DNA of 64,000 nucleotides from a bacterium. GTDB lineage: Bacteria > Patescibacteriota > Minisyncoccia > Phycocordibacterales > Phycocordibacteraceae. Positions within the stretch are counted from its first letter, which is position 1; each line of letters begins with the position of its first letter. A program made the translations under genes and the position numbers. The notes below the pieces were generated by a model, which did no database searches, was not told the origin of the DNA, and saw only the letters and a list, made by a program, of their open reading frames with translations. The DNA lies in assembly GCA_030651285.1 (NCBI GenBank), contig JAUSCN010000017.1:1-64000 (forward strand). Reading direction: 5' to 3'. This document shows positions 1-64,000 of this stretch, in pieces.

Positions 1-3000
1 ATTTGGATTTATAATCTGCGCGATATTGTCCGGCCCATAGGCGTCGCCATAGCGGCCAGAGGTCTTCCATGCGTTTTGTAGATTATATGAAATTTCGTCG
101 ACAAAGATTTGTGAATTGGTGGCTACGGACGAGTTTTGTTCGAAGCCGCGATCCTTCATATCAAGAAGAGTGAAATTTTGCGGTGTGGCTGTGTACTGAC
201 CGAAAGGATAACTGGGAGATACGCTGTAGAGATTGTAGTTCATGTAATTCAACTGCGCTGTGGCTCCACTACTCACAAAATTCGCGGCACTATCATAATA
301 GCCAGTAGCTGAGGAAGTCTTTGAAAGCACGATATTGTTCCAGATGTTGCTATGAGCACTCTCTCCCTGCCATGTACCCGCGAGTGTACCGCCACGAATG
401 AGGTTGTCATGAATTTCACTGCCCTCACTGACGTACATTGAACTGACCCCATTGCCATCTATAACGTTGTCATAGATGAACGCTCGCCAGCGCTCATCTG
501 GGCCGCTACCACCCATGATTTGAGCTTTTTGGTTATTGCTAACCAAATTTCGACGGAAGGTGTTATCTTGATTTCCGTGTTTATTATGAATACCGGATGT
601 ATTGTCATGAATGTAATTGTCCTCAATGATGGCGTTTGTTGTGGAGTAGAACTTGAGTCCCGCACTGTTTTCTGAGAGACCAGTGACACCACGAATTATG
701 TTGTGATGAATCCATGGAGCGTCCGTAACATCGCCATAGATACCTATGGCGATTCCGTCATGATTAAACACGTTATTCACGAAAGAACCAATGATCTCGT
801 TGTATGAGACTTCGTTGTTGCGACCGGTAATCATGCCGAAACCTCCGAGCACTGTAAATCCTTGGAATCGGATGTAATTGAGTCCCACGGTTCCGAAAGC
901 GGGCTGAGTTCCGCTACCGACCTGCACCTGAACGGCTTCAGAAGGATATGTTTTGAACGTGATTGGCTTCCCTGCTAGCCCAGAGCGTGCGGGACGAATG
1001 TATCCAGTCGCCCAATAATTAGTAGTTCCGCAGGTAGTGAAAGAATAATTGCCACCACGGAAATAGAGAATGTCTCCTGGCATCATTGGTTCAATGGCCG
1101 GACTTGAGAGCGAACAAATCGGCGTGTCGCTACGAGGAAGATCCGCCATACCATAGGGATCGGCGAAGGTTCCAGCGCCAGAACCTGCTTTATTGGATAC
1201 GTAATAACACTTCGATCCAGTAGCCGCTTCGCAGATTGCACTACTTGAGACAGTATTCGAAACAGTCACAGTGACACCTGTTGCCGTGGTGGTGTTCCCT
1301 GCTGCGTCTCTCGCTGTGGCAGTGAGCGTATGTGCGGCGTTCGTTGTGGCAGCAGTGTCCCAGGTGATCGAATATGGAGCAGTGGTGTCTTCGGCACCTA
1401 GGTTAGAGCCGTCGAGCTTGAACTGGACGCCCGCAACGCCGATATTGTCAGAGGCTGAAGCGGAGACGGTAACGGAACCTAGGACGGTTGTGCCGGTGAT
1501 TGGTGCGGAGAGGGAGACCGAGGGAGGAGTGATATCGGACATGCTCAGTGTGGTGCCACTCACTCCTGCCGTCTGAGCCGAAACATTCCCCACTGCGTCA
1601 TATGCAGAGACGGTGTATGAGTATGCGGTGGAGGCGGTGAGGCCGGTATTGGAGTATGAGTTCGTAGCAGAAGTGGCGATCTGGGTGCCACTGCGATATA
1701 TGCGATAGCCGGTGACACCCACAGCGTCCGTGGAAGCAGTCCAAGAGAGATTGATCTGTGAGGAGGAGACGACCGTGGCGGTGAGGCCGGCTGGGACAGT
1801 TGGTGCGACAGTGTCAGTGGTCGGGGTGCCACTTGGAATAAATACGATCTTGTCGCAGATGATGGTGCTGTAGTCGAGATTCACATTCACATTCACGAGG
1901 GAGTAGGAGCCGGCAGTGGAAGAAGTGAAGGTGAATTGGCTTGTGGCGGTCGCTCCCGGAGACAAGGTCACCTGACTCATGGAGTATGAGCTAGGTGTAT
2001 TCCAGAAGCGTCCGGCATTCGTCATGCTGATCTGCGGGGTGAAAGTCTGGGAGGTGGCAGAGCTGTTGTACCAGGTCACTGTGATCTGATCCCCTGCGGA
2101 AAATGTCCGGGATGTCCCCGTCACACCTTGGAAATCGTATCCTCCGTTGACTCCTCCCATTGTTCCCCCGGGTCCTGCGCTCTGGTACAGAGTGTATACA
2201 TCTTTGATCACCGTATTCCAACCTGAGAGACCGAAGGTATTGGTGGAGGCAGTTGCTCCGAAGTCGACGAGCGTCACTGTTCCGACAATGGGGGCAGTGG
2301 AAGTAGTTTGGGTGGTGGCAGAGGCGGAAGAGGACTGCACTGAAGTGTTGCCGGAAGTATCATATGCAGAGACGGTGTATGAGTATGCGGTGGAGGCGGT
2401 GAGAGCAGTGTTGGAATATGAGGTACCAGCGGTGGTGGCGATCTGAGCGCCATTGCGGTATATGCGGTATCCACTGACACCGACATTGTCGGCGGAAGCA
2501 GTCCAAGAGAGATTGATCTGTGAGGAGGAGACGGCCGTAGCGGTGAGGCCGGTGGGGGTAGAGGGAGCAGAGGTGTCAGGAGTGGGGGTTGAGGTGCCGC
2601 AGCCGCCTTCGATCTCACAGGCTGCGCCAATGCGCTGGCCGGAATTAGAAGAAAATGCAGCTACTAGTACATGTGTCTGGGCCATATATCCCGGGCAAGC
2701 ATTGCCATTATCGCTACGGTAACCATTGGCTTCAAAGTCTGTCAGTTCGCTAGTCGGGTAAATGCCATTCATCCTAGGTTCACTGGCCGTATTCAAAACA
2801 GTAATCTCAGGCGTATTGTCTGTTATGTTCTTGAGATACCATTCGATGGATGTTGTTCCAGGTGTAGTCCCGGTTCCGTTGATAGCAACTTCAAATCGAT
2901 ACCACTTACCGCGCATACTATTGATCGGTGAGGGCAGAGACCCGACAGCACCGGCAAAGGGAGAATTCGATTCGAATGAACCACTCCATTGTAAGGAGGG

Positions 3001-3582
3001 AACAATATCGTATATAAACCAACCGCCGGATACGCCCAGCATTGGCCCGCCAGTATAAGCGCCATTGAATCCACCCTGAAAGACTTTGCCACTATTACAA
3101 AGGGGTGCAGTAGAATCAGTAAATTGGAAATCCGATGAATAGTAGCGGTAAAAACGAAATACACGGCGCTGCACCGGATCTACGCCTGATGTAAACTGCG
3201 TTCCCATCGCGCCAAACCCAGCACCAGCATAACTTCTGGGAATATAGGTTACGGATGCTCCCGCTGGCAACGCAGCAAACATAGTTGGGTTGGTTGCTGC
3301 GGTGTCGACAGTGAGATTGAGGCTGTTGCTTTCATATGCGACACCCGCCCAACCAGATGATCTACATTGTTTTGTGGTGCTATCATCGGGATTCCAACCC
3401 CAGCTTGTACCAGACACAAGCGTATAGTTCGGTGTGTTTAACGGCTCTGAACAAACACAACTCGCAACCAACTCATTGCAACGCTGTTCTGCTGCGAATG
3501 CTCTGTGTGAAATGCCTAAAAAAGTTCCTAGTAGTGGTATTAGAACAAGGACCCCGTAAGAAAGCACTTTGATTACCTGCAT
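1..3582 (-). CDS. Giant secreted FnIII / Ig-like / parallel beta-helix protein (3' end outside window)
   Basis: An open frame of 1194 codons runs from an ATG at 3582 to the window edge with no stop, so the C-terminus is missing. Residues 1-31 are a signal peptide (MQVIKVLSYGVL, hydrophobic core, AFA-AE cleavage-like site). Two near-duplicate fibronectin type III domains lie at about 340-415 and 595-665 (SSSQINLSW, GYRIYR, TAYSYTVSAYD). A beta-rich segment separates them. An Ig-like domain lies at about 680-775 (DNIGVAGVQFKLDG). From about 815 onward the protein is Asn/Gly-rich with recurring strands such as IEDNYIHDN and FIYDNVIDGNG, typical of right-handed parallel beta-helix proteins. It is probably an exported surface or carbohydrate-interacting protein; the ligand is unknown. 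A possible extended -10 (TGCTATTTT) sits inside the dnaK terminator, 9 bases before the ATG. Confidence 0.85.
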   Translation of the reverse strand, partial: MQVIKVLSYGVLVLIPLLGTFLGISHRAFAAEQRCNELVASCVCSEPLNTPNYTLVSGTSWGWNPDDSTTKQCRSSGWAGVAYESNSLNLTVDTAATNPTMFAALPAGASVTYIPRSYAGAGFGAMGTQFTSGVDPVQRRVFRFYRYYSSDFQFTDSTAPLCNSGKVFQGGFNGAYTGGPMLGVSGGWFIYDIVPSLQWSGSFESNSPFAGAVGSLPSPINSMRGKWYRFEVAINGTGTTPGTTSIEWYLKNITDNTPEITVLNTASEPRMNGIYPTSELTDFEANGYRSDNGNACPGYMAQTHVLVAAFSSNSGQRIGAACEIEGGCGTSTPTPDTSAPSTPTGLTATAVSSSQINLSWTASADNVGVSGYRIYRNGAQIATTAGTSYSNTALTASTAYSYTVSAYDTSGNTSVQSSSASATTQTTSTAPIVGTVTLVDFGATASTNTFGLSGWNTVIKDVYTLYQSAGPGGTMGGVNGGYDFQGVTGTSRTFSAGDQITVTWYNSSATSQTFTPQISMTNAGRFWNTPSSYSMSQVTLSPGATATSQFTFTSSTAGSYSLVNVNVNLDYSTIICDKIVFIPSGTPTTDTVAPTVPAGLTATVVSSSQINLSWTASTDAVGVTGYRIYRSGTQIATSATNSYSNTGLTASTAYSYTVSAYDAVGNVSAQTAGVSGTTLSMSDITPPSVSLSAPITGTTVLGSVTVSASASDNIGVAGVQFKLDGSNLGAEDTTAPYSITWDTAATTNAAHTLTATARDAAGNTTTATGVTVTVSNTVSSSAICEAATGSKCYYVSNKAGSGAGTFADPYGMADLPRSDTPICSLSSPAIEPMMPGDILYFRGGNYSFTTCGTTNYWATGYIRPARSGLAGKPITFKTYPSEAVQVQVGSGTQPAFGTVGLNYIRFQGFTVLGGFGMITGRNNEVSYNEIIGSFVNNVFNHDGIAIGIYGDVTDAPWIHHNIIRGVTGLSENSAGLKFYSTTNAIIEDNYIHDNTSGIHNKHGNQDNTFRRNLVSNNQKAQIMGGSGPDERWRAFIYDNVIDGNGVSSMYVSEGSEIHDNLIRGGTLAGTWQGESAHSNIWNNIVLSKTSSATGYYDSAANFVSSGATAQLNYMNYNLYSVSPSYPFGQYTATPQNFTLLDMKDRGFEQNSSVATNSQIFVDEISYNLQNAWKTSGRYGDAYGPDNIAQIINPN

Positions 3583-3593
3583 CTTGCATTTAA

Positions 3594-3626
3594 AATAGCA
3601 TACCCCTAGTTAAGGGGTATGCTATT
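3594..3626 (-). terminator. Intrinsic terminator after dnaK
   Basis: A perfect 14-bp stem (3594-3607 with 3613-3626) and 5-base loop lies 30 bases beyond the dnaK stop and is followed by TTTTAAA on the minus strand. The next gene starts only 12 bases after the stem. Confidence 0.8.
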
Positions 3627-3656
3627 CCTCTGTGAATAAATGAGTGTGATCTTAAT

Positions 3657-5549
3657 TTATGACTTCTCTTTAAACTCTGCGTCGGTGGCACCGGCAGTAG
3701 CGTCTGGTGGAGGAGTTTGGCCGCCAGCGTCGGATGCGGGTGGTGTCTGATTCTTCATCATTGCCTCTCCTATCTTAGAGAGCGTTGTGGAGAGCGATTC
3801 GGTCGCAGTCTTGATGAGTGCAGTATCCTCGCTTGCACGAGCAGTCTTGAGGGCATCAATCTTATCCTGCACTTCTTTCACCACCTCAGCACCAGCTTTC
3901 TCACCATTATCTTTAATTGCCTTCTCTGCTGCGTAAATAGCCTGATCAGCGACATTGCGTACCTCGACGAGCTCTTTGCGTTTCTCGTCTTCAGCTGCAT
4001 GTGCCTCTGCATCTGTCTTCATCTTTTCAATATCTTCCTTCGAAAGGCCCGTAGAGCCCTCAATACGGATCGACTGCACTTTACCAGTCGTCTTCTCAGT
4101 CGCTTTCACGGTGAGGATGCCGGACGCGTCGACGTCGAAGGTGACTTCCACTTGCGGCATACCGCGCGGTGCTGGTGGAATTCCGTCGAGCATGAAGCGA
4201 CCAAGAGACTTGTTGTCTGTGCTCATTGCACGCTCGCCTTGTGTGATGTGAATCTCCACTGACTGTTGATTATCAGCGGCCGTAGAGAATACCTGTGAGC
4301 GGCTTGTTGGGATCGCAGTGTTGCGCTCGACAAGCTTCGTAGCGACACCGCCCATCGTTTCGATTGAAAGAGAAAGCGGAATGACGTCGACGAGAAGAAT
4401 GTCTTTCACATCTCCCTGGAGGATGCCTGCCTGAATAGCTGCGCCGATCGCCACTACTTCGTCTGGGTTCACGGTCATGTTCGGCTTCTTACCGAAGAAT
4501 TTTTCTACGGCTGCCTGAATTGCTGGCATGCGCGTCTGGCCGCCGACGAGAATGATTTCATTGATTTCATTGATCTTGAATGGTGATGCTTCCATCGCGC
4601 GCTTAGTGATGGCCATCGCGCGGTCGACGAATTCGCTTGAAAGCTCTTCGAGCTTCGCACGAGTCATCTTAATGAGAAGGTGGCGCGGACCAGAAGCGTC
4701 AGAGGTGAGGAATGGAATGTTGATATCAGACTCCATTGCGCTTGAAAGCTCGATCTTTGCTTTCTCAGCTGCTTCATCGAGGCGCTGGCGTGCGAGCGCG
4801 TCAGAGCGTACGTCGATACCGCTCTCTTTCTTGAATTCATCCGCCAGCCAGTTGATGATCTTCTGGTCGATGTCCTTTCCGCCCAAGTGAGCATCGCCAT
4901 CAGTTGACTTCACTTCAATAACATCGCCGCCCACTTCGAGCACGGAAATGTCGAACGTGCCGCCACCGAAGTCGAAGACTGCGATCTTTTCATCCTTCTT
5001 TTTATTGAATCCGTATGCGAGTGCAGCTGCTGTCGGCTCGTTGATGATGCGCTTCACGTCGAGTCCTGCGATTTGTCCCGCTGCTTTTGTGGCACTGCGC
5101 TGATCATCGTTAAAGTATGCCGGAACCGTGATAATCGCTTCAGTGATCTTCTCGCCGAGCTTCGCCTCAGCATCTGCCTTTAGCTTGCTCAAAATCATCG
5201 CCGAAACTTCCTCGGGGCGATACCACTTGTCTGACATCTTCACTTCGATGCCACCATTCTCTGCTTTGCGCATTTCAAATGGAACGACAGCCTTATCCTT
5301 CTGAACAGCAGTCTCATCAAATGAGTGACCGATGAATCGTTTGATCTGGAAGATTGTGTTTAGTGGATTGGTGACCGACTGGCGCTTCGCAAGCGTACCG
5401 ACGACGCGCTCCCCGGTCTTCCCTGTTGCGACGATAGACGGAGTCGTGCGCGCACCCTCGGCGTTTTCAAGGACGCGTGGCTCGCCACCCTCGACGATAG
5501 CCATCGCGGAGTTCGTAGTGCCCAAATCGATACCAAGGATTTTTGCCAT
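3657..5549 (-). CDS. dnaK: Molecular chaperone DnaK (Hsp70)
   Basis: Cytosolic Hsp70: an ATP-dependent chaperone that cycles on exposed hydrophobic peptides with DnaJ and GrpE. The 630 residues cover the whole family. The nucleotide-binding domain opens with [13 protein letters not shown] and contains [19 protein letters not shown] and the GGQTRMP signature. The interdomain linker DVKDILLLDV-type segment appears as [10 protein letters not shown]. The substrate-binding beta domain and helical lid follow, ending in a Pro/Gly/Ala-rich tail with final EFKEKS. It lies 36 bases downstream of grpE on the same strand, so the two are probably co-transcribed. No dnaJ or CIRCE-type operator is visible nearby. 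Confidence 0.98.
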
Positions 5550-5585
5550 AATTTTTAAAAGTTAGAAGTCTTATTTTACGCGTTT

Positions 5586-6149
5586 CTACTTGCTAGTAAA
5601 GTGCGCTACACGGACCTTTGCTGGGCGGATAACTGTGTCGCCGATCTTCCATCCCTTTTCTAGAACCACGGTGATGATGTCGTCGTGTGCGGAATCTTCA
5701 GTCGCATCTTGCCCGAATGCTTCATGGAATGCAGGATTGAATGCTTCGCCAACCCTACCGATTTCTGCGAGTCCGAGCGATACAAAAGCGCTCTCAAGCT
5801 GTTTTGCAATAGCGAGGAAGCCATCAGGGACTTCGCCATGCTCTTTCGAGCGTTCGAGCGCATCAAATGCTGGGAGTAGTGTTTCGATCGCTTTTATCAC
5901 CCCAGCTTGTTTAGCTGACTTGCTTTCAAGCTCAAATCGCTTGAGTAGGTTCACATAGTCTGCTTTGGAGCGCTGCCAGCCGTCCATGTATTCCTGCTTC
6001 TCTTTGCGGCAGGTACTCAATTCTTCGCGCATCTTGGCAATTTTTTCCTCCGGTCGCCTCTCCCCCGCTTCTTCACTGTGCTCTGGCTCAATACTTATAC
6101 TCTCGTCTGACTCAGTATCTCGCTGCGCGACTTCATCTTGTTCGTCCAT
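5586..6149 (-). CDS. grpE: Nucleotide exchange factor GrpE
   Basis: GrpE dimers release ADP from DnaK. The 187-residue protein has the expected acidic N-terminus (MDEQDEVAQRD), a long coiled-coil helix (about 40-105, KEKQEYMDGWQRSKADYVN), and the C-terminal beta-wing (FNPAFHEAFGQ, VVLEKGWKIGDTVIRPAKVRV). The frame is open 32 codons further upstream, but that part encodes no GrpE sequence and overlaps the preceding terminator, so the ATG at 6149 is chosen. It precedes dnaK in a two-gene heat-shock unit. Confidence 0.95.
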   Translation of the reverse strand: MDEQDEVAQRDTESDESISIEPEHSEEAGERRPEEKIAKMREELSTCRKEKQEYMDGWQRSKADYVNLLKRFELESKSAKQAGVIKAIETLLPAFDALERSKEHGEVPDGFLAIAKQLESAFVSLGLAEIGRVGEAFNPAFHEAFGQDATEDSAHDDIITVVLEKGWKIGDTVIRPAKVRVAHFTSK

Positions 6150-6203
6150 GTTTCCAGTATGTATGAATTTCCGATCGGAGTCAAAAGTCATAGATAAAAC
6201 AAA

Positions 6204-6231
6204 ACAGGAGGCACGCAATAGTGCCTCCTGT
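6204..6231 (-). terminator. Intrinsic terminator of the 155-aa orphan gene
   Basis: An 11-bp perfect stem (6204-6214 with 6221-6231), 6-base loop, followed on the minus strand by TTTTGTTTT. It starts 11 bases past the stop at 6242 and isolates that gene from grpE. Confidence 0.8.
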
Positions 6232-6241
6232 GTTTTCCATA

Positions 6242-6709
6242 TCAATTCCAGCTTACATCGAAGGGCGGTTTCTTGTTTTTGTTTCGAGAATCGCCCAAAA
6301 TGACCACAAATCCATCGAGCGTGCTCTGCTCCTTTTCAACCCACACGACTTTCCATCCTTTTCGAATGGCGACACAATCCTTTTCCTTCAAGGGTGAAAA
6401 TGTTGAGCGGACAGAAATCCAGAAAATATTGTCCAATGCATCATATTTTTTGATGAGGAACTTGACTCTCCGTACTTGTTCCTCGTATTGCTCGCCACTA
6501 TACAATTCGAGTGTAGGGATGATTTCGGATATGTATCGGTGGTACTGCATGAGAAGAAAGAGGAGTTTGCGGAGATCACCATGAGTCCCATCAAGGACGC
6601 CGACGACGTGATCACAATCACTCAGTGCCTCACTTGGCTCAGCAAATTTTTCTTGTTCTGGTGAAATGCCTCCAATTTCCTGCAGGATTTCTTCAACCCA
6701 TAGACTCAT
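6242..6709 (-). CDS. Orphan hypothetical protein, 155 aa
   Basis: No family is recognised. The protein is soluble and acidic in its first half (SLWVEEILQEIGG), predicted mostly helical through residue 100 (LLFLLMQYHRYISEIIPTLE), with a strand-rich C-terminal part (GWKVVWVEKE, GFVVILGDSR). The ATG at 6709 has a strong Shine-Dalgarno (GGAGGTG, 8 bases upstream). The gene carries its own sigma70-type promoter and its own terminator, so it is a single-gene transcription unit, unlike the packed operons around it. Confidence 0.75.
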   Translation of the reverse strand: MSLWVEEILQEIGGISPEQEKFAEPSEALSDCDHVVGVLDGTHGDLRKLLFLLMQYHRYISEIIPTLELYSGEQYEEQVRRVKFLIKKYDALDNIFWISVRSTFSPLKEKDCVAIRKGWKVVWVEKEQSTLDGFVVILGDSRNKNKKPPFDVSWN

Positions 6710-6771
6710 TACGACACCTCCTCTGGTTGTTGTTGACGCATCGCGGTGATGCTCAGTGCAAATCTGCCAGG

Positions 6772-6800
6772 ATAATATCTATGAATTGACATATAGTCAA
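6772..6800 (-). promoter_or_regulatory. Sigma70-type promoter of the 155-aa orphan gene
   Basis: On the minus strand: -35 TTGACT (6795-6800), 17-bp spacer, -10 TATTAT (6772-6777). The inverted repeat ATTGAC/GTCAAT (6785-6790, 6796-6801) overlaps the -35 and could be an operator. Confidence 0.7.
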
Positions 6801-6835
6801 TTGCCACGTATTGAGCGTTATTCGGAAATAAAAAA

Positions 6836-6867
6836 TAGCCCCGGCGGATTGTGTCCGCGCGGGGCTA
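6836..6867 (-). terminator. Intrinsic terminator of the 143-aa orphan gene
   Basis: A G+C-rich stem with one bulge (TAGCCCC...GGGGCTA, loop near 6850) is followed on the minus strand by TTTTTTATTT. It begins about 20 bases after the stop at 6888. Confidence 0.8.
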
Positions 6868-6887
6868 CTACAGAGTGAATGATCTCC

Positions 6888-7319
6888 CTACTGCAATTGT
6901 GCTGATTGTTCCTGTTCGTAGAACCATGTCACCGCGGTGTGGTAGCCCGCAGCTAGAGCCTCAGGATTTTGCTTAAGCTCAGGCTCTACTTCGAATGCGA
7001 CAATTCGGTCGATGAGCCGCTCAGGAATCTGAGCCACAATTTCAGCGATTGAGGCAGAGAGACAGATCGTGGGGCGATGACCGTAGGCATGGTAGGTAAC
7101 CTGACGATGGATTCTCTTCAGTCCAACTGCGTCCTTGGTGCGTTCGCTGTTGAAAAAGCAGGGACCAAAAAGGTCACTCGAAGTTTTGATGTGACACAGA
7201 ATTCCTCCAAACCGTTTGATGGGTTTGATTTTACTTCCGAACTTGATGATCTGCTCCTCGGACATCTCCGGGATCCAGACTCTTGGTGTGATGACAAGAA
7301 ATCCATCGTCTCCAACCAC
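6888..7319 (-). CDS. Orphan hypothetical protein, 143 aa (GTG start)
   Basis: No family is recognised. It is a mixed alpha/beta soluble protein with strands near the N-terminus (DGFLVITPRVWIP), a Gly-Phe-rich centre (FGGILCHIKTSSDLFGPCFF) and C-terminal helices ending in Gln/Ser-rich EQSAQLQ. The frame starts at GTG 7319, a few bases after AGAGGTGA, a good ribosome-binding site. Like its neighbour at 6242, it has a private promoter and terminator, so it is an independently expressed accessory gene. Confidence 0.72.
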   Translation of the reverse strand: MVGDDGFLVITPRVWIPEMSEEQIIKFGSKIKPIKRFGGILCHIKTSSDLFGPCFFNSERTKDAVGLKRIHRQVTYHAYGHRPTICLSASIAEIVAQIPERLIDRIVAFEVEPELKQNPEALAAGYHTAVTWFYEQEQSAQLQ

Positions 7320-7375
7320 AGGTCACCTCTTAATGTAATTTGACGCGTAATTGCGTCGCACAACCTCTAAGTTAC

Positions 7376-7404
7376 ATAATACTACTATTTTGTATATATG
7401 TCAA
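7376..7404 (-). promoter_or_regulatory. Consensus promoter of the 143-aa orphan gene
   Basis: Minus strand: TTGACA (7399-7404), exactly 17 bases, TATTAT (7376-7381). A small hairpin GACGC/GCGTC lies in the leader near 7341-7356. Confidence 0.75.
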
Positions 7405-7412
7405 TCTCAACA

Positions 7413-7437
7413 AAATACCGCCCATAAGGCGGTATTT
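7413..7437 (-). terminator. Terminator of the ribosomal protein / rpoA operon
   Basis: A 10-bp perfect stem (7413-7422, 7428-7437) lies 9 bases after the rpsI stop and is followed on the minus strand by TTGTTGAG. Confidence 0.7.
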
Positions 7438-7445
7438 GCTGGAGA

Positions 7446-7841
7446 TTAGCGCTTCGACCACTGCTTGGCCTTACGGGCCTTCACCTTTCCTGGCTTCTTG
7501 CGTTCCTTTGCGCGAGGGTCGCGCTTGAGGAATGTTGCTGTCTTGAGGGCTGCGCGTGTATTCGGCTCTGCCTTGATGATGGCTCGGCTAATAGCGTGGC
7601 GGACTGCATCTGCCTGGGCTGCGATGCCGCCACCTTCTACGTGTGCGGTGACTGCGTAGCTCTCAGCACTCTTCGCGGCCTCGAAAGCTTCCTCAGCGGT
7701 CTTTACGCGATCTGCGGTTTTGAAATATTCCTTTGCGGTTTTGCCGTTAACCATGAGGCTCGTCTTTGGGGCGGCAATCAAGCGTACACTTGCAATTGCG
7801 GTCTTACGGCGTCCGACGGTAGTAATGTATTGTGTTGCCAT
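7446..7841 (-). CDS. rpsI: Small ribosomal subunit protein uS9
   Basis: A 30S head protein whose C-terminal tail reaches the P-site tRNA. The 131 residues start with QYITTVGRRKTAIASVRL and end in the conserved basic tail KARKAKQWSKR (SKR end intact). It is the last gene of the long operon infA to rpsI and follows rplM by 5 bases, the usual L13-S9 pairing, here fused to the alpha operon. Confidence 0.97.
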   Translation of the reverse strand: MATQYITTVGRRKTAIASVRLIAAPKTSLMVNGKTAKEYFKTADRVKTAEEAFEAAKSAESYAVTAHVEGGGIAAQADAVRHAISRAIIKAEPNTRAALKTATFLKRDPRAKERKKPGKVKARKAKQWSKR

Positions 7842-7846
7842 AAAAT

Positions 7847-8218
7847 TTATGCGTTGACTACGAGGTTCTGCATACGCGGCTTGCGAAGTTTGTTGCGTGG
7901 GATCATGCCATCGATCGTCTTCTTAAGGACCTCAGCGATACCCTTCTTTGTAATCATCTCGTCCATGCGCATCTCGCGCTGGCCTCCTGGGTAACCGGTG
8001 TAGCGCAGGTATACCTTACCCTTCGTGCGACGTTCTGGGAGATGCAGTTTTCCAGCATTCTCCACGATGACAGTGACTGGGAGCGCTTGATTCTTCGAGA
8101 AAAGTGTTGAGCGCTTTCCAAGGAGTGCATGCGCAGCCTCGCTGGCTACGCGGCCAAGCGTGCGATCAGTCGCGTCGATCGTGTATGTCGTTGGAGCTGG
8201 CTTCTTGTTGAGTGTCAT
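7847..8218 (-). CDS. rplM: Large ribosomal subunit protein uL13
   Basis: An early-assembly 50S protein. Residues TYTIDATDRTLGRVASEAA, LLGKRST and the KVYLRYTGYPGG segment are diagnostic, and DGMIPRNKLRKPRMQNLVV matches the family C-terminus. The frame is open 21 codons upstream, but those residues overlap rplQ and do not resemble L13, so the ATG at 8218 is used (123 aa). It lies between rplQ and rpsI in the same operon. Confidence 0.96.
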   Translation of the reverse strand: MTLNKKPAPTTYTIDATDRTLGRVASEAAHALLGKRSTLFSKNQALPVTVIVENAGKLHLPERRTKGKVYLRYTGYPGGQREMRMDEMITKKGIAEVLKKTIDGMIPRNKLRKPRMQNLVVNA

Positions 8219-8234
8219 GGATACGTTATAAATA

Positions 8235-8588
8235 CTAGACAAACGCGATGTACGCAAGCTTGCGAGCGTCGTTGAAACCACGCTTCGTGCGCTTCACGAT
8301 GCGGGTGTAACCTCCGGTGCGCTCCGTGTAGCGAGGGCCAATAGTGTCGAACAGTTTCTTCACTGCTTCCTTATCATGTAGTCGGGACTGGGCGAGACGA
8401 CGACTTGCGAGAGTGTTTGTCTTTGCGTACGTCACGAGGCGCTCAGCAAACGGACGAAGTGCCTTTGCTTTTGCCTCGGTGGTCGAGATACGTTCCTCGA
8501 GGACGAGTGAGCGGGCGAGCGAGCGGATGAGCGCGTTGCGCTGGCCAGTCTCGCGATGAAATGTTTTTGCTTTTTTGGTGAATGCCAT
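8235..8588 (-). CDS. rplQ: Large ribosomal subunit protein bL17
   Basis: A 50S protein near the exit tunnel. The 117 residues contain the family core: FHRETGQRNALIRSLARSLVLEERISTT, FAERLVTYAKT, FDTIGPRYTERTGGYTRI and the ending NDARKLAYIAFV. It follows rpoA by 5 bases, the universal bacterial order. Confidence 0.97.
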   Translation of the reverse strand: MAFTKKAKTFHRETGQRNALIRSLARSLVLEERISTTEAKAKALRPFAERLVTYAKTNTLASRRLAQSRLHDKEAVKKLFDTIGPRYTERTGGYTRIVKRTKRGFNDARKLAYIAFV

Positions 8589-8593
8589 ACGTA

Positions 8594-9550
8594 TTATTCG
8601 CTCTTGAGCGTGAGTCCGTGCTCAGCGAGGGCCTTCGAGATCTCCTCGATCGCCTTGTCGCCGATACCATCGATCTCCTTGAGGGCGCTCGCAGTCTTGC
8701 GTGCAGCACCAGCGGCGCTCTTGATACCCGCCTCCTCGAGAGCCGAGGTGATGCGTGCTGAAAGCCCGAGATCAGAAATCTTTACCTTCGAGGCATCAGT
8801 AGACTCGACTGCACTCTTCTTACCTTCTGTCGCGGCAGCGAAAGATATTGTGGCCGGTGCGCTTTCTTGGAAGCCAATGATCGCACGGAGCTGGTGAACC
8901 ATGGTCTCTATCGACTTTTCGAGAGCCTCTCTCGGTGCGATGGTGCCGTTGGTTTCGATGAGGATGCGTAGGCGGTTAAAGTCGGTGCGATCACCAACGC
9001 GCATGTTCTCTACTTCGTAGTTTACGCGACGAATCGGAGTGAAGGTCGCATCGAGAGCGATCGTGCCAATATCAACTTTCTCTTTCGTGAGGACTTCGCG
9101 CGAGACGTAGCCGAGACCGCGCTCAATCGTAGCCTCAAGCTCGATGTTTGCCTTTCCTGAAAGGTCGCAGATGTGCTGCTCAGGATTCTTGATCTCAACC
9201 TGAGACGGGAGATTGAAATTTTTTGCAGTAATCTCACCCGAACCCTTTACTGTAAGGGAAATCGTCTGTGGCTCATCGCCATGAAGAATGAAGTGGACAC
9301 GCTTGAGGTTCAAAAGAATCTCCATAACCGATTCGCGGACGCCTTCAATCGTAGCGAATTCGTGAGCAACACCATCAATCTTTACCTGCGTGACAGCTGC
9401 TCCTGGGAGTGAGGAGAGGATGATGCGGCGAAGCGAGTTGCCGAGCGTGTGGCCGTAGCCTGGATAGAGAGAGTCGATCTCGTATACGCCCTGGACGCCT
9501 TCTTCAGAAACAATACGCGGCTTACTCGGAAGTGTGATGTGGTATTCCAT
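8594..9550 (-). CDS. rpoA: RNA polymerase alpha subunit
   Basis: It scaffolds RNA polymerase assembly and, through its C-terminal domain, contacts UP elements and activators. The 318 residues hold the N-terminal domain (LYPGYGHTLGNSLRRIILSSLPG, the dimerisation motif) and a recognisable alpha-CTD with helix-hairpin-helix (ISDLGLSARITSALEEAGI, EIDGIGDKAIEEI), after a linker at about 235-255. It lies within the operon between rpsD (30 bases) and rplQ. No copy is visible in the right arm because the window ends inside rpsD there. Confidence 0.98.
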   Translation of the reverse strand: MEYHITLPSKPRIVSEEGVQGVYEIDSLYPGYGHTLGNSLRRIILSSLPGAAVTQVKIDGVAHEFATIEGVRESVMEILLNLKRVHFILHGDEPQTISLTVKGSGEITAKNFNLPSQVEIKNPEQHICDLSGKANIELEATIERGLGYVSREVLTKEKVDIGTIALDATFTPIRRVNYEVENMRVGDRTDFNRLRILIETNGTIAPREALEKSIETMVHQLRAIIGFQESAPATISFAAATEGKKSAVESTDASKVKISDLGLSARITSALEEAGIKSAAGAARKTASALKEIDGIGDKAIEEISKALAEHGLTLKSE

Positions 9551-9580
9551 AACGCAATCGTAATTACCAATTAAATAATA

Positions 9581-10195
9581 TTACCTCGTGTAGAACGAGA
9601 GCACGGCGCCGAGGTCGCCCGCGACATCAGCCGAAGCTGTCGTCGGAAGTGCGGTGACTGCCCCCTCCATAGTCTTCGGATTCCACGAAAGCCATGATGG
9701 GAGTGGGCGCTCAGCGAAACGCTCAGCAAACCCGACGAGTACGCCATGCTCCTTCGAACCTTCGCGTACTGCGATGATTTCGCCGATGCTGATTATCTGC
9801 GAAGGTACGCGACTCTTCTTTCCCGAAACGAGCACGTGACCGTGTGCGACCATCTGGCGTGCACCGCGACGAGTCTTCGCAAGGCCGAGGCGCCAGACGA
9901 TATTGTCGAGGCGAAGCTCGAGGAGTTCATGGAGGCGCTCGGTAGGTTTCTTGGTCTGTACTGTCTCAAGAGATTTGCGCACATAGTTGCGGAACTGGCG
10001 TTCTGGCAAACCGTACGTGACACGTACTTTCTGCTTTTCGAGCATCTGCTTGCCGTACTCGCTCTGACGTCCGCGTCCGCGACGCTTGTTCTTCGCACTG
10101 CGTTCTGCAGAAAGAGCGAACTTCTGAGTCTGCGCCTTTTCAAAGACGGTTACGCCGAGGCGCTTTGCTATTTTGTATCGTGGTCCAGTTTTCAT
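9581..10195 (-). CDS. rpsD: Small ribosomal subunit protein uS4
   Basis: A primary 16S rRNA binder that nucleates the 30S body. The 204 residues include GPRYKIAKRLGV, YGLPERQFRNYV, LELRLDNIVWRLGLAKTRRGARQMVAHGHVLVSGKK (the S4 RNA-binding domain, about 95-160). It has no N-terminal Cys cluster, so it is the zinc-free form. A second uS4 starts at 63561 in the right arm. Confidence 0.97.
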   Translation of the reverse strand: MKTGPRYKIAKRLGVTVFEKAQTQKFALSAERSAKNKRRGRGRQSEYGKQMLEKQKVRVTYGLPERQFRNYVRKSLETVQTKKPTERLHELLELRLDNIVWRLGLAKTRRGARQMVAHGHVLVSGKKSRVPSQIISIGEIIAVREGSKEHGVLVGFAERFAERPLPSWLSWNPKTMEGAVTALPTTASADVAGDLGAVLSFYTR

Positions 10196-10212
10196 AATAT
10201 CAGCAGGCTAAA

Positions 10213-10647
10213 TTACACGCGGCGAGGCTTCGGAGGGCGCGGGCCATTGTGAGGGACCGGCGTTACGTCCTTGATAGCACGGATCTGAATGCCCTTCCCG
10301 GAGAATGCGCGTAGTACTGACTCACGGCCAGCACCAACTCCGCAGATGACGACCGATGCCTCCTTAAGACCGATCATCGCACCCTTCTCGCCGAGAAACT
10401 CCCCGACCTTTGCGGCTGCGTACGGAGTCGACTTGCGTGCGCCAGAAAAACCGAGAGCACCTGCGCTCGATGACACGACAGCATTTCCTTTCTCATCGGT
10501 AAGCACAGCCTTCGTGTTGTTGAAGGTTGCTTCAACATGAAGCACACCCTTCTCGAGATGGCGCTTCGATACTTTCGAGAGTGCACGCTCTTTGCGTCCC
10601 TGATCGAGACCGCGTCCTGACTTTTTAATGATGCGTTTCTTTCCCAT
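10213..10647 (-). CDS. rpsK: Small ribosomal subunit protein uS11
   Basis: A 30S platform protein. The 144 residues carry a basic N-terminal extension (GKKRIIKKSGRGLDQGRKER) followed by the family core: VLHVEATFNNTKAVLTDEKGN, SSAGALGFSGARKSTPYAA, CGVGAGRESVLRAF and the conserved ending VTPVPHNGPRPPKPRRV. It lies 6 bases after rpsM. Confidence 0.97.
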   Translation of the reverse strand: MGKKRIIKKSGRGLDQGRKERALSKVSKRHLEKGVLHVEATFNNTKAVLTDEKGNAVVSSSAGALGFSGARKSTPYAAAKVGEFLGEKGAMIGLKEASVVICGVGAGRESVLRAFSGKGIQIRAIKDVTPVPHNGPRPPKPRRV

Positions 10648-10653
10648 AAAATA

Positions 10654-11034
10654 TTATGTTTTTTCAAGCGTACGACGGCCAGAGGTCATCGTCTTACGGA
10701 CGTTTCCTCGGCGTGTGCGGGAGTTAGTCTTTGTACGCTGATTTCGCACCGGAAGTCCGCGTGCGTGGCGGTCGCCGCGAGCTGCGCGGATGTCCTTAAG
10801 GCGCTTGATGTTCTGACCGATTTCGCGGCGGAGCTCTCCTTCGATGAGGTATGCCTCTGCGAGCGAGCGGATCTTCTGTTCCTCGTCGCCAGTAAGATCA
10901 GTACCCTTTTTAGTTGGGGCGATCTTTGCTTCTTTAAGGATTTCAAGAGCACGAGTCGAACCGATGCCGAAAATAAGCGGCAGCGAGTATGCAAGCTGTT
11001 TGTTATCTGGGATTGTGACGCCGGCGATACGCAT
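10654..11034 (-). CDS. rpsM: Small ribosomal subunit protein uS13
   Basis: A 30S head protein that forms bridges to the 50S subunit. The 126 residues start RIAGVTIPDNKQLAYSLPLIFGIG and end with the tRNA-contacting basic tail GLPVRNQRTKTNSRTRRGNVRKT. Its position between rpmJ and rpsK is canonical. Confidence 0.97.
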   Translation of the reverse strand: MRIAGVTIPDNKQLAYSLPLIFGIGSTRALEILKEAKIAPTKKGTDLTGDEEQKIRSLAEAYLIEGELRREIGQNIKRLKDIRAARGDRHARGLPVRNQRTKTNSRTRRGNVRKTMTSGRRTLEKT

Positions 11035-11066
11035 AAAGATATAAAGAAGGATTGATTACGAAAATA

Positions 11067-11183
11067 TTAGCCCTGACGTGCCTTACGGCGAGGATTCTTC
11101 TTGTTGATACGATAAAGGCGTCCGCCGCGACGGACGAGCTGGTCTCCTGCCTGCTGCTTCTTTATAGATGCGCGAACCTTCAT
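11067..11183 (-). CDS. rpmJ: Large ribosomal subunit protein bL36 (zinc-free form)
   Basis: A 38-codon gene read from the minus strand: [20 protein letters not shown], then [18 protein letters not shown]. The usual C-x2-C...C...H zinc ligands are absent: Gln, Ala and Asp stand where the Cys pair should be, and Asn replaces the later Cys. It sits in the standard infA-rpmJ-rpsM position. The bL36 in the right arm (62411) keeps the ligands. Confidence 0.93.
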
Positions 11184-11201
11184 CGTAATTTTTAATTTAA
11201 A

Positions 11202-11450
11202 CTATGTTAAGCGGCGCACAATTCTTGCCCGACCCCCATAGGGGTCAAGTACCATATCCACCTGATCACCGACCAAGACGCGGATGCGGTGCAGGCGCAT
11301 TTTGCCTGCGAGGTAAGCGAGGATCAGTTCCCCTTTTTCCTCCGCTGCATCGTCCTTTGCCGGAGCAGACAAACGAACTCGAAAAAGTGAATTTGGCAGC
11401 ACTTCTTCGACGGTGCCTACCGTCGTCTTTTTCTCGTCGCCGTCTTTCAT
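11202..11450 (-). CDS. infA: Translation initiation factor IF-1
   Basis: IF-1 binds the 30S A site during initiation. The 82-residue OB-fold protein has [18 protein letters not shown] and [21 protein letters not shown] loop of about ten residues ([10 protein letters not shown]) enlarges it relative to the usual 72. An 18-codon upstream extension is open but unrelated to IF-1 and overlaps the preceding gene, so the ATG at 11450 is preferred. It heads the ribosomal operon. Confidence 0.95.
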
Positions 11451-11500
11451 TCGGTCTTCATGCAGATGCCTTATAAATCTAGCAGGAGCTTGGAAAAGCG

Positions 11501-12721
11501 TCAATATGCCTCCTCTACGGTGACGACGGAGATCACTGCCGGGTCCTGAGGGAATGACTGTCGCCAGAAGGGTCTAAGGATGATTATGGCCTTTTTTACT
11601 TCAGGGTAGTTCGTCAGGGCTACTTCTGCTGCAGAGCGGCTTTTGCCAGCGATAGCAGCTGCGATGCGTGCTGGATCGACGCTGTAGATAAGCGGTGCTG
11701 TGCCCGAAAGTGTAAAGGATAGCGACTGCGCGTTCATATCTGGCATGCTGTTTTCGGCTATGAATTCAAGTTTATCAGTCGCTTTGAGGGTGATTGGTTC
11801 GCCCTGATAGCCAATGCTCGTCACCGAGGAAGCAATCGCTGAAGCAAGGGCGGTGTTTGGGAATACAATCGCCGTAACGGTCCCCACCTCCTTCACATCA
11901 GCCATGCCGGTTGTTGAAGAAGGTGTGAGTGCGCCATCTTCAAATGTGGTTATCGCAGCTCCAGTCAAAAGGACGAATCCTGAAGGAATTTGCGATTGGA
12001 TGCTTGCTAGTAGGTCCGTGGAAAGTGCTGTAGTAATTTGCTGCCGAGCCTGCGCTTCATCGCTGGCATTTGCAACCGGTACAGTACCTGAAGCTCCTCC
12101 AGTCATCGGTGATGTAGAGCGCGCGTACACTTGGTTTGCTTGAGCTGTTCCAGCGAAGCCTGGGACGGTGAACGAGGTCGGGGCGACGTTATATGTACTT
12201 CCTGGCTTATCAGCATATATTTTTGCTGTTACGCTGCCTGGCTTTGACGTTGATCCTGCGGGAACCGTTACTGGAGTATGGATGCGGAATATAAGACCAG
12301 CCGAAGTTGCAAAGCGTGTGTTTGCGATGAGTTTCTGGGCCTTAGTCTGGGTGTTGTAAATGGTAATCGTGCCGGACGCGGAGGAATTCACCTGTTTCGT
12401 GCCGCTACTCTTGATGCTTTGCGAGGCGGTCTTTTGAGCGGTAATGACCTGGAACGGCAGATTGCCAGTGCCCTGTGTTGCGGTGAAGGAGCTCTGGACC
12501 GCTACTGATACGGTGCTCGGAGTCACTTCGACTTTTGAGGTCGAGAAATAGAACAGTACGCCAATAGAGGTGATAATGACGAGTGCAATAGCGATGAATG
12601 TCGTAAATGGAAACTTCGACTCGCTGGAAGGGCGCAGTCGGCGGTCGTTAGAACCAGCTTCGCTCATTGGCTCGGCTTCGCGGCGGCGGGAAGGCGGAAT
12701 AATGTCATCAAGTGTACGCAT
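11501..12721 (-). CDS. Membrane-anchored protein of the baseplate-J-like type, 406 aa
   Basis: A short cytoplasmic N-terminus rich in Arg/Glu ([15 protein letters not shown]) precedes one transmembrane helix at about 39-60 ([21 protein letters not shown]). A long extracytoplasmic beta-rich region follows. The segment [21 protein letters not shown]...[12 protein letters not shown]...[14 protein letters not shown]...FTVPGFAGT resembles the baseplate J/gp47 fold seen in many CPR proteins. An ortholog of similar architecture is at 60724, also between alaS and infA. The function is unknown. An extended -10 lies 7 bases before the ATG. Confidence 0.75.
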
Positions 12722-12728
12722 AAGATGA

Positions 12729-12734
12729 AGTATA
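12729..12734 (-). promoter_or_regulatory. Extended -10, probable leaderless promoter (baseplate-J-like gene)
   Basis: Minus strand TGG-TATACT with 7 bases between the hexamer and the ATG at 12721. The ortholog at 60724 has TGG-TATAAT at the same spacing. Confidence 0.6.
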
Positions 12735-12739
12735 CCAGC

Positions 12740-13810
12740 TTATGCATCAAGTGCAGTCAATGGGTGTGAATCTTTTTTATCAAATGCAACTGCTTGCCTG
12801 AAAAGCGCCATGAGGAGGAGTTGGAGGTCTGGAGGGGTGGTGGTCGCTTGGCGTACTAGACTAGTAATGTGACTCGCAATGACGCCGACCATGCTCGGAG
12901 GGTTATCCGAAAACCAAAGACCATCGATGTTCATTGTCCCGAAAGCTTCTTTGAGGGGGGGTATGTCTGACTCGCGAGCCAGCAGGAATACTGTGCGCGG
13001 CAGAGGATAGTTTTTCGATATCTCGGCAAGCTGCTTCTCGACTATGTGAGCCCATGAATCGACTGGATCGGACTCTGACATTTCAATTACGGACACAAGG
13101 AGTCCTTTGCGTATGAGTGCGATGGAGGTGAAGGGATTCGTTGCGTCGATGATGAGTGCGTCACGTTCATGAGGAAACACTTTCTGTATCGTCTGGTAAC
13201 GGAGCGAGCTTCCCGCAATGGGCACGATGCGTCTGTGGTGATAGGTGTTGGTAAGGACTGAAAGCACACTTTTCGCGATGTGTTCATCGATATACGACGT
13301 CAGTACGGAAATTGAGGCTTGAGTTGCCCTTTTCCCGTAAGGATTGCGTGTGGTGTAGCCATTCAGTGTCGTCCCGATGGTGCTTTGGGCAGCGAGCACC
13401 ATGTTGGGTACAGTATTACCCATTTTCCCCAGGATCGTTGCTACAAAATTCTTAGTGAATACAAAAGGTGCTTCCTGCTCGAAGATTTCGGTGCGCACAA
13501 GTGTCTTCTGCCAGGGTGCATCAAGCGATACAAAAATTTCATGGGCACTACCTGATCCAGTGGTCCGCAAGAGAACGGGCGCCCCTTCACGGACAAGTGT
13601 TGCGCTGAGTATCTGGAGCGCGCGCAGCATTGCCCGATCTTTGGGTTCGTTCTCTCTTACTTCGACTGGAAGACGGCGCGTGTAGAGCACGACGGGAATC
13701 TTTCCTTCTTCGTAGTGCACGTATGCGCCCGCTACGGACTTCGTGCCGATATCAATCAGTACAACCGATTCAGATTTTTTATTTGTGCGAAAAAAATCCG
13801 CAAGACTCAT
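12740..13810 (-). CDS. PilM/FtsA-like actin-fold protein
   Basis: The 356 residues begin with a phosphate-1-like strand-loop (SVVLIDIGTKSVAGAYVHY), as in FtsA, PilM and MreB. A second nucleotide-binding-type segment occurs near 225 (DALIIDATNPFTSIALIRKG) and a possible adenosine-binding region near 270-290. No PilN/O genes are adjacent, so a role in pili or division is an inference. It lies between alaS (4 bases) and the baseplate-J-like gene. The right arm has no counterpart at this position. An extended -10 (TGT-TAGAAT, 13817-13822) ends 6 bases before the ATG, inside the alaS 3' end. Confidence 0.6.
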   Translation of the reverse strand: MSLADFFRTNKKSESVVLIDIGTKSVAGAYVHYEEGKIPVVLYTRRLPVEVRENEPKDRAMLRALQILSATLVREGAPVLLRTTGSGSAHEIFVSLDAPWQKTLVRTEIFEQEAPFVFTKNFVATILGKMGNTVPNMVLAAQSTIGTTLNGYTTRNPYGKRATQASISVLTSYIDEHIAKSVLSVLTNTYHHRRIVPIAGSSLRYQTIQKVFPHERDALIIDATNPFTSIALIRKGLLVSVIEMSESDPVDSWAHIVEKQLAEISKNYPLPRTVFLLARESDIPPLKEAFGTMNIDGLWFSDNPPSMVGVIASHITSLVRQATTTPPDLQLLLMALFRQAVAFDKKDSHPLTALDA

Positions 13811-13814
13811 TGCT

Positions 13815-15713
13815 CTATTCTAACACTGCTTTGATACGGCGAATGCCAGCCGATGATGCTTCTTCTTTCAAGATCTTAAATCGCTTGCCGCCTGTGCCGA
13901 GTTCGTTTGTGTTTCGTACGTGTGGGCCACCGCAAAATTCAATCGAGAATGCTTCCGAGAACTTTGGATCAGCATCAGTTGCATCTTTTGGACCAACTGA
14001 ATACACGCTTACCTGCTCTGGATAGTTTGCACCGAATTCATGCTCGGCTCCGAGCTTCTCAGCTTCATCCTTATTCATAACTGTGCGTGTCACCGGCAAT
14101 GCTTCAGTAATCTTTTCATTCACGATCCTTTCAGCTTCTGCTTTCTGTTCCGGTGTCATCTTCTGTCCATACGAAAAGTCGATGCGCAGACGTTCGCTCG
14201 TGATGTTGCTACCGCGCTGATGCACGTCGGGACCAAGCACCTTTTGAAGTGCTTTGAGGAGAAGGTGGTGTGCCGTGTGGTATCGCACGGTCTGCTCAGC
14301 ATGATCAGCAAGACCGCCGGCAAATTTCTGAGCCGCGCCCGCCCGCGACAGTGCTTGGTGCTCTTCGAATTTTACCTTTATGGTCTCCATATCGAGCGAA
14401 ACTCCTCGTTCTTTTGCTATTTCCTGAGTAAGTTCTATCGGGAATCCATAGGTAGTGAACAGAATGAAGGCATCGATAGACGTTCCCATCTTCTCGAGTT
14501 CGCGCATGCCGTTTGAGAGCGTTTTTCTGAATTGCGCCTCTTCTTTTTCGAGTTCCTCGCGAATGGTCCCCGCTGCCGTGTGTACGAAAGGATACGCCTC
14601 TTTGTATGCCGCGCCAAAGCCCTCAGCTACTTCAGCAAGGACTGACTCTTTTATATCGAGCTTGTCTGCTTCGCGGATAGATCGGCGAATGAGTCTTCGC
14701 AGTACATATCCCTGCTCAGTGTTTGATGGGCGGATGCCTGAAGCAATGAAGAACGACGCTGCGCGCATGTGGTCGAGGATGATGCGGAAAGAACGTGTGG
14801 CATTCGTATCGGCATATGACTTGTCTGAGCGCTTCTCGAGTGCGGTGCGCGCCGCATCGAAAACGTCAATAAGAAAGACGTCTGGATTGCCGATAGTCGC
14901 AAACGTGATGCGTTCGAGTCCCCCACCGAAGTCAACGTTCTTCTTTGGCAATTCTTTGAATGTGCCATCGGCCTGCTTGATGAATTGCATGAAGACCGAG
15001 TTGCCGATCTCGACGAAACGACCGCAATCACAGTTCACATGGCACTCTTTGCCGAACTTCGTGTCGTGCGTCGTACCGAAATCGTAGAACACTTCGGAGT
15101 CTGGTCCGCCAATCTCTCCCGCCGGCATTTTTGATGGTGTTCCTGCTCTGCTCCACCAATTTTTCTTGGCGCCGTATGAGAAAATCCTCCCATCCTGCAG
15201 GCCAAGCTCGTTTCCGCGCTCTTCCGTGCCGAGCTCGACGAACTTTGCATCGATTCCCTTCTCACTGAAAAGTTTTTTCCAGATAGCAACGGCGTCTGTA
15301 TCAGCGACCATCCCTGACTCCTTGTCTCCGGCAAAAACGGTGACATAGAGCTTGTTCGGGTCGAGCCCAAGACCTTCTTCGGTAGAAGTTAAGTATTCAA
15401 AAAACCACGGGAGTTGCTCCTGCTTAAAATAGTCACCCAAAGACCAGTTCCCGAGCATTTCGAAGAACGTCGTGTGACGGTTGTCGCCGACTTCTTCGAT
15501 ATCTTCCGCACGGAATGACATCTGGGAGTTGGCGAGTCGTGCGCCTTCTGGATGCGGCTGGCCAAGAAGGTATGGCACCAATGGCTGCATACCGCTTGAG
15601 GTAAAAAGGGTCGTCGGGTCGTTTTCAGGGATGATGGGCGCAGACGGAATAACCGCGTGTCCGCGTTTTGCGAAGAAATCTATATATCGTTTGCGTACCT
15701 CTGAGACGGTCAT
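13815..15713 (-). CDS. alaS: Alanyl-tRNA synthetase with editing domain, lacking C-Ala
   Basis: A class II synthetase that charges tRNA-Ala. Of 632 residues, the catalytic core spans 1-250 (FTSSGMQPLVPYL, RHTTFFEMLGNWSLGDYF). The tRNA-recognition helices follow to about 460. The editing domain keeps its zinc/catalytic set: HTAHH near residue 479 and CGGPH near 594. It ends soon after, so the C-Ala oligomerisation domain of longer enzymes (about 875 aa) is missing. The ATG overlaps the M16 stop (ATGA). The right-arm copy at 59499 stops before the editing domain. Confidence 0.95.
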   Translation of the reverse strand: MTVSEVRKRYIDFFAKRGHAVIPSAPIIPENDPTTLFTSSGMQPLVPYLLGQPHPEGARLANSQMSFRAEDIEEVGDNRHTTFFEMLGNWSLGDYFKQEQLPWFFEYLTSTEEGLGLDPNKLYVTVFAGDKESGMVADTDAVAIWKKLFSEKGIDAKFVELGTEERGNELGLQDGRIFSYGAKKNWWSRAGTPSKMPAGEIGGPDSEVFYDFGTTHDTKFGKECHVNCDCGRFVEIGNSVFMQFIKQADGTFKELPKKNVDFGGGLERITFATIGNPDVFLIDVFDAARTALEKRSDKSYADTNATRSFRIILDHMRAASFFIASGIRPSNTEQGYVLRRLIRRSIREADKLDIKESVLAEVAEGFGAAYKEAYPFVHTAAGTIREELEKEEAQFRKTLSNGMRELEKMGTSIDAFILFTTYGFPIELTQEIAKERGVSLDMETIKVKFEEHQALSRAGAAQKFAGGLADHAEQTVRYHTAHHLLLKALQKVLGPDVHQRGSNITSERLRIDFSYGQKMTPEQKAEAERIVNEKITEALPVTRTVMNKDEAEKLGAEHEFGANYPEQVSVYSVGPKDATDADPKFSEAFSIEFCGGPHVRNTNELGTGGKRFKILKEEASSAGIRRIKAVLE

Positions 15714-16978
15714 TTTTTCTTGAAGGTTCCCGAAGCCGCGAGCGACAGCTTGTCGCGCGGTATGAGCTCGGCGGCATTGATAATATCAGAAAGTGAGACG
15801 GCGCGTATGATGTTCGGGTACTCGGTGAGATACGAGAGTTCGAAACCATTTGCACCAATTGCGTGCAAAGAATGTGCCAGAGCATGCGTTGTTGAGAGTG
15901 CGACCAGGTATGATCCTGTCATTTCTTCCTTTCTCTTTGTGAGAGCCTCCTCCGTCAGTCCTTTCGAGAAGAATATGTCTATCTCTTGCCGAAGTTTCTC
16001 AACAGAATTCTTATATGTGTCGGGCGAAAATGTTGCCCAGATTTTTAGATACCCATCCGCTCCCGCGTCGAGACCTCTTAGGGAGGAATACACTCCGTAG
16101 GTGAGGCCATCTCGCTCCCGGATAGTCTGCATGAGGTGCGAGGTGACGCCTCCACCAAGCATTTCGACGAGAACCTTCATGGGCTGGTAGAGCGGGTGCT
16201 GTATCGTGAGCGGAAGCGCAGTTCCCAGAAGTATGTCGATATTTGCTTTGTCAGCAATAGGAATCAGCTTCTCATTCTCCTTCTGTATTTTCTTGTTAGC
16301 CTGCTTGACCGGAGCCGATGTAGTACCAACGGCAAGTTTTCCAAATGCTTTTTGAGCTGCGCTTCGGGCCGTGGTAGTAGTGATGTCGCCGACTATCGCG
16401 AGAACAAGGCCTCCTTTCCCAAGCTTTTTCCTGAAATCCTGAAGGTGGGCACGACGAATCGACGCTACGTTCTTCTCCCGAGTTTCGATGGGAGGCGTAT
16501 AGTTCACATGTTCCGGATCGTACAGAAGCGCAGAAAGAGCGTATTCTGCCCGAGTACGGGTATTCGACTTCGACTCGGCCAGATTGCCGAGAGTAAGCGC
16601 TTTTGCATTCTTTACTTCTGCTTCTGGAAAGATCGCTCCGCCCAGACATTCAGTGATAGTCGAAAGAAGCATAGGAAGGTCTTCAGGGAAGCACTGACCG
16701 GAGAATTCCGTGCGATCGCCCGATGATGAGAATGAGAGGGACATACCCTTTCCTGCAAGCGTGTCGCGAATGACGTTCTTCTTTTTCTTAGCAGTTCCCG
16801 CGTCGAGTAGATCAGCAGTCAATGCCGGAACGAGATCCAGGGTCTTAGGTAGCATGTTGCGGCCGCCAAGTACGCTACCTTGCACGATCACAATGTCGTG
16901 GATGTGGGTCGGAGCAATGAAAAGCCTACCGCCGTGTGGCATTGGAAATTCTTGCGCCGGGTGAAATTCGTTTTTCAT
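15710..16978 (-). CDS. M16-family peptidase-like subunit without HxxEH
   Basis: A 422-residue insulinase/processing-peptidase fold protein (FSPDTYKNSVEKLRQEIDIF, MVEMLGGGVTSHLMQTIRERDGLTYGVYSSL). The catalytic HxxEH motif is absent from the N-terminal half, where THIHDIVIVQGSVLGG stands instead. Its start overlaps the stop of the HLLEH-containing paralog at 16975 by 4 bases. Bacterial M16B peptidases often work as a catalytic/non-catalytic pair, so this is probably the partner subunit. Confidence 0.85.
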   Translation of the reverse strand: MKNEFHPAQEFPMPHGGRLFIAPTHIHDIVIVQGSVLGGRNMLPKTLDLVPALTADLLDAGTAKKKKNVIRDTLAGKGMSLSFSSSGDRTEFSGQCFPEDLPMLLSTITECLGGAIFPEAEVKNAKALTLGNLAESKSNTRTRAEYALSALLYDPEHVNYTPPIETREKNVASIRRAHLQDFRKKLGKGGLVLAIVGDITTTTARSAAQKAFGKLAVGTTSAPVKQANKKIQKENEKLIPIADKANIDILLGTALPLTIQHPLYQPMKVLVEMLGGGVTSHLMQTIRERDGLTYGVYSSLRGLDAGADGYLKIWATFSPDTYKNSVEKLRQEIDIFFSKGLTEEALTKRKEEMTGSYLVALSTTHALAHSLHAIGANGFELSYLTEYPNIIRAVSLSDIINAAELIPRDKLSLAASGTFKKK

Positions 16979-18288
16979 GCGTTTATTCCTATGAAGTAAC
17001 CAATGGTGCTTTGGTCGTCGATGAGATATTTCTTAGCGACCTTCTGAACATCTTTTGTGGTGACACGCATAAGTGCTTGCGGAAGCGTGACAAATCGGGT
17101 CCAATCGCCTACCGCGATCTCCTCATTGAGACTGTCGAGGAGTACATAAGGGCCATCACGACGTGAAGCGACGTAGGCGCGCAAGAAGCGCTTTGCCTGC
17201 GTAAGCTCCTGAGCGGTGACTCCCTTCGAGATTATTTTCTGGAATTCCTGCTTCAGACGCTTCTCCATCACTTCGTGTCGAGTGCGCGGCGCGAGCGTGA
17301 TATAGGAAATTAGAAGCGACGGGTCGCGGAACTGGTAGCACGTAGTGGAGATGTCCGTCGCAAGAGCCGTGTCGATGAGCGCACGATACAGTCGACTTGT
17401 TTTGCTTGCTCCAAGAATGAACGCGAGCATGAGAAGCGCTGGCATGTCTGGATCTGTTGCAGCTGGAATCTTGTGTGCGATAGCAACCATATTTGAGTGT
17501 CCAGTACGCTTTATGACAGCGCGGCGCTCCCCTTCCTGTGTCGGCTCCTTGGTGTATATCTCCGCCGATAATATCGGCGCCTTGTTGTGCGCGCCAAATT
17601 CCTTGATGATCGCCGCGAGCGTCGCTTCGGAGTCAAAACTCCCGACTACCGATACTGTAGCGTTATCGGGGTGATAAAAATCATCATAGAATTTCTTAAG
17701 CCGCTCGATCGAGATATTTTCGATGTCGCTTCTCCAGCCTATCGTTGGGTGGTGGTACGGGTGTGCAGTGTACGCTAGTGCCCAGAGCTGTTTATCGAGC
17801 GCATGCATCATCTGGTTTTCGCCCCGCTCAAACTCATTACGCACAATCGGCATTTCCGACTGGCGGTCCTCTTCGATAAGATTCGCACGACGCATGCGGT
17901 CAGCCTCGAGCGCTATAGCTGCTGGCAGGTATTCTTGCGGAACCACGGCGTAGTAGTTCGTACGATCGTTCCAGGTTGTTGCATTTACAAGGGCTCCTTT
18001 AGTCTCCAGAAGTTCCCAGATCGTATTTCCTTTTGCCTTATTGAAATTTTCGGAGCCTTTGAACATGAGGTGCTCGAGTAGGTGCGTGGCACCCGTGTAC
18101 CCAACAGCTTCATTTCGAGAACCGACCCGGTATGTGACCATAAGTCCGGCTACTGGAGTGGTCGCAGCTGGAGCAAGGAGTATCTGAAGACCGTTTGAGT
18201 CGAGGCGGTATTCATGAATCCCCTCAAGTGAGCGGATGAATGTCGCACCATCAAGTATCGGCACAGAGGGAGAATTGGAGGAACGCAT
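16975..18288 (-). CDS. M16-family zinc peptidase (catalytic subunit)
   Basis: The 437 residues contain the inverted zinc motif H69-L-L-E72-H73 and the downstream glutamate near E152 (RNEFERGE), so it should be active. The C-terminal half holds the usual second M16 domain (LMLAFILGASKTSRLYRALID). No signal peptide is visible; it should be cytosolic. It is translationally coupled to the inactive-type paralog. A weak extended -10 (TGG-TAGAGT) ends 9 bases before the ATG. Neither M16 gene has a counterpart in the right arm. Confidence 0.9.
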   Translation of the reverse strand: MRSSNSPSVPILDGATFIRSLEGIHEYRLDSNGLQILLAPAATTPVAGLMVTYRVGSRNEAVGYTGATHLLEHLMFKGSENFNKAKGNTIWELLETKGALVNATTWNDRTNYYAVVPQEYLPAAIALEADRMRRANLIEEDRQSEMPIVRNEFERGENQMMHALDKQLWALAYTAHPYHHPTIGWRSDIENISIERLKKFYDDFYHPDNATVSVVGSFDSEATLAAIIKEFGAHNKAPILSAEIYTKEPTQEGERRAVIKRTGHSNMVAIAHKIPAATDPDMPALLMLAFILGASKTSRLYRALIDTALATDISTTCYQFRDPSLLISYITLAPRTRHEVMEKRLKQEFQKIISKGVTAQELTQAKRFLRAYVASRRDGPYVLLDSLNEEIAVGDWTRFVTLPQALMRVTTKDVQKVAKKYLIDDQSTIGYFIGINA

Positions 18289-18320
18289 ATGCGTCTTACT
18301 CTACCAAACGGCTCCCTAAT

Positions 18321-18893
18321 CTACAAAAACGCTGCTCGTTCTTTCTCGTGAGCTTCAATGAGGCGCTTCGTGAGCGGGTGTTCCGGAAGTCTTGACTCTG
18401 CGATGCGAGCCACTTCGCCGTGGTACCACAGATACGATTCGATGGGCTGTGTCCAGCGAGACAAAAAAGATGCACCTTCTAATTCGTATGCTTCAAGGCG
18501 GCTCTCGATATTGTCTACTTTGTCGGCAAGAGCGATGAGCACAGCTCCGTCATTTGCATGCTCAAGCCGCACAAGATAATCTGCTTTGCGCTCCTTCCAG
18601 CCGAACTTAGTTCCATCTTTCTCCTTTATTTCGCTCACCGATACGACAAGTTCTGCGACGCGCTCATTAAATGCTTCGGCGATCTCTTCACGAGTGGTGC
18701 CCGTGTCTTCGATCGTGTCGTGTAAAAGCGCTGCAGTCACAATGTCGTCATCCGCCCCGCCCTCAGCTACTAAAAGAGCTGCTGAGAAAAGGTGTGTGAT
18801 ATAGGGCAGTGGCTCCACCTCTTGGCGCATGTGCCCATGATGCTTTCGTGCTGCGAACTGAATCGCCTTCTTTATCTGCGGCGTGTGATTCAT
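18321..18893 (-). CDS. HD-domain phosphohydrolase (MESH1/SpoT hydrolase-like)
   Basis: The 190 residues have a metal-binding HD pattern: H in KAIQFAARKHHGHMR, TAALLHDTIEDTG (HD pair followed by ED), and ADKVDNIES (distal Asp). This matches the small alarmone hydrolase/MESH1 and SpoT hydrolase layout, including the HDTIEDT motif. (p)ppGpp hydrolysis is likely by family; the actual substrate is not proven. A TATACT hexamer (18901-18906) ends 7 bases before the ATG. Confidence 0.82.
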   Translation of the reverse strand: MNHTPQIKKAIQFAARKHHGHMRQEVEPLPYITHLFSAALLVAEGGADDDIVTAALLHDTIEDTGTTREEIAEAFNERVAELVVSVSEIKEKDGTKFGWKERKADYLVRLEHANDGAVLIALADKVDNIESRLEAYELEGASFLSRWTQPIESYLWYHGEVARIAESRLPEHPLTKRLIEAHEKERAAFL

Positions 18894-18911
18894 GATGCGA
18901 AGTATACTCTA

Positions 18912-19580
18912 CTAGAGCCAATCAATCTGAGTTTTTCCGTTTACTGTTAGGTACTCGTTTGCACGACTGAAGTGTTTGCAGCCGAGGAAACCCGAAGCGG
19001 CGGAGAATGGCGAGGGGTGCGGAGCTTCGAGTACTAAGTGCTTGTTCCGGTCGATGTGCGCGCCTTTCTGCTTCGCATAGTTGCCCCAGAGCATGAAGAC
19101 GATGCCCGTGCGCTCTTCCGAGAGCGCACGGATAACAGCATCGGTAAATTGTTCCCACCCCTTTTCCTGATGCGAACCAGCCGAATGCGCTCGTACGGTT
19201 AGTGTCGCATTCAATAGCAGAACTCCCTGCTTCGCCCAGCGCGAAAGATCGCCATCGGTATGCACGAGCGTCTTCCCTAAATCGCTCGCAATCTCTTTAA
19301 AGATATTCTTGAGCGAGGGCGGCACGGCTTCCCTCTCGTCGACCGCAAATGCAAGACCGTTCGCCTGTCGCTCGCCATGATACGGATCCTGGCCGAGGAT
19401 CACGACCTTTACGCTCTCGAACGGGCACAGGTCAAATGCGCGGAAGATATTTTTTGGTGCTGGGTACACTTTTCCTTCCAAGTATTCCTTCTTCACAAAT
19501 GTTGTTAGCTCCGTAAAATATGTTTTCTCGAATTCACCTTTCAGGTGATTCGCCCACGACGGATCTATTTTTACGTTCAT
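18912..19580 (-). CDS. ung: Uracil-DNA glycosylase, family 1
   Basis: It excises uracil from DNA as the first step of base-excision repair. The 222 residues have both family-1 motifs: GQDPYHG with catalytic Asp near residue 68, and HPSPFSA near 188. LLLNATLTVRAHSAGSHQ and VFMLWGNYAKQK are also conserved. It belongs to a run of repair genes (PD-(D/E)XK nuclease, MGMT-like, ung). The right arm has an unrelated family-4-like glycosylase in the comparable interval (58605). Confidence 0.96.
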   Translation of the reverse strand: MNVKIDPSWANHLKGEFEKTYFTELTTFVKKEYLEGKVYPAPKNIFRAFDLCPFESVKVVILGQDPYHGERQANGLAFAVDEREAVPPSLKNIFKEIASDLGKTLVHTDGDLSRWAKQGVLLLNATLTVRAHSAGSHQEKGWEQFTDAVIRALSEERTGIVFMLWGNYAKQKGAHIDRNKHLVLEAPHPSPFSAASGFLGCKHFSRANEYLTVNGKTQIDWL

Positions 19581-19583
19581 ACC

Positions 19584-19841
19584 CTATATAGCACCTTCGG
19601 CCTTCAATAGAGCACGTTTGCGCGCAGTGCCACGATTATACGCTCCGAGCGAACCGTCAGAACGTATGACCCGATGGCACGGCACCAATGGATCATGATT
19701 GTTCTTCATGATAGTGCCTACAGCTCGTGCTGCGCCAGGATGCTCTGCCGCTTCTGCAACCTCACCGTAGCTAAGTGTCTTTCCTTTTGGAATCTTACGC
19801 ACTACCTCTCTGACGCGTTCGGCAAAAGAGCTTTTCCGCAT
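19584..19841 (-). CDS. O6-alkylguanine-DNA alkyltransferase, C-terminal-domain-only form
   Basis: An 85-residue protein equal to the DNA-binding/active-site domain of Ogt/MGMT: FAERVREVVRKIPKGKTLSYGEVAE, GAARAVGTIM, and the acceptor motif PCHRVIRSDGSLGAY with Cys present. The N-terminal domain is missing, as in small Ogt or alkyltransferase-like proteins; the Cys argues for real methyl transfer. A 28-codon upstream extension overlaps the nuclease gene and is rejected. Two bases separate it from that gene. Confidence 0.88.
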   Translation of the reverse strand: MRKSSFAERVREVVRKIPKGKTLSYGEVAEAAEHPGAARAVGTIMKNNHDPLVPCHRVIRSDGSLGAYNRGTARKRALLKAEGAI

Positions 19842-19843
19842 GG

Positions 19844-20635
19844 CTATTTCTTTTTCTTCTTGCTGTCTTGGTGAAGCTCGAGCAGTTTTTTCCCTGCATT
19901 TTCGCGGTAGGGGCAATACTCGCAACGTGATCCGACTTTTGGAATGACATCGGAATCAAGACACCCCTTCAGTTCGCTAAGCGTTTTCGGTATCCAGGAA
20001 TCATCTCCTTCGTACGGCAATATCGTGATATCGAATTCGAGCTTACCGTCGAACGCTTCCTTGTCATTCAATCCGTTTGCGTAGACGAAGTATGCAATCG
20101 GCGAGACATTGAAGTCGTTTCGACGGAAGAGCCATTGATACACTTCTACCTGGCGCTTGTATTGAATCTTCCACTCATCATCGAGCGTAACCTCTTTCTT
20201 CCCGGCGGTCGCTTTGTAGTCGACGATATACAGTTCGCCGGCAGGATTCACCCAGACATCGTCAATGCCGCCCCGCACGATAAGGTTATTTTCAGTGTCG
20301 TGATATTTTATGCCGCGCTTGAATGCGTCGCGCCACTCTTCGAGTTTGTCGTGTGCATATGGGATCGCGTCGATGCCATATTTCGTCATGAGTGGGTGTG
20401 CTTCTCCGGCCGCACGACGCACATCGAACTCGCGTTTGAAGAGCTCATCAACAGCATTATTCAGAGTGAAGGGTGGCGTATCAGGACGGCCGATGCCGTA
20501 GCGCGCCTCAATCCAGAAGCAGCGCGGACACTCAAGGAAGCGTTCGATCTTTGATCGCGATATCGTGTATGGTTCGCGCGATGATGGATTAAACCGCCCC
20601 TTCTCCCACTTGAGCTTGTATCCGCCGAATGCCAT
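19844..20635 (-). CDS. PD-(D/E)XK nuclease with four-Cys cluster (RecB/Cas4-like)
   Basis: The 263 residues show the RecB-type nuclease core: GGIDDVWV (acidic residue), ELYIVDYKAT (D-x-K), QVEVYQWLF (QxxxY). Two Cys pairs bracket the core, ECPRC near residue 36 and CEYCPYR near 240. This is the arrangement that holds a 4Fe-4S cluster in AddB and Cas4. No cas genes or CRISPR repeats are nearby, so it is more likely a repair nuclease. The C-terminus is Lys-rich. Confidence 0.85.
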   Translation of the reverse strand: MAFGGYKLKWEKGRFNPSSREPYTISRSKIERFLECPRCFWIEARYGIGRPDTPPFTLNNAVDELFKREFDVRRAAGEAHPLMTKYGIDAIPYAHDKLEEWRDAFKRGIKYHDTENNLIVRGGIDDVWVNPAGELYIVDYKATAGKKEVTLDDEWKIQYKRQVEVYQWLFRRNDFNVSPIAYFVYANGLNDKEAFDGKLEFDITILPYEGDDSWIPKTLSELKGCLDSDVIPKVGSRCEYCPYRENAGKKLLELHQDSKKKKK

Positions 20636-20636
20636 A

Positions 20637-21113
20637 TCAGTCAGCGGTAGTGAAATACGCTACTGCACGTGCTCCCGTATCGAAATCGACATACGCGCTA
20701 TTGAACGTTGCGTCGAATGCTCCGCTCGTATCATCACGGTACAGCTGTATCGCATAGGTGCGGCCTGGTTCAGTAGCGCGCAGGAGCGAAATGGCCACGT
20801 GACTGCGAGGACCACTTATACGCACGGCACCAAGCACATTGCCCAAGTCGTTATCGATGACTTCGCGCACTGCGACCCATACACCTGGTGCCGGTACGGT
20901 CACAGACTCTACGACAACAGTATCTCCAGCGGGCTGGCCGGCGACCGATATGGAGCCACCCTCTTTTATTGTCGGTGTCGTGGATGTTGCGGTAAATAGA
21001 GACGCAGGAGGTTCTGATCCGGCTGTAAAGCCCCTATAGAACTGTATGCTCATGAGTAAAACGCCGAGAATGATGCCTACGATAAATGAACCTGTAGAAA
21101 AATGCTTCATCAT
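20637..21113 (-). CDS. Membrane-anchored protein with a DUF7282-like extracellular domain
   Basis: 158 residues. There is one N-terminal transmembrane segment (about 8-26, FIVGIILGVLLMSIQFYRGF), a Ser/Thr-rich spacer, then a beta-sandwich-like domain (VVVESVTVPAPGVWVAVREV, GRTYAIQLYRDD, GAFD, YVDFDTGARAVAYF). The pattern resembles DUF7282 domains from memory. Function unknown. It overlaps the ATP-cone gene by 4 bases and is followed by the nuclease after 1 base, so it is in the same operon. Confidence 0.7.
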   Translation of the reverse strand: MMKHFSTGSFIVGIILGVLLMSIQFYRGFTAGSEPPASLFTATSTTPTIKEGGSISVAGQPAGDTVVVESVTVPAPGVWVAVREVIDNDLGNVLGAVRISGPRSHVAISLLRATEPGRTYAIQLYRDDTSGAFDATFNSAYVDFDTGARAVAYFTTAD

Positions 21114-21982
21114 AAAGATGTCTCGTGATTTACGTGCGGAAGATCAAGAAGACCCTCTGCTTCGATGAGAATTTCATCTGTGCGCGCGGCAGAAAGATGC
21201 AGAGGATCGAGCAAGTTGCGATCTTTCAAGGCCTGGTCGACCGCAATGACGCCACGTTCGATAAGCATGCGTTTTTCAGAGCGAGAAAATCCGGTAAGGG
21301 TCGTGATCGGGTACACTTTCGCGCGACTCATGTGCGTGAAGAGATTATTATTTGCCGGATATCCCCATCCAAGAAGTTCTACGCCCGAACACTCGGCATA
21401 CGCGATCGCTTCAGAGGTGAATTTGGTGTTGGTGACGAGCAGTCCGCGATCAATGGGACATGATCGGGCTTCGGTATCGCAATTGAAAATATCGTCGAAG
21501 CGACTCTTCACGTAGAGCGCGACCTTTAGGTCGGTCTTGTATCCTGGATCATTGTGATATTTGAGTTCGGAAGCGATGAACATGTTCTGTTCGGGATGCG
21601 ATGCGTAGAAATCGACCTCGTGGGTGACGCACTTCCCTTTGATCATCTTGCGCGTTTCTACTTGCCAGCCCTCTGCACTATAGAGATGCGATATGAAATC
21701 TTCAAACGGATGTCCAGTGGGACCAAGCTCAAGCAGTGCACGACGCAAAGCGTAACGAGCCGCTACGGGGCGCGCTTCTTTACGCAGAAGAGCGAACGCG
21801 CGGGTGTAAATCTCTTTTGAAGAGGATCCTGGTGCGACCGTATTCGTAATAGTATCTGCGATTCGATCCGCGACGTGTCCGCTTGCGCCGGAACGCTTGA
21901 GAGACGTGACGAGGCGCTCAGGATCAAAATATTCGCTTGCCCCGTCTGCCTTTATGATAACGAGCGGTGTCGCAGTTGTCAT
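21110..21982 (-). CDS. ATP-cone / PD-(D/E)XK nuclease fusion
   Basis: The 290 residues open with an ATP-cone (about 6-90: VIIKADGASEYFDPERLVTSL, YTRAFALLRKEARPVAARYALRRAL), the nucleotide-sensing domain of ribonucleotide reductases and NrdR. A restriction-endonuclease-like core follows: EVDFYA (acidic), IASELKYHN (E-x-K), LKVALYVKSRFDDI. A C-terminal helical part contains FSRSEKRMLIERGV. The ortholog at 57272 has the same layout and also lies just after mnmA. A nucleotide-gated nuclease is inferred; no activity is known to me. Confidence 0.8.
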   Translation of the reverse strand: MTTATPLVIIKADGASEYFDPERLVTSLKRSGASGHVADRIADTITNTVAPGSSSKEIYTRAFALLRKEARPVAARYALRRALLELGPTGHPFEDFISHLYSAEGWQVETRKMIKGKCVTHEVDFYASHPEQNMFIASELKYHNDPGYKTDLKVALYVKSRFDDIFNCDTEARSCPIDRGLLVTNTKFTSEAIAYAECSGVELLGWGYPANNNLFTHMSRAKVYPITTLTGFSRSEKRMLIERGVIAVDQALKDRNLLDPLHLSAARTDEILIEAEGLLDLPHVNHETSL

Positions 21983-22398
21983 GGCGATGTTGTGGTCGCC
22001 ACCGCGCCATTTATCGTTACGACAAGCGGCAAGCGTGCAGTGGTCGTCGATACTGAGGTCTTGAATGATGCTTGCGTAGGCAACTGAAGGCAGACCCCTT
22101 CGTCGTCGACCATCGTGACTGCGACAAGGATGTTTGGGGTACTTGAAGCGTCACTTCCGATGGCGATATTCGCTTCTGCACTTACTGTCGCGCATGCATT
22201 CGGCATTTCGACTGTACCGGTAATCGTGTGCACGCCCTTCTTGTAGGAATCACGGACCGTGACTTGCGGGATAGTCGTTGCTGTGGATCCTTGCAGCGTC
22301 TCAGTGATGTCGCGGGTGTGGGGCACTGAAAGCACGAATCCGATAATCACGACAAGCGCGATAATCGCTGCAGCGACCCAAAGACGTGTATGACTCAT
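21979..22398 (-). CDS. Small membrane-anchored protein, 139 aa
   Basis: No family is recognised. One N-terminal transmembrane segment (residues 6-25, LWVAAAIIALVVIIGFVLSV) anchors a Thr/Ser-rich, beta-strand-rich exterior domain with two Cys (NACATVSAE, EGVCLQLP) that could form a disulfide. It overlaps mnmA upstream and the ATP-cone gene downstream by 4 bases each, so it is translated as part of that operon. Confidence 0.7.
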   Translation of the reverse strand: MSHTRLWVAAAIIALVVIIGFVLSVPHTRDITETLQGSTATTIPQVTVRDSYKKGVHTITGTVEMPNACATVSAEANIAIGSDASSTPNILVAVTMVDDEGVCLQLPTQASFKTSVSTTTARLPLVVTINGAVATTTSP

Positions 22399-23396
22399 GA
22401 CGCAATGATACCACCACCGACCATTTCGTCATCACGATAAAAGACGACCGATTGGCCGGGCGTTGGGATTTCGGGAAGACCTACGGCGCTGATGAAGTGA
22501 GCCCCCTCAATGCGACCCTGTATGCGGGGACCACGATAGCGGTATTGTGCCTCGATATTGCCCTCCGTGTCACTAAGCCAGTTTGCATCAGTGAAAAGTA
22601 TCCCCTCAGATGCATGCGCAGCGTGCGGAGTACGCGACTTTCCGACTAGGAGCTCGTTCTTTGTGACATCTTTTGCAAGCACGAACCACGGACCGGATTC
22701 AGTCGCGTCATGGAGGGCAATGCGCTGCCCTATAGTAGAGAGAAGCACTCCGCCGTGTGTACCGATCACATTTCCTTTTTCATCGAGCGCGCGCCCGACC
22801 ACGACGCCAAACTCACTGCGTAAAAATTCTTCGACTGAGATACTCCCAAGGAAACAAACTCCCTGACTGTCTTTCTTCTTGGCGACCGGCACATTAAATC
22901 TCTTTGCCAGCTTGCGCACGACTTCTTTCTCCATGTTCCCTACTGGAAAAAGCGTTTCAGTAAGAATATGTTTGGGAACCGCCCAAAGGAAGTAGCGCTG
23001 GTCCTTTTCGCCACTTCGATAATGCCCCATCGCAATGTGGTCTGCTCCATGAGCCTTCGCAAATCGATAGAACGCGCCGAACTTCACATCGCGATTGCAC
23101 ATAATGTCGGGATTTGGTGTGCGCCCGGCTCGATACTCTGAAATCAGATAATCGATGACGCCCTTCTTGTATTCGGCGCTGGCATCGAGCGTGAGGAATG
23201 GGATCCTGAGCCGTGCTGCCACACGCATCGCATCGCGCCGCTCTTCTGCCCAAGTGCAGGGCATTCCTGGTGGATACCAGCCCTTAATGAATACGCCTGT
23301 CACCTTGGCGCCCGCGCGCTGCAAAAGTGCCGCTGCCACTGCGGAATCAACCCCACCTGAAAGGCCTACAAATATTTTCTTTCCTCGCGTGGTCAT
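22395..23396 (-). CDS. mnmA: tRNA-specific 2-thiouridylase MnmA
   Basis: It adds sulfur to U34 of tRNA-Lys/Glu/Gln. The 333 residues contain the PP-loop (VGLSGGVDSAVAAALL), the catalytic cysteines in MCNRDVKFG and VCFLGSISVEEFL, and the C-terminal beta-barrel (YRYRGPRIQGRI, GQSVVFY). No cysteine-desulfurase partner is present in the window. It follows mltG by 9 bases; the same mltG-mnmA order holds at 55360-57259. Confidence 0.95.
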   Translation of the reverse strand: MTTRGKKIFVGLSGGVDSAVAAALLQRAGAKVTGVFIKGWYPPGMPCTWAEERRDAMRVAARLRIPFLTLDASAEYKKGVIDYLISEYRAGRTPNPDIMCNRDVKFGAFYRFAKAHGADHIAMGHYRSGEKDQRYFLWAVPKHILTETLFPVGNMEKEVVRKLAKRFNVPVAKKKDSQGVCFLGSISVEEFLRSEFGVVVGRALDEKGNVIGTHGGVLLSTIGQRIALHDATESGPWFVLAKDVTKNELLVGKSRTPHAAHASEGILFTDANWLSDTEGNIEAQYRYRGPRIQGRIEGAHFISAVGLPEIPTPGQSVVFYRDDEMVGGGIIAS

Positions 23397-23405
23397 GGCG
23401 ACAGT

Positions 23406-24362
23406 CTATCGCAAATACTTTTTTTGGTTAGCTTGGTGCTCAGCATAGGTTGTGGCGTAATGCATGAGGTTATCCTTACCCGTCAGATAGTATAGATACT
23501 TCGTTTTCGTCGGGTGCAGCACTGCTTCAATTGAGCTCAGGCCAGGATTGCAGATGGGACCCGGCGGCAAACCCTTATACGTGTAGGTGTTGTACGGAGA
23601 GTCGACAGTAAGGTCTTTGAATGATGGATTGTACGTGTCGCGGTTGAATATATAGCCGAATACAGCATCGACCTGAAGCGGCATTCCGAGTTTGAGACGG
23701 TTCAGCAATATGCCCGCGACCATACGCCTGCTTTCGTCTGTTCGTGCCTCTTTCTCGATCAGCGAAGCGAGGATGATCGTGTCTGAGAGCGTACGGCCCG
23801 AGGCGCGAATGTCATCGGAAAGAGGTCCTATCTTCGTGTCGAAATTCACGCGCATCAGGGAAATGATCGATGCGGCATCCTCTGAAGGTACGAACAGATA
23901 CGTGTCAGGAAATAGATACCCCTCGTACTGTCTTGCAGCATTTTGAAAATCGACGGCCTTTATACCAGGAAAAGCTTCTTCGATTTTTGCTGCAGACTCT
24001 CGCACGGTTATACCTTCAGGAAATGTTATGCGTACCGCCGGAAATCCGTAGTCACCAGCTAGCAATCGATATGCGACGAAGAATACGTTTTGCGGATTCT
24101 CGAAACGATAACTACCGGCGTGCACGCCCCCACTTCCACCCGAAAGACGCAGGAGGAGCTCCAGAATCAGTGCGTGCGAGACGATGTGTTCATTGGAAAG
24201 CTGGTCGGCAATGGCTGATGCAGAACTTCCGCGCTCGATACCGATGATGCCGTTCGAGGGGAAATTCCTAGGCGCAGCAAATAACGCGAGATAGAAAGCA
24301 ATCAGAACCAGTATAGACACGGACACCACACGCCATGGACTTCGTTGTACTGAAAAATCCAT
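23406..24362 (-). CDS. mltG: Endolytic murein transglycosylase MltG
   Basis: A membrane enzyme that cleaves nascent glycan strands and limits their length. The 318 residues have an N-terminal transmembrane helix (about 12-29), a LysM-like segment (ITFPEGITVRESAAKI), and the YceG catalytic domain with LASLIEKEA (catalytic Glu), GILLNRLKLGMPLQVDA, YNTYTYKGLPPGPICNPG and YYLTGKD. It sits 9 bases ahead of mnmA. Confidence 0.95.
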   Translation of the reverse strand: MDFSVQRSPWRVVSVSILVLIAFYLALFAAPRNFPSNGIIGIERGSSASAIADQLSNEHIVSHALILELLLRLSGGSGGVHAGSYRFENPQNVFFVAYRLLAGDYGFPAVRITFPEGITVRESAAKIEEAFPGIKAVDFQNAARQYEGYLFPDTYLFVPSEDAASIISLMRVNFDTKIGPLSDDIRASGRTLSDTIILASLIEKEARTDESRRMVAGILLNRLKLGMPLQVDAVFGYIFNRDTYNPSFKDLTVDSPYNTYTYKGLPPGPICNPGLSSIEAVLHPTKTKYLYYLTGKDNLMHYATTYAEHQANQKKYLR

Positions 24363-24367
24363 GCAGA

Positions 24368-25732
24368 TTAGGTCGGAAGATTCTCCGGAGCTTGGCCAGT
24401 GGTCGAGCGGATGCGCGCTAGACCCGGAGCTTCAATTGAAGCAGATGGGATGTGATAGATCGTGGCAATTTCCTCAGTGCTCATTACCATGATTTTACTA
24501 GGAGAATGACTTCCTTGATAGAAAGGATTATGGAAAAATTGGCGGCGGCGGAACACTTCGACCAAGTGTCGGCGAAAACTATCCTTCCTTTTATCGACAC
24601 CAGTCTCCCATGGATAATCATCGAAGTTCTTAAGCCAACCGGTCGATTCAATACTGTTCCAGCCCTCGCTGTTGACGGGCTTATAGAGCGAGATCAGGTG
24701 CGTTATCACTGCCGCATTAAAACTCTTAGGTTTAGCGATATATATCGCCCGACCGCCAACATCGAAAGCGAGCTTCGACACATTACGTTCTATTGCCGCC
24801 ATCATTTCCAGCTGGCCCTTAGTAGGATTCGGGAATCCGAGTGTTTTTTTCTTGGTGTCAGGGTCGACATAGACGTCTCGTGTTTCCTCACGAATTTTTT
24901 TGAGAAGATCTTTCGCTTCATCTTTCCAAGTGTGCGGTTTTCCGTCTGACTTGGTCTTGCTGTATTTCTCGCCCTTATGAGCCCTAATGATGAGTTGGAA
25001 CCAGATGTACTCACCTTTCCCGACAGAACTCATAAATTCGATGATGCTGGCGAGCGGATCGGTCTGCTCAGGCTCCTTCTGTACCTTGTCGAGCCCGAAC
25101 TCAACATACGTTTTCATTGGTAGCGGATCAGCTCCTTTTTGCCAATAATCACAGCCCCAGACATTCCATTCTTCTGGCGTTGCAGAGATGAGTCGAGTGT
25201 AATCAATGGCTTCGGTTATCTGCACGCCTGGGTACTGAGCGTACATTTGCGCTTCGACGATGGAACGGAGCTTGGCGCGCGTCCATATGAAAAAATGCAC
25301 CTGTCCTTCAAAAGAGGCCAGCTCAAGCGACCACCAAGGGCGTACGCCTCCAGTGATTCGTGCCCACCAGTTTGATTCTCCTCCCGTAAGGTGCAAGCTA
25401 GTGAGGAACGTCTCCATTGCAAGCGGTGTTTTCACGAGATTGCGGGGTGGTCGGACTTCAAGCAGTACGTATTTCTGGGCTGCGATAAATTCACTTTTTT
25501 TGAAAATGTACCAAAGATCTATTGCCCCGCCGACCAGAAGGAATGGCAGCCACACAGGTGCCAGGAACAAAGCCATTGAGAACGACAGCGAGACGACCCC
25601 CGGCATCCATATATACGCATTAAGAATGAGGAGCATGGCCAATATGAAAAGCGGCCACGGCTCAAACCTAATGCCGTAAGTCCCTGTAAAGTACTCTTCG
25701 AAGTTCTTAACCGCATCAAAGAACGGAATCAT
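24368..25732 (-). CDS. CPR-type large membrane protein, 454 aa
   Basis: Two or three N-terminal transmembrane segments (about 25-90) are followed by a long cytoplasmic domain (YVLLEVRPPRNLVKTPLAMETF, FEGQVHFFIWTRAKLRSIVEAQMYAQYP). It ends MSTEEIATIYHIP...APGLARI...ENLPT. From memory, such regions precede a VirB4/TraG-like ATPase in some CPR type IV secretion proteins; no ATPase motifs are present here. The ortholog is at 54069. An extended -10 (TGA-TATACT, 25745-25750) lies 12 bases before the ATG. Confidence 0.7.
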   Translation of the reverse strand: MIPFFDAVKNFEEYFTGTYGIRFEPWPLFILAMLLILNAYIWMPGVVSLSFSMALFLAPVWLPFLLVGGAIDLWYIFKKSEFIAAQKYVLLEVRPPRNLVKTPLAMETFLTSLHLTGGESNWWARITGGVRPWWSLELASFEGQVHFFIWTRAKLRSIVEAQMYAQYPGVQITEAIDYTRLISATPEEWNVWGCDYWQKGADPLPMKTYVEFGLDKVQKEPEQTDPLASIIEFMSSVGKGEYIWFQLIIRAHKGEKYSKTKSDGKPHTWKDEAKDLLKKIREETRDVYVDPDTKKKTLGFPNPTKGQLEMMAAIERNVSKLAFDVGGRAIYIAKPKSFNAAVITHLISLYKPVNSEGWNSIESTGWLKNFDDYPWETGVDKRKDSFRRHLVEVFRRRQFFHNPFYQGSHSPSKIMVMSTEEIATIYHIPSASIEAPGLARIRSTTGQAPENLPT

Positions 25733-25759
25733 AGTATTGAATGAAGTATATCAATAAAA

Positions 25760-25791
25760 AATAAGAGCCCGTCAATAGACGGGCTCTTATT
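25760..25791 (-). terminator. Intrinsic terminator of the HARE-regulator gene
   Basis: A 14-bp perfect stem (25760-25773, 25778-25791) with AATA loop is followed on the minus strand by TTTTATTG. It lies 15 bases after the stop at 25806. Confidence 0.85.
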
Positions 25792-25805
25792 TGTGTACAG
25801 ACGTA

Positions 25806-26885
25806 TTATACGGCTGAGTATCGGCCGTCCTTGAGGCGCTTGAAATAGCGTGGATCATTGAGATTCACGAGAATGGTGTTGTCTTTTACGAAGCGCGCCT
25901 TTTTCACATGCTTCACGATCTCTTCCTTCTTCAAAGGTCCCTCTGTTCTAAGGGCTTCACGTATGACTTCGCGCACGACGCCGGGAGTGTATCCCCACTC
26001 AGTGAGCGCGTACAGGCCGCGACCAACAAGAACGAACCGCGGGTCCTTGATGAGCTCGTTATGCGTCGTTGCGACGTGCGCCTTCTTAGAGAAAAGAGTA
26101 CCGATAGCCTTTGCAACTTCAGAGAAGTGCATCGGCGCACCATGACGCTTCACTGCGAGATATGCGTAATCGCGAACACCCTTGATGCGGATAGCTGGAG
26201 CCGTAGTGCGACCCCACTCAGCAAGCGGATTACTGCCGATGTGTTTTGAAATAGAGAGCCAGCGCTTCAGAACTTCTTCGTTCTTATAAGCGTCATTCAC
26301 CTCCTTGAGCTCCTCGAGGAAAAGGTCGAGAAGTTTCCCTTCCGGAACGACTTCAGTATCAGAAAGCGAAGAATAGAGCTTCGAAAGCGCATCGTGAATG
26401 TTCTTTGCGGTCGTGCTATCGACGTGCCAGCGAGCAAGAAATTCATTTGTCTCGCGTTCACGGAAGAATGCCGAATCGAGCATAAGGAAAAAACGGAAGC
26501 GGTTGCGAGCCTTCTCGTCTTTACCGAGTGAATTAAGGAGAGTGTCTTCAGGTACGATTGCACCGAGCGATCCGATGTATTCAGCGATCTCTACAAAGGC
26601 ATCCTTCGCGTCCTTGAAGGACTTACTTGCGCGGATTGCATCGAGACCAGCAGCCTCGATCTGGCGAACGCGCTCGCGTGTGATTCCCGAGCGATCGCCG
26701 ATAGCTTCGAGCGTCTCGCGCTCAAAACTAGTGCCGAGACCGAAGCGGCGAACCAGTACTTCCCGTGCTCGCTCAGGCGCAGCAGCAAGAAGCTGCTTCG
26801 TGAGGGCTGCGCTATCAAAGGAAAACGAGGCGGTAGCCACCGCCTTCGCTTTTCCCTGCTTTGTAGCTTTCGTACCCTTGACCAT
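25806..26885 (-). CDS. Sigma-region-4 / HARE-HTH regulator
   Basis: The 359 residues begin with a basic Ala-rich tail. A sigma-70 region-4-type helix-turn-helix follows at about 40-85 (RAREVLVRRFGLG, LEAIGDRSGITRERVRQIE). After a helical middle comes a HARE-HTH winged-helix domain (about 240-310: YLAVKRHGAPMHFSEVAKAI, KAHVATTHNELIKDPRFVLVGRGLYAL), as in the RNA polymerase delta subunit. Sigma regions 2 and 3 are absent, so it is more likely a transcription modulator than a full sigma factor. The ortholog at 53010 has the same promoter geometry. Confidence 0.85.
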   Translation of the reverse strand: MVKGTKATKQGKAKAVATASFSFDSAALTKQLLAAAPERAREVLVRRFGLGTSFERETLEAIGDRSGITRERVRQIEAAGLDAIRASKSFKDAKDAFVEIAEYIGSLGAIVPEDTLLNSLGKDEKARNRFRFFLMLDSAFFRERETNEFLARWHVDSTTAKNIHDALSKLYSSLSDTEVVPEGKLLDLFLEELKEVNDAYKNEEVLKRWLSISKHIGSNPLAEWGRTTAPAIRIKGVRDYAYLAVKRHGAPMHFSEVAKAIGTLFSKKAHVATTHNELIKDPRFVLVGRGLYALTEWGYTPGVVREVIREALRTEGPLKKEEIVKHVKKARFVKDNTILVNLNDPRYFKRLKDGRYSAV

Positions 26886-26894
26886 GTGGTGTAA

Positions 26895-26923
26895 TTTATA
26901 GCAATTAGTAGCAAAAGAGTCAA
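26895..26923 (-). promoter_or_regulatory. Promoter of the HARE-regulator gene (probable leaderless)
   Basis: Minus strand TTGACT (26918-26923), 17-bp spacer ending TGC, then TATAAA (26895-26900), 9 bases before the ATG. Confidence 0.7.
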
Positions 26924-26935
26924 TAGGGGATACTT

Positions 26936-29770
26936 TTAGGTCACGATATTGATGATTTTGCCGGGTACATAGATGATGCGTACCGGCTCTTTACCCCCAA
27001 GAGCCGCTTCTACCGGCGGCAATGCTCGGGCCGCAGTTGTCGCGTCTGCCTCAGAAGCGTCAGATGCAAGTATTACGGAGCCACGCTTCTTCCCGTTTAC
27101 CTGGACAATGAGCTCCCTTTTCTGAACGAGAGTCTCCGCGAACATAGGCCATACGGCTTGGTGCACACTCCCATCCTTTCCAAGGTTTTCCCAGAGATGT
27201 TCTGCAAGATGTGGAGCGAACGGTGCAAGCATGATGAGGACGTTCGCGATAACTTCCTTCGGAAGTGTCTCGGCATCTTCCAGTTCATTCACAAGGATCA
27301 TAAGAGCTGCGACGCCCGTATTGAATTTAAAGCGATCACCGTCTTCAGCGACTTTCACACTTGCCCGAGCGAGGGCTTGCTGGAGAGTCTTAGGCATTTC
27401 AGGAACGTCTTGTGTGCGCTCGGCGAGGCGAGCAATACGCTCGAGAAACTTACGCATTGCGAACACTCCCTCCAAGTTCCATGGATAGCTTCCGGGCTCG
27501 TTGTAAGGGCCGATGAAGGCAAGGTATGTGCGTACGGCATCAGCGCCATACTCTCTCACGAATTCATCCGGATTCAAGACATTCCCTTTCGACTTACTCA
27601 TTTTCTGCCCATCAGGACCCATGATGAGACCCCGATTGAAGCGTTCGGTAAACGGTTCGTCGACTGGCACAAGCGCGAGGTCATAGAGTGCCTTCGTAAA
27701 AAAACGTGCGTAGAGAAGATGCATGGTCGTATGTTCGCTCCCACCCGAATAGCGATTGATCGGCAGCCACTTCTTCATCAGAGATATATCAGAAAAATCG
27801 TGCGTATCTTTTGGATCAAGGTAACGAAGGAAATACCATGAAGAATCTATGAATGTGTCGAGCGTGTCGTATTCCGGCGTCCATCCCTCTCCGAATATTT
27901 TTGTGACTCGCTCTTTAAGCTCTTTCGAAGAAGCAAGTGGTGCTTCTCCGGTCGGCTTGAAATCAACATCCGTCGGTAAGAGCCAGGGTAAATGCTCGGC
28001 TGGAATCGGGTGCGGCTTTCCTTCTGGGTCATACACGACTGGTATCGGGCAACCCCAATAGCGCTGGCGCGAGACGAGCCAATCACGCAGGCGGTACTGA
28101 GTTGTTTTTTCTCCACCGGCGTATTTCACGATATCCCACTTCGCCTCCTCACTATGTCTGCCATTAAATTCACCTGAATTAATGAGGACACCAGAGTCTG
28201 TAAATGCGACACCCTCCTCTTCGTGGGACAACCGAGTGAGCCACACATCCATTTCAGCATGTGTCATCTGGGTAGCGGTCACCTCGCTTGGGTCCGCCCA
28301 GAACACTTCGTGAGCCGCGGATTCCTCGGCTGCGATAGGTACCTGTTTGTCATCTTTCAGATCAAATGCCACAAGCGTGGTGAAAGATACCCGGTTTTGA
28401 TCTTTATGTGCAGCAAAATATTCAGCGCGGACTTCGCCACCCAATACTCGAGCATTCTTCAAATGAGCATACCCTGTTTCCTCTTTTACTTCCCTTTTCG
28501 CAGCTTCAATGACATCTTCCCCCTCCTCGATTCCCCCCATCGGGAGAGTAATCCATGGATGCTTTTTCCAGCGCAAGCAGAGGATTTTTCCTGTCTTCGG
28601 GTCACGAATAAACGCATGCACATTTCGACGTGCGACACTTTCTTTCCCGGGCACAGGAGGATTTCTCTTGTCGATACGCTCCGGCATTACTACTTCCTTA
28701 ATAGGAAGCTGCATTTTCTTTGCGAACTCGAAATCGCGCTCATCATGGGCCGGTACTGCCATCACCGCACCAGTACCGTACGAGCCGATGACATAGTCAG
28801 CAATATAGATGGGGATCTCTTCTTTAGTCGCGGGATTGATTGCTGAAATACCCTCAATTTTTACCCCGGTTTTCTCTTTGTTCTCGCTCCGCTCTCGCTC
28901 GGTCTTTTTGACGGTGGCAGAGATATACTCCTCGATCTTTTTCTTATTTGAAGATGCTTCCGCTAGAGGTGCGACGAGTGAGTGTTCTGGTGCCAGGACT
29001 ATATATGTTGCCCCGAATACGGTGTCGGGACGGGTGGTGAAGACACGAATCTTCTCGTCACGGTCTGAAAGGGCGAATTCAAGGTGAGCGCCCTCACTCT
29101 TTCCGATCCATGCGCGCTGGGATTCTTTTATTTCCTCACGCCACGGGAGTGTGTCGAGTCCGGAAAGAAGTCGCTCAGCGTAGTCAGTGATCTTCAGGAA
29201 CCACTGCGTAAGCATTTTTTCCTCTACTTCCGTACCGCACCGTTCACAGCGACCATCCACGACCTGTTCATTAGCAAGCACAGTCTGATCCTTCGGACAC
29301 CATTTGACAGCTGATTTACGCCGCTCAGCAAGTCTGTGCTCAAACAGCTTCACGAAGAGCCACTGCGTCCATTGATAGTAGCTCGGCTCGCAGGTAATGA
29401 CTTCCTTGCTCCAGTCGAATGATGCGCCCATAGAATTGAGCTGTTCACGCATGCGCGCCATGTTCTTATATGTCCAGTCTTTAGGATCGAGACCATGCTT
29501 GATTGCAGCATTCTCTGCAGGGAGACCGAATGCATCGAAGCCGATCGGAAAAAGTACGTTCTTCCCGCGCGCGCGCAGCAAGCGCGCGTATATATCGGTC
29601 ACCGCAAATGCGTACCAATGGCCGATATGAAGATCACCAGATGGGTATGGGAACTCAGTGAGCAGGTAATAACGCTCTTTGGATTCATCCGAGAGGTCGG
29701 TTGAGTATAGATCTAGCCCGACCCATTTCTCCCGGGCATCTTTCTCTATTTTTTGATGATCGTACGCCAT
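26936..29770 (-). CDS. leuS: Leucyl-tRNA synthetase with an inserted Nudix domain
   Basis: A class I synthetase of 944 residues. HIGH motif H48-I-G-H51; zinc-ribbon Cys in KWCPK and GRCERCGTEVE; CP1 editing domain from about 225 with the intact threonine-rich motif FTTRPDTVFG (244-253) and AHDERD (341-346); KMSKS at 723-727; C-terminal anticodon-binding helices. Between the end of CP1 and the GVLINSGEFNG return segment (527-537), about 155 extra residues (362-518) form a Nudix hydrolase domain with a complete Nudix box. The right-arm LeuRS (50532) has no such insert. Confidence 0.96.
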   Translation of the reverse strand: MAYDHQKIEKDAREKWVGLDLYSTDLSDESKERYYLLTEFPYPSGDLHIGHWYAFAVTDIYARLLRARGKNVLFPIGFDAFGLPAENAAIKHGLDPKDWTYKNMARMREQLNSMGASFDWSKEVITCEPSYYQWTQWLFVKLFEHRLAERRKSAVKWCPKDQTVLANEQVVDGRCERCGTEVEEKMLTQWFLKITDYAERLLSGLDTLPWREEIKESQRAWIGKSEGAHLEFALSDRDEKIRVFTTRPDTVFGATYIVLAPEHSLVAPLAEASSNKKKIEEYISATVKKTERERSENKEKTGVKIEGISAINPATKEEIPIYIADYVIGSYGTGAVMAVPAHDERDFEFAKKMQLPIKEVVMPERIDKRNPPVPGKESVARRNVHAFIRDPKTGKILCLRWKKHPWITLPMGGIEEGEDVIEAAKREVKEETGYAHLKNARVLGGEVRAEYFAAHKDQNRVSFTTLVAFDLKDDKQVPIAAEESAAHEVFWADPSEVTATQMTHAEMDVWLTRLSHEEEGVAFTDSGVLINSGEFNGRHSEEAKWDIVKYAGGEKTTQYRLRDWLVSRQRYWGCPIPVVYDPEGKPHPIPAEHLPWLLPTDVDFKPTGEAPLASSKELKERVTKIFGEGWTPEYDTLDTFIDSSWYFLRYLDPKDTHDFSDISLMKKWLPINRYSGGSEHTTMHLLYARFFTKALYDLALVPVDEPFTERFNRGLIMGPDGQKMSKSKGNVLNPDEFVREYGADAVRTYLAFIGPYNEPGSYPWNLEGVFAMRKFLERIARLAERTQDVPEMPKTLQQALARASVKVAEDGDRFKFNTGVAALMILVNELEDAETLPKEVIANVLIMLAPFAPHLAEHLWENLGKDGSVHQAVWPMFAETLVQKRELIVQVNGKKRGSVILASDASEADATTAARALPPVEAALGGKEPVRIIYVPGKIINIVT
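28217..28687 (-). other. Nudix hydrolase domain inside leuS
   Basis: Encodes LeuRS residues about 362-518. The Nudix box at 412-434 (GGIEEGEDV...AAKREVKEETGY) fits G-x5-E-x7-R-E-U-x-E-E-x-G-U at every fixed position. Flanking strands (NVHAFIRDPKTGKILCLRWKK, RVSFTTLVAFDL, HEVFWADPSEV) match the Nudix fold. The frame continues through both junctions. Confidence 0.92.
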
Positions 29771-29811
29771 GATTCCCTATCTTCGGTGTTACCGAATCGT
29801 AAGAATAAGCT

Positions 29812-30747
29812 TTATTTTGTTAGAGGAGGAAAAAAGTTCGGGTCGATGGTTCGCTCAAAACAGACTTCGCCAGCAGCATGCTGCCAGTTGCTCTTAACTT
29901 CCTTGATACCCATCGAAACCGGTTCGCCGTAATAAGGGTAGGAAGTTCCGCTACCCTGTGTGGCAAATGTGGCACAGAGCTTGAATGTAAGCGCACCAGT
30001 TGCGTTGTAAGCGTACGGTGCATCAGTCTGTGGGTCCGTAGGCAGCGGGCCATATTGAATAGCGTTTTCAAGGTCTGAAAGTCCCGCCGGAAGCGCTCGC
30101 TTTGCTTGCCAATAACTCACAACTCTATCCTGAATATTCTGAAGAGCGCTTATTCTTTGCATGTCCATGCGCGCAAGACGAGCCTGCTGTGGGGTTCCGA
30201 CAATAAAGAATCCTGAGACAATCACCACAACAGCAAGCATTGCTACGCCGATACTTACCGCCTGCTTGCGCTTCGGGAACATATCCCAATATCCCTTCAG
30301 GTCAGCGATGAAATGCATGAATACTCCCGCAGCGACGAGCAGGATGACGAGCACCTTAAGTAGGAATGAGGTTGTCAGCTCTTCGCCATTCAGGAACGTC
30401 GTAAGAAGAGTAATGAGATCTGCAGCTATTGCGACACCTGACACAAAGAGGGTCAAAATGAGTGCCCAGCGACGAACCCAGATCTCATTTCGAGAAGGGT
30501 CAGCAATCGCATCCTTGCGAATAAGATGCATGAGGAACATGTAGAGCGGAAAAAGGACGATGATCGATGCCATCTGATAACTAATGCCGCTCTGATACGG
30601 ATCTGGAAGTCTTGCAAGCACGTTGGTGAACGTGTAGTCGATGTAATTGATGACGAGTAGAATGGTGGCGATGACACTCCAGTAGAACGTGATTAATGCT
30701 CCGGCCCACAAGAAGAAATCCTTAGGTGTTGTTTTTGGCTTTTCCAT
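29812..30747 (-). CDS. DUF5671-type membrane protein
   Basis: The 311 residues contain about five transmembrane helices within the first 190 (FFLWAGALITFYWSVIATILL, ASIIVLFPLYMFLMHL, GVAIAADLITLLTTFL, VLVILLVAAGVFMHFI, VAMLAVVVIVSGFFIVG). A soluble C-terminal tail resembles type II pseudopilin ends (ALQNIQDRVVSYWQAKRALP, PTDPQTDAPYAYN). Such proteins are common in CPR; the role is unknown. It lies between ychF and leuS, as does the ortholog at 49612. Confidence 0.85.
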   Translation of the reverse strand: MEKPKTTPKDFFLWAGALITFYWSVIATILLVINYIDYTFTNVLARLPDPYQSGISYQMASIIVLFPLYMFLMHLIRKDAIADPSRNEIWVRRWALILTLFVSGVAIAADLITLLTTFLNGEELTTSFLLKVLVILLVAAGVFMHFIADLKGYWDMFPKRKQAVSIGVAMLAVVVIVSGFFIVGTPQQARLARMDMQRISALQNIQDRVVSYWQAKRALPAGLSDLENAIQYGPLPTDPQTDAPYAYNATGALTFKLCATFATQGSGTSYPYYGEPVSMGIKEVKSNWQHAAGEVCFERTIDPNFFPPLTK

Positions 30748-30755
30748 AGGCCCAC

Positions 30756-30761
30756 ATTATA
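30756..30761 (-). promoter_or_regulatory. Extended -10, probable leaderless promoter (DUF5671)
   Basis: Minus strand TGG-TATAAT, 8 bases before the ATG at 30747. The ortholog at 49612 has TGA-TATAAT at 6 bases. Confidence 0.65.
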
Positions 30762-30790
30762 CCACACAAGCCCCCAAAGAAGATTGGATG

Positions 30791-31888
30791 TTATCCGTGC
30801 AAGAACACCATGACATCACCGTCTTTGACGATGTATTCCTTCCCTTCGATGCGCACTTTCGCCATCTCACGAGCATTTGCCCAACTGCCGGCCGCGAGAA
30901 GATCGTCGGTAGCAATGACTTCGGCACGGATGAACTTGTCTTTGAAATCATTGTGAATAGCCGCGCCGGCTTCCGGTGCAGTACTGCCGTCTTTAATGGT
31001 CCATGCTCGAGTCTCGACGACGCCTGTTGTGAAGTAAGAAATGAGACCAAGAGTGTCATATGCGCCGCGAATAAGTGCCGCGAGACCATCTTCTGATACA
31101 CCAAGTTCGGCGCGGAATCCGGCGCGGTCAGCATCTGCGACGTCGTTGAGCTCCCGTTCGGTTGCAGCATCTACGAACACATGTCGACCACCAAGCGTCT
31201 TAATGAGATCAAAAGCTCTTTGCGCGCGACCATCAGCGAGCTTGTCGAGACTCTGTCCGCCGCTCTTTCTGTTGAGTGCGTACAGGATCGGCTTCATTGT
31301 GAGGAGATTCAGGTATGCGACACGCTTCTGATCCTCCGGAGAGAGTCCAGCATGAAGCGCGAGCTTTCCTTCTGAAAAGCCTTGTTCGAGCTTCGCGAGA
31401 GCCGCATCTTCAATCACAGCATCCTTGTTGCCAGTCTTTATATCGCGAACGAGCTTGTCGCGGCGCTTTCGCACCTGCTCAGCATCGGCAAGCACGAGCT
31501 CCATATTGATGATTTCAATATCCTTATAGGGCTCGATGGCCCCATCGACATGCAACACGTTCGAATCGTCGAAAAAGCGAACGACCTGGAGGATAGCGTC
31601 TGTCTCGCGAATGTTTGCGAGGAATTGATTTCCTAGCCCCTCACCGGTCGCAGCACCTTTTACCAAGCCTGCGATGTCTACGAACTCGATTGCAGCAGGA
31701 ATGATCTTTTCAGTCTTAGAAAAGGCGGCGAGCTTAGCGAGCCGCTCATCAGGCACGCCAACAACACCGACTGAGGGGTCGATTGTGCAGAACGGATAGT
31801 TCTCTGCCGGCACTGCAGCTTTCGTGAGTGCATTAAAAAGCGTCGATTTACCGACGTTCGGGAGGCCGACAATTCCTATTTTGAGCAT
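30791..31888 (-). CDS. ychF: Ribosome-binding ATPase YchF
   Basis: An Obg-family P-loop ATPase that binds the 50S subunit. The 365 residues are full length: GLPNVGKSTLFNALT (Walker A), DIAGLVKGAATGEGLGNQFL (G3/switch), a helical coiled-coil domain at about 130-200 (EQVRKRRDKLVRDIKTG), and the C-terminal TGS domain ending EYIVKDGDVMVF. The specificity position normally NxxE reads N-R-K-S, a departure from the family. It is followed by the DUF5671 gene. Confidence 0.95.
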   Translation of the reverse strand: MLKIGIVGLPNVGKSTLFNALTKAAVPAENYPFCTIDPSVGVVGVPDERLAKLAAFSKTEKIIPAAIEFVDIAGLVKGAATGEGLGNQFLANIRETDAILQVVRFFDDSNVLHVDGAIEPYKDIEIINMELVLADAEQVRKRRDKLVRDIKTGNKDAVIEDAALAKLEQGFSEGKLALHAGLSPEDQKRVAYLNLLTMKPILYALNRKSGGQSLDKLADGRAQRAFDLIKTLGGRHVFVDAATERELNDVADADRAGFRAELGVSEDGLAALIRGAYDTLGLISYFTTGVVETRAWTIKDGSTAPEAGAAIHNDFKDKFIRAEVIATDDLLAAGSWANAREMAKVRIEGKEYIVKDGDVMVFLHG

Positions 31889-31937
31889 GTATGAACCCTA
31901 CGGCCTGTTAGGCTTTTGCGCAAGATAATCCGGCCTA

Positions 31938-32168
31938 TTATTGCTGCATCAGCGTCGCGAGTTCGGTGCGGTACTTCTTCATCACCTCCATCGCCGCCTT
32001 CATCTCGCTCTCACCACCCTTCTTTCGTCGCTCAATCTCTTCGCCGATCTTCTTGAAGAGTTCCGGATTCTTCGAAATGAGCGCCGTCATCTGCTCGCGC
32101 TGCTCTTCCGGCACATCCTTTAACTTCCACTTAGCGTACTGATTTAAAAGAAAGCCCTGAATAGACAT
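31938..32168 (-). CDS. Conserved 76-aa helical protein
   Basis: A short, charged, all-helical protein: LLNQYAKWKLKDVPEEQREQM, NPELFKKIGEEIERRKKGG, EVMKKYRTELATLMQQ. The right arm encodes a protein of identical length at 47976 with the same pattern (KDVPE, NPxxFKKIG), also just before ychF. No function is known to me; the linkage suggests a ribosome- or translation-related role, which is only an inference. Confidence 0.78.
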   Translation of the reverse strand: MSIQGFLLNQYAKWKLKDVPEEQREQMTALISKNPELFKKIGEEIERRKKGGESEMKAAMEVMKKYRTELATLMQQ

Positions 32169-32176
32169 AGGAAAAT

Positions 32177-32608
32177 TTAGTTGAGGTCTGCGCGCTGAAT
32201 GATTCCACGGATCGTGCGTGTTGTGAAGTAGAGCGCTATGAGCGATATGAGTGCGAGTGCTTCGACATAGATGAAGGACAAGTCGAAGAAGCTTGCTCCT
32301 GCCCGGTAGTGATCAATTGCGGTAGTTCCGAAGAGGACCGTTCCTGCAAGGGAAAGAAGCGCGTTGGCCCAATGAATCTCGTATTGCATCGGGTTCGTGA
32401 TGCCAGCTGCTATTGCTAGCAAGGCGGCAGAGATAACGGCACCGAGCGTGGTAAGGGGAAGCTCTGCACCAGTAGACTGCGCAATAATAAGGACGACAGC
32501 CCCGGTGACAAAAAGTATGCGGACAGCATCGCCATGATAATGCGGGATGCTTCTGTCATGATGATCACCCCCGCCTATCTCATCTCCCCCATTTCCTTCA
32601 AATGTCAT
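32177..32608 (-). CDS. Small membrane protein, four predicted TM helices
   Basis: No family is recognised. An acidic Gly/His-rich N-terminus (FEGNGGDEIGGGDHHDRSIPHYHGD) precedes four hydrophobic segments (ILFVTGAVVLIIAQ, LGAVISAALLAIAAGI, ANALLSLAGTVLFGT, FIYVEALALISLIALYFT). The ATG at 32608 (143 aa) is preferred to the open extension from 32671, which is not hydrophobic or conserved-looking. It is probably co-transcribed with the 76-aa gene 8 bases downstream. Confidence 0.62.
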   Translation of the reverse strand: MTFEGNGGDEIGGGDHHDRSIPHYHGDAVRILFVTGAVVLIIAQSTGAELPLTTLGAVISAALLAIAAGITNPMQYEIHWANALLSLAGTVLFGTTAIDHYRAGASFFDLSFIYVEALALISLIALYFTTRTIRGIIQRADLN

Positions 32609-32792
32609 GATACTAGTATTACGCTTTACTGGCGTTATGCAAGACACAGATGAGGGATAGGTGGTGGGCAAGCCTGGGAAATATGCTATATACTGGGGCG
32701 GTCGGGTCGCAGTGAGAATTGCGATGTCCTACAGAAGCAGATCTTTGGCTTCCTGTTTTTGAAGAGTTAGTATTAATACAACTAAATCTAGT

Positions 32793-33044
32793 ATGGCAAT
32801 CAATCCAGCTTTATCTAAACCGCTTACCCTTTCTCCGGAACTCGAGCAAGTTGTCGGCAAAGGCCCGATGCCCCGAACCGAGGTGGTCAAACAACTCTGG
32901 GTCTACATCAAGAAGAACGATCTTCAGAATCCTAAGAACAAGCGAAACATTCTTGCGGATGACAAGCTGAAGGCGATATTTGGAGGCAAGGGCGAAGTGA
33001 CGATGTTTGAGATGACGAAACTCGTCTCGAAGCACCTAAGTTAA
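32793..33044 (+). CDS. SWIB/MDM2-domain protein, 83 aa
   Basis: The protein is a single SWIB domain: LTLSPELEQVVGKGPMPRTE, VVKQLWVYIKKNDLQNPKNK, RNILADDKLKAIFGGKGEVT, MFEMTKLVSKHL. In eukaryotes SWIB occurs in chromatin remodellers; stand-alone bacterial copies are known in chlamydiae and others, where a nucleoid role is suspected. It is the only plus-strand gene of the left arm and has its own terminator. Confidence 0.92.
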   Translation: MAINPALSKPLTLSPELEQVVGKGPMPRTEVVKQLWVYIKKNDLQNPKNKRNILADDKLKAIFGGKGEVTMFEMTKLVSKHLS

Positions 33045-33063
33045 TTCAGCCCGATACTCTCGT

Positions 33064-33101
33064 GCAAAACAAAACCCGCATCGAGCGGGTTTTGTTTTTT
33101 T
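33064..33101 (+). terminator. Bidirectional terminator between SWIB gene and mscL
   Basis: An 11-bp stem (33069-33079, 33085-33095) with ATCGA loop is followed by a run of seven T on the plus strand. On the minus strand the same hairpin is followed by TTTTGC and can serve mscL. Confidence 0.85.
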
Positions 33102-33106
33102 AAATA

Positions 33107-33565
33107 TCAACTTACGAGCTGCGCGCAGCGCATACAGCGCTTCACTGCGAGAGGAATTTCGCTCAGACATTCTGAGCATTTCTTCGTAGTCGGATCGACC
33201 GGTGCCTCCTTGCGGGAGCGCGAAACGAGTATGTTCATCGGCTTCACAATGAAGAAGAACACAGCACTCGTGATAAGCGCAAATGAAATTATGGCATTTA
33301 TAAAGTGGCCGAGCATGAATTTGCTGCCATTTAACGTAAACGAGAGCTGACTGAAGTCAGGAACTTTAGCGATTGCAGCGATAAAAGGCGTGAGGAGGTC
33401 CGACACAAGCGCATTTACTACCGTGCCGAAGGCAGCGCCGACCACGACGCCAACCGCCAGATCAACTACATTCCCACGAAGGAGAAATTGTTTAAATATA
33501 TATATAAGATTACCTGGGTAATATCTGGTTAAAAGAGTAGCACTTTCTAAAACGAAGGCCGGCAT
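33107..33565 (-). CDS. mscL: MscL-type mechanosensitive channel with C-terminal zinc ribbon
   Basis: A large-conductance channel that opens under membrane tension. The family core is clear: FLLRGNVVDLAVGVVVGAAFGTVVNALVSDLLTPFI (TM1) and INAIISFALITSAVFFFIV (TM2). After TM2 a short linker leads to a two-CxxC ribbon (KKCSEC...KRCMRCAQ) not found in classical MscL. The start is uncertain: the ATG at 33565 lies inside a hairpin (33559-33586) and adds about 20 unusual residues; no ATG exists nearer the core. Confidence 0.88.
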   Translation of the reverse strand: MPAFVLESATLLTRYYPGNLIYIFKQFLLRGNVVDLAVGVVVGAAFGTVVNALVSDLLTPFIAAIAKVPDFSQLSFTLNGSKFMLGHFINAIISFALITSAVFFFIVKPMNILVSRSRKEAPVDPTTKKCSECLSEIPLAVKRCMRCAQLVS

Positions 33566-33586
33566 GTTCCAAATGGAACATGCCGG
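33559..33586 (-). terminator. Hairpin overlapping the mscL start
   Basis: A 12-bp perfect stem (33559-33570, 33575-33586), loop AAAT, lies 29 bases past the stop at 33615. Only a short CGTTTTAG follows on the minus strand, so it may be a weak terminator or may hide the mscL start. Confidence 0.45.
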
Positions 33587-33614
33587 TGATGATGCTCGGT
33601 TTTCCGACCCTCTG

Positions 33615-33935
33615 CTACTTTTCCAATCTCGATCCTCCTAGCCAATAATCTTTACCTCGCGGAATTTCAGCCGAAAAGTCTTCGATGGTAGCATGCGCTC
33701 CGAAAAACGAGGAATGACGGACTATGGTGTCACCCCTACGCTCCAAAATGAGCTTATGAGGAGGGCAATGGTCGGTGGTTTTTCTTTCTGCTTCGGCCTG
33801 ATCTTTATCGGAGGGAAGCGTTGCAGTCAGCATTTCACCGTTTTCGAGTATCATTCCTGCTACAACCATACCTTCTTCGCTGATGTTGATGTAGCACGCT
33901 GAAGCTAAACCTGAATCGTATTTGGCCTTGGCCAT
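33615..33935 (-). CDS. Orphan hypothetical protein, 106 aa
   Basis: No family is recognised. A compact alpha/beta protein (SACYINISEEGMVVAGMILENGE, TATLPSDKDQAEAE, HKLILERRGDTIVRHSSFFG). The ATG has a very strong Shine-Dalgarno (GGGGGAGG, about 6 bases upstream). A perfect inverted repeat TTTTGAGG/CCTCAAAA (33974-33981, 33989-33996) in the leader region could be an operator. It is the last gene before the inverted-repeat cassette. Confidence 0.7.
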   Translation of the reverse strand: MAKAKYDSGLASACYINISEEGMVVAGMILENGEMLTATLPSDKDQAEAERKTTDHCPPHKLILERRGDTIVRHSSFFGAHATIEDFSAEIPRGKDYWLGGSRLEK

Positions 33936-34165
33936 CGTGTACCTCCCCCGGGGTTATGTCGGAAATGTACTTGTTTTGAGGCACAATACCTCAAAATCAA
34001 TCTCCCAGACAATCATAGCATAAATGAGACGTTCCGTCAATCTCAACTTTTTCTATCTAATTTCGGATATTCAGGCTTGCCTTTGCATCCATAGAGGTTC
34101 AATAACGCTTACTATATTAACCGTAACCATTCGGGCGAGGCAACTTCTTCGGCAAATCAAATTTG
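33936..34165. other. Intergenic stretch at the edge of the left arm
   Basis: No convincing gene is seen. It holds the leader and inverted repeat of the 106-aa gene, then A+T-richer sequence up to the 183-bp repeat. If the two arms come from different genomes, this is the first place where the join could lie. Confidence 0.5.
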
Positions 34166-34348
34166 GTGGTGTTATTTTAGCATTTGCGCGAACCTTTTTT
34201 GAACGGAACTCCTGACCGCACCCCGCCTCATTTTTCTGGGGGAATGGTGGCGGGGTGCGGAATGCGGACTCGCCCGCGCGGAGGAGGGGTCTGGGGAGGA
34301 ATCCGCGCGGGCTTCGGCTTTCTTTTTTGGCGAAATTCAGGCGGGCTA
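34166..34348 (+). repeat. Left 183-bp inverted repeat (IR-L)
   Basis: It matches the reverse complement of 36641-36823 at 182 of 183 positions, counted by eye; the one difference is near 34264. It contains two G+C-rich hairpins: a 12-bp stem (34216-34227, 34249-34260) and an 11-bp stem (34272-34282, 34302-34312). No open frame of note lies inside. Confidence 0.95.
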
Positions 34349-34379
34349 CAAAATTGAATAATGCTCTCATATTTGTTAT

Positions 34380-34415
34380 TATAATACTGCAAGTAAAAAC
34401 AAGCAACAGTATTAT
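34380..34415 (+). promoter_or_regulatory. Promoter and putative operator of the XRE gene
   Basis: Perfect 9-bp inverted repeat ATAATACTG/CAGTATTAT (34381-34389, 34407-34415) separated by 17 bases. A TATAAT hexamer (34380-34385) overlaps the left half, so a repressor bound here would block transcription. The ATG follows 11 bases later. Confidence 0.6.
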
Positions 34416-34426
34416 GTTATCAATAT

Positions 34427-34630
34427 ATGGAAAGTAATTCACTAGGACAGAAAATCAAGAAATTACGACAAAAACTTGGTCTTTCACAAGACGATTTTGC
34501 TCGTAAAGCGGATGTTCCCTACACAACGCTGACAAAGGTCGAGACAGGGGTTATCAAAAAGCCTTCGGTTTTTGTGGTGAGCAAAATCGCCAAAGCTCTC
34601 AATGTTGATATTGAGGAGTTGATTAAATAA
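34427..34630 (+). CDS. XRE/Cro-type helix-turn-helix repressor
   Basis: A 67-residue protein that is essentially one HTH_3 domain: SLGQKIKKLRQKLGLSQDDF, ARKADVPYTTLTKVETGVIK, FVVSKIAKALNVDIEELI. It is the first gene of the repeat-bounded cassette and has a palindromic site over its promoter, which suggests autoregulation. The HNH gene starts 4 bases after its stop. Confidence 0.92.
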   Translation: MESNSLGQKIKKLRQKLGLSQDDFARKADVPYTTLTKVETGVIKKPSVFVVSKIAKALNVDIEELIK

Positions 34631-34634
34631 TTTT

Positions 34635-35306
34635 ATGAAATTTGAGCTTGATGATTATCATCGCGGGGTTGCTGATGAAGAGCTGATTGCCGATCTTAAA
34701 CGGGTTGCTTTAGAAATTGATAAAAAATCAGTTACTCGTGATGTTTGTGATGAAAAAGGTAAATATCACAGCACGACATATATTCGTCGTTTTGGTAGTT
34801 GGTACAACGCTCTAGAAAAAGCTGGGCTTGAAAAAACAAGAACCCCAATGAATCTTCCAGAAGAAGAATTGTTTCAGAACCTTGAAGAAATTTGGATAAA
34901 ACTTGGGCGACAGCCGAGATATTCAGAGGTACAAAAACCGCTTTCAAAATATCATGTAGCCACATACGAGCATCGTTTTGGTGGTTGGCGTAACGCTTTA
35001 GAAAAATTTGTTGCCTACATTAACAAAGAAGAAAATGTTTCGTCAGAGGAGGCTATTAAGGGTTTAGAAATTGAACCTAGCACGAAACACAAAACATCAA
35101 GGACAATAAACTGGCGTATTCGCTTTATTGTGATGAAGCGAGATAACTTTAAATGCAAAAATTGCGGAAGGTCGCCCGCAACCGATCAAAGCATAATTCT
35201 CCATGTTGACCATATAAAAGCATGGGCAAATGGTGGCGAGACAGTGTTAGAAAATTTACAAACGCTTTGTTCGGTATGCAATATCGGTAAAAGCGATTTA
35301 GAATGA
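34635..35306 (+). CDS. HNH endonuclease with homing-endonuclease-associated repeats
   Basis: 223 residues. Two tandem repeats (about 15-65 and 75-125; YIRRFGSWYNALEKAGL and YEHRFGGWRNALEKFV) match the DNA-binding repeat associated with homing endonucleases. The C-terminal HNH domain has CKNC, HVDHIKAWANGG, ENLQTLCSVCN: both Cys pairs and the His-Asp-His/Asn core are intact. It is probably a sequence-specific nuclease, possibly needed for cassette mobility. It is co-transcribed with the XRE gene. Confidence 0.9.
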   Translation: MKFELDDYHRGVADEELIADLKRVALEIDKKSVTRDVCDEKGKYHSTTYIRRFGSWYNALEKAGLEKTRTPMNLPEEELFQNLEEIWIKLGRQPRYSEVQKPLSKYHVATYEHRFGGWRNALEKFVAYINKEENVSSEEAIKGLEIEPSTKHKTSRTINWRIRFIVMKRDNFKCKNCGRSPATDQSIILHVDHIKAWANGGETVLENLQTLCSVCNIGKSDLE

Positions 35307-35310
35307 GCAT

Positions 35311-36201
35311 ATGAACTGGATTTTTCTTTCTTTACTTGCACCACTATTTTGGGCTTCGTCCAATTTTGTGGACAAATACATACTGGGTAAATATACGAAG
35401 GGAATTTTTGACTTTGTTTTCTTTTCAACAATCACAAGTTGGCTTTTCTTCGCCGTAATATTTCTTTTTATAGGAACTCCGGAGCTGAGTGTTTATTCTT
35501 TAATTCCGATTGCAACTGGAATGATTCTTATTTACTCCTATGGTTTTTACGGAAAAGCACTTGAGCAAGGCGACACCTCCTCGCTCGTAATTCTTTTTAA
35601 ACTCATTCCTGTTGTCACTGTTATTTTAGCCTTTGCTTTTTTAGGCCAGACACTATCTTCAAATGAATTGATCGGATTTGTAATCGTATTGGCGGGAGCA
35701 ACCATAATTTCATTTGAAAAAACAAAAGGAATTTTTATCAAAGGTTTTGGAATGATATTGATAGCAATTCTCATGTGGTCTGTAATGACCTTATTCATAG
35801 ATTATGGACTAACAAAAATGTCCTTCTGGGATTATTTCATGCTTGATAATTTTGGCTCTGCTCTCGCAGGGCTAACGATGTTTATTATCCCGTCAATACG
35901 CCGACAAGTTATCGAAGGAATTAAAACCGCTCAACTTGGGAAATATATTTGGTTCTCTTGGAATAATGTTTTGGATTTTTTTGGTCAGATGAGTATCAAA
36001 AAAGCTCTTGCAATCGCACCGTCCGCGGGGTTGGTTACGGTCGTTATGCAAGTACAATCTTTTTACGCAATTATTATCGGAGTACTGCTTACGCTTTTAA
36101 TTCCGAATATTATTAAAGAGGATATTTCCACGAATACACTGGTTAAGAAGATCGTTGGTGCAGTAATAATGTTTTTGGGTGTTTACATTCTATTGACATA
36201 A
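35311..36201 (+). CDS. EamA/DMT-family transporter
   Basis: 296 residues with about ten hydrophobic segments and the internal two-fold EamA pattern (LLAPLFWASSNFVDKYILG; FLGQTLSSNELIGFVIVLAGATII; repeated in the second half). Substrate unknown; the family exports metabolites and drugs. It is the third gene of the cassette, 4 bases after the HNH stop. A second, different EamA gene lies at 37781. Confidence 0.85.
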   Translation: MNWIFLSLLAPLFWASSNFVDKYILGKYTKGIFDFVFFSTITSWLFFAVIFLFIGTPELSVYSLIPIATGMILIYSYGFYGKALEQGDTSSLVILFKLIPVVTVILAFAFLGQTLSSNELIGFVIVLAGATIISFEKTKGIFIKGFGMILIAILMWSVMTLFIDYGLTKMSFWDYFMLDNFGSALAGLTMFIIPSIRRQVIEGIKTAQLGKYIWFSWNNVLDFFGQMSIKKALAIAPSAGLVTVVMQVQSFYAIIIGVLLTLLIPNIIKEDISTNTLVKKIVGAVIMFLGVYILLT

Positions 36202-36205
36202 CATT

Positions 36206-36643
36206 ATGACTGATCCTATTCAAACAATTATCTCTGCTCTAACACTTCTCGGCTTGGGTGGAATACTCGGCGGATACATAACTTATCTGCTCGACAAGAA
36301 AAAGGAAAGAGAGTTCAAGGTGTTAGAGCAGAAAGAAAAAAGGTATAAATCCTGCCTCTTGTACATGGACGCTTTCTTTGAGCCGAAAAATATAAAATAT
36401 CTTTCGAGCAGACAACCAGATATTGATGATGTAAAAGATATTATCGAGTATTTGAAAATGGAATATCACGAGATGATACTTTACGCCTCGAAAGATGTAA
36501 TTTTTTCGGTCAAAGAGTTTATAGAAAATCCTGTCCGCGATAATTTTCTAAAAACGATTTTGACCATGCGACAGGATTTATCAGCTAAAAGAAATGATTT
36601 AGATTTGAACGATATAATTTTAGAGGTCAAATCTAAATCATAG
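36206..36643 (+). CDS. Single-TM cassette protein, 145 aa
   Basis: No family is recognised. One N-terminal transmembrane helix (residues 5-27, IQTIISALTLLGLGGILGGYITYL) precedes a highly charged helical cytoplasmic domain (DKKKEREFKVLEQKEKRYKS, TMRQDLSAKRNDLDLNDI). The TAG stop codon is formed by the first three bases of IR-R, so the coding region ends exactly at the repeat boundary. Confidence 0.7.
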   Translation: MTDPIQTIISALTLLGLGGILGGYITYLLDKKKEREFKVLEQKEKRYKSCLLYMDAFFEPKNIKYLSSRQPDIDDVKDIIEYLKMEYHEMILYASKDVIFSVKEFIENPVRDNFLKTILTMRQDLSAKRNDLDLNDIILEVKSKS

Positions 36644-36823
36644 CCCGCCTGAATTTCGCCAAAAAAGAAAGCCGAAGCCCGCGCGGATTCCTCCCCAGAC
36701 CCCTCCTCCGCGCGGGCGAGTCCGAATTCCGCACCCCGCCACCATTCCCCCAGAAAAATGAGGCGGGGTGCGGTCAGGAGTTCCGTTCAAAAAAGGTTCG
36801 CGCAAATGCTAAAATAACACCAC
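36641..36823 (-). repeat. Right 183-bp inverted repeat (IR-R)
   Basis: Reverse complement of 34166-34348 with one mismatch, carrying the same two hairpins. It begins at the stop codon of the 145-aa gene. The two arms enclose 2292 bases. Confidence 0.95.
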
Positions 36824-37058
36824 AAAAGCACAAAGTCCCGCGCAGGCGGGACATTTGTGTCTTTTGTGGACCTTATACCAAATACTTCGAACTCCTTAAA
36901 AAGCTATCTTTCTAGGTTCTGGGATTACTACCAATCAAGCCCAGCACTCCAATTAGCCTTAGAAAACACTTGATAAATTGGTTTTGGGAGATACACCAGA
37001 TCCGTATTGAATACTAGTCCCCGAAGCGTTTAAGAAAAGCTGGATTTTATCTCCCATT
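36824..37058. other. Intergenic stretch after IR-R
   Basis: No gene is seen. A hairpin with core TCCCGC/GCGGGA (36836-36841, 36846-36851), extended by CACAAA/TTTGTG and followed by TCTTTT, could terminate cassette transcription. TGTGGACC near 36862 resembles the 3' end of tRNA-Ala at 43855, but the match is too short to call an attachment site. Confidence 0.4.
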
Positions 37059-37730
37059 TTAGCTCTTGATAATCAAAGGATTGAAGTTTGTATTTGTATC
37101 GTAGTAATCCTCGTTTTCAACTTTCTTGAGTTTGGCCACAACAAGATATGTAAGTGGAGTAAGGACTGTTTCTATTACAACCTTAAACAACCAACCAGAG
37201 AGTATTGAGCTTACCAATAAACTATTTGGCAAAATGCCTGAGAGAGCTATTGCGAAAAATAGGAATGTATTTACTCCTTCCCCCACAATTGTTGAGCCGA
37301 TAGTTCTCATCCAAAGATACTTACCTTTTGTCCAAATCTTCATTTTGGCCAATATGTAATCGTTAGCAATTCCCCCTGCCCAGACTGCTATCCAACCACC
37401 GAGAAGAATCCTCGGCACAGAACCCAATACTCTTATATAGGCGTCGTTAGCGTCAAAACCTACTGCTGGCGGTAACCAAACTGCAAGTTGATACACCAAA
37501 CCAGCTACAATTGAAGCAAGAAATGCCTGCCATACTACATTTCTTGCTTTTGAATAACCGTAGACTTCAGTGAGAACATCAGCAAAAATATATGTAATTG
37601 GGAAATAAAGAATTGATGCTGGGAGTGTGAAGGAGCCGAATTGAACAATCTTCCCCGCTGTGACATCAGAAATAAGCTGAAAAGCGATATATAGGGTAGT
37701 GATTAACCCGAGGTATTTATAAGATTTCAT
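37059..37730 (-). CDS. Queuosine-precursor transporter (VUT/YhhQ family)
   Basis: A 223-residue membrane protein with six or so helices and family hallmarks: LISDVTAGKIVQFGSFTLPASILYFPITYIFADVLTEVYGY (N-terminal signature, cited in parts), WAGGIANDYILAKMKIWTKGKYLWMR, GEGVNTFLFF. YhhQ imports preQ0/preQ1 for queuosine in tRNA wobble positions. No queuosine biosynthesis genes are in the window, so salvage would depend on genes elsewhere. It has A+T-rich codon use like the other central genes. Confidence 0.85.
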   Translation of the reverse strand: MKSYKYLGLITTLYIAFQLISDVTAGKIVQFGSFTLPASILYFPITYIFADVLTEVYGYSKARNVVWQAFLASIVAGLVYQLAVWLPPAVGFDANDAYIRVLGSVPRILLGGWIAVWAGGIANDYILAKMKIWTKGKYLWMRTIGSTIVGEGVNTFLFFAIALSGILPNSLLVSSILSGWLFKVVIETVLTPLTYLVVAKLKKVENEDYYDTNTNFNPLIIKS

Positions 37731-37780
37731 AGGATTTACAATATAACAGAATATGCGACTTTACTATCCCTTAAAAGAAA

Positions 37781-38659
37781 CTAGCTTTGCAATGTAGGTC
37801 TTTGCCTAACAATGTGAGGTAGAGCTGCGGCTATCATAATCAAAACACCACCTAAAATGATTTGGGTTGTGAGAACTTCCTTAAAAATAAGGATCCCGAA
37901 AATCACAGCAAATACCACCTCGAGCAAGGACAGCAGGCCTCCAATACTTGCTTCCACATATTTGTAGCCCTCTATAGCGAACCAGAATCCAAGTAAACTA
38001 ACCACCGCATAGATAACTAGATACAACCAAGCAACATTCCATACTGGCCAGTGTTGCATCTCTCCCAAGGCAACTGAAGCGATGGCATTTGTAATAGCAA
38101 TTATGATCCAACTGAGCCACGTAACATACAAAGGAGAGTAAGACCCAGTTAGCTTTTTAGAAGATGAGAGTTCAAGTCCACTAGCAGCTCCGTTAAGAAG
38201 TGCCATTGAAGCGGCGAGAAGGGAGAACGCTACCAAAGAAAATGAAAAAGTTATATATAATCCCAGACAAGCGAGAAAGAAAGCTAACAATTTAGTTTTT
38301 GTTACTTTTTCTTTTAGAAAGATGAAACCAAAGGCATACATTATGATAATCATCCCAACAAAGAAAAGGAGCGTCGCTGTGCCAATGTCCATATGATTAA
38401 AGGCGTAATATATCGGAGCTTGTGTTAGTGAAGTGGAGATAAGAAATACCGACATCCATTTCCAGTCCTCTTTTCTTATAGGGATAATCTGTTTCTTATA
38501 TAAAACAATCGGTAAAAGGAGTAGAGCAATTAAAAAAGTCCTAGTCCAACCTTGATAGAAAACGCCAAAGTCATTGCCCATTAATCGAGACCAAACCCCG
38601 TAACTTCCAAACATCAGAGTGGAAGCCAGTAAAAAACTTACTCCTTTTGAGATTTTCAT
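37781..38659 (-). CDS. EamA/DMT-family transporter
   Basis: 292 residues, ten hydrophobic helices, two EamA halves (MFGSYGVWSRLMGNDFGVFYQGWTR; FAIEGYKYVEASIGGLLSLLEVVFAVIFGILIF, cited in parts). It is only loosely similar in pattern to the cassette transporter at 35311. It lies 2 bases after csaA, so it is the last gene of the NIF3-ybaK-csaA operon. Confidence 0.85.
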   Translation of the reverse strand: MKISKGVSFLLASTLMFGSYGVWSRLMGNDFGVFYQGWTRTFLIALLLLPIVLYKKQIIPIRKEDWKWMSVFLISTSLTQAPIYYAFNHMDIGTATLLFFVGMIIIMYAFGFIFLKEKVTKTKLLAFFLACLGLYITFSFSLVAFSLLAASMALLNGAASGLELSSSKKLTGSYSPLYVTWLSWIIIAITNAIASVALGEMQHWPVWNVAWLYLVIYAVVSLLGFWFAIEGYKYVEASIGGLLSLLEVVFAVIFGILIFKEVLTTQIILGGVLIMIAAALPHIVRQRPTLQS

Positions 38660-38661
38660 AC

Positions 38662-39006
38662 TTACGAGAGTTTACTGCCAAGATCTACGGAGTTAGTTTT
38701 TGGTGTAATCAATACCCATCCATCTCCAGTGTTATTCTTGAATCCTAGAGTTAGAACCTCTGATCTAAATGGTCCAATTTGTTTAGGTGGAAAATTAACC
38801 ACAGAACATACAAGTGAGTTTAGCAGCTCTTCTTTGGTGTGAACTCCAACCGCTTGGACACTAGATTGTTTAATGCCAATCTCTGTTCCAAAATCAATTT
38901 TTAGCTTAAAAGCAGGTTTCTTGGCCTCAGGAAAATCTGATACCTCAATGATTTTACCGACTCTTATATCTACCTTTTCAAAATCTTCGTATGTAATTTG
39001 GTTCAT
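38662..39006 (-). CDS. csaA: CsaA-like tRNA-binding protein
   Basis: A 114-residue OB-fold protein of the EMAP-II/Trbp111 type: YEDFEKVDIRVGKIIEVSDF, PAFKLKIDFGTEIGIKQSS, VVNFPPKQIGPFRSEVLTLG. This closely follows the Bacillus CsaA pattern. The family binds tRNA and has reported export-chaperone activity. Its start overlaps the ybaK stop by 4 bases. Confidence 0.9.
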   Translation of the reverse strand: MNQITYEDFEKVDIRVGKIIEVSDFPEAKKPAFKLKIDFGTEIGIKQSSVQAVGVHTKEELLNSLVCSVVNFPPKQIGPFRSEVLTLGFKNNTGDGWVLITPKTNSVDLGSKLS

Positions 39007-39554
39007 ATTGTTTTTTCTTGGCCAAGTCCTTCTAAAACCTGAACATTAGGGAGAGATGCTAAGAAACTTCCAGGAACAGCCAGTTTTGATTTTCTGATTC
39101 CACTTCCAATAATTACATAATCAGAATCGACTACTGCCTTATCGATCAAAATAGACCAATCATTTGGTAAGCCAACTGGTGTAATAGCTCCATATTCCAT
39201 ACCAGTTTGAGCTACTGCTTGTTCCATCGGTGCAAATGATACTTTACGAGCATCTAAAGTTCTTCTTGCTAGGCCATTCACATCAGCTCTGGTGTTGCCA
39301 AAAATCACACAAGCCGCAAACCAACTTTTGTCTGCTCGTTTTGCTTCCAAGACCACACAGTTGGCGGCCTGATTCATTCCAACTCTGTAATGTTCACAAA
39401 ACCCCGCTGTGTCAGATAAGTTGGGGTCAATTTCAGTAACGCCGACCTTATCAGAATTAGCCAACACTGAAAGAATTTCCACCACTGACTTGGCAAGTAA
39501 CTCTGGGTGTTCAGTTGCTAAGGTGAAGTCGAATGTCCCTAGGTTTATATTCAT
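39003..39554 (-). CDS. YbaK/ProX-type aminoacyl-tRNA deacylase
   Basis: A 183-residue YbaK-domain protein: AANCVVLEAKRADKSWFAACVI, FAPMEQAVAQTGMEYGAITPVGLPN (substrate-pocket Lys position modified, GxxxPVG loop present), DYVIIGSGIRKSKLAVPG. Such proteins hydrolyse mischarged tRNAs in trans. It overlaps both neighbours by 4 bases. Confidence 0.88.
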   Translation of the reverse strand: MNINLGTFDFTLATEHPELLAKSVVEILSVLANSDKVGVTEIDPNLSDTAGFCEHYRVGMNQAANCVVLEAKRADKSWFAACVIFGNTRADVNGLARRTLDARKVSFAPMEQAVAQTGMEYGAITPVGLPNDWSILIDKAVVDSDYVIIGSGIRKSKLAVPGSFLASLPNVQVLEGLGQEKTI

Positions 39555-39862
39555 AAATTTTCTAAATTATATACATCCAAAGCTACCTCTTCATATGGAT
39601 GAACTTTCTTGATGGCAGATACTACTTGATTAACTAAGTTGTCATCACATACAAATTCAATCCTCTCCTCCTCAACAGCCTCCAGTTTACCCACTGAACC
39701 TATATGAGGGCTTGCTCCTTCTTCTGGCTTAAAACGTCCTATACCTTTTGTAGAGAAGCTGCAGAATGAGTATTTACCTATTTTGCCCCCGCCAGTCATT
39801 CCAATAACTTCACGCACTTGTTCAGAATGGGAAATGGGAGTATAGATTACTATCTTCTTCAT
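39551..39862 (-). CDS. NIF3/YqfO-like small domain protein
   Basis: 103 residues matching the inserted domain of NIF3/YqfO proteins, found alone: KKIVIYTPISHSEQVREVIG, GGGKIGKYSFCSFSTKGIGRF (cited in parts), GASPHIGSVGKLEAVEEERIEF, HPYEEVALDVYNL. The ATG at 39862 is chosen over the 12-codon extension because the fold begins there. It is first in the operon with ybaK, csaA and eamA. The function of the isolated domain is unclear. Confidence 0.85.
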   Translation of the reverse strand: MKKIVIYTPISHSEQVREVIGMTGGGKIGKYSFCSFSTKGIGRFKPEEGASPHIGSVGKLEAVEEERIEFVCDDNLVNQVVSAIKKVHPYEEVALDVYNLENL

Positions 39863-39955
39863 ACACAACACTATAAACTTTCTATCAAGACATATCAAAG
39901 AGGGCTCCCCTTAATTAAGACGTTATTTGAATTATTTGGAGATAAGTATAAAGTG

Positions 39956-40645
39956 ATGTCCATGAAAAAAGAGAAATTGCATTTTATCTACCTAGCAATA
40001 ATTCTCATTCTAGGAGGTTTTTACATATTTCAAATCAGACCAGAGACTATGGTTGGCTGGAGTTTAGGCTTAGAAATTGCAGCAGATTTTCTCACTGTTG
40101 TTTCCGCTGTCATAGTTGCGGTTGCTGCTGTGTTAGGCATAAATACATGGAGAAAACAGATGAGAGGTCAAACAGAATATGAACTTGCAAGACGTTATTT
40201 GAGATCTGTATATAAGGTAAGGGACGCTATCAAATCTACAAGAAATCCCTTTATTCCGGTAGGTGAAATGGTTGACTCTCTAAAGAAGCAAGGATCTGAA
40301 GAGGATGACCTCAATGATAATAGAAAAATGAATAGAGCCGTCTATTCTAACCGTTGGTCTAAGGTTGTTGAGGCAATATCGGATTTATCGGTGGAGCTTA
40401 CAGAGGCTGAGGTTGTGTGGGGGAAAGAAGCTGTTAAGTTGACGAAAGAAATACGTGATTGCACTAGTAAATTAATGCTAAACATTAAATGGTTTTTAGA
40501 TGATAAAAGACAATTTTCGGTTGAGAAGTTGACTGAAATCGACGATGTAATTTACGACCGAGGAGAAGGTGATAAGTTCAATGAAGTATTAGATAAAGCC
40601 GTTGAGGCAATTGAAAAATACTTGGAAAATCATCTAAGAAGGTAG
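39956..40645 (+). CDS. Membrane-associated hypothetical protein, 229 aa
   Basis: No family is recognised. Two N-terminal transmembrane segments (FIYLAIILILGGFYIFQI, IAADFLTVVSAVIVAVAAVLGI) are followed by a helical, charged cytoplasmic domain (AVYSNRWSKVVEAISDLSVELTE). The pattern resembles small stress or abortive-infection membrane proteins only in general layout. The ATG at 39956 (or 39962) is preferred; the upstream extension overlaps the NIF3-like gene on the other strand. Confidence 0.68.
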   Translation: MSMKKEKLHFIYLAIILILGGFYIFQIRPETMVGWSLGLEIAADFLTVVSAVIVAVAAVLGINTWRKQMRGQTEYELARRYLRSVYKVRDAIKSTRNPFIPVGEMVDSLKKQGSEEDDLNDNRKMNRAVYSNRWSKVVEAISDLSVELTEAEVVWGKEAVKLTKEIRDCTSKLMLNIKWFLDDKRQFSVEKLTEIDDVIYDRGEGDKFNEVLDKAVEAIEKYLENHLRR

Positions 40646-40685
40646 CTGATCAAATCTTTTACCAAACTTGTTTAAGCGTTCTATA

Positions 40686-40898
40686 TTATTCGTGTTGCCA
40701 CCAGATTTGGAACTTGGTGTAGATAAACATCCCTATACCACCTACAAAGAGGAGGAATCCTACCACTGGTTTTGAAAACAAAACCATAACCCCAATTATT
40801 GCTATGAGGCTTGAGATAAGTAGCCTCTTCTTGTATTTCTTAGAAGTCTTTTCTATAACAACCTTTGCTTCCGTTTTAACTTCATTTGTTGTGTCCAT
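40686..40898 (-). CDS. Small two-helix membrane protein, 70 aa
   Basis: A charged N-terminus (TTNEVKTEAKVVIEKTSKKYKK) is followed by two hydrophobic helices (LLISSLIAIIGVMVLFS and VVGFLLFVGGIGMFIYTKF). No family is recognised. The structured region at 40928-41085 lies just upstream on the same strand and could be its leader. Confidence 0.62.
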   Translation of the reverse strand: MDTTNEVKTEAKVVIEKTSKKYKKRLLISSLIAIIGVMVLFSKPVVGFLLFVGGIGMFIYTKFQIWWQHE

Positions 40899-40927
40899 AT
40901 TTGATTATTAGTTTATTAATTGAATAC

Positions 40928-41085
40928 AAAAAGCCCACCACAGGTAGAGCCCGAAGGCTCTCATACCGGTTTCCCGATATGGCAGGTCATGCGACCCTAT
41001 GATGGGTTCTTTGAGCACGACCTGACTTTATGCCATGCCCTGTAGAGGGTTTAGGCACCTACTGAGGCTTATTCAGTAGTTAGGT
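40928..41085 (-). ncRNA. Probable structured RNA (novel or cis-acting leader)
   Basis: Read on the minus strand, this gene-free stretch folds into consecutive stems: 41059-41065/41073-41079; 40983-40992/41015-41024 with an inner ACCC/GGGT hairpin; 40963-40969/40974-40980; and a UUCG-capped stem 40946-40951/40956-40961, ending in GGGCTTTTTG. The two internal mismatches (41018 with 40989, 40977 with 40966) become G-U pairs only on the minus strand, which argues for an RNA read in that direction. No known class is recognised. Confidence 0.6.
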
Positions 41086-41248
41086 ATCATTTTACACCAG
41101 ACTAGGTTTATAAAGCCATTTAAGCCTGATTTAAGAGCTCTTGTAGTCAGTCAGCAGCAATCCTAGGCATATGGGGATAAAGTATACCTTTACGTATAAT
41201 TTGTATGGTAGGATTAATTTGGCTAAGGATTAACTTCAGCCGGCTGAA

Positions 41249-42088
41249 ATGGAAAGTGATAGATCACAATTAGCTGCTAGGGAAATGGGTGGCTTTATCT
41301 TAAGAAGGCAATCTTTTGATGCTGATCTCATAAGCTACGTGTTTTCCCCGGACGGCAAAAAAATCCACTATTTCTTTAATAAGCAAGAATCTAGTATCAA
41401 GCAGACAGGAGAGACTTATAGGACTATAAATCATTGGGACAGTGTTAGATTATTGTCAGTGGACAGAGGAGAGGGTCATGGATGGAGAAAGTTTAGCATC
41501 CTAGACATCATCTGGGTTTATATATTAGGTGATCTACGAGGTTTCGGTTTTCCTTTGGAGAAACTTCAATTCGTCAAAAAATGTTTATTGAAACCATTGG
41601 ATAATTCAGTAACGCTTCTTGAATTTTATGTAGCTACTGCAAAAGCTACGAGCCACGATAGCGAATGCTTCGTTTTAGTCACACGAGATGGAGTTGCTGA
41701 TATAGCTACGAGATCAGAGTTAGAATCAACAGAGATTGCCGGCAGACTCCCTAAGAGCTATGTGAAGGTTAGGCTCAATGATTATGTTGAGAGGGTTTCT
41801 AAAAAACAAGGAATTGTAACCATCAACGAACCCTCACTTACTGTAAGTAAAAAGGAGCTGGATTTACTTCTTGCTGTTCGTAAAGGAGATTTCCAAACTA
41901 TAGAAGTGAGATTGGAAAATGGCGAGATAAAGAGACTCGCCGGGACTCAAAGCGTGAACAAAATTAATGATAAGAAGATATGGGAAACTCTCAAGGAGAT
42001 GCTAAGCAATGGAGATTTTCAAGACATTACTCTTAAACAGCGAGATGGATCTGTGGTTCTCATACAACGAACAATCAAGGATCCTTGA
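41249..42088 (+). CDS. MerR-type regulator next to recombinase
   Basis: 279 residues. A MerR-like winged helix is recognisable at about 54-115 (ETYRTINHWDSVRLL, GWRKFSILDIIWVYILGDLRGFGFPLEKL, cited in parts). The N-terminal strands and the C-terminal domain (LTVSKKELDLLLAVRKGDF, IEVRLENGEIKRL) are not recognised. It is located directly upstream of the serine recombinase, so it may control integration/excision. The intergenic 41085-41248 shows no gene. Confidence 0.72.
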   Translation: MESDRSQLAAREMGGFILRRQSFDADLISYVFSPDGKKIHYFFNKQESSIKQTGETYRTINHWDSVRLLSVDRGEGHGWRKFSILDIIWVYILGDLRGFGFPLEKLQFVKKCLLKPLDNSVTLLEFYVATAKATSHDSECFVLVTRDGVADIATRSELESTEIAGRLPKSYVKVRLNDYVERVSKKQGIVTINEPSLTVSKKELDLLLAVRKGDFQTIEVRLENGEIKRLAGTQSVNKINDKKIWETLKEMLSNGDFQDITLKQRDGSVVLIQRTIKDP

Positions 42089-42175
42089 TTGTTAAGTGAT
42101 GGGATAACCCCAAGCTATTTACACGAGAGTGTCTGGTGACCGTATACCACGGAGCTAGGCAGCAAGAAATTGCTC

Positions 42176-42319
42176 ATGCTCTCAATCAAAGAATATAGAA
42201 AGATACTAAATGACTATAAGAGTTCTGATGAACAAATCACTAAAAGGTTACAATATCTTGAGTCATTATGTAGGTATGTAATACAACAAGAATTACGAAA
42301 CTATGTCGAAAAAAGTTAA
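42176..42319 (+). CDS. 47-aa protein overlapping the recombinase start
   Basis: A short frame: MLSIKEYRKILNDYKSSDEQ, then ITKRLQYLESLCRYVIQQEL, ending RNYVEKS. It is amphipathic and helical. The stop lies 17 bases inside the recombinase gene, so translation is probably coupled. It may be a directionality-type factor, but this rests on position only. Confidence 0.6.
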   Translation: MLSIKEYRKILNDYKSSDEQITKRLQYLESLCRYVIQQELRNYVEKS

Positions 42320-43916
42320 GGAACCAAGTATATACAAGGTCGATGATATAAACCCTTACAAAGACCGGGAGGGGTTGATTTACGTTCGGGTATCAAGTAA
42401 AAAACAAGAACTAGAGGGTCATGGGAGAGAGAGTCAGGAAGCTAGATGTAAAAAAGACCTCGAATCTATAGGGCTGCCGCATATAAAGACATTTGCTGAT
42501 ACTTTTACTGGTGGGGGTGACTTTATGAAGAGACCGGCCATGAGAGAGATGCTTTCGTATATAGATGCACATCCCTATAAGAGATTCCTTGTTAACTTTG
42601 ATGATCTAAAGCGTTTTGCTCGTGATACTCAATTCCATTTGCAATTACGAACAGCACTGAAGGTAAGGGATGTGATGCCTCGATGTTTGAATTATAACTT
42701 TAACGATAGCCCAGAAGGCATGTTTGTAGAAACAGTTTTAGCTGCAGGTTCAGAATTAGAAAGACATCAAAATAGCAGACAAGTAATACAAAAACAGAAG
42801 GCAAGATTGGATCTCGGTTATTATCCTTTTGGTAATAAGCGTGGATATAAATTAGAGAATAACCCTATGCATGGGAAAATACTTGTTCCAAATAAAGATG
42901 GGGCTATTTTGAAAGAAGCATTGGAGAATTTTGCTTTAGCTAAAATTATCCGAAAGGTTGATGTAGCTAGATTTCTATTTGAAAAAAGATTTTGGAAAAA
43001 GAGAACGCCAGAAGATTATATAGATCAGGTTACAAATATCCTAAAAGATCCTATACACGCTGGATTTATTGAGTATCTTCCATGGGGTGTCACTCGTAGA
43101 CCGGGGAAACATAAGGGCATTATTTCACTTGAGACGTATGAAAAAATACAAAGACGCCTCAATAAAGAAGTGGTTGGAAATAGAGTTAGACAAGATATAT
43201 CAGCAGACTTTCCAGTAAGAGGTTTAACCTTATGTTCTTCTTGCTATACAAAACTTACAGCAGCCTTCTGTAAGGGAAAGTATCCTTACTATTACTGTGT
43301 TGCAAAAGGGTGTCCACTAAGAAGTAAAATGTTTAGAAAAGAAGATGTTGAAAGAGACTTCATTAAACTTCTACAAAGAAACCAGCTTAAAGACAGCGTT
43401 AATGAGGTATTACAAATTACCTATGAGAGAGTTTGGAAACAGGAAGTGACTGATTTCAAAAAACAAGGGAGTATTAAAGTGCAAAGGCAAAATGATCTTA
43501 AACAGAAAATTCGGGAACTCTCAGAAATGGTTCGTAACGCTAGGTCAGAAAATCTCAGGAAGGTCTACGAGAACCAATTAGAGGAATCGGCCACAGAGTT
43601 AGATCAACTAGAATCTGAAACGCAAAAGACTGACCTTGGCATTCCTTATCGAACTGCTCTCAATAAAGTGACTGGGATGCTAAAAAACCCTGTATTTATT
43701 TGGGATTCTGTTGATGTGCATGAAAAACACAAGCTGTTTTTCTTTCTTTTCGAGAAGCGTTTGGAATACGTCAAAGGCGAAGGCTTTCGAACCGGCAATT
43801 CACTAAGCACCACAAGGCTTTTTGAGGAGTTTGTTGATGCAAACTCCGATGATGTGGACCCTACCGGATTCGAACCGGTGACCTCCTCATTGCAAATGAG
43901 GCGCTCTACCAACTAA
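42303..43916 (+). CDS. Large serine recombinase (integrase)
   Basis: 537 residues. The resolvase catalytic domain at about 24-170 has LIYVRVSSKKQ (nucleophile Ser31), the DDLKRFARD segment and the E-helix. A recombinase domain (about 190-290), a Cys4 zinc ribbon (CSSCYTKLTAAFCKG, YCVAKGC; about 312-345) and a coiled coil (about 390-450) follow, as in phage-type large serine integrases. The last 19 residues (DPTGFEPVTSSLQMRRSTN) are translated from the antisense of tRNA-Ala, so the present C-terminus was probably created by insertion there. Confidence 0.93.
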   Translation: MSKKVKEPSIYKVDDINPYKDREGLIYVRVSSKKQELEGHGRESQEARCKKDLESIGLPHIKTFADTFTGGGDFMKRPAMREMLSYIDAHPYKRFLVNFDDLKRFARDTQFHLQLRTALKVRDVMPRCLNYNFNDSPEGMFVETVLAAGSELERHQNSRQVIQKQKARLDLGYYPFGNKRGYKLENNPMHGKILVPNKDGAILKEALENFALAKIIRKVDVARFLFEKRFWKKRTPEDYIDQVTNILKDPIHAGFIEYLPWGVTRRPGKHKGIISLETYEKIQRRLNKEVVGNRVRQDISADFPVRGLTLCSSCYTKLTAAFCKGKYPYYYCVAKGCPLRSKMFRKEDVERDFIKLLQRNQLKDSVNEVLQITYERVWKQEVTDFKKQGSIKVQRQNDLKQKIRELSEMVRNARSENLRKVYENQLEESATELDQLESETQKTDLGIPYRTALNKVTGMLKNPVFIWDSVDVHEKHKLFFFLFEKRLEYVKGEGFRTGNSLSTTRLFEEFVDANSDDVDPTGFEPVTSSLQMRRSTN

Positions 43917-43927
43917 GCTAAGGGCCC
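43855..43927 (-). tRNA. tRNA-Ala (UGC)
   Basis: On the minus strand a full cloverleaf: 7-bp acceptor GGGCCCU/AGGGUCC with the G3-U70 pair that identifies alanine tRNAs, D-arm, anticodon stem CCUCA/UGAGG with loop UUUGCAA (anticodon UGC), T-arm ACCGG-UUCGAAU-CCGGU, discriminator A. CCA is not encoded. The recombinase frame covers its 3' part on the other strand. Confidence 0.97.
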
Positions 43928-43930
43928 AAG

Positions 43931-43967
43931 AGCAAATTTTGCAATTTTCAATTTTGCAATTTTCAAA
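43931..43967 (+). repeat. A+T-rich tandem repeat beside tRNA-Ala
   Basis: TTTTGCAATTTTCAA occurs twice in tandem. The same word family, inverted, recurs at 62970-63000 in the right arm, which ties the tRNA side to the right-arm genome. Confidence 0.7.
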
Positions 43968-44009
43968 TAATACTCGACAAGAGTCTTAAAATCAAGCAGA
44001 ATATTCCAC

Positions 44010-44600
44010 ATGTTTGATCTAGTTAATCTTATAAAAGTTGGCGGCTATCTCGGCCTCTTCGCTATTATCTTCGCGGAGTCGGGACTCTTCTTTGGCTTCT
44101 TCCTGCCGGGGGACAGCTTGCTCTTCACCGCTGGGTTTCTCTCTTCTCAAGGCTATTTCTCAATAGTGCCTCTTGTCATCATCCTTTTCGTCGCTGCAAT
44201 TGCTGGCGACGCAGTCGGATACCTCTTCGGCAAGAAGGTGGGTCCGAAGATTTTCTCCCGAGAGGAATCTTTCTTCTTCCATCCTTCGCATGTTGATAAA
44301 ACTGCTAGCTTCTTCGATAAGTATGGCTCTAAAACAATTTTACTCGCGCGCTTTGTGCCGATCGTGCGCACCTTTGCCCCCATTATGGCCGGTGTCGGTG
44401 GGATGAAGTATCGCACCTTTGCTAAATATAATACTTTAGGTGGACTATTCTGGGCGGTCGGGTTGACCACGCTTGGTTACATCTTCGGCCAGAGAGTGCC
44501 CAATGCCGATAAGTACGTCCTACCCATCGTAGCGCTTATTATCATCATCTCCCTACTCCCTCCTATCTGGGAATATTTGAAAGAAAGAAAAAAGGATTGA
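44010..44600 (+). CDS. DedA-family membrane protein
   Basis: 196 residues with the family signatures: FAESGLFFGFFLPGDSLLFTAG, GDAVGYLFGKKVGPKIFSRE, ILLARFVPIVRTFAPIMAGV (cited in parts). Four to five membrane segments include two re-entrant helices. DedA proteins act as lipid (undecaprenyl phosphate or phosphatidylethanolamine) flippases or transporters in other bacteria. No strong ribosome-binding site is seen before the ATG. Confidence 0.93.
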   Translation: MFDLVNLIKVGGYLGLFAIIFAESGLFFGFFLPGDSLLFTAGFLSSQGYFSIVPLVIILFVAAIAGDAVGYLFGKKVGPKIFSREESFFFHPSHVDKTASFFDKYGSKTILLARFVPIVRTFAPIMAGVGGMKYRTFAKYNTLGGLFWAVGLTTLGYIFGQRVPNADKYVLPIVALIIIISLLPPIWEYLKERKKD

Positions 44601-44678
44601 CTTCGGGCAGAGAGTGAGTGCGGAAATTTATTTACGCAACGAGCGAACGAACCCGAAGCGACACGAGCAAGGCGAGTG

Positions 44679-44707
44679 TTGACATTTAATATAGAATGTG
44701 CTAATAT
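44679..44707 (+). promoter_or_regulatory. Consensus sigma70-type promoter
   Basis: TTGACA (44679-44684), 17-bp spacer, TAATAT (44702-44707), 16 bases before the 36-aa gene. Confidence 0.8.
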
Positions 44708-44723
44708 TGAAAAAGGAGGAACG

Positions 44724-44834
44724 ATGCCACAGAGTATCAAATTCTACTGGCTTTTGACGGGGTTTCTGGTGTTTGTGTTGCTGGTCGCGGTGATCGAAAC
44801 ATATGCGCCGGGTACTATCATCAAGTGGCAATAG
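44724..44834 (+). CDS. 36-aa single-pass membrane peptide
   Basis: MPQSIKFYWLLTGFLVFVLL, then VAVIETYAPGTIIKWQ. One transmembrane helix spans residues 8-24. It has a near-perfect Shine-Dalgarno (AAAGGAGGAACG) and its own promoter and terminator. That makes this tiny frame a real gene despite its length. No family is known to me. Confidence 0.78.
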   Translation: MPQSIKFYWLLTGFLVFVLLVAVIETYAPGTIIKWQ

Positions 44835-44842
44835 TGACCGAG

Positions 44843-44878
44843 GTCAGCCCTACTACACAGGCGGGGCTGGCTTTTTTT
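44843..44878 (+). terminator. Intrinsic terminator of the 36-aa gene
   Basis: 8-bp stem (44843-44850, 44864-44871, one G-U) followed by seven T. Confidence 0.85.
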
Positions 44879-44928
44879 ATGGTATAATGGTATTTGTTAG
44901 AGATAGCCCTATAATCAAATTAATCAAT

Positions 44929-45090
44929 ATGGACGAAAAAGTTATCGGTTACTGTGTGAAGTGCAAGGAGAAGAGAGAGATGAAGGACGTCAAACAGGTT
45001 GAGATCAAGCCTGGACGCCCAGCTGCCAAGGGTACCTGCACGGTCTGCGGTACTGGCATGTACAAGATCCTTCCGAGCGCTAAGAAATAA
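44929..45090 (+). CDS. DUF5679-type zinc-ribbon protein
   Basis: 53 residues with two Cys pairs: GYCVKCKEKREMKD and TCTVCGTGMYKIL. The start at 44929 removes an unrelated extension. This small zinc ribbon is common in CPR; function unknown. A TATAAT lies at 44910-44915. Confidence 0.88.
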   Translation: MDEKVIGYCVKCKEKREMKDVKQVEIKPGRPAAKGTCTVCGTGMYKILPSAKK

Positions 45091-45095
45091 TTCTT

Positions 45096-46004
45096 ATGAA
45101 AAAGACGGTCGCAACTACTTTAGTATTGGCCGCCTTTTTCATATGGGGAGAGAGACTTTACTTTGATAGAAAGCCGGCGCCGTGCGCTGAACCAATCACC
45201 TATAACATCGGCACTTTCGATCGGCGTTTTGGTTTAAGTCAGACATCATTCTTGTCGGTGTTAACGGAAGCAGAGGAAATTTGGGAAGGCCCTAGTGATC
45301 GAGAACTTTTCGCTTACTCGCCAGAAGAAGCCGAGTTGCCGGTCAATCTTATCTACGATTACCGTCAGGAAGTGACCGAGGAACTGACTGGCATCGAGAG
45401 CGAGGTCAAAGAAGATGAATCGGCCTACCATGCTCTGGAGGAAAAATATGTTGACGCGAAGAGACAACATCTGTCTCTTAAACTCCAGTACGATTCCCGG
45501 GCCAACTTATTCAACGCTCAAAACGAGGCTTATCAATTTGATGTCGAAACTTGGAATAGTGGCCCGCGCACCTCGCAAGAAGATTTCGCCAAGTTGGAAG
45601 CGGAGAGGCTGGCGCTTGAGCAAGAAGCGAGGGAATTAAAGACCATTGAGTCAGCAGTAAATCAGAAGGTAGGGGAAGTTAACCAGTTGGTCGGTCGCCT
45701 CAACCGCCTGGCCAAATCGCTCAACCTAAACGTCGAGGAATACAATACTGTCGGCGCCTCGCGCGGTGAGACCTTTGCCGGCGGGATATACTATGAGGAA
45801 GGCGACGAGCGGGGGATCAATATTTACGAATTTAAAACCCGCGATAAACTCGTGCGCATTCTCGCTCACGAACTTGGCCACGCGCTGGGCCTAGAACATA
45901 TCGATGATCCCAAAGCTATTATGTATAAGCTCAACAAAGACGATGCTGGAGTCGCATCCGCGAGCGACCTAGAAGCTCTGGAGATTCTCTGTGCAGTCCA
46001 ATAA
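45096..46004 (+). CDS. Secreted metzincin-type metalloprotease with coiled coil
   Basis: 302 residues. An N-terminal hydrophobic segment (VATTLVLAAFFIWGERLYF) is probably a signal or anchor. A long coiled coil spans about 95-215 (YDYRQEVTEELTGIESEVKE, NQLVGRLNRLAKSLNLNVEE). The protease motif HELGHALGLEH (HExxHxxGxxH) near 264-274 is followed by a Met-turn (AIMYKL), as in matrixins. The N-terminal part (FDRRFGLSQTSFLSVLTEAEEIWE) resembles the pre-helix portion of such peptidases. Confidence 0.88.
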   Translation: MKKTVATTLVLAAFFIWGERLYFDRKPAPCAEPITYNIGTFDRRFGLSQTSFLSVLTEAEEIWEGPSDRELFAYSPEEAELPVNLIYDYRQEVTEELTGIESEVKEDESAYHALEEKYVDAKRQHLSLKLQYDSRANLFNAQNEAYQFDVETWNSGPRTSQEDFAKLEAERLALEQEARELKTIESAVNQKVGEVNQLVGRLNRLAKSLNLNVEEYNTVGASRGETFAGGIYYEEGDERGINIYEFKTRDKLVRILAHELGHALGLEHIDDPKAIMYKLNKDDAGVASASDLEALEILCAVQ

Positions 46005-46024
46005 ATTATTTTATATAAAACAGA

Positions 46025-46046
46025 CCTCGTCCTTTGCAAGACGAGG
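46025..46046 (-). terminator. Terminator of the 197-aa minus-strand gene
   Basis: CCTCGTC/GACGAGG stem (46025-46031, 46040-46046), then TGTTTTAT on the minus strand. Confidence 0.65.
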
Positions 46047-46067
46047 CCTGGTCACAGGAGCGGATTT

Positions 46068-46661
46068 CTACAACACCTTGGTGTGGGGGTAGAGCTTGTT
46101 GAACCTCTCTCGATCAGCCTGTTGGGCGTCGCTCAGGATTCGCGCGCCGTCGAGGTACCGCGTCGGTAAATCGAAGCGCTTGATGATCCTCGACAGCAGG
46201 AGCCTAGGAGCGTGAGAGTAGCCTGGCACGAAACTGTCCCAGGTAATACCCAATTGCTCCTGACGCGCGCGGTACTCCGCCAAGTGCTGATTGTTCAGGT
46301 CGTTCAGGTTGATGAGCTTGAGGCAGTCGAGGACGTGGTACATCAGATAGCCGTTGTGGGTGACCCATTCCCAGTACTTGTTGACGCCGTTGTTCACGAT
46401 GCACCACGCCGTCTGGCGCTGCCTCTCCTCGCTGAGTTGGCACATCGTGGCGATGCAGAAGCGATTGTTCCAGTAGCACTGGTGGGGAGGCTGGCGATCG
46501 AAGATCAGCTCCGCATCGGACACGAGCCTGCCACGTTCCATATCTTCGATGGTGGACCAGTCCCTGACGGGCTCGAGGATGTATCCCGCCACATGCCTGT
46601 AGGCGGCCTCGTAAGCAGCCTGATCCCAAGATTTGTCGGTCGTCTGGCTTGGTGATTCCAT
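46068..46661 (-). CDS. Orphan hypothetical protein, 197 aa
   Basis: No family is recognised. A Trp/Tyr-rich soluble alpha-helical protein (YEAAYRHVAGYILEPVRDW, TAWCIVNNGVNKYWEWVTH, NGYLMYHVLDCLKLINLN). The ATG at 46661 has a GAGGAG Shine-Dalgarno; the open extension to 46799 overlaps the exonuclease gene and is rejected. TTGACA at about 46716-46721 may be its -35. It is G+C-richer than its neighbours and is the only minus-strand protein gene of the right arm, so it may have been acquired. Confidence 0.7.
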   Translation of the reverse strand: MESPSQTTDKSWDQAAYEAAYRHVAGYILEPVRDWSTIEDMERGRLVSDAELIFDRQPPHQCYWNNRFCIATMCQLSEERQRQTAWCIVNNGVNKYWEWVTHNGYLMYHVLDCLKLINLNDLNNQHLAEYRARQEQLGITWDSFVPGYSHAPRLLLSRIIKRFDLPTRYLDGARILSDAQQADRERFNKLYPHTKVL

Positions 46662-46746
46662 CTCATTCTCCTCGGAAGCGGTTATTCTGGTTATTACATT
46701 ATTCTTTACGTGAGGCTTGTCAATGGTAAGATGAATTTCAATACTT

Positions 46747-47433
46747 ATGCGCGAACTCATCTTCTTAGACACCGAGAGCACTGGCAATGAGCCGGGCAAG
46801 GACCGGCTTTGTCAGGTCTGTTACAGGACCACCGCTGACACGAAGGTCGGACTCTTCAAACCGCCTATTCCTATTTCGGTTAAGGCCATGAGTATCACGC
46901 ACATCACCAATAAACAGGTCGAGGACAAAGAAGCATTCTCTAAGTCAGAGATGAAGAAGGAGCTTCAGGAACTTTTGAAAGAGGGTGTCTTGGTGGCCCA
47001 CACCGCGCTTTTCGATATAGCCATGCTGAAAGCAGAAGGGGTGGAAGTGCCACGCTTCATCGACACCTTGCGCGTAGCTAGGTACTTGGATGCGGACAAT
47101 AAGATTCCAGAATTTAATCTGCAATTTCTGCGTTACTACCTAGACCTCGATGTGCCCGGCGCCGCCCATGATGCGGAAGGGGATGTGAATGTCCTGGAAG
47201 CTCTCTTTAAGAGACTGCACTCGAAACTGCCTGACATCGAGAAGCTGATAGAGATCTCCGCGCGGCCGACCCTTTTCAAAAACTTCATCTTCGGCAAGTA
47301 CAAGGGCCAGGCGATTGAGGAAGTGATTAAGACCGACCGACGCTATATGGAATGGCTTTTGAGCCAGATGACCTTGACCGGCTCGGATACGGATGAAGAT
47401 TGGATTTTTACTCTTAAGCACTATCTGGTATAA
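46747..47433 (+). CDS. DnaQ-like 3'-5' exonuclease
   Basis: 228 residues. A DEDDh exonuclease domain spans about 1-155: IFLDTESTG (D-x-E), VAHTALFDIAML (second Asp), HDAEGDVNVLEAL (catalytic His and last Asp). The C-terminal part (FIFGKYKGQAIEEVIKTDRRYMEWLL, cited in parts) resembles the DUF3820 module found after such exonucleases. It may act in RNA or DNA trimming or proofreading. Confidence 0.88.
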   Translation: MRELIFLDTESTGNEPGKDRLCQVCYRTTADTKVGLFKPPIPISVKAMSITHITNKQVEDKEAFSKSEMKKELQELLKEGVLVAHTALFDIAMLKAEGVEVPRFIDTLRVARYLDADNKIPEFNLQFLRYYLDLDVPGAAHDAEGDVNVLEALFKRLHSKLPDIEKLIEISARPTLFKNFIFGKYKGQAIEEVIKTDRRYMEWLLSQMTLTGSDTDEDWIFTLKHYLV

Positions 47434-47464
47434 TCTTTTTATTACAAATTGATAAAATCACTTT

Positions 47465-47539
47465 ATGGCCAAAGGAAACAATCGACAACAGAAAAATCTA
47501 AAGAAGCCTAAGAAAGAGAAGAATAGTTCGACAAGCTAG
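47465..47539 (+). CDS. 24-aa basic peptide
   Basis: MAKGNNRQQKNLKKPKKEKN followed by SSTS. Lys-rich peptides beginning MAKG.N occur widely as small conserved proteins. An extended -10 (TGA-TAAAAT, 47453-47458) ends 6 bases before the ATG, the same geometry as other genes here. Its last codons are supplied by the TTCGA repeat. Confidence 0.5.
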   Translation: MAKGNNRQQKNLKKPKKEKNSSTS

Positions 47540-47570
47540 TTCGATAAACTCACCATAAATCACTATAAAT
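47526..47570 (+). repeat. TTCGA...CACCATAAAT repeat, copy 1
   Basis: TTCGACAAGC-TAG-TTCGATAAACTCACCATAAAT and a second CACTATAAAT unit lie directly between a stop and the next ATG. Related copies are at 58103, 58577 and 62074. Confidence 0.75.
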
Positions 47571-47573
47571 AAT

Positions 47574-47966
47574 ATGAACTCCTCGAATAAACCCAAGATT
47601 TTCATAGGACTTCTAATACTGGCTGTTATCGGTGGCGGAGTGTTCTTGTTTACCCAAGATCGTACAGAGGAAGATTCTGGTACAGGTAACAAGGAAGAGA
47701 TAGCAGATGTGAGGTCAGGAGAGATTAAGGTCGTCGGTACTATCGCTTGTCTACCTTATAATCTGACCATTGCCGGCCAGGAGTGTGTCAAGGGTCTTAA
47801 GGGTGATGATGGTAAGGTATACGCTCTCAATACTGCTACTCCATTTGCTGAAGGGGCCAAGGTCACGGCGATCGGAGTTTTCCAGCCGGCCAACACAACA
47901 GTTGATGACTCAAGTGTCTTCCGTTACGACGGTGTTTTAGTAGCGCGTTCTCTGAAGGCGCGTTAA
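47574..47966 (+). CDS. Membrane-anchored small domain protein, 130 aa
   Basis: An N-terminal transmembrane helix (residues 8-26, KIFIGLLILAVIGGGVFLF) and acidic linker lead to a beta-rich exterior domain (IKVVGTIACLPYNLTIAGQE, CVKGLKGDDGKVYALNTA, KVTAIGVFQPANT) of OB-like appearance with two Cys. Family not known to me. It is followed after 9 bases by the 76-aa gene. Confidence 0.7.
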   Translation: MNSSNKPKIFIGLLILAVIGGGVFLFTQDRTEEDSGTGNKEEIADVRSGEIKVVGTIACLPYNLTIAGQECVKGLKGDDGKVYALNTATPFAEGAKVTAIGVFQPANTTVDDSSVFRYDGVLVARSLKAR

Positions 47967-47975
47967 TTTAGGGTC

Positions 47976-48206
47976 ATGGGTTTTTTCAAGAACTTCATGC
48001 TCAAGCAGGCCCTCAAGGCCAAGATGAAGGATGTGCCTGAAGCAGAGCGCGAGCGGATGCTCGCGCTCATGGAGAAGAATCCTGATTTTTTCAAAAAGAT
48101 CGGAGATGAAGTACAAAAGAGGGTTAAGAGTGGACAAAGCGAGATGGCGGCTACCATGGTCGTCATGCGGGAACATCAGGCAGAACTACAACGCTTAATG
48201 AAATGA
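47976..48206 (+). CDS. Conserved 76-aa helical protein (right-arm ortholog)
   Basis: GFFKNFMLKQALKAKMKDVP, NPDFFKKIGDEVQKRVKSG, REHQAELQRLMK. It has the same length and pattern as the protein at 31938. Its stop overlaps the next ATG (ATGA). Confidence 0.8.
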   Translation: MGFFKNFMLKQALKAKMKDVPEAERERMLALMEKNPDFFKKIGDEVQKRVKSGQSEMAATMVVMREHQAELQRLMK

Positions 48207-48778
48207 AGAAAGTTTTCATATTGCTCGGTCATCCTGACAAAGACAGTTTCAACTGCACGCTAGCAAATGAGTATCAGAAAGGAGCAGAAGAGGCGGGTCA
48301 CGAGGTGAGACGAATGAATGTTTCCGATATGCAGTTTGACCCTGTTTTGCATCATGGATACCGGCTGATCCAGGAGCTTGAACCTGACCTCCTATCTTTT
48401 CAAGAAAATATGCGCTGGTGCGAACACTTCGTCGTTCTTTACCCATCTTGGTGGTCTACGATGCCAGCACTCCTCAAAGGACTTTTTGACAGAGTTTGGT
48501 TGCCTGGTTTTGCTTACCAATTTACCAGCGAATTCAGCTGGAAGAAACTTTTGAAAGGCCGGAGCGCCACTATGTTTGTCACATCAGACACCATTCCTCT
48601 AATCCAGCGTCTGATGTTTGGAGACACTACTAATGAACTAAAGAAGGGTATTCTCTGGTTTGCTGGCTTTGGCCCGATTTGTGTGAGAAAGATCGGTTAT
48701 CTCAAGCACTTTGGTTCAACAGGTCGCCGCGAACGCATCAAGAGGAAAGTTTATAATCTCGGTAGGAGAGCAAGATAA
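48203..48778 (+). CDS. NAD(P)H oxidoreductase, flavodoxin-like fold (KefF/NQO type)
   Basis: 191 residues: KVFILLGHPDKDSFNCTLAN (FMN phosphate loop), FVVLYPSWWSTMPALLKGLFDRVWLPGFAY (signature, cited in parts), FAGFGPICVRKIGYL. It probably reduces quinones with NAD(P)H. It is inserted between the 76-aa gene and ychF, where the left arm has nothing. Its stop shares a base with the ychF start. Confidence 0.9.
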   Translation: MKKVFILLGHPDKDSFNCTLANEYQKGAEEAGHEVRRMNVSDMQFDPVLHHGYRLIQELEPDLLSFQENMRWCEHFVVLYPSWWSTMPALLKGLFDRVWLPGFAYQFTSEFSWKKLLKGRSATMFVTSDTIPLIQRLMFGDTTNELKKGILWFAGFGPICVRKIGYLKHFGSTGRRERIKRKVYNLGRRAR

Positions 48779-49599
48779 TGTCTAAATTATCGGTCGGAAT
48801 CGTAGGTCTCCCAAACGTCGGTAAGTCGACGCTCTTTAATGCACTGACCAATAAGAGCGTGCCGGCGGAGAACTATCCCTTCTGTACCATTGATCCTTCT
48901 GTTGGTATTGTGCCGGTGCCAGATGAGCGGCTTGAACGGCTCAGCGCGCTCTCCCGTTCGAAGAAGACTATTCCTGCGGTGGTGGAGTTCGTGGATATTG
49001 CTGGGTTGGTCAAGGGCGCATCGGAAGGGGAAGGCTTAGGTAATAAATTTCTCTCCAACATTCGCGAGGTTGATGCCATTATCGAGATGGTACGCACTTT
49101 CGAAGACCCAGATATTATCCATGTGCATGAGAAGGTTGACCCACTTTTCGATATTGAAATTATCAATCTGGAATTGGAAGCGGCTGACATCAAGAAGCCG
49201 ACTCTCTATGTTTTAAACACTTCGGAGGTTAGTGGGCAGATTTCTCAGGAATTCAAAAGCAAGATCCCGGGACCGTATCTAGAAGTCGATCCTATCTTCG
49301 GTACCGGCTTGGACCAACTTATAAACGAGTCATACAAACTTCTAAACTTAATAACTTTTTTCACTACTGGCGAAGACGAGTCTCGAGCCTGGACTACCCA
49401 GAGAGATGCTACCGCTCCGTTTGCAGGCAAATCAATCCACACCGATTTCCAAGAAAAGTTCATTCGCGCGCAAGTGGTGGCATACGAGGATCTGGTCAGT
49501 GCAGGCTCCATGGCTAAAGCGCGAGAAAAGGGTTTGGTCCGTACAGAAGGCAAAGAATACATCGTCCAAGATGGAGATGTTATAGAGTTCTTAATTTGA
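48778..49599 (+). CDS. ychF: YchF ATPase lacking the coiled-coil domain
   Basis: 273 residues against the usual 360. The Walker A (GLPNVGKSTLFNALT), switch (DIAGLVKGASEGEGLGNKFL) and C-terminal TGS domain (EYIVQDGDVIEFL) are intact, and the NxxE specificity motif is present (N-T-S-E). About 90 residues are missing in frame after EIINLELEAADI: the chain passes straight to KKPTLYVLN, so the helical domain and one core strand region are gone. It is intact as an open frame, so not a simple pseudogene. Confidence 0.92.
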   Translation: MSKLSVGIVGLPNVGKSTLFNALTNKSVPAENYPFCTIDPSVGIVPVPDERLERLSALSRSKKTIPAVVEFVDIAGLVKGASEGEGLGNKFLSNIREVDAIIEMVRTFEDPDIIHVHEKVDPLFDIEIINLELEAADIKKPTLYVLNTSEVSGQISQEFKSKIPGPYLEVDPIFGTGLDQLINESYKLLNLITFFTTGEDESRAWTTQRDATAPFAGKSIHTDFQEKFIRAQVVAYEDLVSAGSMAKAREKGLVRTEGKEYIVQDGDVIEFLI

Positions 49600-49605
49600 T
49601 ATAAT
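49600..49605 (+). promoter_or_regulatory. Extended -10, probable leaderless promoter (DUF5671)
   Basis: TGA-TATAAT overlapping the ychF stop, 6 bases before the ATG at 49612. Confidence 0.65.
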
Positions 49606-49611
49606 CACCAT

Positions 49612-50532
49612 ATGAACACAAAAATAACCGCCAAGGACTTCTTTCTTCAGCTTGGGGCGATTGTGACGTTTTACGCTAGTACTATCGCGCTCGTCACCTT
49701 GCTCTTCGAAGTAATTAACACCGCGTATCCTAAGGTCGCTGATGCTTACTCGTATTTCTCCCCATCTATCAGTCTTCAGGTAGCTACACTCATCGTGGCT
49801 TTCCCGCTTTTCATTTTCCTCTCGTGGCTCATGCAGAAGAGTTATGTAGCTGATCCGTCCCTTCGCTCTGCCCCTATCCGCATCTGGCTTTCTTACATCA
49901 CTCTCTTCGTCGCTGGGGCTGTCGTAGTAGGGGATTTGGTCACTGTCATCTACATGTTCCTCGATGGCCAGGAGCTGACAGCTGGATTCTTGCTCAAAGT
50001 GCTCGCTCTCCTACTCATTGCCGGAGGAGTCTTCCTCTACTACCTACGCGAGATTAGAAATGTCATCTCATCCGGCGAACGCCAAATCTGGCGAGTGGTC
50101 GCTCTACTCGTTATCGCAGGCTCCATAATTCTTGGCTTCTCCGTGATCGGCTCGCCAGCTTCTCAAAGACAGTTGCGTTACGATACTCAAAGAGTTTCTG
50201 ATCTCCAGAACATTCAATGGCAGATAGTTAATTACTACCAGCAGAAAGAAATTTTGCCGAATACTCTCGAGAACCTCGAAGACCCCCTCTCCGGTTTCGT
50301 AGCACCGACCGATCCGCAGACCCGCGAGTCTTATGTTTACAAAAAGACCGGTAATCTCAGTTTCGAACTTTGCGCAACATTCAACAAGCCTACTAACGCT
50401 TCTCGTTCCTCCGCTCCATATCCGATGATGTATCCGAAAGGTGGTATAGATGAGAATTGGGAACATACTTCCGGCGCTCAATGTTTCCCGCGTACTATTG
50501 ACCCTGACCTGTATCCGCCTAGAATGAAGTAA
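49612..50532 (+). CDS. DUF5671-type membrane protein (right-arm ortholog)
   Basis: 306 residues, same layout as 29812: five membrane helices (FFLQLGAIVTFYASTIALVTL, VATLIVAFPLFIFLSWLM, VLALLLIAGGVFLYYL) and a soluble tail (DLQNIQWQIVNYYQQKEILP, PTDPQTRESYVYK, TIDPDLYPPRMK). Its stop shares a base with the leuS start. Confidence 0.87.
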   Translation: MNTKITAKDFFLQLGAIVTFYASTIALVTLLFEVINTAYPKVADAYSYFSPSISLQVATLIVAFPLFIFLSWLMQKSYVADPSLRSAPIRIWLSYITLFVAGAVVVGDLVTVIYMFLDGQELTAGFLLKVLALLLIAGGVFLYYLREIRNVISSGERQIWRVVALLVIAGSIILGFSVIGSPASQRQLRYDTQRVSDLQNIQWQIVNYYQQKEILPNTLENLEDPLSGFVAPTDPQTRESYVYKKTGNLSFELCATFNKPTNASRSSAPYPMMYPKGGIDENWEHTSGAQCFPRTIDPDLYPPRMK

Positions 50533-52958
50533 TGTCAAAGGATTACGATCCGAAAGAAATCGAGGCCAAGTGGCAGAAGGAATGGGAGAAGTCCGGTCTC
50601 TATAAGACCAAAGAATCTTCCGATAAACCCAAATATTACATTTTAGACATGTTCCCTTATGTTTCTGGAGAAGGGATTCATGTAGGTCACCCCAAGGGCT
50701 ATATTGCTACTGATATCGTATCGAGGATGAAGCGGATGCAGGGTTTCAACGTGCTCCATCCCATGGGTTTTGACGCATTCGGTTTACCAGCCGAAAACTA
50801 TGCCATTAAGACTAAGACTAATCCTGTTGTCTCTGTTGCTAAAAATATTGAACATTTCAAGAAACAGCTTGAAGCCATTGGTTTCGATTACGACTGGTCG
50901 AGAGAAATTAGTACTTCCGATCCAAAGTTTTATAAATGGACTCAATGGATTTTCCTCAAACTTTTGGAGAAAGGATTAGCTTATGAGTCCAGCGAGCCGG
51001 TCAATTGGTGCCCGGTAGATAAGACCGTCTTAGCCAATGAAGACGTGGAAGATGGCAAATGCGAAAGATGCGGGTCTATCGTAGAAAAAAGACCAATCAG
51101 ACAGTGGGTATTAAAAATAACGGATTATGCGGATCGTCTCTTGGAAGACCTGGAAGATTTGGATTGGCCAAAATCTATCAAAGAAAGCCAGAAAAATTGG
51201 ATAGGGAGAAGTTATGGAATGCTCTTCTCTTCTCCGGTTAAAGATACTGATATTGTTATTGAAACATTCTCAGCACATTTCGAAGCATTTAAGGCAGATA
51301 CTTTTGTGGTAATTGCACCTGATCATAAGTTATTACCAAAGTTAGTGGCTGGTTTACCTAATGAGGAAGAAATTTTGAATGAAGCGAAAGAAATGGTTAA
51401 TAAAAGAATCCTTTTGGGTAGAGAAGAAATACCAGAAGTGGAAGGCATCTTTACAGGTAGGTATACGATCGATCCTGTCGGTAATGGAGAATTGCCTATT
51501 TGGATTGCAAACTATGCTTTAGCAGATTATGGAACAGGAATTGTAAAATGCTCTGCTCACGATGAGCGAGATTTTCGTTTTGCTAAAAAGTATGGAATAA
51601 ATTTGAAAGCAGTACTTTTTCCAGAAGATCCTGAATTAAGGAAAAAAGTAGAGAATCTTGATGTTTGTTATGTCGACATGAAAAACGGAATCTTGACTGA
51701 GCCAGAAGAGTTTTTAGGTAAAAAAGATGGAGAAATTCGCGCAGAAATTATTGAGTATCTTGAGAAAAATGGATTAGCAAAAAGGAAGACTACTTACAAG
51801 TTGCATGATTGGGTTTTCTCAAGGCAGCGTTACTGGGGGGAGCCGATACCAGTTTTGCGCGATGGGGATAAGGTAATTCCGCTATCGGAAGAAGAACTTC
51901 CCTTAATACTTCCTGCAGTCGAATCCTATGAGCCTACCGGTACGGCAGAATCTCCACTAGCTAATATTCCCGAATGGATAAATGTAAAAGTAGGAGATAA
52001 GCTTTTGCGCCGAGAGAGCAATACTATGCCTCAATGGGCGGGTTCATCCTGGTATTACTTGCGCTATATGGATCCGAACAATGATAAGGCTCTTGTCGAT
52101 AAGGATAGGGAAAAATATTGGAACATGGTGGATTTATATGTTGGGGGGGCAGAGCATGCCACTAGGCATTTAATATATGCGAGATTTTGGCACAAGTTTT
52201 TGTATGACATTGGAGTAGTCACTACTAAAGAACCGTTCAAAAGATTGCAGCACGTTGGATTAATTATCGCCGAAGACGGCAGAAAGATGTCGAAAAGATG
52301 GGGAAATATAATCAATCCAGACGATATCATTTCCAACTATGGGGCTGATACTCTGCGAATGTACGAAATGTTCATGGGTCCCTTTGACCAATCCGTATCC
52401 TGGAACAGCGATAGCCTTATAGGTATCAGGAGATTCCTTGAAAGGGTTTGGAAACTTAAGGATAAGCTAACAGCTAACAGCTTACAGCTAACAGCTTCTG
52501 AACCATTGATGCATCAGACTATTAAAAAAGTTTCTGAAGACATTGAAGCGATGAAATTTAATACGGCAGTCTCAACCTTGATGATTTATTCGAATGCTTT
52601 GACGGTAGAAGAAGAAATTCCACGAGAAGATTACGAAACATTGCTCAAATTACTCGCGCCGTTTGCTCCGCATATGACGGAGGAGTTGTGGAAAGAGCTT
52701 GGTCACACGTCTTCTATTCATACGGAGGCATGGCCTCAATATGATGAAAAGCGTCTAGTCTCCGAGACCGTGACCATCGTAGTCCAGGTTAATGGCAAGG
52801 TGCGTGGCAAATTTAGTGCTTCACCGAACATCTTAGAAAGTGACGCGGTGAACCAAGCCGAGAACCTCCCCGAAATCCAAAAGTGGGTTGGGGATAAGGT
52901 GGTGACAAGACAGGTCTATGTGCCTGGAAAAATCGTGAATTTCATCATTTCTTTATAA
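50532..52958 (+). CDS. leuS: Leucyl-tRNA synthetase, compact form
   Basis: 808 residues without a Nudix insert. HIGH region reads GIHVGHPKGY; zinc Cys NWCPVD and GKCERCGS; AHDERD of the editing domain is kept, but the usual TTRPDT motif is replaced by a FSAHFEAFKADTF-like segment. The class I signature reads KMSKR in place of KMSKS. After residue about 640 an in-frame repeat (52466-52496) encodes LTANSLQLTA. The anticodon-binding domain ends normally (QVNGKVRGKF, VYVPGKIVNF). Confidence 0.95.
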   Translation: MSKDYDPKEIEAKWQKEWEKSGLYKTKESSDKPKYYILDMFPYVSGEGIHVGHPKGYIATDIVSRMKRMQGFNVLHPMGFDAFGLPAENYAIKTKTNPVVSVAKNIEHFKKQLEAIGFDYDWSREISTSDPKFYKWTQWIFLKLLEKGLAYESSEPVNWCPVDKTVLANEDVEDGKCERCGSIVEKRPIRQWVLKITDYADRLLEDLEDLDWPKSIKESQKNWIGRSYGMLFSSPVKDTDIVIETFSAHFEAFKADTFVVIAPDHKLLPKLVAGLPNEEEILNEAKEMVNKRILLGREEIPEVEGIFTGRYTIDPVGNGELPIWIANYALADYGTGIVKCSAHDERDFRFAKKYGINLKAVLFPEDPELRKKVENLDVCYVDMKNGILTEPEEFLGKKDGEIRAEIIEYLEKNGLAKRKTTYKLHDWVFSRQRYWGEPIPVLRDGDKVIPLSEEELPLILPAVESYEPTGTAESPLANIPEWINVKVGDKLLRRESNTMPQWAGSSWYYLRYMDPNNDKALVDKDREKYWNMVDLYVGGAEHATRHLIYARFWHKFLYDIGVVTTKEPFKRLQHVGLIIAEDGRKMSKRWGNIINPDDIISNYGADTLRMYEMFMGPFDQSVSWNSDSLIGIRRFLERVWKLKDKLTANSLQLTASEPLMHQTIKKVSEDIEAMKFNTAVSTLMIYSNALTVEEEIPREDYETLLKLLAPFAPHMTEELWKELGHTSSIHTEAWPQYDEKRLVSETVTIVVQVNGKVRGKFSASPNILESDAVNQAENLPEIQKWVGDKVVTRQVYVPGKIVNFIISL
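52466..52496 (+). repeat. AGCTAACAGC-type repeat inside leuS
   Basis: Tandem AGCTAACAGCT/AGCTTACAGCT units run in frame through the coding sequence. They add about ten residues not expected in LeuRS. Confidence 0.75.
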
Positions 52959-52971
52959 GTCTTGACATCGC

Positions 52972-53000
52972 TTGACATAGGGGTAGGGTAATGATACAAA
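52972..53000 (+). promoter_or_regulatory. Promoter of the right-arm HARE regulator (probable leaderless)
   Basis: TTGACA (52972-52977), 17-bp spacer ending TGA, TACAAA (52995-53000), 9 bases before the ATG. A second CTTGACATCG copy of the -35 lies just upstream. The geometry equals that of the left ortholog. Confidence 0.7.
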
Positions 53001-53009
53001 TAGGTGAAT

Positions 53010-54047
53010 ATGAGCGAAAAGATCAATTTAAGCTTCAAGCCCAAGGAGGTATGCAAACGTCTTTTGTCTATCCTTACTAAGCGCGGACAGGACGTCATCG
53101 TTTCTCGCTATGGCCTGGGCGCTAAGGCACAGAAGCTTACTCTCGACGCTATCGGCAAGAAGTACAGCATTACTCGCGAACGTGTGCGCCAGATTGAGAA
53201 TCATTCGCTGACTACTATCCGTAAGTCCAAGGCTTACAAGGACGCCGAACCCGCTTTCACCGAATTGAAGGAAGTCATTCTCACTCTCGGTGGTCTTGTT
53301 TCCGAAAAGGATCTTTTGAATCACTTCAGCAAGGATGCTGTTACGCAGAATCATTTCCATTTCTTGCTTGTCATTGGCGAGGAATTCAAGCGTGAGAAGG
53401 AGGATGACGAGTTCAAGCATCGCTGGCACGTGGATTCGGAACTCGCTAGCAAGATTCAGGGCGCACTCCGTAAGCTCTACGCCAAACTTTCTGATGATGA
53501 ACTTGTGGTCGAGGGTGATCTCATATCCAACTTCCTCGATGAGGTCAAGGATTTAAATGAGAAGTACAAGAACGAAGAGGTGATTAAACGCTGGCTCTCT
53601 ATTTCGCACAAGATCGGCAAGAATCCGTTGGGCGAATGGGGTAAAGCTTCATCTCCCAACGTCAATGCCAAGGGTATGCGCGACTACGCCTTCCTGGTGA
53701 TCCGTAAACACGGATCACCCATCCACTTCAAGGAAGTGGCTAAGGCAATCTCCTTGTATTTCGACAAGAAGGCTCATGTCGCCACTACTCACAATGAACT
53801 GATTAAGGATCCACGCTTTGTGCTTGTTGGTCGCGGTCTCTACGCGCTCGCCGAGTGGGGTTATATGTCCGGTGTCGTTAAGGATGTCATCAAGAAGATT
53901 TTGGACAAAGAAGGACCACTCTCTAAGGAGAAGATTGTGGAAAAGGTTTTGAAGGAACGCTACGTCAAGGAGAACACCATTCTCGTCAATCTCCAGAATT
54001 CTAAGTATTTCAAAAAGGGCAAAGACAACCGTTACGAAAACGTTTAG
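53010..54047 (+). CDS. Sigma-region-4 / HARE-HTH regulator (right-arm ortholog)
   Basis: 345 residues. Sigma region-4-like HTH near the N-terminus (GQDVIVSRYGLG, LDAIGKKYSITRERVRQIE) and a HARE-HTH domain (FLVIRKHGSPIHFKEVAKAI, KAHVATTHNELIKDPRFVLV). The frame also opens at GTG 53004; the ATG at 53010 fits the promoter better. No regions 2/3 of a sigma factor are present. Confidence 0.87.
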   Translation: MSEKINLSFKPKEVCKRLLSILTKRGQDVIVSRYGLGAKAQKLTLDAIGKKYSITRERVRQIENHSLTTIRKSKAYKDAEPAFTELKEVILTLGGLVSEKDLLNHFSKDAVTQNHFHFLLVIGEEFKREKEDDEFKHRWHVDSELASKIQGALRKLYAKLSDDELVVEGDLISNFLDEVKDLNEKYKNEEVIKRWLSISHKIGKNPLGEWGKASSPNVNAKGMRDYAFLVIRKHGSPIHFKEVAKAISLYFDKKAHVATTHNELIKDPRFVLVGRGLYALAEWGYMSGVVKDVIKKILDKEGPLSKEKIVEKVLKERYVKENTILVNLQNSKYFKKGKDNRYENV

Positions 54048-54068
54048 TTAGTGTGTTAGAATTTAATA

Positions 54069-55322
54069 ATGATTGGAGATTTCCTTTCTTCCTTCCAGTA
54101 TGAGTTGCTACCAAGGGCCTGGGATATTTTCCTCGCTACCTGGCCAGTTTGGGTACCTCTCATCGCCCTTAACCTTGCCTGGAGCAACTGGGTTTCTTAT
54201 GTCCAGCGTGATTGGCTCAACAAGCAAGGCTATGTCCTTCTTGAGATCAAGCTTCCGCATGAAGTTAAGAAGTCACCAGCTGCTATGGAGTTTGTGCTCA
54301 ACGGCATTTGGGAGAACGCCAATATCTCTACACCAGCGGACGCCTTCTGGGAAGGCAAACAGCGCGAGTGGTTCTCGCTCGAAATCGTCTCTCTGGGAGG
54401 GCAGATAAAGTTTTTTATCTGGGCCTTCCCAAGATGGAAGAAAATTATCGAAGCTAGAATCTACGCTCAATATCCGGAGGCTGAAGTCCATGAGGTCGTA
54501 AGGGACTATGCTCTCGACCTTACTGCCTATGACACGGATAAATACACTTACTGGGGTATTACTACCGCGCTTACCAAGCCCGATGCCTATCCTATTAAGA
54601 CTTATGTGGATTATGAGCTCGACAAGGTGAATCTCAAAGAGCAGGAAGAAGCCATAGATCCTCTCACTCCTATGCTCGAGTATCTCGGTACTTTGAAGCC
54701 CGGTGAATTCGCGGCAGTTCAGATACTGCTCCGGGCTCACGCCAAGGAAAATTTTCTTTACGGCCGCTTTGTTTTGAAGAAAGACTGGAAAGATGATGTG
54801 AAGAAGGAGATCAAGAAAATTATTGAAGAAGAGGCCTTCATCAAGCCGGAGAAGGACAAACCAGCATCTATGATAGCACTCACTGACGATCAGAAGCAGA
54901 CTATTAAGTCCATCGAGAGGAATGCCGGCAAACTGGCCTTTGACTCTATGATACGCATGATCTACGTGGCCGAGAATGAAGTCTACGACAAGAGTCGTGG
55001 TATCGGGCTTATTGGTTCTACCCGCCAATTCGGCACCCATAATTTAAACGGCATTAAGCCGGATAAATTTATGAGTATCACTCATACTTGGCAAGACTTT
55101 AATGGCTGGAAGAAAAAGGAGTTGCAGAGCACCCATCTCGATGCCTTCAAGCGCCGTTCATTTTTCGGTGGTCGTTATAAGAATTTAAACGCTAAGTCTT
55201 ATGTGCTCTCGACCGAAGAGGTGGCCACTCTCTTCCACCTGCCTGGAGCTATGGCCAAGACACCGACGCTCGCCCGCACTCCTTCCAAGAAGGCCCAGGC
55301 TCCGGCAAACCTACCGGTTTAG
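54069..55322 (+). CDS. CPR-type large membrane protein (right-arm ortholog)
   Basis: 417 residues. One or two membrane segments near the N-terminus (DIFLATWPVWVPLIALNLAW) and the cytoplasmic domain shared with 24368 (YVLLEIKLPHEVKKSPAAMEF, GGQIKFFIWAFPRWKKIIEA, LSTEEVATLFHLPG, PANLPV). Function unknown. An extended -10 (TGT-TAGAAT, 54057-54062) ends 6 bases before the ATG. Confidence 0.72.
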   Translation: MIGDFLSSFQYELLPRAWDIFLATWPVWVPLIALNLAWSNWVSYVQRDWLNKQGYVLLEIKLPHEVKKSPAAMEFVLNGIWENANISTPADAFWEGKQREWFSLEIVSLGGQIKFFIWAFPRWKKIIEARIYAQYPEAEVHEVVRDYALDLTAYDTDKYTYWGITTALTKPDAYPIKTYVDYELDKVNLKEQEEAIDPLTPMLEYLGTLKPGEFAAVQILLRAHAKENFLYGRFVLKKDWKDDVKKEIKKIIEEEAFIKPEKDKPASMIALTDDQKQTIKSIERNAGKLAFDSMIRMIYVAENEVYDKSRGIGLIGSTRQFGTHNLNGIKPDKFMSITHTWQDFNGWKKKELQSTHLDAFKRRSFFGGRYKNLNAKSYVLSTEEVATLFHLPGAMAKTPTLARTPSKKAQAPANLPV

Positions 55323-55325
55323 GTG

Positions 55326-55400
55326 GATAAGTTTTGAAGTGATAAGTTATATAAGTTAAATGTTCCAACTTCCAAACTTTCCAACTTCCAAACTTCCAAT
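55326..55400 (+). repeat. Simple repeats running into the mltG start
   Basis: AAGTTTT/AAGTTAT-type units, then tandem CTTCCAAACTTTCCAA-type units. The latter encode the first residues of MltG (FQLPNFPTSKLP). Confidence 0.65.
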
Positions 55401-56247
55401 TGTATTTGGGATTATTCTGTTCGTACTATTAGCGTGGGCGGTAGCGCCACCTTCTTCCTTCCCGATTAAGTCCATCATCACCGTGCCAGTCGGTTCTGGT
55501 CTCTACGCTTTGTCGGAGAACCTAGAAGAGCAGGGTGTTATCCGCTCGCCGTTCTGGTTCCGGACAGCTGCGATCATGCTCGGCGGTGAGAGAGGTATGA
55601 AGGCGGGGCAGTACTATATGTCTCGTCCGCAAAATCCTTTCGTCATCGCGTGGCGTATTCTCCACGGTCGCTATGAGATCAAGACGGTCAAATTAACTAT
55701 CCCGGAAGGCTTCACCGTAGAGAAAATCTCGGCACTCTTCGATGAAAAGAATTTCCCATACTTCGATAATACCCTTTTCGAAAAGGCGGCTCCCGAAGGT
55801 TTCCTCTTCCCCGACACTTACTTCATGCCGGTTACAGCCACTGCCTCTTCGACCGAGAAGATTATGAGAGACAATTTCATCCGGAAAATTTTCCCACTCA
55901 TGCCGGAAGTAGAACTTTCCAAAAAGACTTTGGAAGACATCATCACCATGGCTTCGCTTATAGAAGGGGAGACCAACAATCAGACAGACCGTGAGATAGT
56001 TTCCGGAGTACTCTGGAAGAGGTTGAAGCTCGGCATGCCTCTCCAGGTGGATGTCGAGATGAAGACTTATGAATTCCCAGGCCTTCCGGCTAATCCAATA
56101 AACAATCCCGGTATTCTGTCTATCAAAGCCGCGCTTACTCCAACCACCACGCCTTATTTCTATTATTTGACAGGTAAGGATGGGAAAATGCATTATGCCA
56201 AGACCTTCGATGAACACATTATCAACAAACAAAAGTACATCAACTAA
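55360..56247 (+). CDS. mltG: Endolytic murein transglycosylase MltG (right-arm ortholog)
   Basis: 295 residues: transmembrane helix (IVFGIILFVLLAWAVA), LysM-like part (LTIPEGFTVEKISALF), catalytic domain with MASLIEGET (Glu), LWKRLKLGMPLQVDV, FPGLPANPINNPG, YYLTGKDGKMHYA. A loop before GLP is about 25 residues shorter than in the left copy. The N-terminal dozen residues derive from a simple repeat, so the true start may be slightly downstream. The last 35 bases overlap mnmA. Confidence 0.93.
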   Translation: MFQLPNFPTSKLPIVFGIILFVLLAWAVAPPSSFPIKSIITVPVGSGLYALSENLEEQGVIRSPFWFRTAAIMLGGERGMKAGQYYMSRPQNPFVIAWRILHGRYEIKTVKLTIPEGFTVEKISALFDEKNFPYFDNTLFEKAAPEGFLFPDTYFMPVTATASSTEKIMRDNFIRKIFPLMPEVELSKKTLEDIITMASLIEGETNNQTDREIVSGVLWKRLKLGMPLQVDVEMKTYEFPGLPANPINNPGILSIKAALTPTTTPYFYYLTGKDGKMHYAKTFDEHIINKQKYIN

Positions 56248-57259
56248 GGTCTTTGTGGGCTTGTCTGGCGGAGTCGATAGCGCGGTTTCCGCCGCGCTAT
56301 TGAAGGAACAGGGTTATGATGTCACCGGGGTCTTCATCAAAGCTTGGCAGCCTGATTGGATACCTTGTACCTGGAGGGAAGAGAGACGGGACGCCATGAA
56401 GGTGGCGCTCGCACTTGATATCCCATTTCTCTTCTTCGATTTTGAAAAAGAGTACAAAGAGAGCGTGGTGGACAAGATGCTCGCGGAATATAAAGCAGGG
56501 CGAACACCGAATCCGGATGTGCTCTGTAACCGCGAGATTAAGTTCGGCATCTTCTGGCAGAAGGCAAAGGAACTCGGCGCCAATTTTATTGCCACAGGAC
56601 ATTATTGGAGCGGAGAGAAGGATCAAAGTTATTTTCTCTGGACTTTAACGCGAGAAGATCTTGCACACACGATTTTCCCCGTTGGTCATCTAGAAAAGTC
56701 TGAAGTAAGAAAGTTGGCACAGAAATATAATCTGCCTGTGGCAGAGAAGAAAGACAGCCAAGGCATCTGCTTCATCGGCGACGTGAGCATGGAGGAATTC
56801 CTCTCACACTTTATAGATATTAAATCCGGCAAAGTTTTGAATACTAATAGAGAGGTCATCGGTACGCATAAGGGGGTCATACACTACACGATCGGAGAAC
56901 GACATGGGTTTGAAGTAACTAAGAAAAGTCCGGAGGCCGGCGTTTTCTACGTGGTAGGGAAGAATGCTCATGCCAATACCATTACTGTTTCTAATAATGA
57001 AGCGGAGATCGTTTCGCATTCGCCGAAGAAAATTTTAGTGAAGGATGCCAACTGGATGACCGAGCCAGAGTCTCCGGACATTACCGCTCGCATTCGTTAT
57101 CGTGGAGAGAAACTGCCAGTGACTCTTGCTCTAGAAGGAAAGAGATTGGCTGTGGAATTTGTTGAACCGGTCCGCGGTCTCTCGCTCGGTCAGTCAATCG
57201 TATTTTACGACCACGAAACCTGTTTGGGAGGTGGGGTGATGGATAAAGTTATTTCCTGA
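56213..57259 (+). CDS. mnmA: tRNA-specific 2-thiouridylase MnmA (right-arm ortholog)
   Basis: 348 residues: PP-loop VGLSGGVDSAVSAALL, catalytic Cys in LCNREIKFG and ICFIGDVSMEEFL, C-terminal barrel IRYRGEKLPVTLAL and GQSIVFYDHETC. The ATG at 56213 lies inside mltG; the longer frame from 56180 is less likely. It is followed by the ATP-cone nuclease, as in the left arm minus the small membrane gene. Confidence 0.95.
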   Translation, partial: NTLSTNKSTSTKVFVGLSGGVDSAVSAALLKEQGYDVTGVFIKAWQPDWIPCTWREERRDAMKVALALDIPFLFFDFEKEYKESVVDKMLAEYKAGRTPNPDVLCNREIKFGIFWQKAKELGANFIATGHYWSGEKDQSYFLWTLTREDLAHTIFPVGHLEKSEVRKLAQKYNLPVAEKKDSQGICFIGDVSMEEFLSHFIDIKSGKVLNTNREVIGTHKGVIHYTIGERHGFEVTKKSPEAGVFYVVGKNAHANTITVSNNEAEIVSHSPKKILVKDANWMTEPESPDITARIRYRGEKLPVTLALEGKRLAVEFVEPVRGLSLGQSIVFYDHETCLGGGVMDKVIS

Positions 57260-57265
57260 TATAAT
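57260..57265 (+). promoter_or_regulatory. Extended -10, probable leaderless promoter (ATP-cone nuclease)
   Basis: TGA-TATAAT just past the mnmA stop, 6 bases before the ATG at 57272. Confidence 0.65.
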
Positions 57266-57271
57266 TAGGTT

Positions 57272-58105
57272 ATGTCGGAGCAAATCAGCATAGTTAAAGC
57301 TAATGGCAAGCACGAAACTTTCGACTCGGAGAAACTCCGGTTTTCTCTTCTCAACTCCGGTGCCAGTCAGGATGCGGTCGAAGAGGTGCTTGCTCACATT
57401 CTGCCAGAACTCCACAATGGCATGACTACTAGTGAGATTTACCGCCATGCTTTCGAAAGTCTGGCCAAGATCAACAAGCCCGTGGCCAGAAGTTATTCGC
57501 TTCGCCGAGCTGTCATGGAGCTCGGACCATCCGGTTTTCCCTTCGAAGATTTCGTGGCGGAAATTTTGCGCGCTAAGGGCTTCCAGTGCGTGACGCGCCA
57601 GACGGTGCTCGGCGGATGCGTGCCACATGAAGTGGATGTGGTGGCCTACAACGACAAGAAGCTGGTGATGGTTGAAGCCAAGTTCCACAACGAGCTTGGC
57701 ACCAAGAGCGACCTCAAGGTGGTACTCTACATCAAGGCCCGCTTCGACGACCTGGCGGACAACGTCTTCAGCTATGGCGGTGAGAATCGTAAGGTGACTG
57801 ACAGCTGGCTTATCACCAACACCAAGTTCTCGAGTACCGCCATTCACTATGGTGTCTGCAAGGACATGACTCTCATCGGTTGGAATTATCCGGAGCATGG
57901 CAGTCTGCAGAACATGATCGAGGAAGAAGGTCTGCATCCCATCACATGTCTCTCTACTCTCTCCGCTCTAGATAAAAAGAATTTGCTAGCGAGCGGCGTC
58001 GTACTCTGCTCGAGCGTCAAGCGTAAGCCGGAGATTCTCGCCGAAGTGTTGGGCCAGAGTTTCGCCGGAGCGCCGGTCCTTAATGAAATTAATGAATTAA
58101 AATAG
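57272..58105 (+). CDS. ATP-cone / PD-(D/E)XK nuclease fusion (right-arm ortholog)
   Basis: 277 residues. ATP-cone at about 5-90 (IVKANGKHETFDSEKLRFSLL, YRHAFESLAKINKPVARSYSLRRAV); nuclease core EVDVVAYNDKKLVMVEAKFH (acidic residue plus E-x-K), LKVVLYIKARFDDL; C-terminal FSALDKKN-type segment reads LSALDKKNLLASGVVLC. It agrees with 21110 in all catalytic-type positions, which supports a selected function. Confidence 0.83.
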   Translation: MSEQISIVKANGKHETFDSEKLRFSLLNSGASQDAVEEVLAHILPELHNGMTTSEIYRHAFESLAKINKPVARSYSLRRAVMELGPSGFPFEDFVAEILRAKGFQCVTRQTVLGGCVPHEVDVVAYNDKKLVMVEAKFHNELGTKSDLKVVLYIKARFDDLADNVFSYGGENRKVTDSWLITNTKFSSTAIHYGVCKDMTLIGWNYPEHGSLQNMIEEEGLHPITCLSTLSALDKKNLLASGVVLCSSVKRKPEILAEVLGQSFAGAPVLNEINELK

Positions 58106-58127
58106 TTCGATAAACTCACTATAAATA
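58103..58127 (+). repeat. TTCGA...CACTATAAAT repeat, copy 2
   Basis: TAGTTCGATAAACTCACTATAAATA fills the gap between the ATP-cone gene stop and the mgtC ATG. Confidence 0.7.
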
Positions 58128-58129
58128 AA

Positions 58130-58579
58130 ATGATCAATATTCTTAACGTAAACCCCACTTTCGCACCCCTAGTCTACTTAATAATCGCTCTGCTTCTCGG
58201 CTCTGCGCTCGGCCTTGAGCGGACGCTTGCCCATAAGACCGCTGGAGTCCGCACGTACGGACTTGTATCTATGGGCTCATGCCTCTTTATCCTTATCGCG
58301 CGCTATGTGATACCCACGGTAGAAAATTTTGCCTACGATCCCTTACGCATGGCGGCGGGCATTGTCATGGGTGTTGGATTTCTGTGCGGTGGAGTCATTA
58401 TCTTCAAGGATTCCACTTTAGTGGGTCTGACCACGGCCGCTGGCCTCTGGGTGGCCGCTGGTATCGGCATGGCGGTCGGGTACGGACTGCTCGCCCTCTC
58501 CCTCTTCGCGACGTTAGCCACTCTCGTAGTCTTTACCTTCTTTTGGTTTATCGAACAGAAAATTATTTCGAGAAAATAG
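58130..58579 (+). CDS. MgtC/SapB-family membrane protein
   Basis: 149 residues with the MgtC core: IIALLLGSALGLERTLAHKTAGVRTYGLVSMGSCLF (cited in parts), MAAGIVMGVGFLCGGVIIF, GLTTAAGLWVAAGIGMAVGYG. Four membrane helices. In other bacteria it inhibits F-type ATP synthase or aids growth at low magnesium. No counterpart in the left arm. Confidence 0.92.
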   Translation: MINILNVNPTFAPLVYLIIALLLGSALGLERTLAHKTAGVRTYGLVSMGSCLFILIARYVIPTVENFAYDPLRMAAGIVMGVGFLCGGVIIFKDSTLVGLTTAAGLWVAAGIGMAVGYGLLALSLFATLATLVVFTFFWFIEQKIISRK

Positions 58580-58602
58580 TTCGACTTTGCTCACTATAAA
58601 TA
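58577..58602 (+). repeat. TTCGA...CACTATAAAT repeat, copy 3
   Basis: TAGTTCGACTTTGCTCACTATAAATA fills the gap between mgtC and the uracil-DNA glycosylase gene and includes the mgtC stop. Confidence 0.7.
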
Positions 58603-58604
58603 AG

Positions 58605-59186
58605 ATGAAGGAGAGGGAGGAATCTTTGAGGAAAGTTAAAGATGAGATTTTAAATTTGAAAGATTCGCCGCTCTACGCCGAGCGTGTGGAAAATAAGTAT
58701 CTCCCGGTCATTGGTGAAGGTAATCACTCTGCCGAAATCATGTTTGTCGGCGAAGCGCCGGGGAAGAACGAGGCAAAGACCGGTCGGCCCTTCTGCGGTC
58801 GGGCAGGTAAAGTTCTCGATGAACTGCTACTTTCTGTCGGCATAGACAGAAAAGATGTTTACATCACCAATATCGTCAAAGACCGACCGCCCAGCAATCG
58901 CGACCCGTTGCCGGATGAGATTGCACTCTACGCGCCGTTCCTCGACCGACAGATTGAAATTATTAAGCCCAAAGTGATTGCTACCCTTGGCCGCTTCTCG
59001 ATGCAATACGTTATGAACCGCTATGGGTTGGATTTCGAACTTGGAGTGATCTCGAGAATCCACGGTCAAGTCTTTTCTGCCAAAAATTTTAAAGTAGTGC
59101 CTCTCTACCACCCAGCAAGCGCTATTTATAATCAGCATCTTCTACCTACGCTCAAAGAGGATTTTAAGATCTTGAAGGCTGTATAA
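58605..59186 (+). CDS. Family-4-like uracil-DNA glycosylase without Fe-S cysteines
   Basis: 193 residues. Family 4/5 motifs: MFVGEAPGKNEAKTGRPFCGRAG (cited in parts; GEAPG motif), VYITNIVKDRPPSNRDP, and HPASAIYN near the C-terminus. The N-terminal CxxC that anchors the 4Fe-4S cluster is replaced (SPLYAERVENKY), and only one Cys is in the protein. Uracil excision is likely by family. It occupies the interval where the left arm has family-1 ung. The ATG at 58605 follows the repeat directly. Confidence 0.88.
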   Translation: MKEREESLRKVKDEILNLKDSPLYAERVENKYLPVIGEGNHSAEIMFVGEAPGKNEAKTGRPFCGRAGKVLDELLLSVGIDRKDVYITNIVKDRPPSNRDPLPDEIALYAPFLDRQIEIIKPKVIATLGRFSMQYVMNRYGLDFELGVISRIHGQVFSAKNFKVVPLYHPASAIYNQHLLPTLKEDFKILKAV

Positions 59187-59245
59187 TTGCAATTTTTATT
59201 ATCTGTGGCAGAATAATAATAGAATCAAAGGAAAGGGTGGGTGTG

Positions 59246-59467
59246 ATGACCGACTGTTCTCATCCGATCGAAGCGCGCCAGCCGTTTCTAGCGGGTCACA
59301 ATCGAGAAATCTGCATAAACTGCAGGCAATTCGTACTCCTTCCAGGAGAAGTGGAATTGCCCGTGGCACTTCGAGAGTCGAATTCGAAAGTACCCCTGTC
59401 GCCGAAGAAGACTCCCCGCATCCGTGGCGGATTGATCGGCCAGTTACTCCGAGGGGTTGGACTCTAG
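59246..59467 (+). CDS. Orphan Cys-containing protein, 73 aa
   Basis: MTDCSHPIEARQPFLAG, then REICINCRQFVLLP: a C-x-H and a C-x2-C that could bind zinc. The C-terminus is Pro/Arg/Gly-rich. A Shine-Dalgarno-like AAAGGAAAGGG precedes the ATG at 59246; a GTG nine bases earlier is the alternative. Family unknown. Confidence 0.6.
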   Translation: MTDCSHPIEARQPFLAGHNREICINCRQFVLLPGEVELPVALRESNSKVPLSPKKTPRIRGGLIGQLLRGVGL

Positions 59468-59482
59468 TGTCCAACCCCTTTC
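59450..59482 (+). terminator. Hairpin after the 73-aa gene
   Basis: AGGGGTTGGA/TCCAACCCCT stem spanning the stop codon, followed by TTCGTGTTAT; a weak T-run, so only a probable terminator. Confidence 0.55.
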
Positions 59483-59486
59483 GTGT

Positions 59487-59492
59487 TATATT
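59487..59492 (+). promoter_or_regulatory. Extended -10, probable leaderless promoter (alaS)
   Basis: TGT-TATATT, 6 bases before the ATG at 59499. Confidence 0.55.
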
Positions 59493-59498
59493 CATTAA

Positions 59499-60704
59499 AT
59501 GCATTCAGGAGAGATACGTCAAAAATTCCTAAGTTTTTTCGAGAAGAGGGGACACAAGGTCGTGTCTTCCGCTTCGGTAGTGCCGGCAAACGATCCTTCA
59601 GTACTTTTTACCACTGCTGGCATGCAGCAGTTCAAGCCATACTATATCGGTGGGGCTGATGCGGTAAAAGATTTCGGTTCTCTTAATCTCGCTTCTTCCC
59701 AGAAGTGCGTACGCACTTCTGACATCGAGGAGGTGGGGGATAAGAGCCATCTGACGTTTTTTGAAATGCTCGGAAATTTTTCTTTCGGCGGCTATTGGAA
59801 GAAAGAAGCGATTGAGTGGGCTCACGAATTTATTACCAAGGAGCTGGGTCTTACTATTGATTATGTTTCTATTTTTGCTGGAGAAGTAAATGTCCCGGAA
59901 GACAAAGAATCCGAAGAGATTTGGAAATCAATTGACCCAGAAATTACCATTAAGAAATTTGGCCGCGCGGACAACTTCTGGGGTCCGACAGGAGAAGAGG
60001 GTCCGTGTGGTCCCACGACAGAAATTTATGTTGATGGCATCGAAGTCTGGAATATTGTTTTCAATGAGTACTACCAGAACAAAGATGGCGGGCTGACTTC
60101 TCTTAAAGTCAGAGGTATTGATACCGGCATGGGTCTTGAGAGACTAGTGAAGGTGGTACAGCAGACTGATTCGGTTTTCGAAACAGATATGTTCGAATCT
60201 CTCATACAAATCACTGACTCAAGAATAGTGGCGGATCACATCCGCACTTCGGTATTCATGATCTCTGATGGTGTTATTCCATCTAATACTGACAGGGGTT
60301 ATATCCTAAGAAGGCTTTTAAGGCGTGCTTATGTGCATGCTAGAAAGATTGAAGCGGGGACAGAAGTTTTAAATTCCGTAGCGGCCGCTGTTATCAATCA
60401 TCCGAGCTATCGCAATCTTTATTCTTTTGCCGCGAACACTAAGGAAGTGGTCATGGGAGAAATAGAGAAATTCAAAAAGGCTCTTGACGCGGGGCTTAAA
60501 CAGGTTGAGAAAGGGGAAGACCCGTTTATACTTTTTACAAGTTATGGTCTACCTCTCGAGATTATCGAAGAAGTGACCACGGTTGATAAGGAAAAGTTTG
60601 AGAGACAGATGGAAGAGCATAAGAAGATGTCCAGTGTTGCTGGAGAGCAGAAATTTTCCGCCAAAGTGGGCGGATCCGCCAATCCGGAAGGCGGAAAAAA
60701 TTAA
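59499..60704 (+). CDS. alaS: Alanyl-tRNA synthetase without editing domain
   Basis: 401 residues: class II catalytic core (FTTAGMQQFKPYYIGG, HLTFFEMLGNFSFGGYW, GIDTGMGLERLVKV) and the start of the tRNA-recognition helical domain (HIRTSVFMISDGVIPSNTDRGYILRRLLRRAYVHARKIE, cited in parts). It ends at the point where the left copy begins its editing domain; the last residues GGSANPEGGKN come from a palindromic repeat. E. coli AlaRS fragments of similar length still charge tRNA, so aminoacylation is plausible; cis-editing is lost. Confidence 0.93.
   Translation: MHSGEIRQKFLSFFEKRGHKVVSSASVVPANDPSVLFTTAGMQQFKPYYIGGADAVKDFGSLNLASSQKCVRTSDIEEVGDKSHLTFFEMLGNFSFGGYWKKEAIEWAHEFITKELGLTIDYVSIFAGEVNVPEDKESEEIWKSIDPEITIKKFGRADNFWGPTGEEGPCGPTTEIYVDGIEVWNIVFNEYYQNKDGGLTSLKVRGIDTGMGLERLVKVVQQTDSVFETDMFESLIQITDSRIVADHIRTSVFMISDGVIPSNTDRGYILRRLLRRAYVHARKIEAGTEVLNSVAAAVINHPSYRNLYSFAANTKEVVMGEIEKFKKALDAGLKQVEKGEDPFILFTSYGLPLEIIEEVTTVDKEKFERQMEEHKKMSSVAGEQKFSAKVGGSANPEGGKN
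60653..60703 (+). repeat. Palindromic repeat at the alaS truncation point
   Basis: TTTTCCGCC...GGCGGAAAA outer arms enclose the self-complementary GGCGGATCCGCC. It encodes the last residues of the short AlaRS and supplies its stop. Confidence 0.7.
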
Positions 60705-60710
60705 TCGTGG

Positions 60711-60716
60711 TATAAT
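60711..60716 (+). promoter_or_regulatory. Extended -10, probable leaderless promoter (baseplate-J-like gene)
   Basis: TGG-TATAAT, 7 bases before the ATG at 60724, same spacing as the left ortholog. Confidence 0.65.
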
Positions 60717-60723
60717 TAAACAC

Positions 60724-62076
60724 ATGCCGAAAAATATCGACGATATGATTGTTCCCGAAAGGAGAAGAAGTATCAGAAATATTCCTATTCCCGAAGGCCG
60801 CCGCAAATCTGATTCGCGCGGAAGCAAGGCTTCGCTAGACGGATTGAAAAAACGCTCCAACGTCTTAGTGTCGGAACCAACTGTTGAAGAGACAACCTCG
60901 CTTCCTCCTCGTCGCCCTCATATCCCCAGACACAGCCGTTCAAGGCGCCAGAAAATCTGGCTCGCTTCCGGCGCCGGTCTTCTGGTCCTCCTCTTTGCTG
61001 TACTCTCGCTCTTTGACGGTGCTACTCTGGCGTATGTGCCTAAGTCGGCGCTACTTACTTTCGAAAACGAAGTTTATACTGCCAGGAAAACTGGCGAAGG
61101 CAACCTCTTCTATAGCGTGGTCAAGCTCTCCCGTGAGAAGGGGCTCTCTGTCCCTGCCGGTAGCGAAGGAGAAGTGAGCCGGAAGGCATCAGGTAGTATC
61201 ATCGTCTACAACGACGCGTCAGTCGAGTCACAGAAACTGGTGGAGAATACCCGATTCGAATCGCCAGCCGGCAAAATTTACCGAATTCAAAAGGCCATTA
61301 CTATCCCCGGCAAGAAGATGGTAAACGGTGTCTCGACGCCAGGCAGTATCGAGGTGACAGTCTATGCAGACCAACCAGGCGAAGCTTACAATAGTGCTTT
61401 GACCGACTTCACCGTTCCTGGTCTTGAGGGTAGCGCTCGCTATACCACTATCTACGGTCGTTCTAAGACGGCCATAGCTGGCGGTTTCGTGGGTATGGAG
61501 AAGATGGTCAAGGCAGAAGATCTCACCAAGGCCAAGGGTGAGCTCGAAGCCCTTCTCAAGGCCGATCTCTGGGAAGAAGCTACGGCCGAAGTACCCGAAG
61601 ACTTCATCCTCTTTCCATCACTCTCATCCTTCGTCTTCGAAGAGATGCCACAGTCGGCCGGAGAGGGCAGTAATGTAAGCGTCAACCTCCGCGGTCATCT
61701 CTATGGCGTGATGTTCAAGAAGAGCGACCTCTCCGCCTTTCTCGCTGGCAAGAAGATTGCGCTCACCAAGGACGAGTTGCTTGATATCACTTCGTTTGAC
61801 TCACTCAATCTCTCGTTTGCCGGCACCCCTCCCGCTGACCTCTTGCCCGTCAATGAAATTAATTTTAAAGTGTCTGGCAGTACTACTGTGCTCTGGCGTA
61901 CCGACGAGGTGGCTCTCCGTGCCGATCTCGCCGGTCGTCCCAAGAGAGATGTAGCAGCCATTCTCAAGAATTATCCGACCGTTGCCTCTGCTAGCGCTAC
62001 AGTACGACCATTTTGGAAAACGACTATGCCAGAGAAGAGCGATAAAATATACGTGAAGAAACTTTCGATAGAATAG
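60724..62076 (+). CDS. Membrane-anchored protein of the baseplate-J-like type (right-arm ortholog)
   Basis: 450 residues. A basic Arg/Ser-rich cytoplasmic part (PERRRSIRNIPIPEGRRKS) is about 40 residues longer than in the left copy. One transmembrane helix at about 79-98 (IWLASGAGLLVLLFAVLSLF). Exterior region with SGSIIVYNDASVESQKLVEN, YRIQKAITIPG, VTVYADQPGEAYNSALTDF, VPGLEGSARY, matching 11501. It ends RPFWKTTMPEKSDKIYVKKL. Function unknown; conserved between alaS and infA in both arms. Confidence 0.78.
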   Translation: MPKNIDDMIVPERRRSIRNIPIPEGRRKSDSRGSKASLDGLKKRSNVLVSEPTVEETTSLPPRRPHIPRHSRSRRQKIWLASGAGLLVLLFAVLSLFDGATLAYVPKSALLTFENEVYTARKTGEGNLFYSVVKLSREKGLSVPAGSEGEVSRKASGSIIVYNDASVESQKLVENTRFESPAGKIYRIQKAITIPGKKMVNGVSTPGSIEVTVYADQPGEAYNSALTDFTVPGLEGSARYTTIYGRSKTAIAGGFVGMEKMVKAEDLTKAKGELEALLKADLWEEATAEVPEDFILFPSLSSFVFEEMPQSAGEGSNVSVNLRGHLYGVMFKKSDLSAFLAGKKIALTKDELLDITSFDSLNLSFAGTPPADLLPVNEINFKVSGSTTVLWRTDEVALRADLAGRPKRDVAAILKNYPTVASASATVRPFWKTTMPEKSDKIYVKKLSIE

Positions 62077-62131
62077 TTCGACTACGCTGGTTCGATAAAC
62101 TCACCATAAATCACCATAAATCACCATAAAT
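62074..62131 (+). repeat. TTCGA...CACCATAAAT repeat, copy 4 (tandem)
   Basis: TAGTTCGACTACGCTGG then TTCGATAAACTCACCATAAA, then two more TCACCATAAA units up to the infA ATG. Confidence 0.75.
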
Positions 62132-62132
62132 A

Positions 62133-62351
62133 ATGCCCCAACCCAACAAAGACCTAGAGAAGACCGGAGTAGTAGTTGAATCCTTGCCCAATATCATGTT
62201 CCGCGTCAAGCTTGATAATAGCGAGGAAGAAATCTTGACCTACCTTTCTGGCAAGATGAGACTGCATCGTATCCGTGTGCTTGTAGGCGATAAGGTGCTT
62301 CTGGAACTTGAGCCCTATGGTGGCAAAGCCCGTATCATTAAAAGGTTATAG
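62133..62351 (+). CDS. infA: Translation initiation factor IF-1
   Basis: 72 residues, the standard length: [55 protein letters not shown]. It begins the right-arm ribosomal operon and lacks the loop insertion of the left copy. Confidence 0.97.
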
Positions 62352-62370
62352 TATAAACTTTTAAAGGCTC

Positions 62371-62399
62371 TAGACAGCTAAAGAAGATTAAGCTAGAAT
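62371..62399 (+). promoter_or_regulatory. Possible promoter before rpmJ
   Basis: TAGACA (62371-62376), 17-bp spacer, TAGAAT (62394-62399), 11 bases before the rpmJ ATG. Confidence 0.45.
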
Positions 62400-62410
62400 A
62401 CACTCTTGTT

Positions 62411-62527
62411 ATGAAAGTTAAGGCGGCGGTCAGAAAACTGTGTGCGAAGTGCCAGATAGTCCGAAGAAAGGGCTATGTTTACGTGGTTTGTAAGGCCAAT
62501 CCCCGACATAAGCAACGACAAGGTTAA
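62411..62527 (+). CDS. rpmJ: Large ribosomal subunit protein bL36 (zinc-binding form)
   Basis: 38 residues: [20 protein letters not shown], then [18 protein letters not shown]. The C-x2-C, the later Cys and the His are all present, unlike the left copy at 11067. Spacing to rpsM is 2 bases. Confidence 0.97.
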
Positions 62528-62529
62528 AA

Positions 62530-62910
62530 ATGAGAATACTCGGTATCACCATCCCAGAGGAAAAGCGTCTTGAAATTGGCTTGACAACGCTCTACGGCGT
62601 GGGCCGTTCCCGTGCCCGAAAAATCCTAACAGATGCGGGCGTAGATCTCGGTAAGAAGTCCAAAGATGCCTCTATCGATGATGAGAATAAGATCCGCACT
62701 ATTATCGAGAAGCTCACTCTAGAAGGAGACCTCAAGCGCACCATCACGGGTAATATCAAGCGTCTCAAGGATATCAAGGCTTACAGAGGAGTGAGGCACA
62801 TGAAGGGACTGCCGGTGCGCGGACAGAGGACCAAGACTAACTCGCGCACTCGTCGAGGAAATGTCAGAAAGACCATGGGTACCGGAAGGAAGATTGCGGA
62901 GAAAAAGTAA
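62530..62910 (+). CDS. rpsM: Small ribosomal subunit protein uS13
   Basis: 126 residues: RILGITIPEEKRLEIGLTTLYGVGRSRA and the tail GLPVRGQRTKTNSRTRRGNVRKT (cited in parts). Same length as the left copy. Confidence 0.97.
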   Translation: MRILGITIPEEKRLEIGLTTLYGVGRSRARKILTDAGVDLGKKSKDASIDDENKIRTIIEKLTLEGDLKRTITGNIKRLKDIKAYRGVRHMKGLPVRGQRTKTNSRTRRGNVRKTMGTGRKIAEKK

Positions 62911-62917
62911 TATTTAA

Positions 62918-63000
62918 TTTACAATTCACAATTTACAATAAATTTACAATGACCAATTTCCAAACAATGAAAATTGAAAATTGCAAAATTGAAAATTAAG
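62918..63000 (+). repeat. A+T-rich simple repeats between rpsM and rpsK
   Basis: AATTTACAATTCACAATTTACAAT followed by AATGAAAATTGAAAATTGCAAAATTGAAAATT-type units (quoted in parts); related in sequence to 43931-43967. No gene. Confidence 0.65.
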
Positions 63001-63007
63001 AAATCCA

Positions 63008-63487
63008 ATGGGTAAAAAGAAAATCGCTACAGCTCCGACGTCCGAAACTCCAGAAAAAACTGGAGTCGGAGTCCCGACCCAGAATGGCGTCGGGATTGAA
63101 GATGTGGCACCAGAGGCTGTAGTCAAACTTGGTAAGAAGCGCGTAGACTCCGGTGTTCTCTGTGTTGAATCAACTTATAACAATACCAAGGTAACGCTCA
63201 CCGACAACAAAGGAGGCACGCTCGCATGGTCTTCTTCCGGCAGTCTCGGTTTTAAGGGAGCCAAGAAAGGCACGCCCTTCGCCGCCGCCAAGGTGGGTGA
63301 AGCGCTTGCAGCCAAGGCCCAGACGCTCGGTGTCAAGGAGGTGAGAGTGGTAGTCAAGGGTGTCGGTTCCGGACGCGAGTCCGCTATCCGTGGCTTCATC
63401 TCCAAGGGCATTAATCTCACCACTATCGCCGACATGACCCCGGTACCACACAACGGCCCCAAGCCTCCTAAGCCAAGACGCACGTAG
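63008..63487 (+). CDS. rpsK: Small ribosomal subunit protein uS11
   Basis: 159 residues. The core (LCVESTYNNTKVTLTDNKGG, SLGFKGAKKGTPFAAAKVG, GVGSGRESAIRGF, MTPVPHNGPKPPKPRRT) is normal. The N-terminal 40 residues are a low-complexity extension (ATAPTSETPEKTGVGVPTQN) of different sequence from the left copy's basic tail. Confidence 0.97.
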   Translation: MGKKKIATAPTSETPEKTGVGVPTQNGVGIEDVAPEAVVKLGKKRVDSGVLCVESTYNNTKVTLTDNKGGTLAWSSSGSLGFKGAKKGTPFAAAKVGEALAAKAQTLGVKEVRVVVKGVGSGRESAIRGFISKGINLTTIADMTPVPHNGPKPPKPRRT

Positions 63488-63560
63488 TTAAGAAGTTAGT
63501 AAGTTAGGAAGTTAAATCCAAAACTTACAAACTTAAAAACATATAAACTTACAAACTTTT
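63488..63560 (+). repeat. AAGTTAGT / AAACTTACAA simple repeats before rpsD
   Basis: AAGTTAGTAAGTTAGGAAGTT then AAACTTACAAACTT units; the two halves are mutually complementary and could form a long weak hairpin. Confidence 0.6.
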
Positions 63561-64000
63561 ATGAAAATAGGACCAAAATATAAAATTGCTCGCCGTTTGG
63601 GCGCCCCCATCTTTGAGAAAACTCAATCTCCTAAATACGCTCTTTCTCTTGCCCGGAAGGAACGCGTTGGTGGCAAGAAGGGACGCACTAAGCCGAAGAG
63701 TGAGTTCGGTCTCCAACTGATAGAGAAGCAGAAGGCTCGCTTGACCTATGGTCTCTCCGAGAAGCAGTTCCGAGGTTATGTCGACAAGGCCCTACGTGCG
63801 GAAGTGCCGGTACAGAAACTCTTTACTTTCCTTGAGAGGCGTCTTGATAACGCGCTTGCCCGTAGCGGATTCGCTAAGTCGCGATCTGCCGGCCGGCAGA
63901 TCGCGAGCCACGGTCACGCTACTGTCAATGGTCGCCGTGTGACGGTGCCATCCATCCTCCTAGAACCAGGCGATGTCATCGGCTTGCGAGCGGCTTCAGC
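63561..64000 (+). CDS. rpsD: Small ribosomal subunit protein uS4 (3' end outside window)
   Basis: 146 codons before the window edge: GPKYKIARRLGAPIFEKTQS, YGLSEKQFRGYVDKALRAEV, FLERRLDNALARSGFAKSRSAGRQIASHGHATVNGRRV (cited in parts). No zinc Cys. The left-arm order predicts rpoA next. Confidence 0.96.
   Translation, partial: MKIGPKYKIARRLGAPIFEKTQSPKYALSLARKERVGGKKGRTKPKSEFGLQLIEKQKARLTYGLSEKQFRGYVDKALRAEVPVQKLFTFLERRLDNALARSGFAKSRSAGRQIASHGHATVNGRRVTVPSILLEPGDVIGLRAAS

Follow-up and report, generated by a model that had tools for sequence, protein, structure and literature searches.

The 64,000-nucleotide stretch analyzed here (hereafter, the window) encodes, on its minus strand, a complete bacterial-type leucyl-tRNA synthetase (LeuRS) in which a whole Nudix hydrolase domain is nested at the exit of the CP1 editing domain. 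Many other genomes have this arrangement at the identical site; the catalytic residues of the insert are conserved, its sequence is under purifying selection, and it is exchanged independently of the host gene. We consider it probable that the domain is an autonomous, active nucleoside-polyphosphate hydrolase that is carried in a permissive loop and is dispensable to LeuRS. The features of the window that bear on this reading are given below.

26936..29770, minus strand: leuS, bacterial-type LeuRS of 944 amino acids with a nested Nudix domain (open reading frame, profile, and model)
29618..29629, minus strand: HIGH signature, residues 48-51 (translation)
29021..29038, minus strand: TTRPDT, the threonine-rich CP1 editing motif, intact, residues 245-250 (translation; alignment to Thermus thermophilus and Escherichia coli LeuRS)
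28733..28750, minus strand: AHDERD, CP1 editing motif including the invariant Asp, residues 341-346 (translation and alignment)
28208..28684, minus strand: Nudix insert, residues 363-521, in place of the 12-residue T. thermophilus loop 364-375 (alignment; site shared with relatives)
28259..28630, minus strand: Pfam NUDIX match (PF00293), residues 381-504, E = 1.8e-15
28469..28537, minus strand: Nudix box GGIEEGEDVIEAAKREVKEETGY, residues 412-434, with metal ligands E427, E430, and E431 (conservation in embedded Nudix domains)
28403..28420, minus strand: X-loop YFAAHK, residues 451-456, with an aromatic pair at +17/+18 past the box and the conserved K456 (conservation in 95 copies)
27590..27604, minus strand: KMSKS signature, residues 723-727 (translation)
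50532..52958, plus strand: second (right-arm) LeuRS of 808 amino acids, insert-free, with a CP1 domain lacking TTRxDT (open reading frame and Pfam)

The 944-residue frame is stop-free, and an AlphaFold2 model of its product matched solved LeuRS structures with Z scores of up to 44 (43 to 44 for T. thermophilus LeuRS). With the bacterial LeuRS-B enzymes (T. thermophilus 1h3n and 2v0c; E. coli 4aq7) it shares the core, the HIGH and KMSKS signatures, the CP1 TTRPDT motif, and the invariant Asp; it differs from them in that a 159-residue Nudix domain replaces the 12-residue CP1-exit loop. None of the LeuRS structures among the structural matches is described as carrying a Nudix domain. Alignment to 1h3n matches residue 362 to 363 and residue 522 to 376, which leaves an extra block of 159 residues. 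Pfam places the LeuRS editing domain (PF13603) at residues 219-367 (E = 7e-62), where it breaks off at position 146 of the 185-position profile, and the NUDIX match falls between the two halves of the synthetase.

The original prediction had described a Nudix domain with an intact box, at 28217-28687, in an otherwise complete LeuRS, and had stated that the right-arm LeuRS lacks it. Our data bore out this description: the aligned boundaries lie no more than three codons away, the catalytic signatures and editing motifs are present, and the protein matches the leuS_bact model (TIGR00396) over its full length with 910 bits against a cutoff of 548. The box GGIEEGEDVIEAAKREVKEETGY fits the consensus GX5EX7REUXEEXGU with Tyr at the last hydrophobic position. 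In the right-arm LeuRS the editing-domain profile is unbroken (positions 1-185 of 185), and there is no insert.

The LeuRS-Nudix architecture was found in more than 80 genomes covering much of Patescibacteria as well as Bacilli, Clostridia, and one Pacearchaeota metagenome-assembled genome (MAG). Among order-level relatives (59 related genomes), 21 of the 54 LeuRS placed in a tree carry an insert at the identical site. A LeuRS-plus-Nudix model gave at least 66 matches at 1e-15 in 380 genomes sampled evenly over the phylum; by manual count, about 50 of the matches listed are frames that have the size of a synthetase and run across the insert. Scanning named genomes extended the range to Parcubacteria, Taylorbacteria, Magasanikbacteria, Saccharibacteria, Gracilibacteria, Clostridia MAGs, and the Pacearchaeota MAG, all of these carriers being MAGs in which isolated odd placements could reflect misbinning. 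Eight Bacilli/Erysipelotrichaceae MAGs carry LeuRS Nudix inserts that form one clade; these MAGs come from several projects and are mutually consistent. The source genome of the window is an 855-kb assembly in 30 contigs. An assembly error, which the original prediction had named as a possible origin of the insert, and chance are both ruled out because the same architecture occurs at the same site in many genomes.

Across 95 embedded copies, G412 is present in 95, E427 in 94, E430 in 93, and E431 in 94, with K456 (89/95) and W491 (94/95) further conserved; pairwise identity among these copies falls as low as ~20%, yet the catalytic glutamates are kept. A decayed box in close relatives, the other finding that was expected to count against the domain, was not seen in these copies. 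In the closest usable pair, dN/dS values were 0.011/0.267 for the insert and 0.046/0.298 and 0.042/0.486 for the flanking LeuRS segments; in a second close pair, they were 0.110/0.659 for the insert and 0.169/0.921 and 0.208/0.991 for the flanks. The resulting insert ratios of about 0.04 and 0.17 indicate purifying selection, which in the closest pair is no more relaxed on the insert than on the LeuRS flanks. Judged from these residues and rates, the embedded Nudix is apparently a working enzyme. A neutral or structural spacer, tolerated in the loop and with irrelevant catalysis, would fit the many kinds of insert and deletion that the loop accepts, but the retained glutamates and the low dN/dS ratios argue against it, and we regard it as very unlikely.

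AlphaFold2 modeling, which had been suggested as a check on the fold, predicted a confident Nudix fold that resembles RppH and Ap4A-type hydrolases. The model of the full protein (40 full-length relatives) had a mean pLDDT of 89.9 and a pTM of 0.79, with the Nudix residues near 92, and the isolated domain (62 relatives) reached a pLDDT of 97; the insert is therefore predicted to fold independently as a monomer-type Nudix. The nearest solved fold was 2azw (Z = 17.4; rmsd 2.1 over 139 residues), and other matches included E. coli RppH (Z = 15.7) and Ap4A hydrolases (Z of about 14). RppH (7sp3), the Aquifex aeolicus Ap4A hydrolase (3i7u), and T. thermophilus Ndx1 (1vc8) share with the insert the fold, the box, the Glu triad, and an aromatic residue near +17. 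In contrast to the embedded insert, these monomeric enzymes are free proteins, and they are only ~16 to 21% identical to it.

An aromatic residue occupies position +17 past the box in 89 of the 95 embedded copies (Phe in 52, Tyr in 35; Y451 in the window LeuRS) and position +18 in 85. ApnA hydrolases are marked by a Tyr at about this distance from the box, in the X-loop (PMC5389931). The best NCBIfam subfamily for the insert, RNA pyrophosphohydrolase, scored 28 bits against a cutoff of 116, and because no curated Nudix subfamily model in NCBIfam exceeded its cutoff, the substrate assignment is only a guess. Our leading guess is an Ap4A-type substrate, which the original prediction had listed and with which the fold and the conserved aromatic are compatible. 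The domain would most likely cleave a small nucleotide, which could be a dinucleoside polyphosphate (Ap4A, for example) or a different nucleoside polyphosphate, and would probably do so independently of aminoacylation and editing. Synthetases produce Ap4A, and LeuRS is among the weaker producers (review PMC10148737), which weakens a local role for Ap4A.

Can the function of the domain be read from its place beside the editing site? A Nudix-only model applied to the 380 evenly sampled genomes gave 56 matches of at least 89 bits among the matches listed, 54 of them in frames of at least 647 amino acids and the other 2 free-standing; the match that ranked next scored 78 bits. The frames examined with a family Nudix encode LeuRS, one ValRS (L200), and one IleRS (L201). 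Within LeuRS, the family also occurs at core position ~223 (twice in tandem in L111; also in L197) and at ~249 (L192 and L130). One genome (G336) has a free-standing copy ~2.3 kb upstream of an insert-free leuS. A 561-amino-acid open reading frame in genome G009 was rejected as a fusion; it is actually a free-standing Nudix lying within a frame that is spurious and due to high G+C. That the family is nearly confined to class Ia synthetases suggests either that these enzymes are unusually permissive or that the location is beneficial, and it gives a hint of a functional link, for which a purely autonomous cargo would have no need. The original prediction had derived a function from the proximity of the post-transfer editing site. 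This argument is undercut by the occurrence of the family at other LeuRS sites and in ValRS and IleRS, by the unrelated domains that the CP1 exit holds elsewhere, and by close relatives that do without the Nudix.

In a proofreading role, the Nudix would hydrolyze aminoacyl-adenylates (norvalyl- or leucyl-AMP) that are misactivated or released, or else Ap4A from the synthetase's own active site. The position of the domain within the editing domain, the near-confinement of its family to class Ia editing synthetases, and the RppH/Ap4A-like fold with its conserved aromatic X-loop are all in keeping with such a role. However, the TTRxDT/AHDxRD editing motifs are intact in 38 to 40 of 40 full-length Nudix-LeuRS (AHDxRD in 40/40), so the Nudix replaces nothing; the family also lies outside CP1, in ValRS and at LeuRS position ~223; and relatives with ~80% identical LeuRS cores have neither the insert nor another copy. 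The HIT family includes known aminoacyl-AMP hydrolases. Proteins of this family are nearly universal in the group (57 of 59 relatives, carriers and non-carriers of the insert alike), and aminoacyl-adenylate hydrolysis, also raised in the original prediction, found no specific support. We rejected the Nudix as a substitute for HIT proteins, as no anticorrelation was seen across the 59 relatives. An editing role for the Nudix is not supported: given the weak Ap4A output of LeuRS (PMC10148737) and the intact editing motifs, we consider proofreading unlikely.

Presence of the insert does not cluster on the LeuRS tree. In a quick-search tree of 54 LeuRS built without bootstrap and with insert residues excluded, presence flips 16 times, at least 9 of these changes being forced by well-supported branches, and shuffled labels gave an expectation of 17.0 changes. 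Outside its insert, the window LeuRS is ~73 to 80% identical to the insert-free LeuRS L042 to L044. Among the 59 relatives, the insert-free genomes of the same genus have no other copy of the Nudix family at 60 bits or more, except G010, and the Nudix is therefore dispensable. Genome G010 has a free-standing family copy, and its own LeuRS was not found.

The inserts themselves follow a different history from their hosts. Twelve inserts whose hosts form one fully supported LeuRS clade are dispersed across the Nudix tree, itself a quick search without bootstrap (11 changes), and forcing them into one Nudix clade costs 575 log units (p = 2e-9); mean identity in that LeuRS clade is 70% for the cores and 35% for the inserts. 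Over 3538 pairs, core and insert identity correlated at only 0.20, and the inserts of L020 and the distant L116 share 65% identity, against 48% for their LeuRS cores. Fast evolution was rejected as the source of this conflict: in close pairs, the rate of change of the insert does not exceed that of the LeuRS core, and mere divergence is therefore insufficient without replacement or independent acquisition. Over a range of about 34% to 63%, the G+C content of the insert tracks that of the host gene, which disfavors recent foreign DNA; most arrivals are therefore not recent.

Flank identity, which bears on recombination through conserved flanks, was only slightly higher in pairs with similar Nudix domains than in pairs with dissimilar ones (0.71 versus 0.64 upstream and 0.52 versus 0.47 downstream; the pairs are non-independent). 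No target-site duplication or terminal inverted repeats were found at the insert ends, with only short chance-level repeats elsewhere, and a transposable element was rejected on the lack of a footprint at the boundaries. A tblastn search of phage and plasmid records with the insert and a scan of viral contigs, both of which reach close relatives only, returned no relative of the insert, and at this range a phage or plasmid vector was likewise rejected. Inteins resemble the insert in lying in frame in an essential gene, in being patchy, and in being transferred independently of the host gene. They differ in that the sites here are loops rather than active-site motifs, the cargo consists of ordinary enzymes, and there is no sign of splicing. 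Pfam found only LeuRS domains and NUDIX in the 944-residue protein, and an intein or other self-splicing element was rejected on the absence of a Hint splicing domain.

At the CP1 exit, relatives have linkers of variable length, and some also lose the next 28 residues; the loop is permissive for inserts. On the autonomous-cargo reading that we favor, the Nudix would be translated in frame with LeuRS in a loop where insert-free relatives have short linkers, and the host synthetase would provide its expression and scaffold; this tethering may bring a benefit. The CP1 editing domain moves during the LeuRS catalytic cycle. Insertion in a moving domain, together with the conserved Nudix active site, would suit a regulatory switch in which a signal nucleotide (Ap4A, ADP-ribose, or ppGpp-like) is bound or cleaved by the Nudix and so tunes LeuRS. 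Frequent loss and unrelated replacements at the site would not be expected of a tuned allosteric switch, and we judge this explanation quite unlikely.

The Nudix is, from sequence comparison, one of several modules that appear to be repeatedly gained, lost, and swapped in LeuRS, IleRS, and ValRS. Inserts of at least 90 amino acids were tabulated by site over all collected LeuRS, which form a biased set. Site ~377 holds 85 family Nudix domains, 3 other or weaker Nudix domains, a nucleotidyltransferase, and several members of an unnamed 115-amino-acid family; site ~249 holds 11 alpha/beta hydrolases (one with a Pfam Ser_hydrolase match, E = 3.9e-11) along with Ham1-like and HAD cargo; site ~445 holds alpha/beta hydrolases, another Nudix, and Ham1-like cargo; and site ~500 holds HAD and nucleotidyltransferase cargo. 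The Ham1 assignment comes from Pfam for L198 and from resemblance for L069 and L240; Pfam returned no match for the L069 insert. Cargoes are also stacked, up to five per synthetase: the 1735-residue LeuRS L111 has three Nudix domains, a hydrolase, and a HAD domain, and the 1795-residue L198 has a HAD domain, two Ham1-like domains, a Nudix, and a nucleotidyltransferase. IleRS and ValRS carry histidine phosphatases, single or paired, and one IleRS has a GNAT domain. An even sample of 106 genomes gave roughly 25 LeuRS frames of >930 amino acids among the matches listed, and a cargo could be named in nearly all of the frames that were read. On the matches listed, at least one cargo is present in about a quarter of the Patescibacteria LeuRS sampled.

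These data suggest that the CP1-exit loop and further sites in LeuRS, IleRS, and ValRS may form permissive bays in which small enzymes are inserted, lost, and replaced. A broader possibility, which we hold tentatively and with some doubt, is that these Patescibacteria synthetases are a chassis with cargo bays, and that a limited set of enzymes is exchanged across phyla and selected for catalysis at the synthetase, for example, in clearing nucleotide by-products or inhibitors. The set would comprise the Nudix, an RBBP9-like serine hydrolase, Ham1-like, HAD, histidine phosphatase, nucleotidyltransferase, and GNAT domains, and the 115-amino-acid family. A related explanation is that the cargo shields the synthetase from competitors' nucleoside or aminoacyl-nucleotide inhibitors (compounds like agrocin 84 or microcin C), and that an arms race drives the turnover. 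High turnover and exchange would follow from this, several cargoes have resistance-type relatives (aminoglycoside-adenylyltransferase-like nucleotidyltransferase, GNAT, and serine hydrolase), and LeuRS is a known natural-product target, with agrocin 84 structures among our structural matches. No linked biosynthesis and no known inhibitor accompany the cargoes, however, and the HAD, Ham1, and histidine phosphatase modules resemble ordinary metabolism; we view detoxification as very improbable.

Domains inserted in essential conserved enzymes are usually regarded as fixed traits of a lineage. Here, one site in LeuRS gains, loses, and exchanges entire catalytic domains among close relatives, with 70 to 80% identity maintained in LeuRS itself. 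Such cargo makes annotation more difficult, and it makes the length or domain content of LeuRS a less straightforward lineage marker. It also offers a natural library of how a large enzyme tolerates nested enzymes, with ready insertion sites for LeuRS engineering, and it raises the question of what a synthetase gains from carrying nucleotide hydrolases. Our literature search, with most subscription literature outside its scope, found no paper on a Nudix in LeuRS or on class Ia cargo exchange, and the AARS Online paper makes no mention of a Nudix in LeuRS. Synthetases with added enzymes are already known in kind: the MetRS of Mycoplasma penetrans has an appended N-terminal aminotransferase (PMC7694997), and NCBIfam ileS_w_GNAT likewise places a second enzyme on a synthetase. 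In contrast to the N-terminal MetRS addition, the cargo described here is nested in the editing and catalytic domains, is of many kinds, and is exchanged and stacked. A 2026 survey of domain insertions recorded PF13603 only as an inserted module, with the domain as host in 0 of 213 events (PMC13114784). In the LeuRS described here the PF13603 editing domain is the host, which contradicts the published claim that it never is.

The window carries a second LeuRS gene, a leuS without the Nudix insert, in its right arm:

50532-52958, + strand: second LeuRS, on the same contig as the first LeuRS, 41-45% identical

The CP1 editing domain of this second LeuRS lacks the threonine-rich editing motif TTRxDT and has ETFSAHFEAFKADTF in its place; the motif is likewise absent from CP1 of sequence L029. 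The right arm that carries the gene has a G+C content of 38-50%, compared with 51% on the left (G+C table, 33000-64000), and a search for a close relative of the second LeuRS found none. This LeuRS and its lower-G+C surroundings could reflect either acquisition or a chimeric contig (the contamination estimate for the window's genome is 5.3%).

In L074 (genome G047), a LeuRS of 644 amino acids, the entire CP1 domain is apparently gone, as it is from the LeuRS of Mycoplasma mobile. In the LeuRS of L044, L045, and L077, a stretch of ∼28 residues that follows the CP1-exit site and takes in the GVLINSGEF segment has been lost; these losses are possibly scars of imprecise insert loss. In-frame palindromic-repeat peptides (VIPAKAGIQ...SGMT, VIPAEAGIQ...RIREDD) lie at or close to cargo boundaries in L204 (residues ∼290 to 315) and L071 (CP1 region), and such peptides are a possible seed for insertion.

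An unnamed insert family of ∼115 amino acids with the motif PGFWNE, which had no match in a Pfam search, is located at CP1 entry or CP1 exit (L051, L190, L252, and L257). Inserts at the same LeuRS site in two sequences from outside Patescibacteria, L149 (Bipolaricaulota) and L167 (Anaerolineaceae), look like diverged copies of it. The IleRS and ValRS sequences L260, L261, L262, L264, L265, and L267 carry one or two inserted histidine phosphatases, one IleRS of this set combining a GNAT domain with a histidine phosphatase. The leuS of genome G336 has no insert; 2.3 kb upstream of it lies the gene for a free-standing member of the LeuRS-insert Nudix family (L269), and another Nudix gene, unrelated to that family, directly adjoins leuS on its upstream side.
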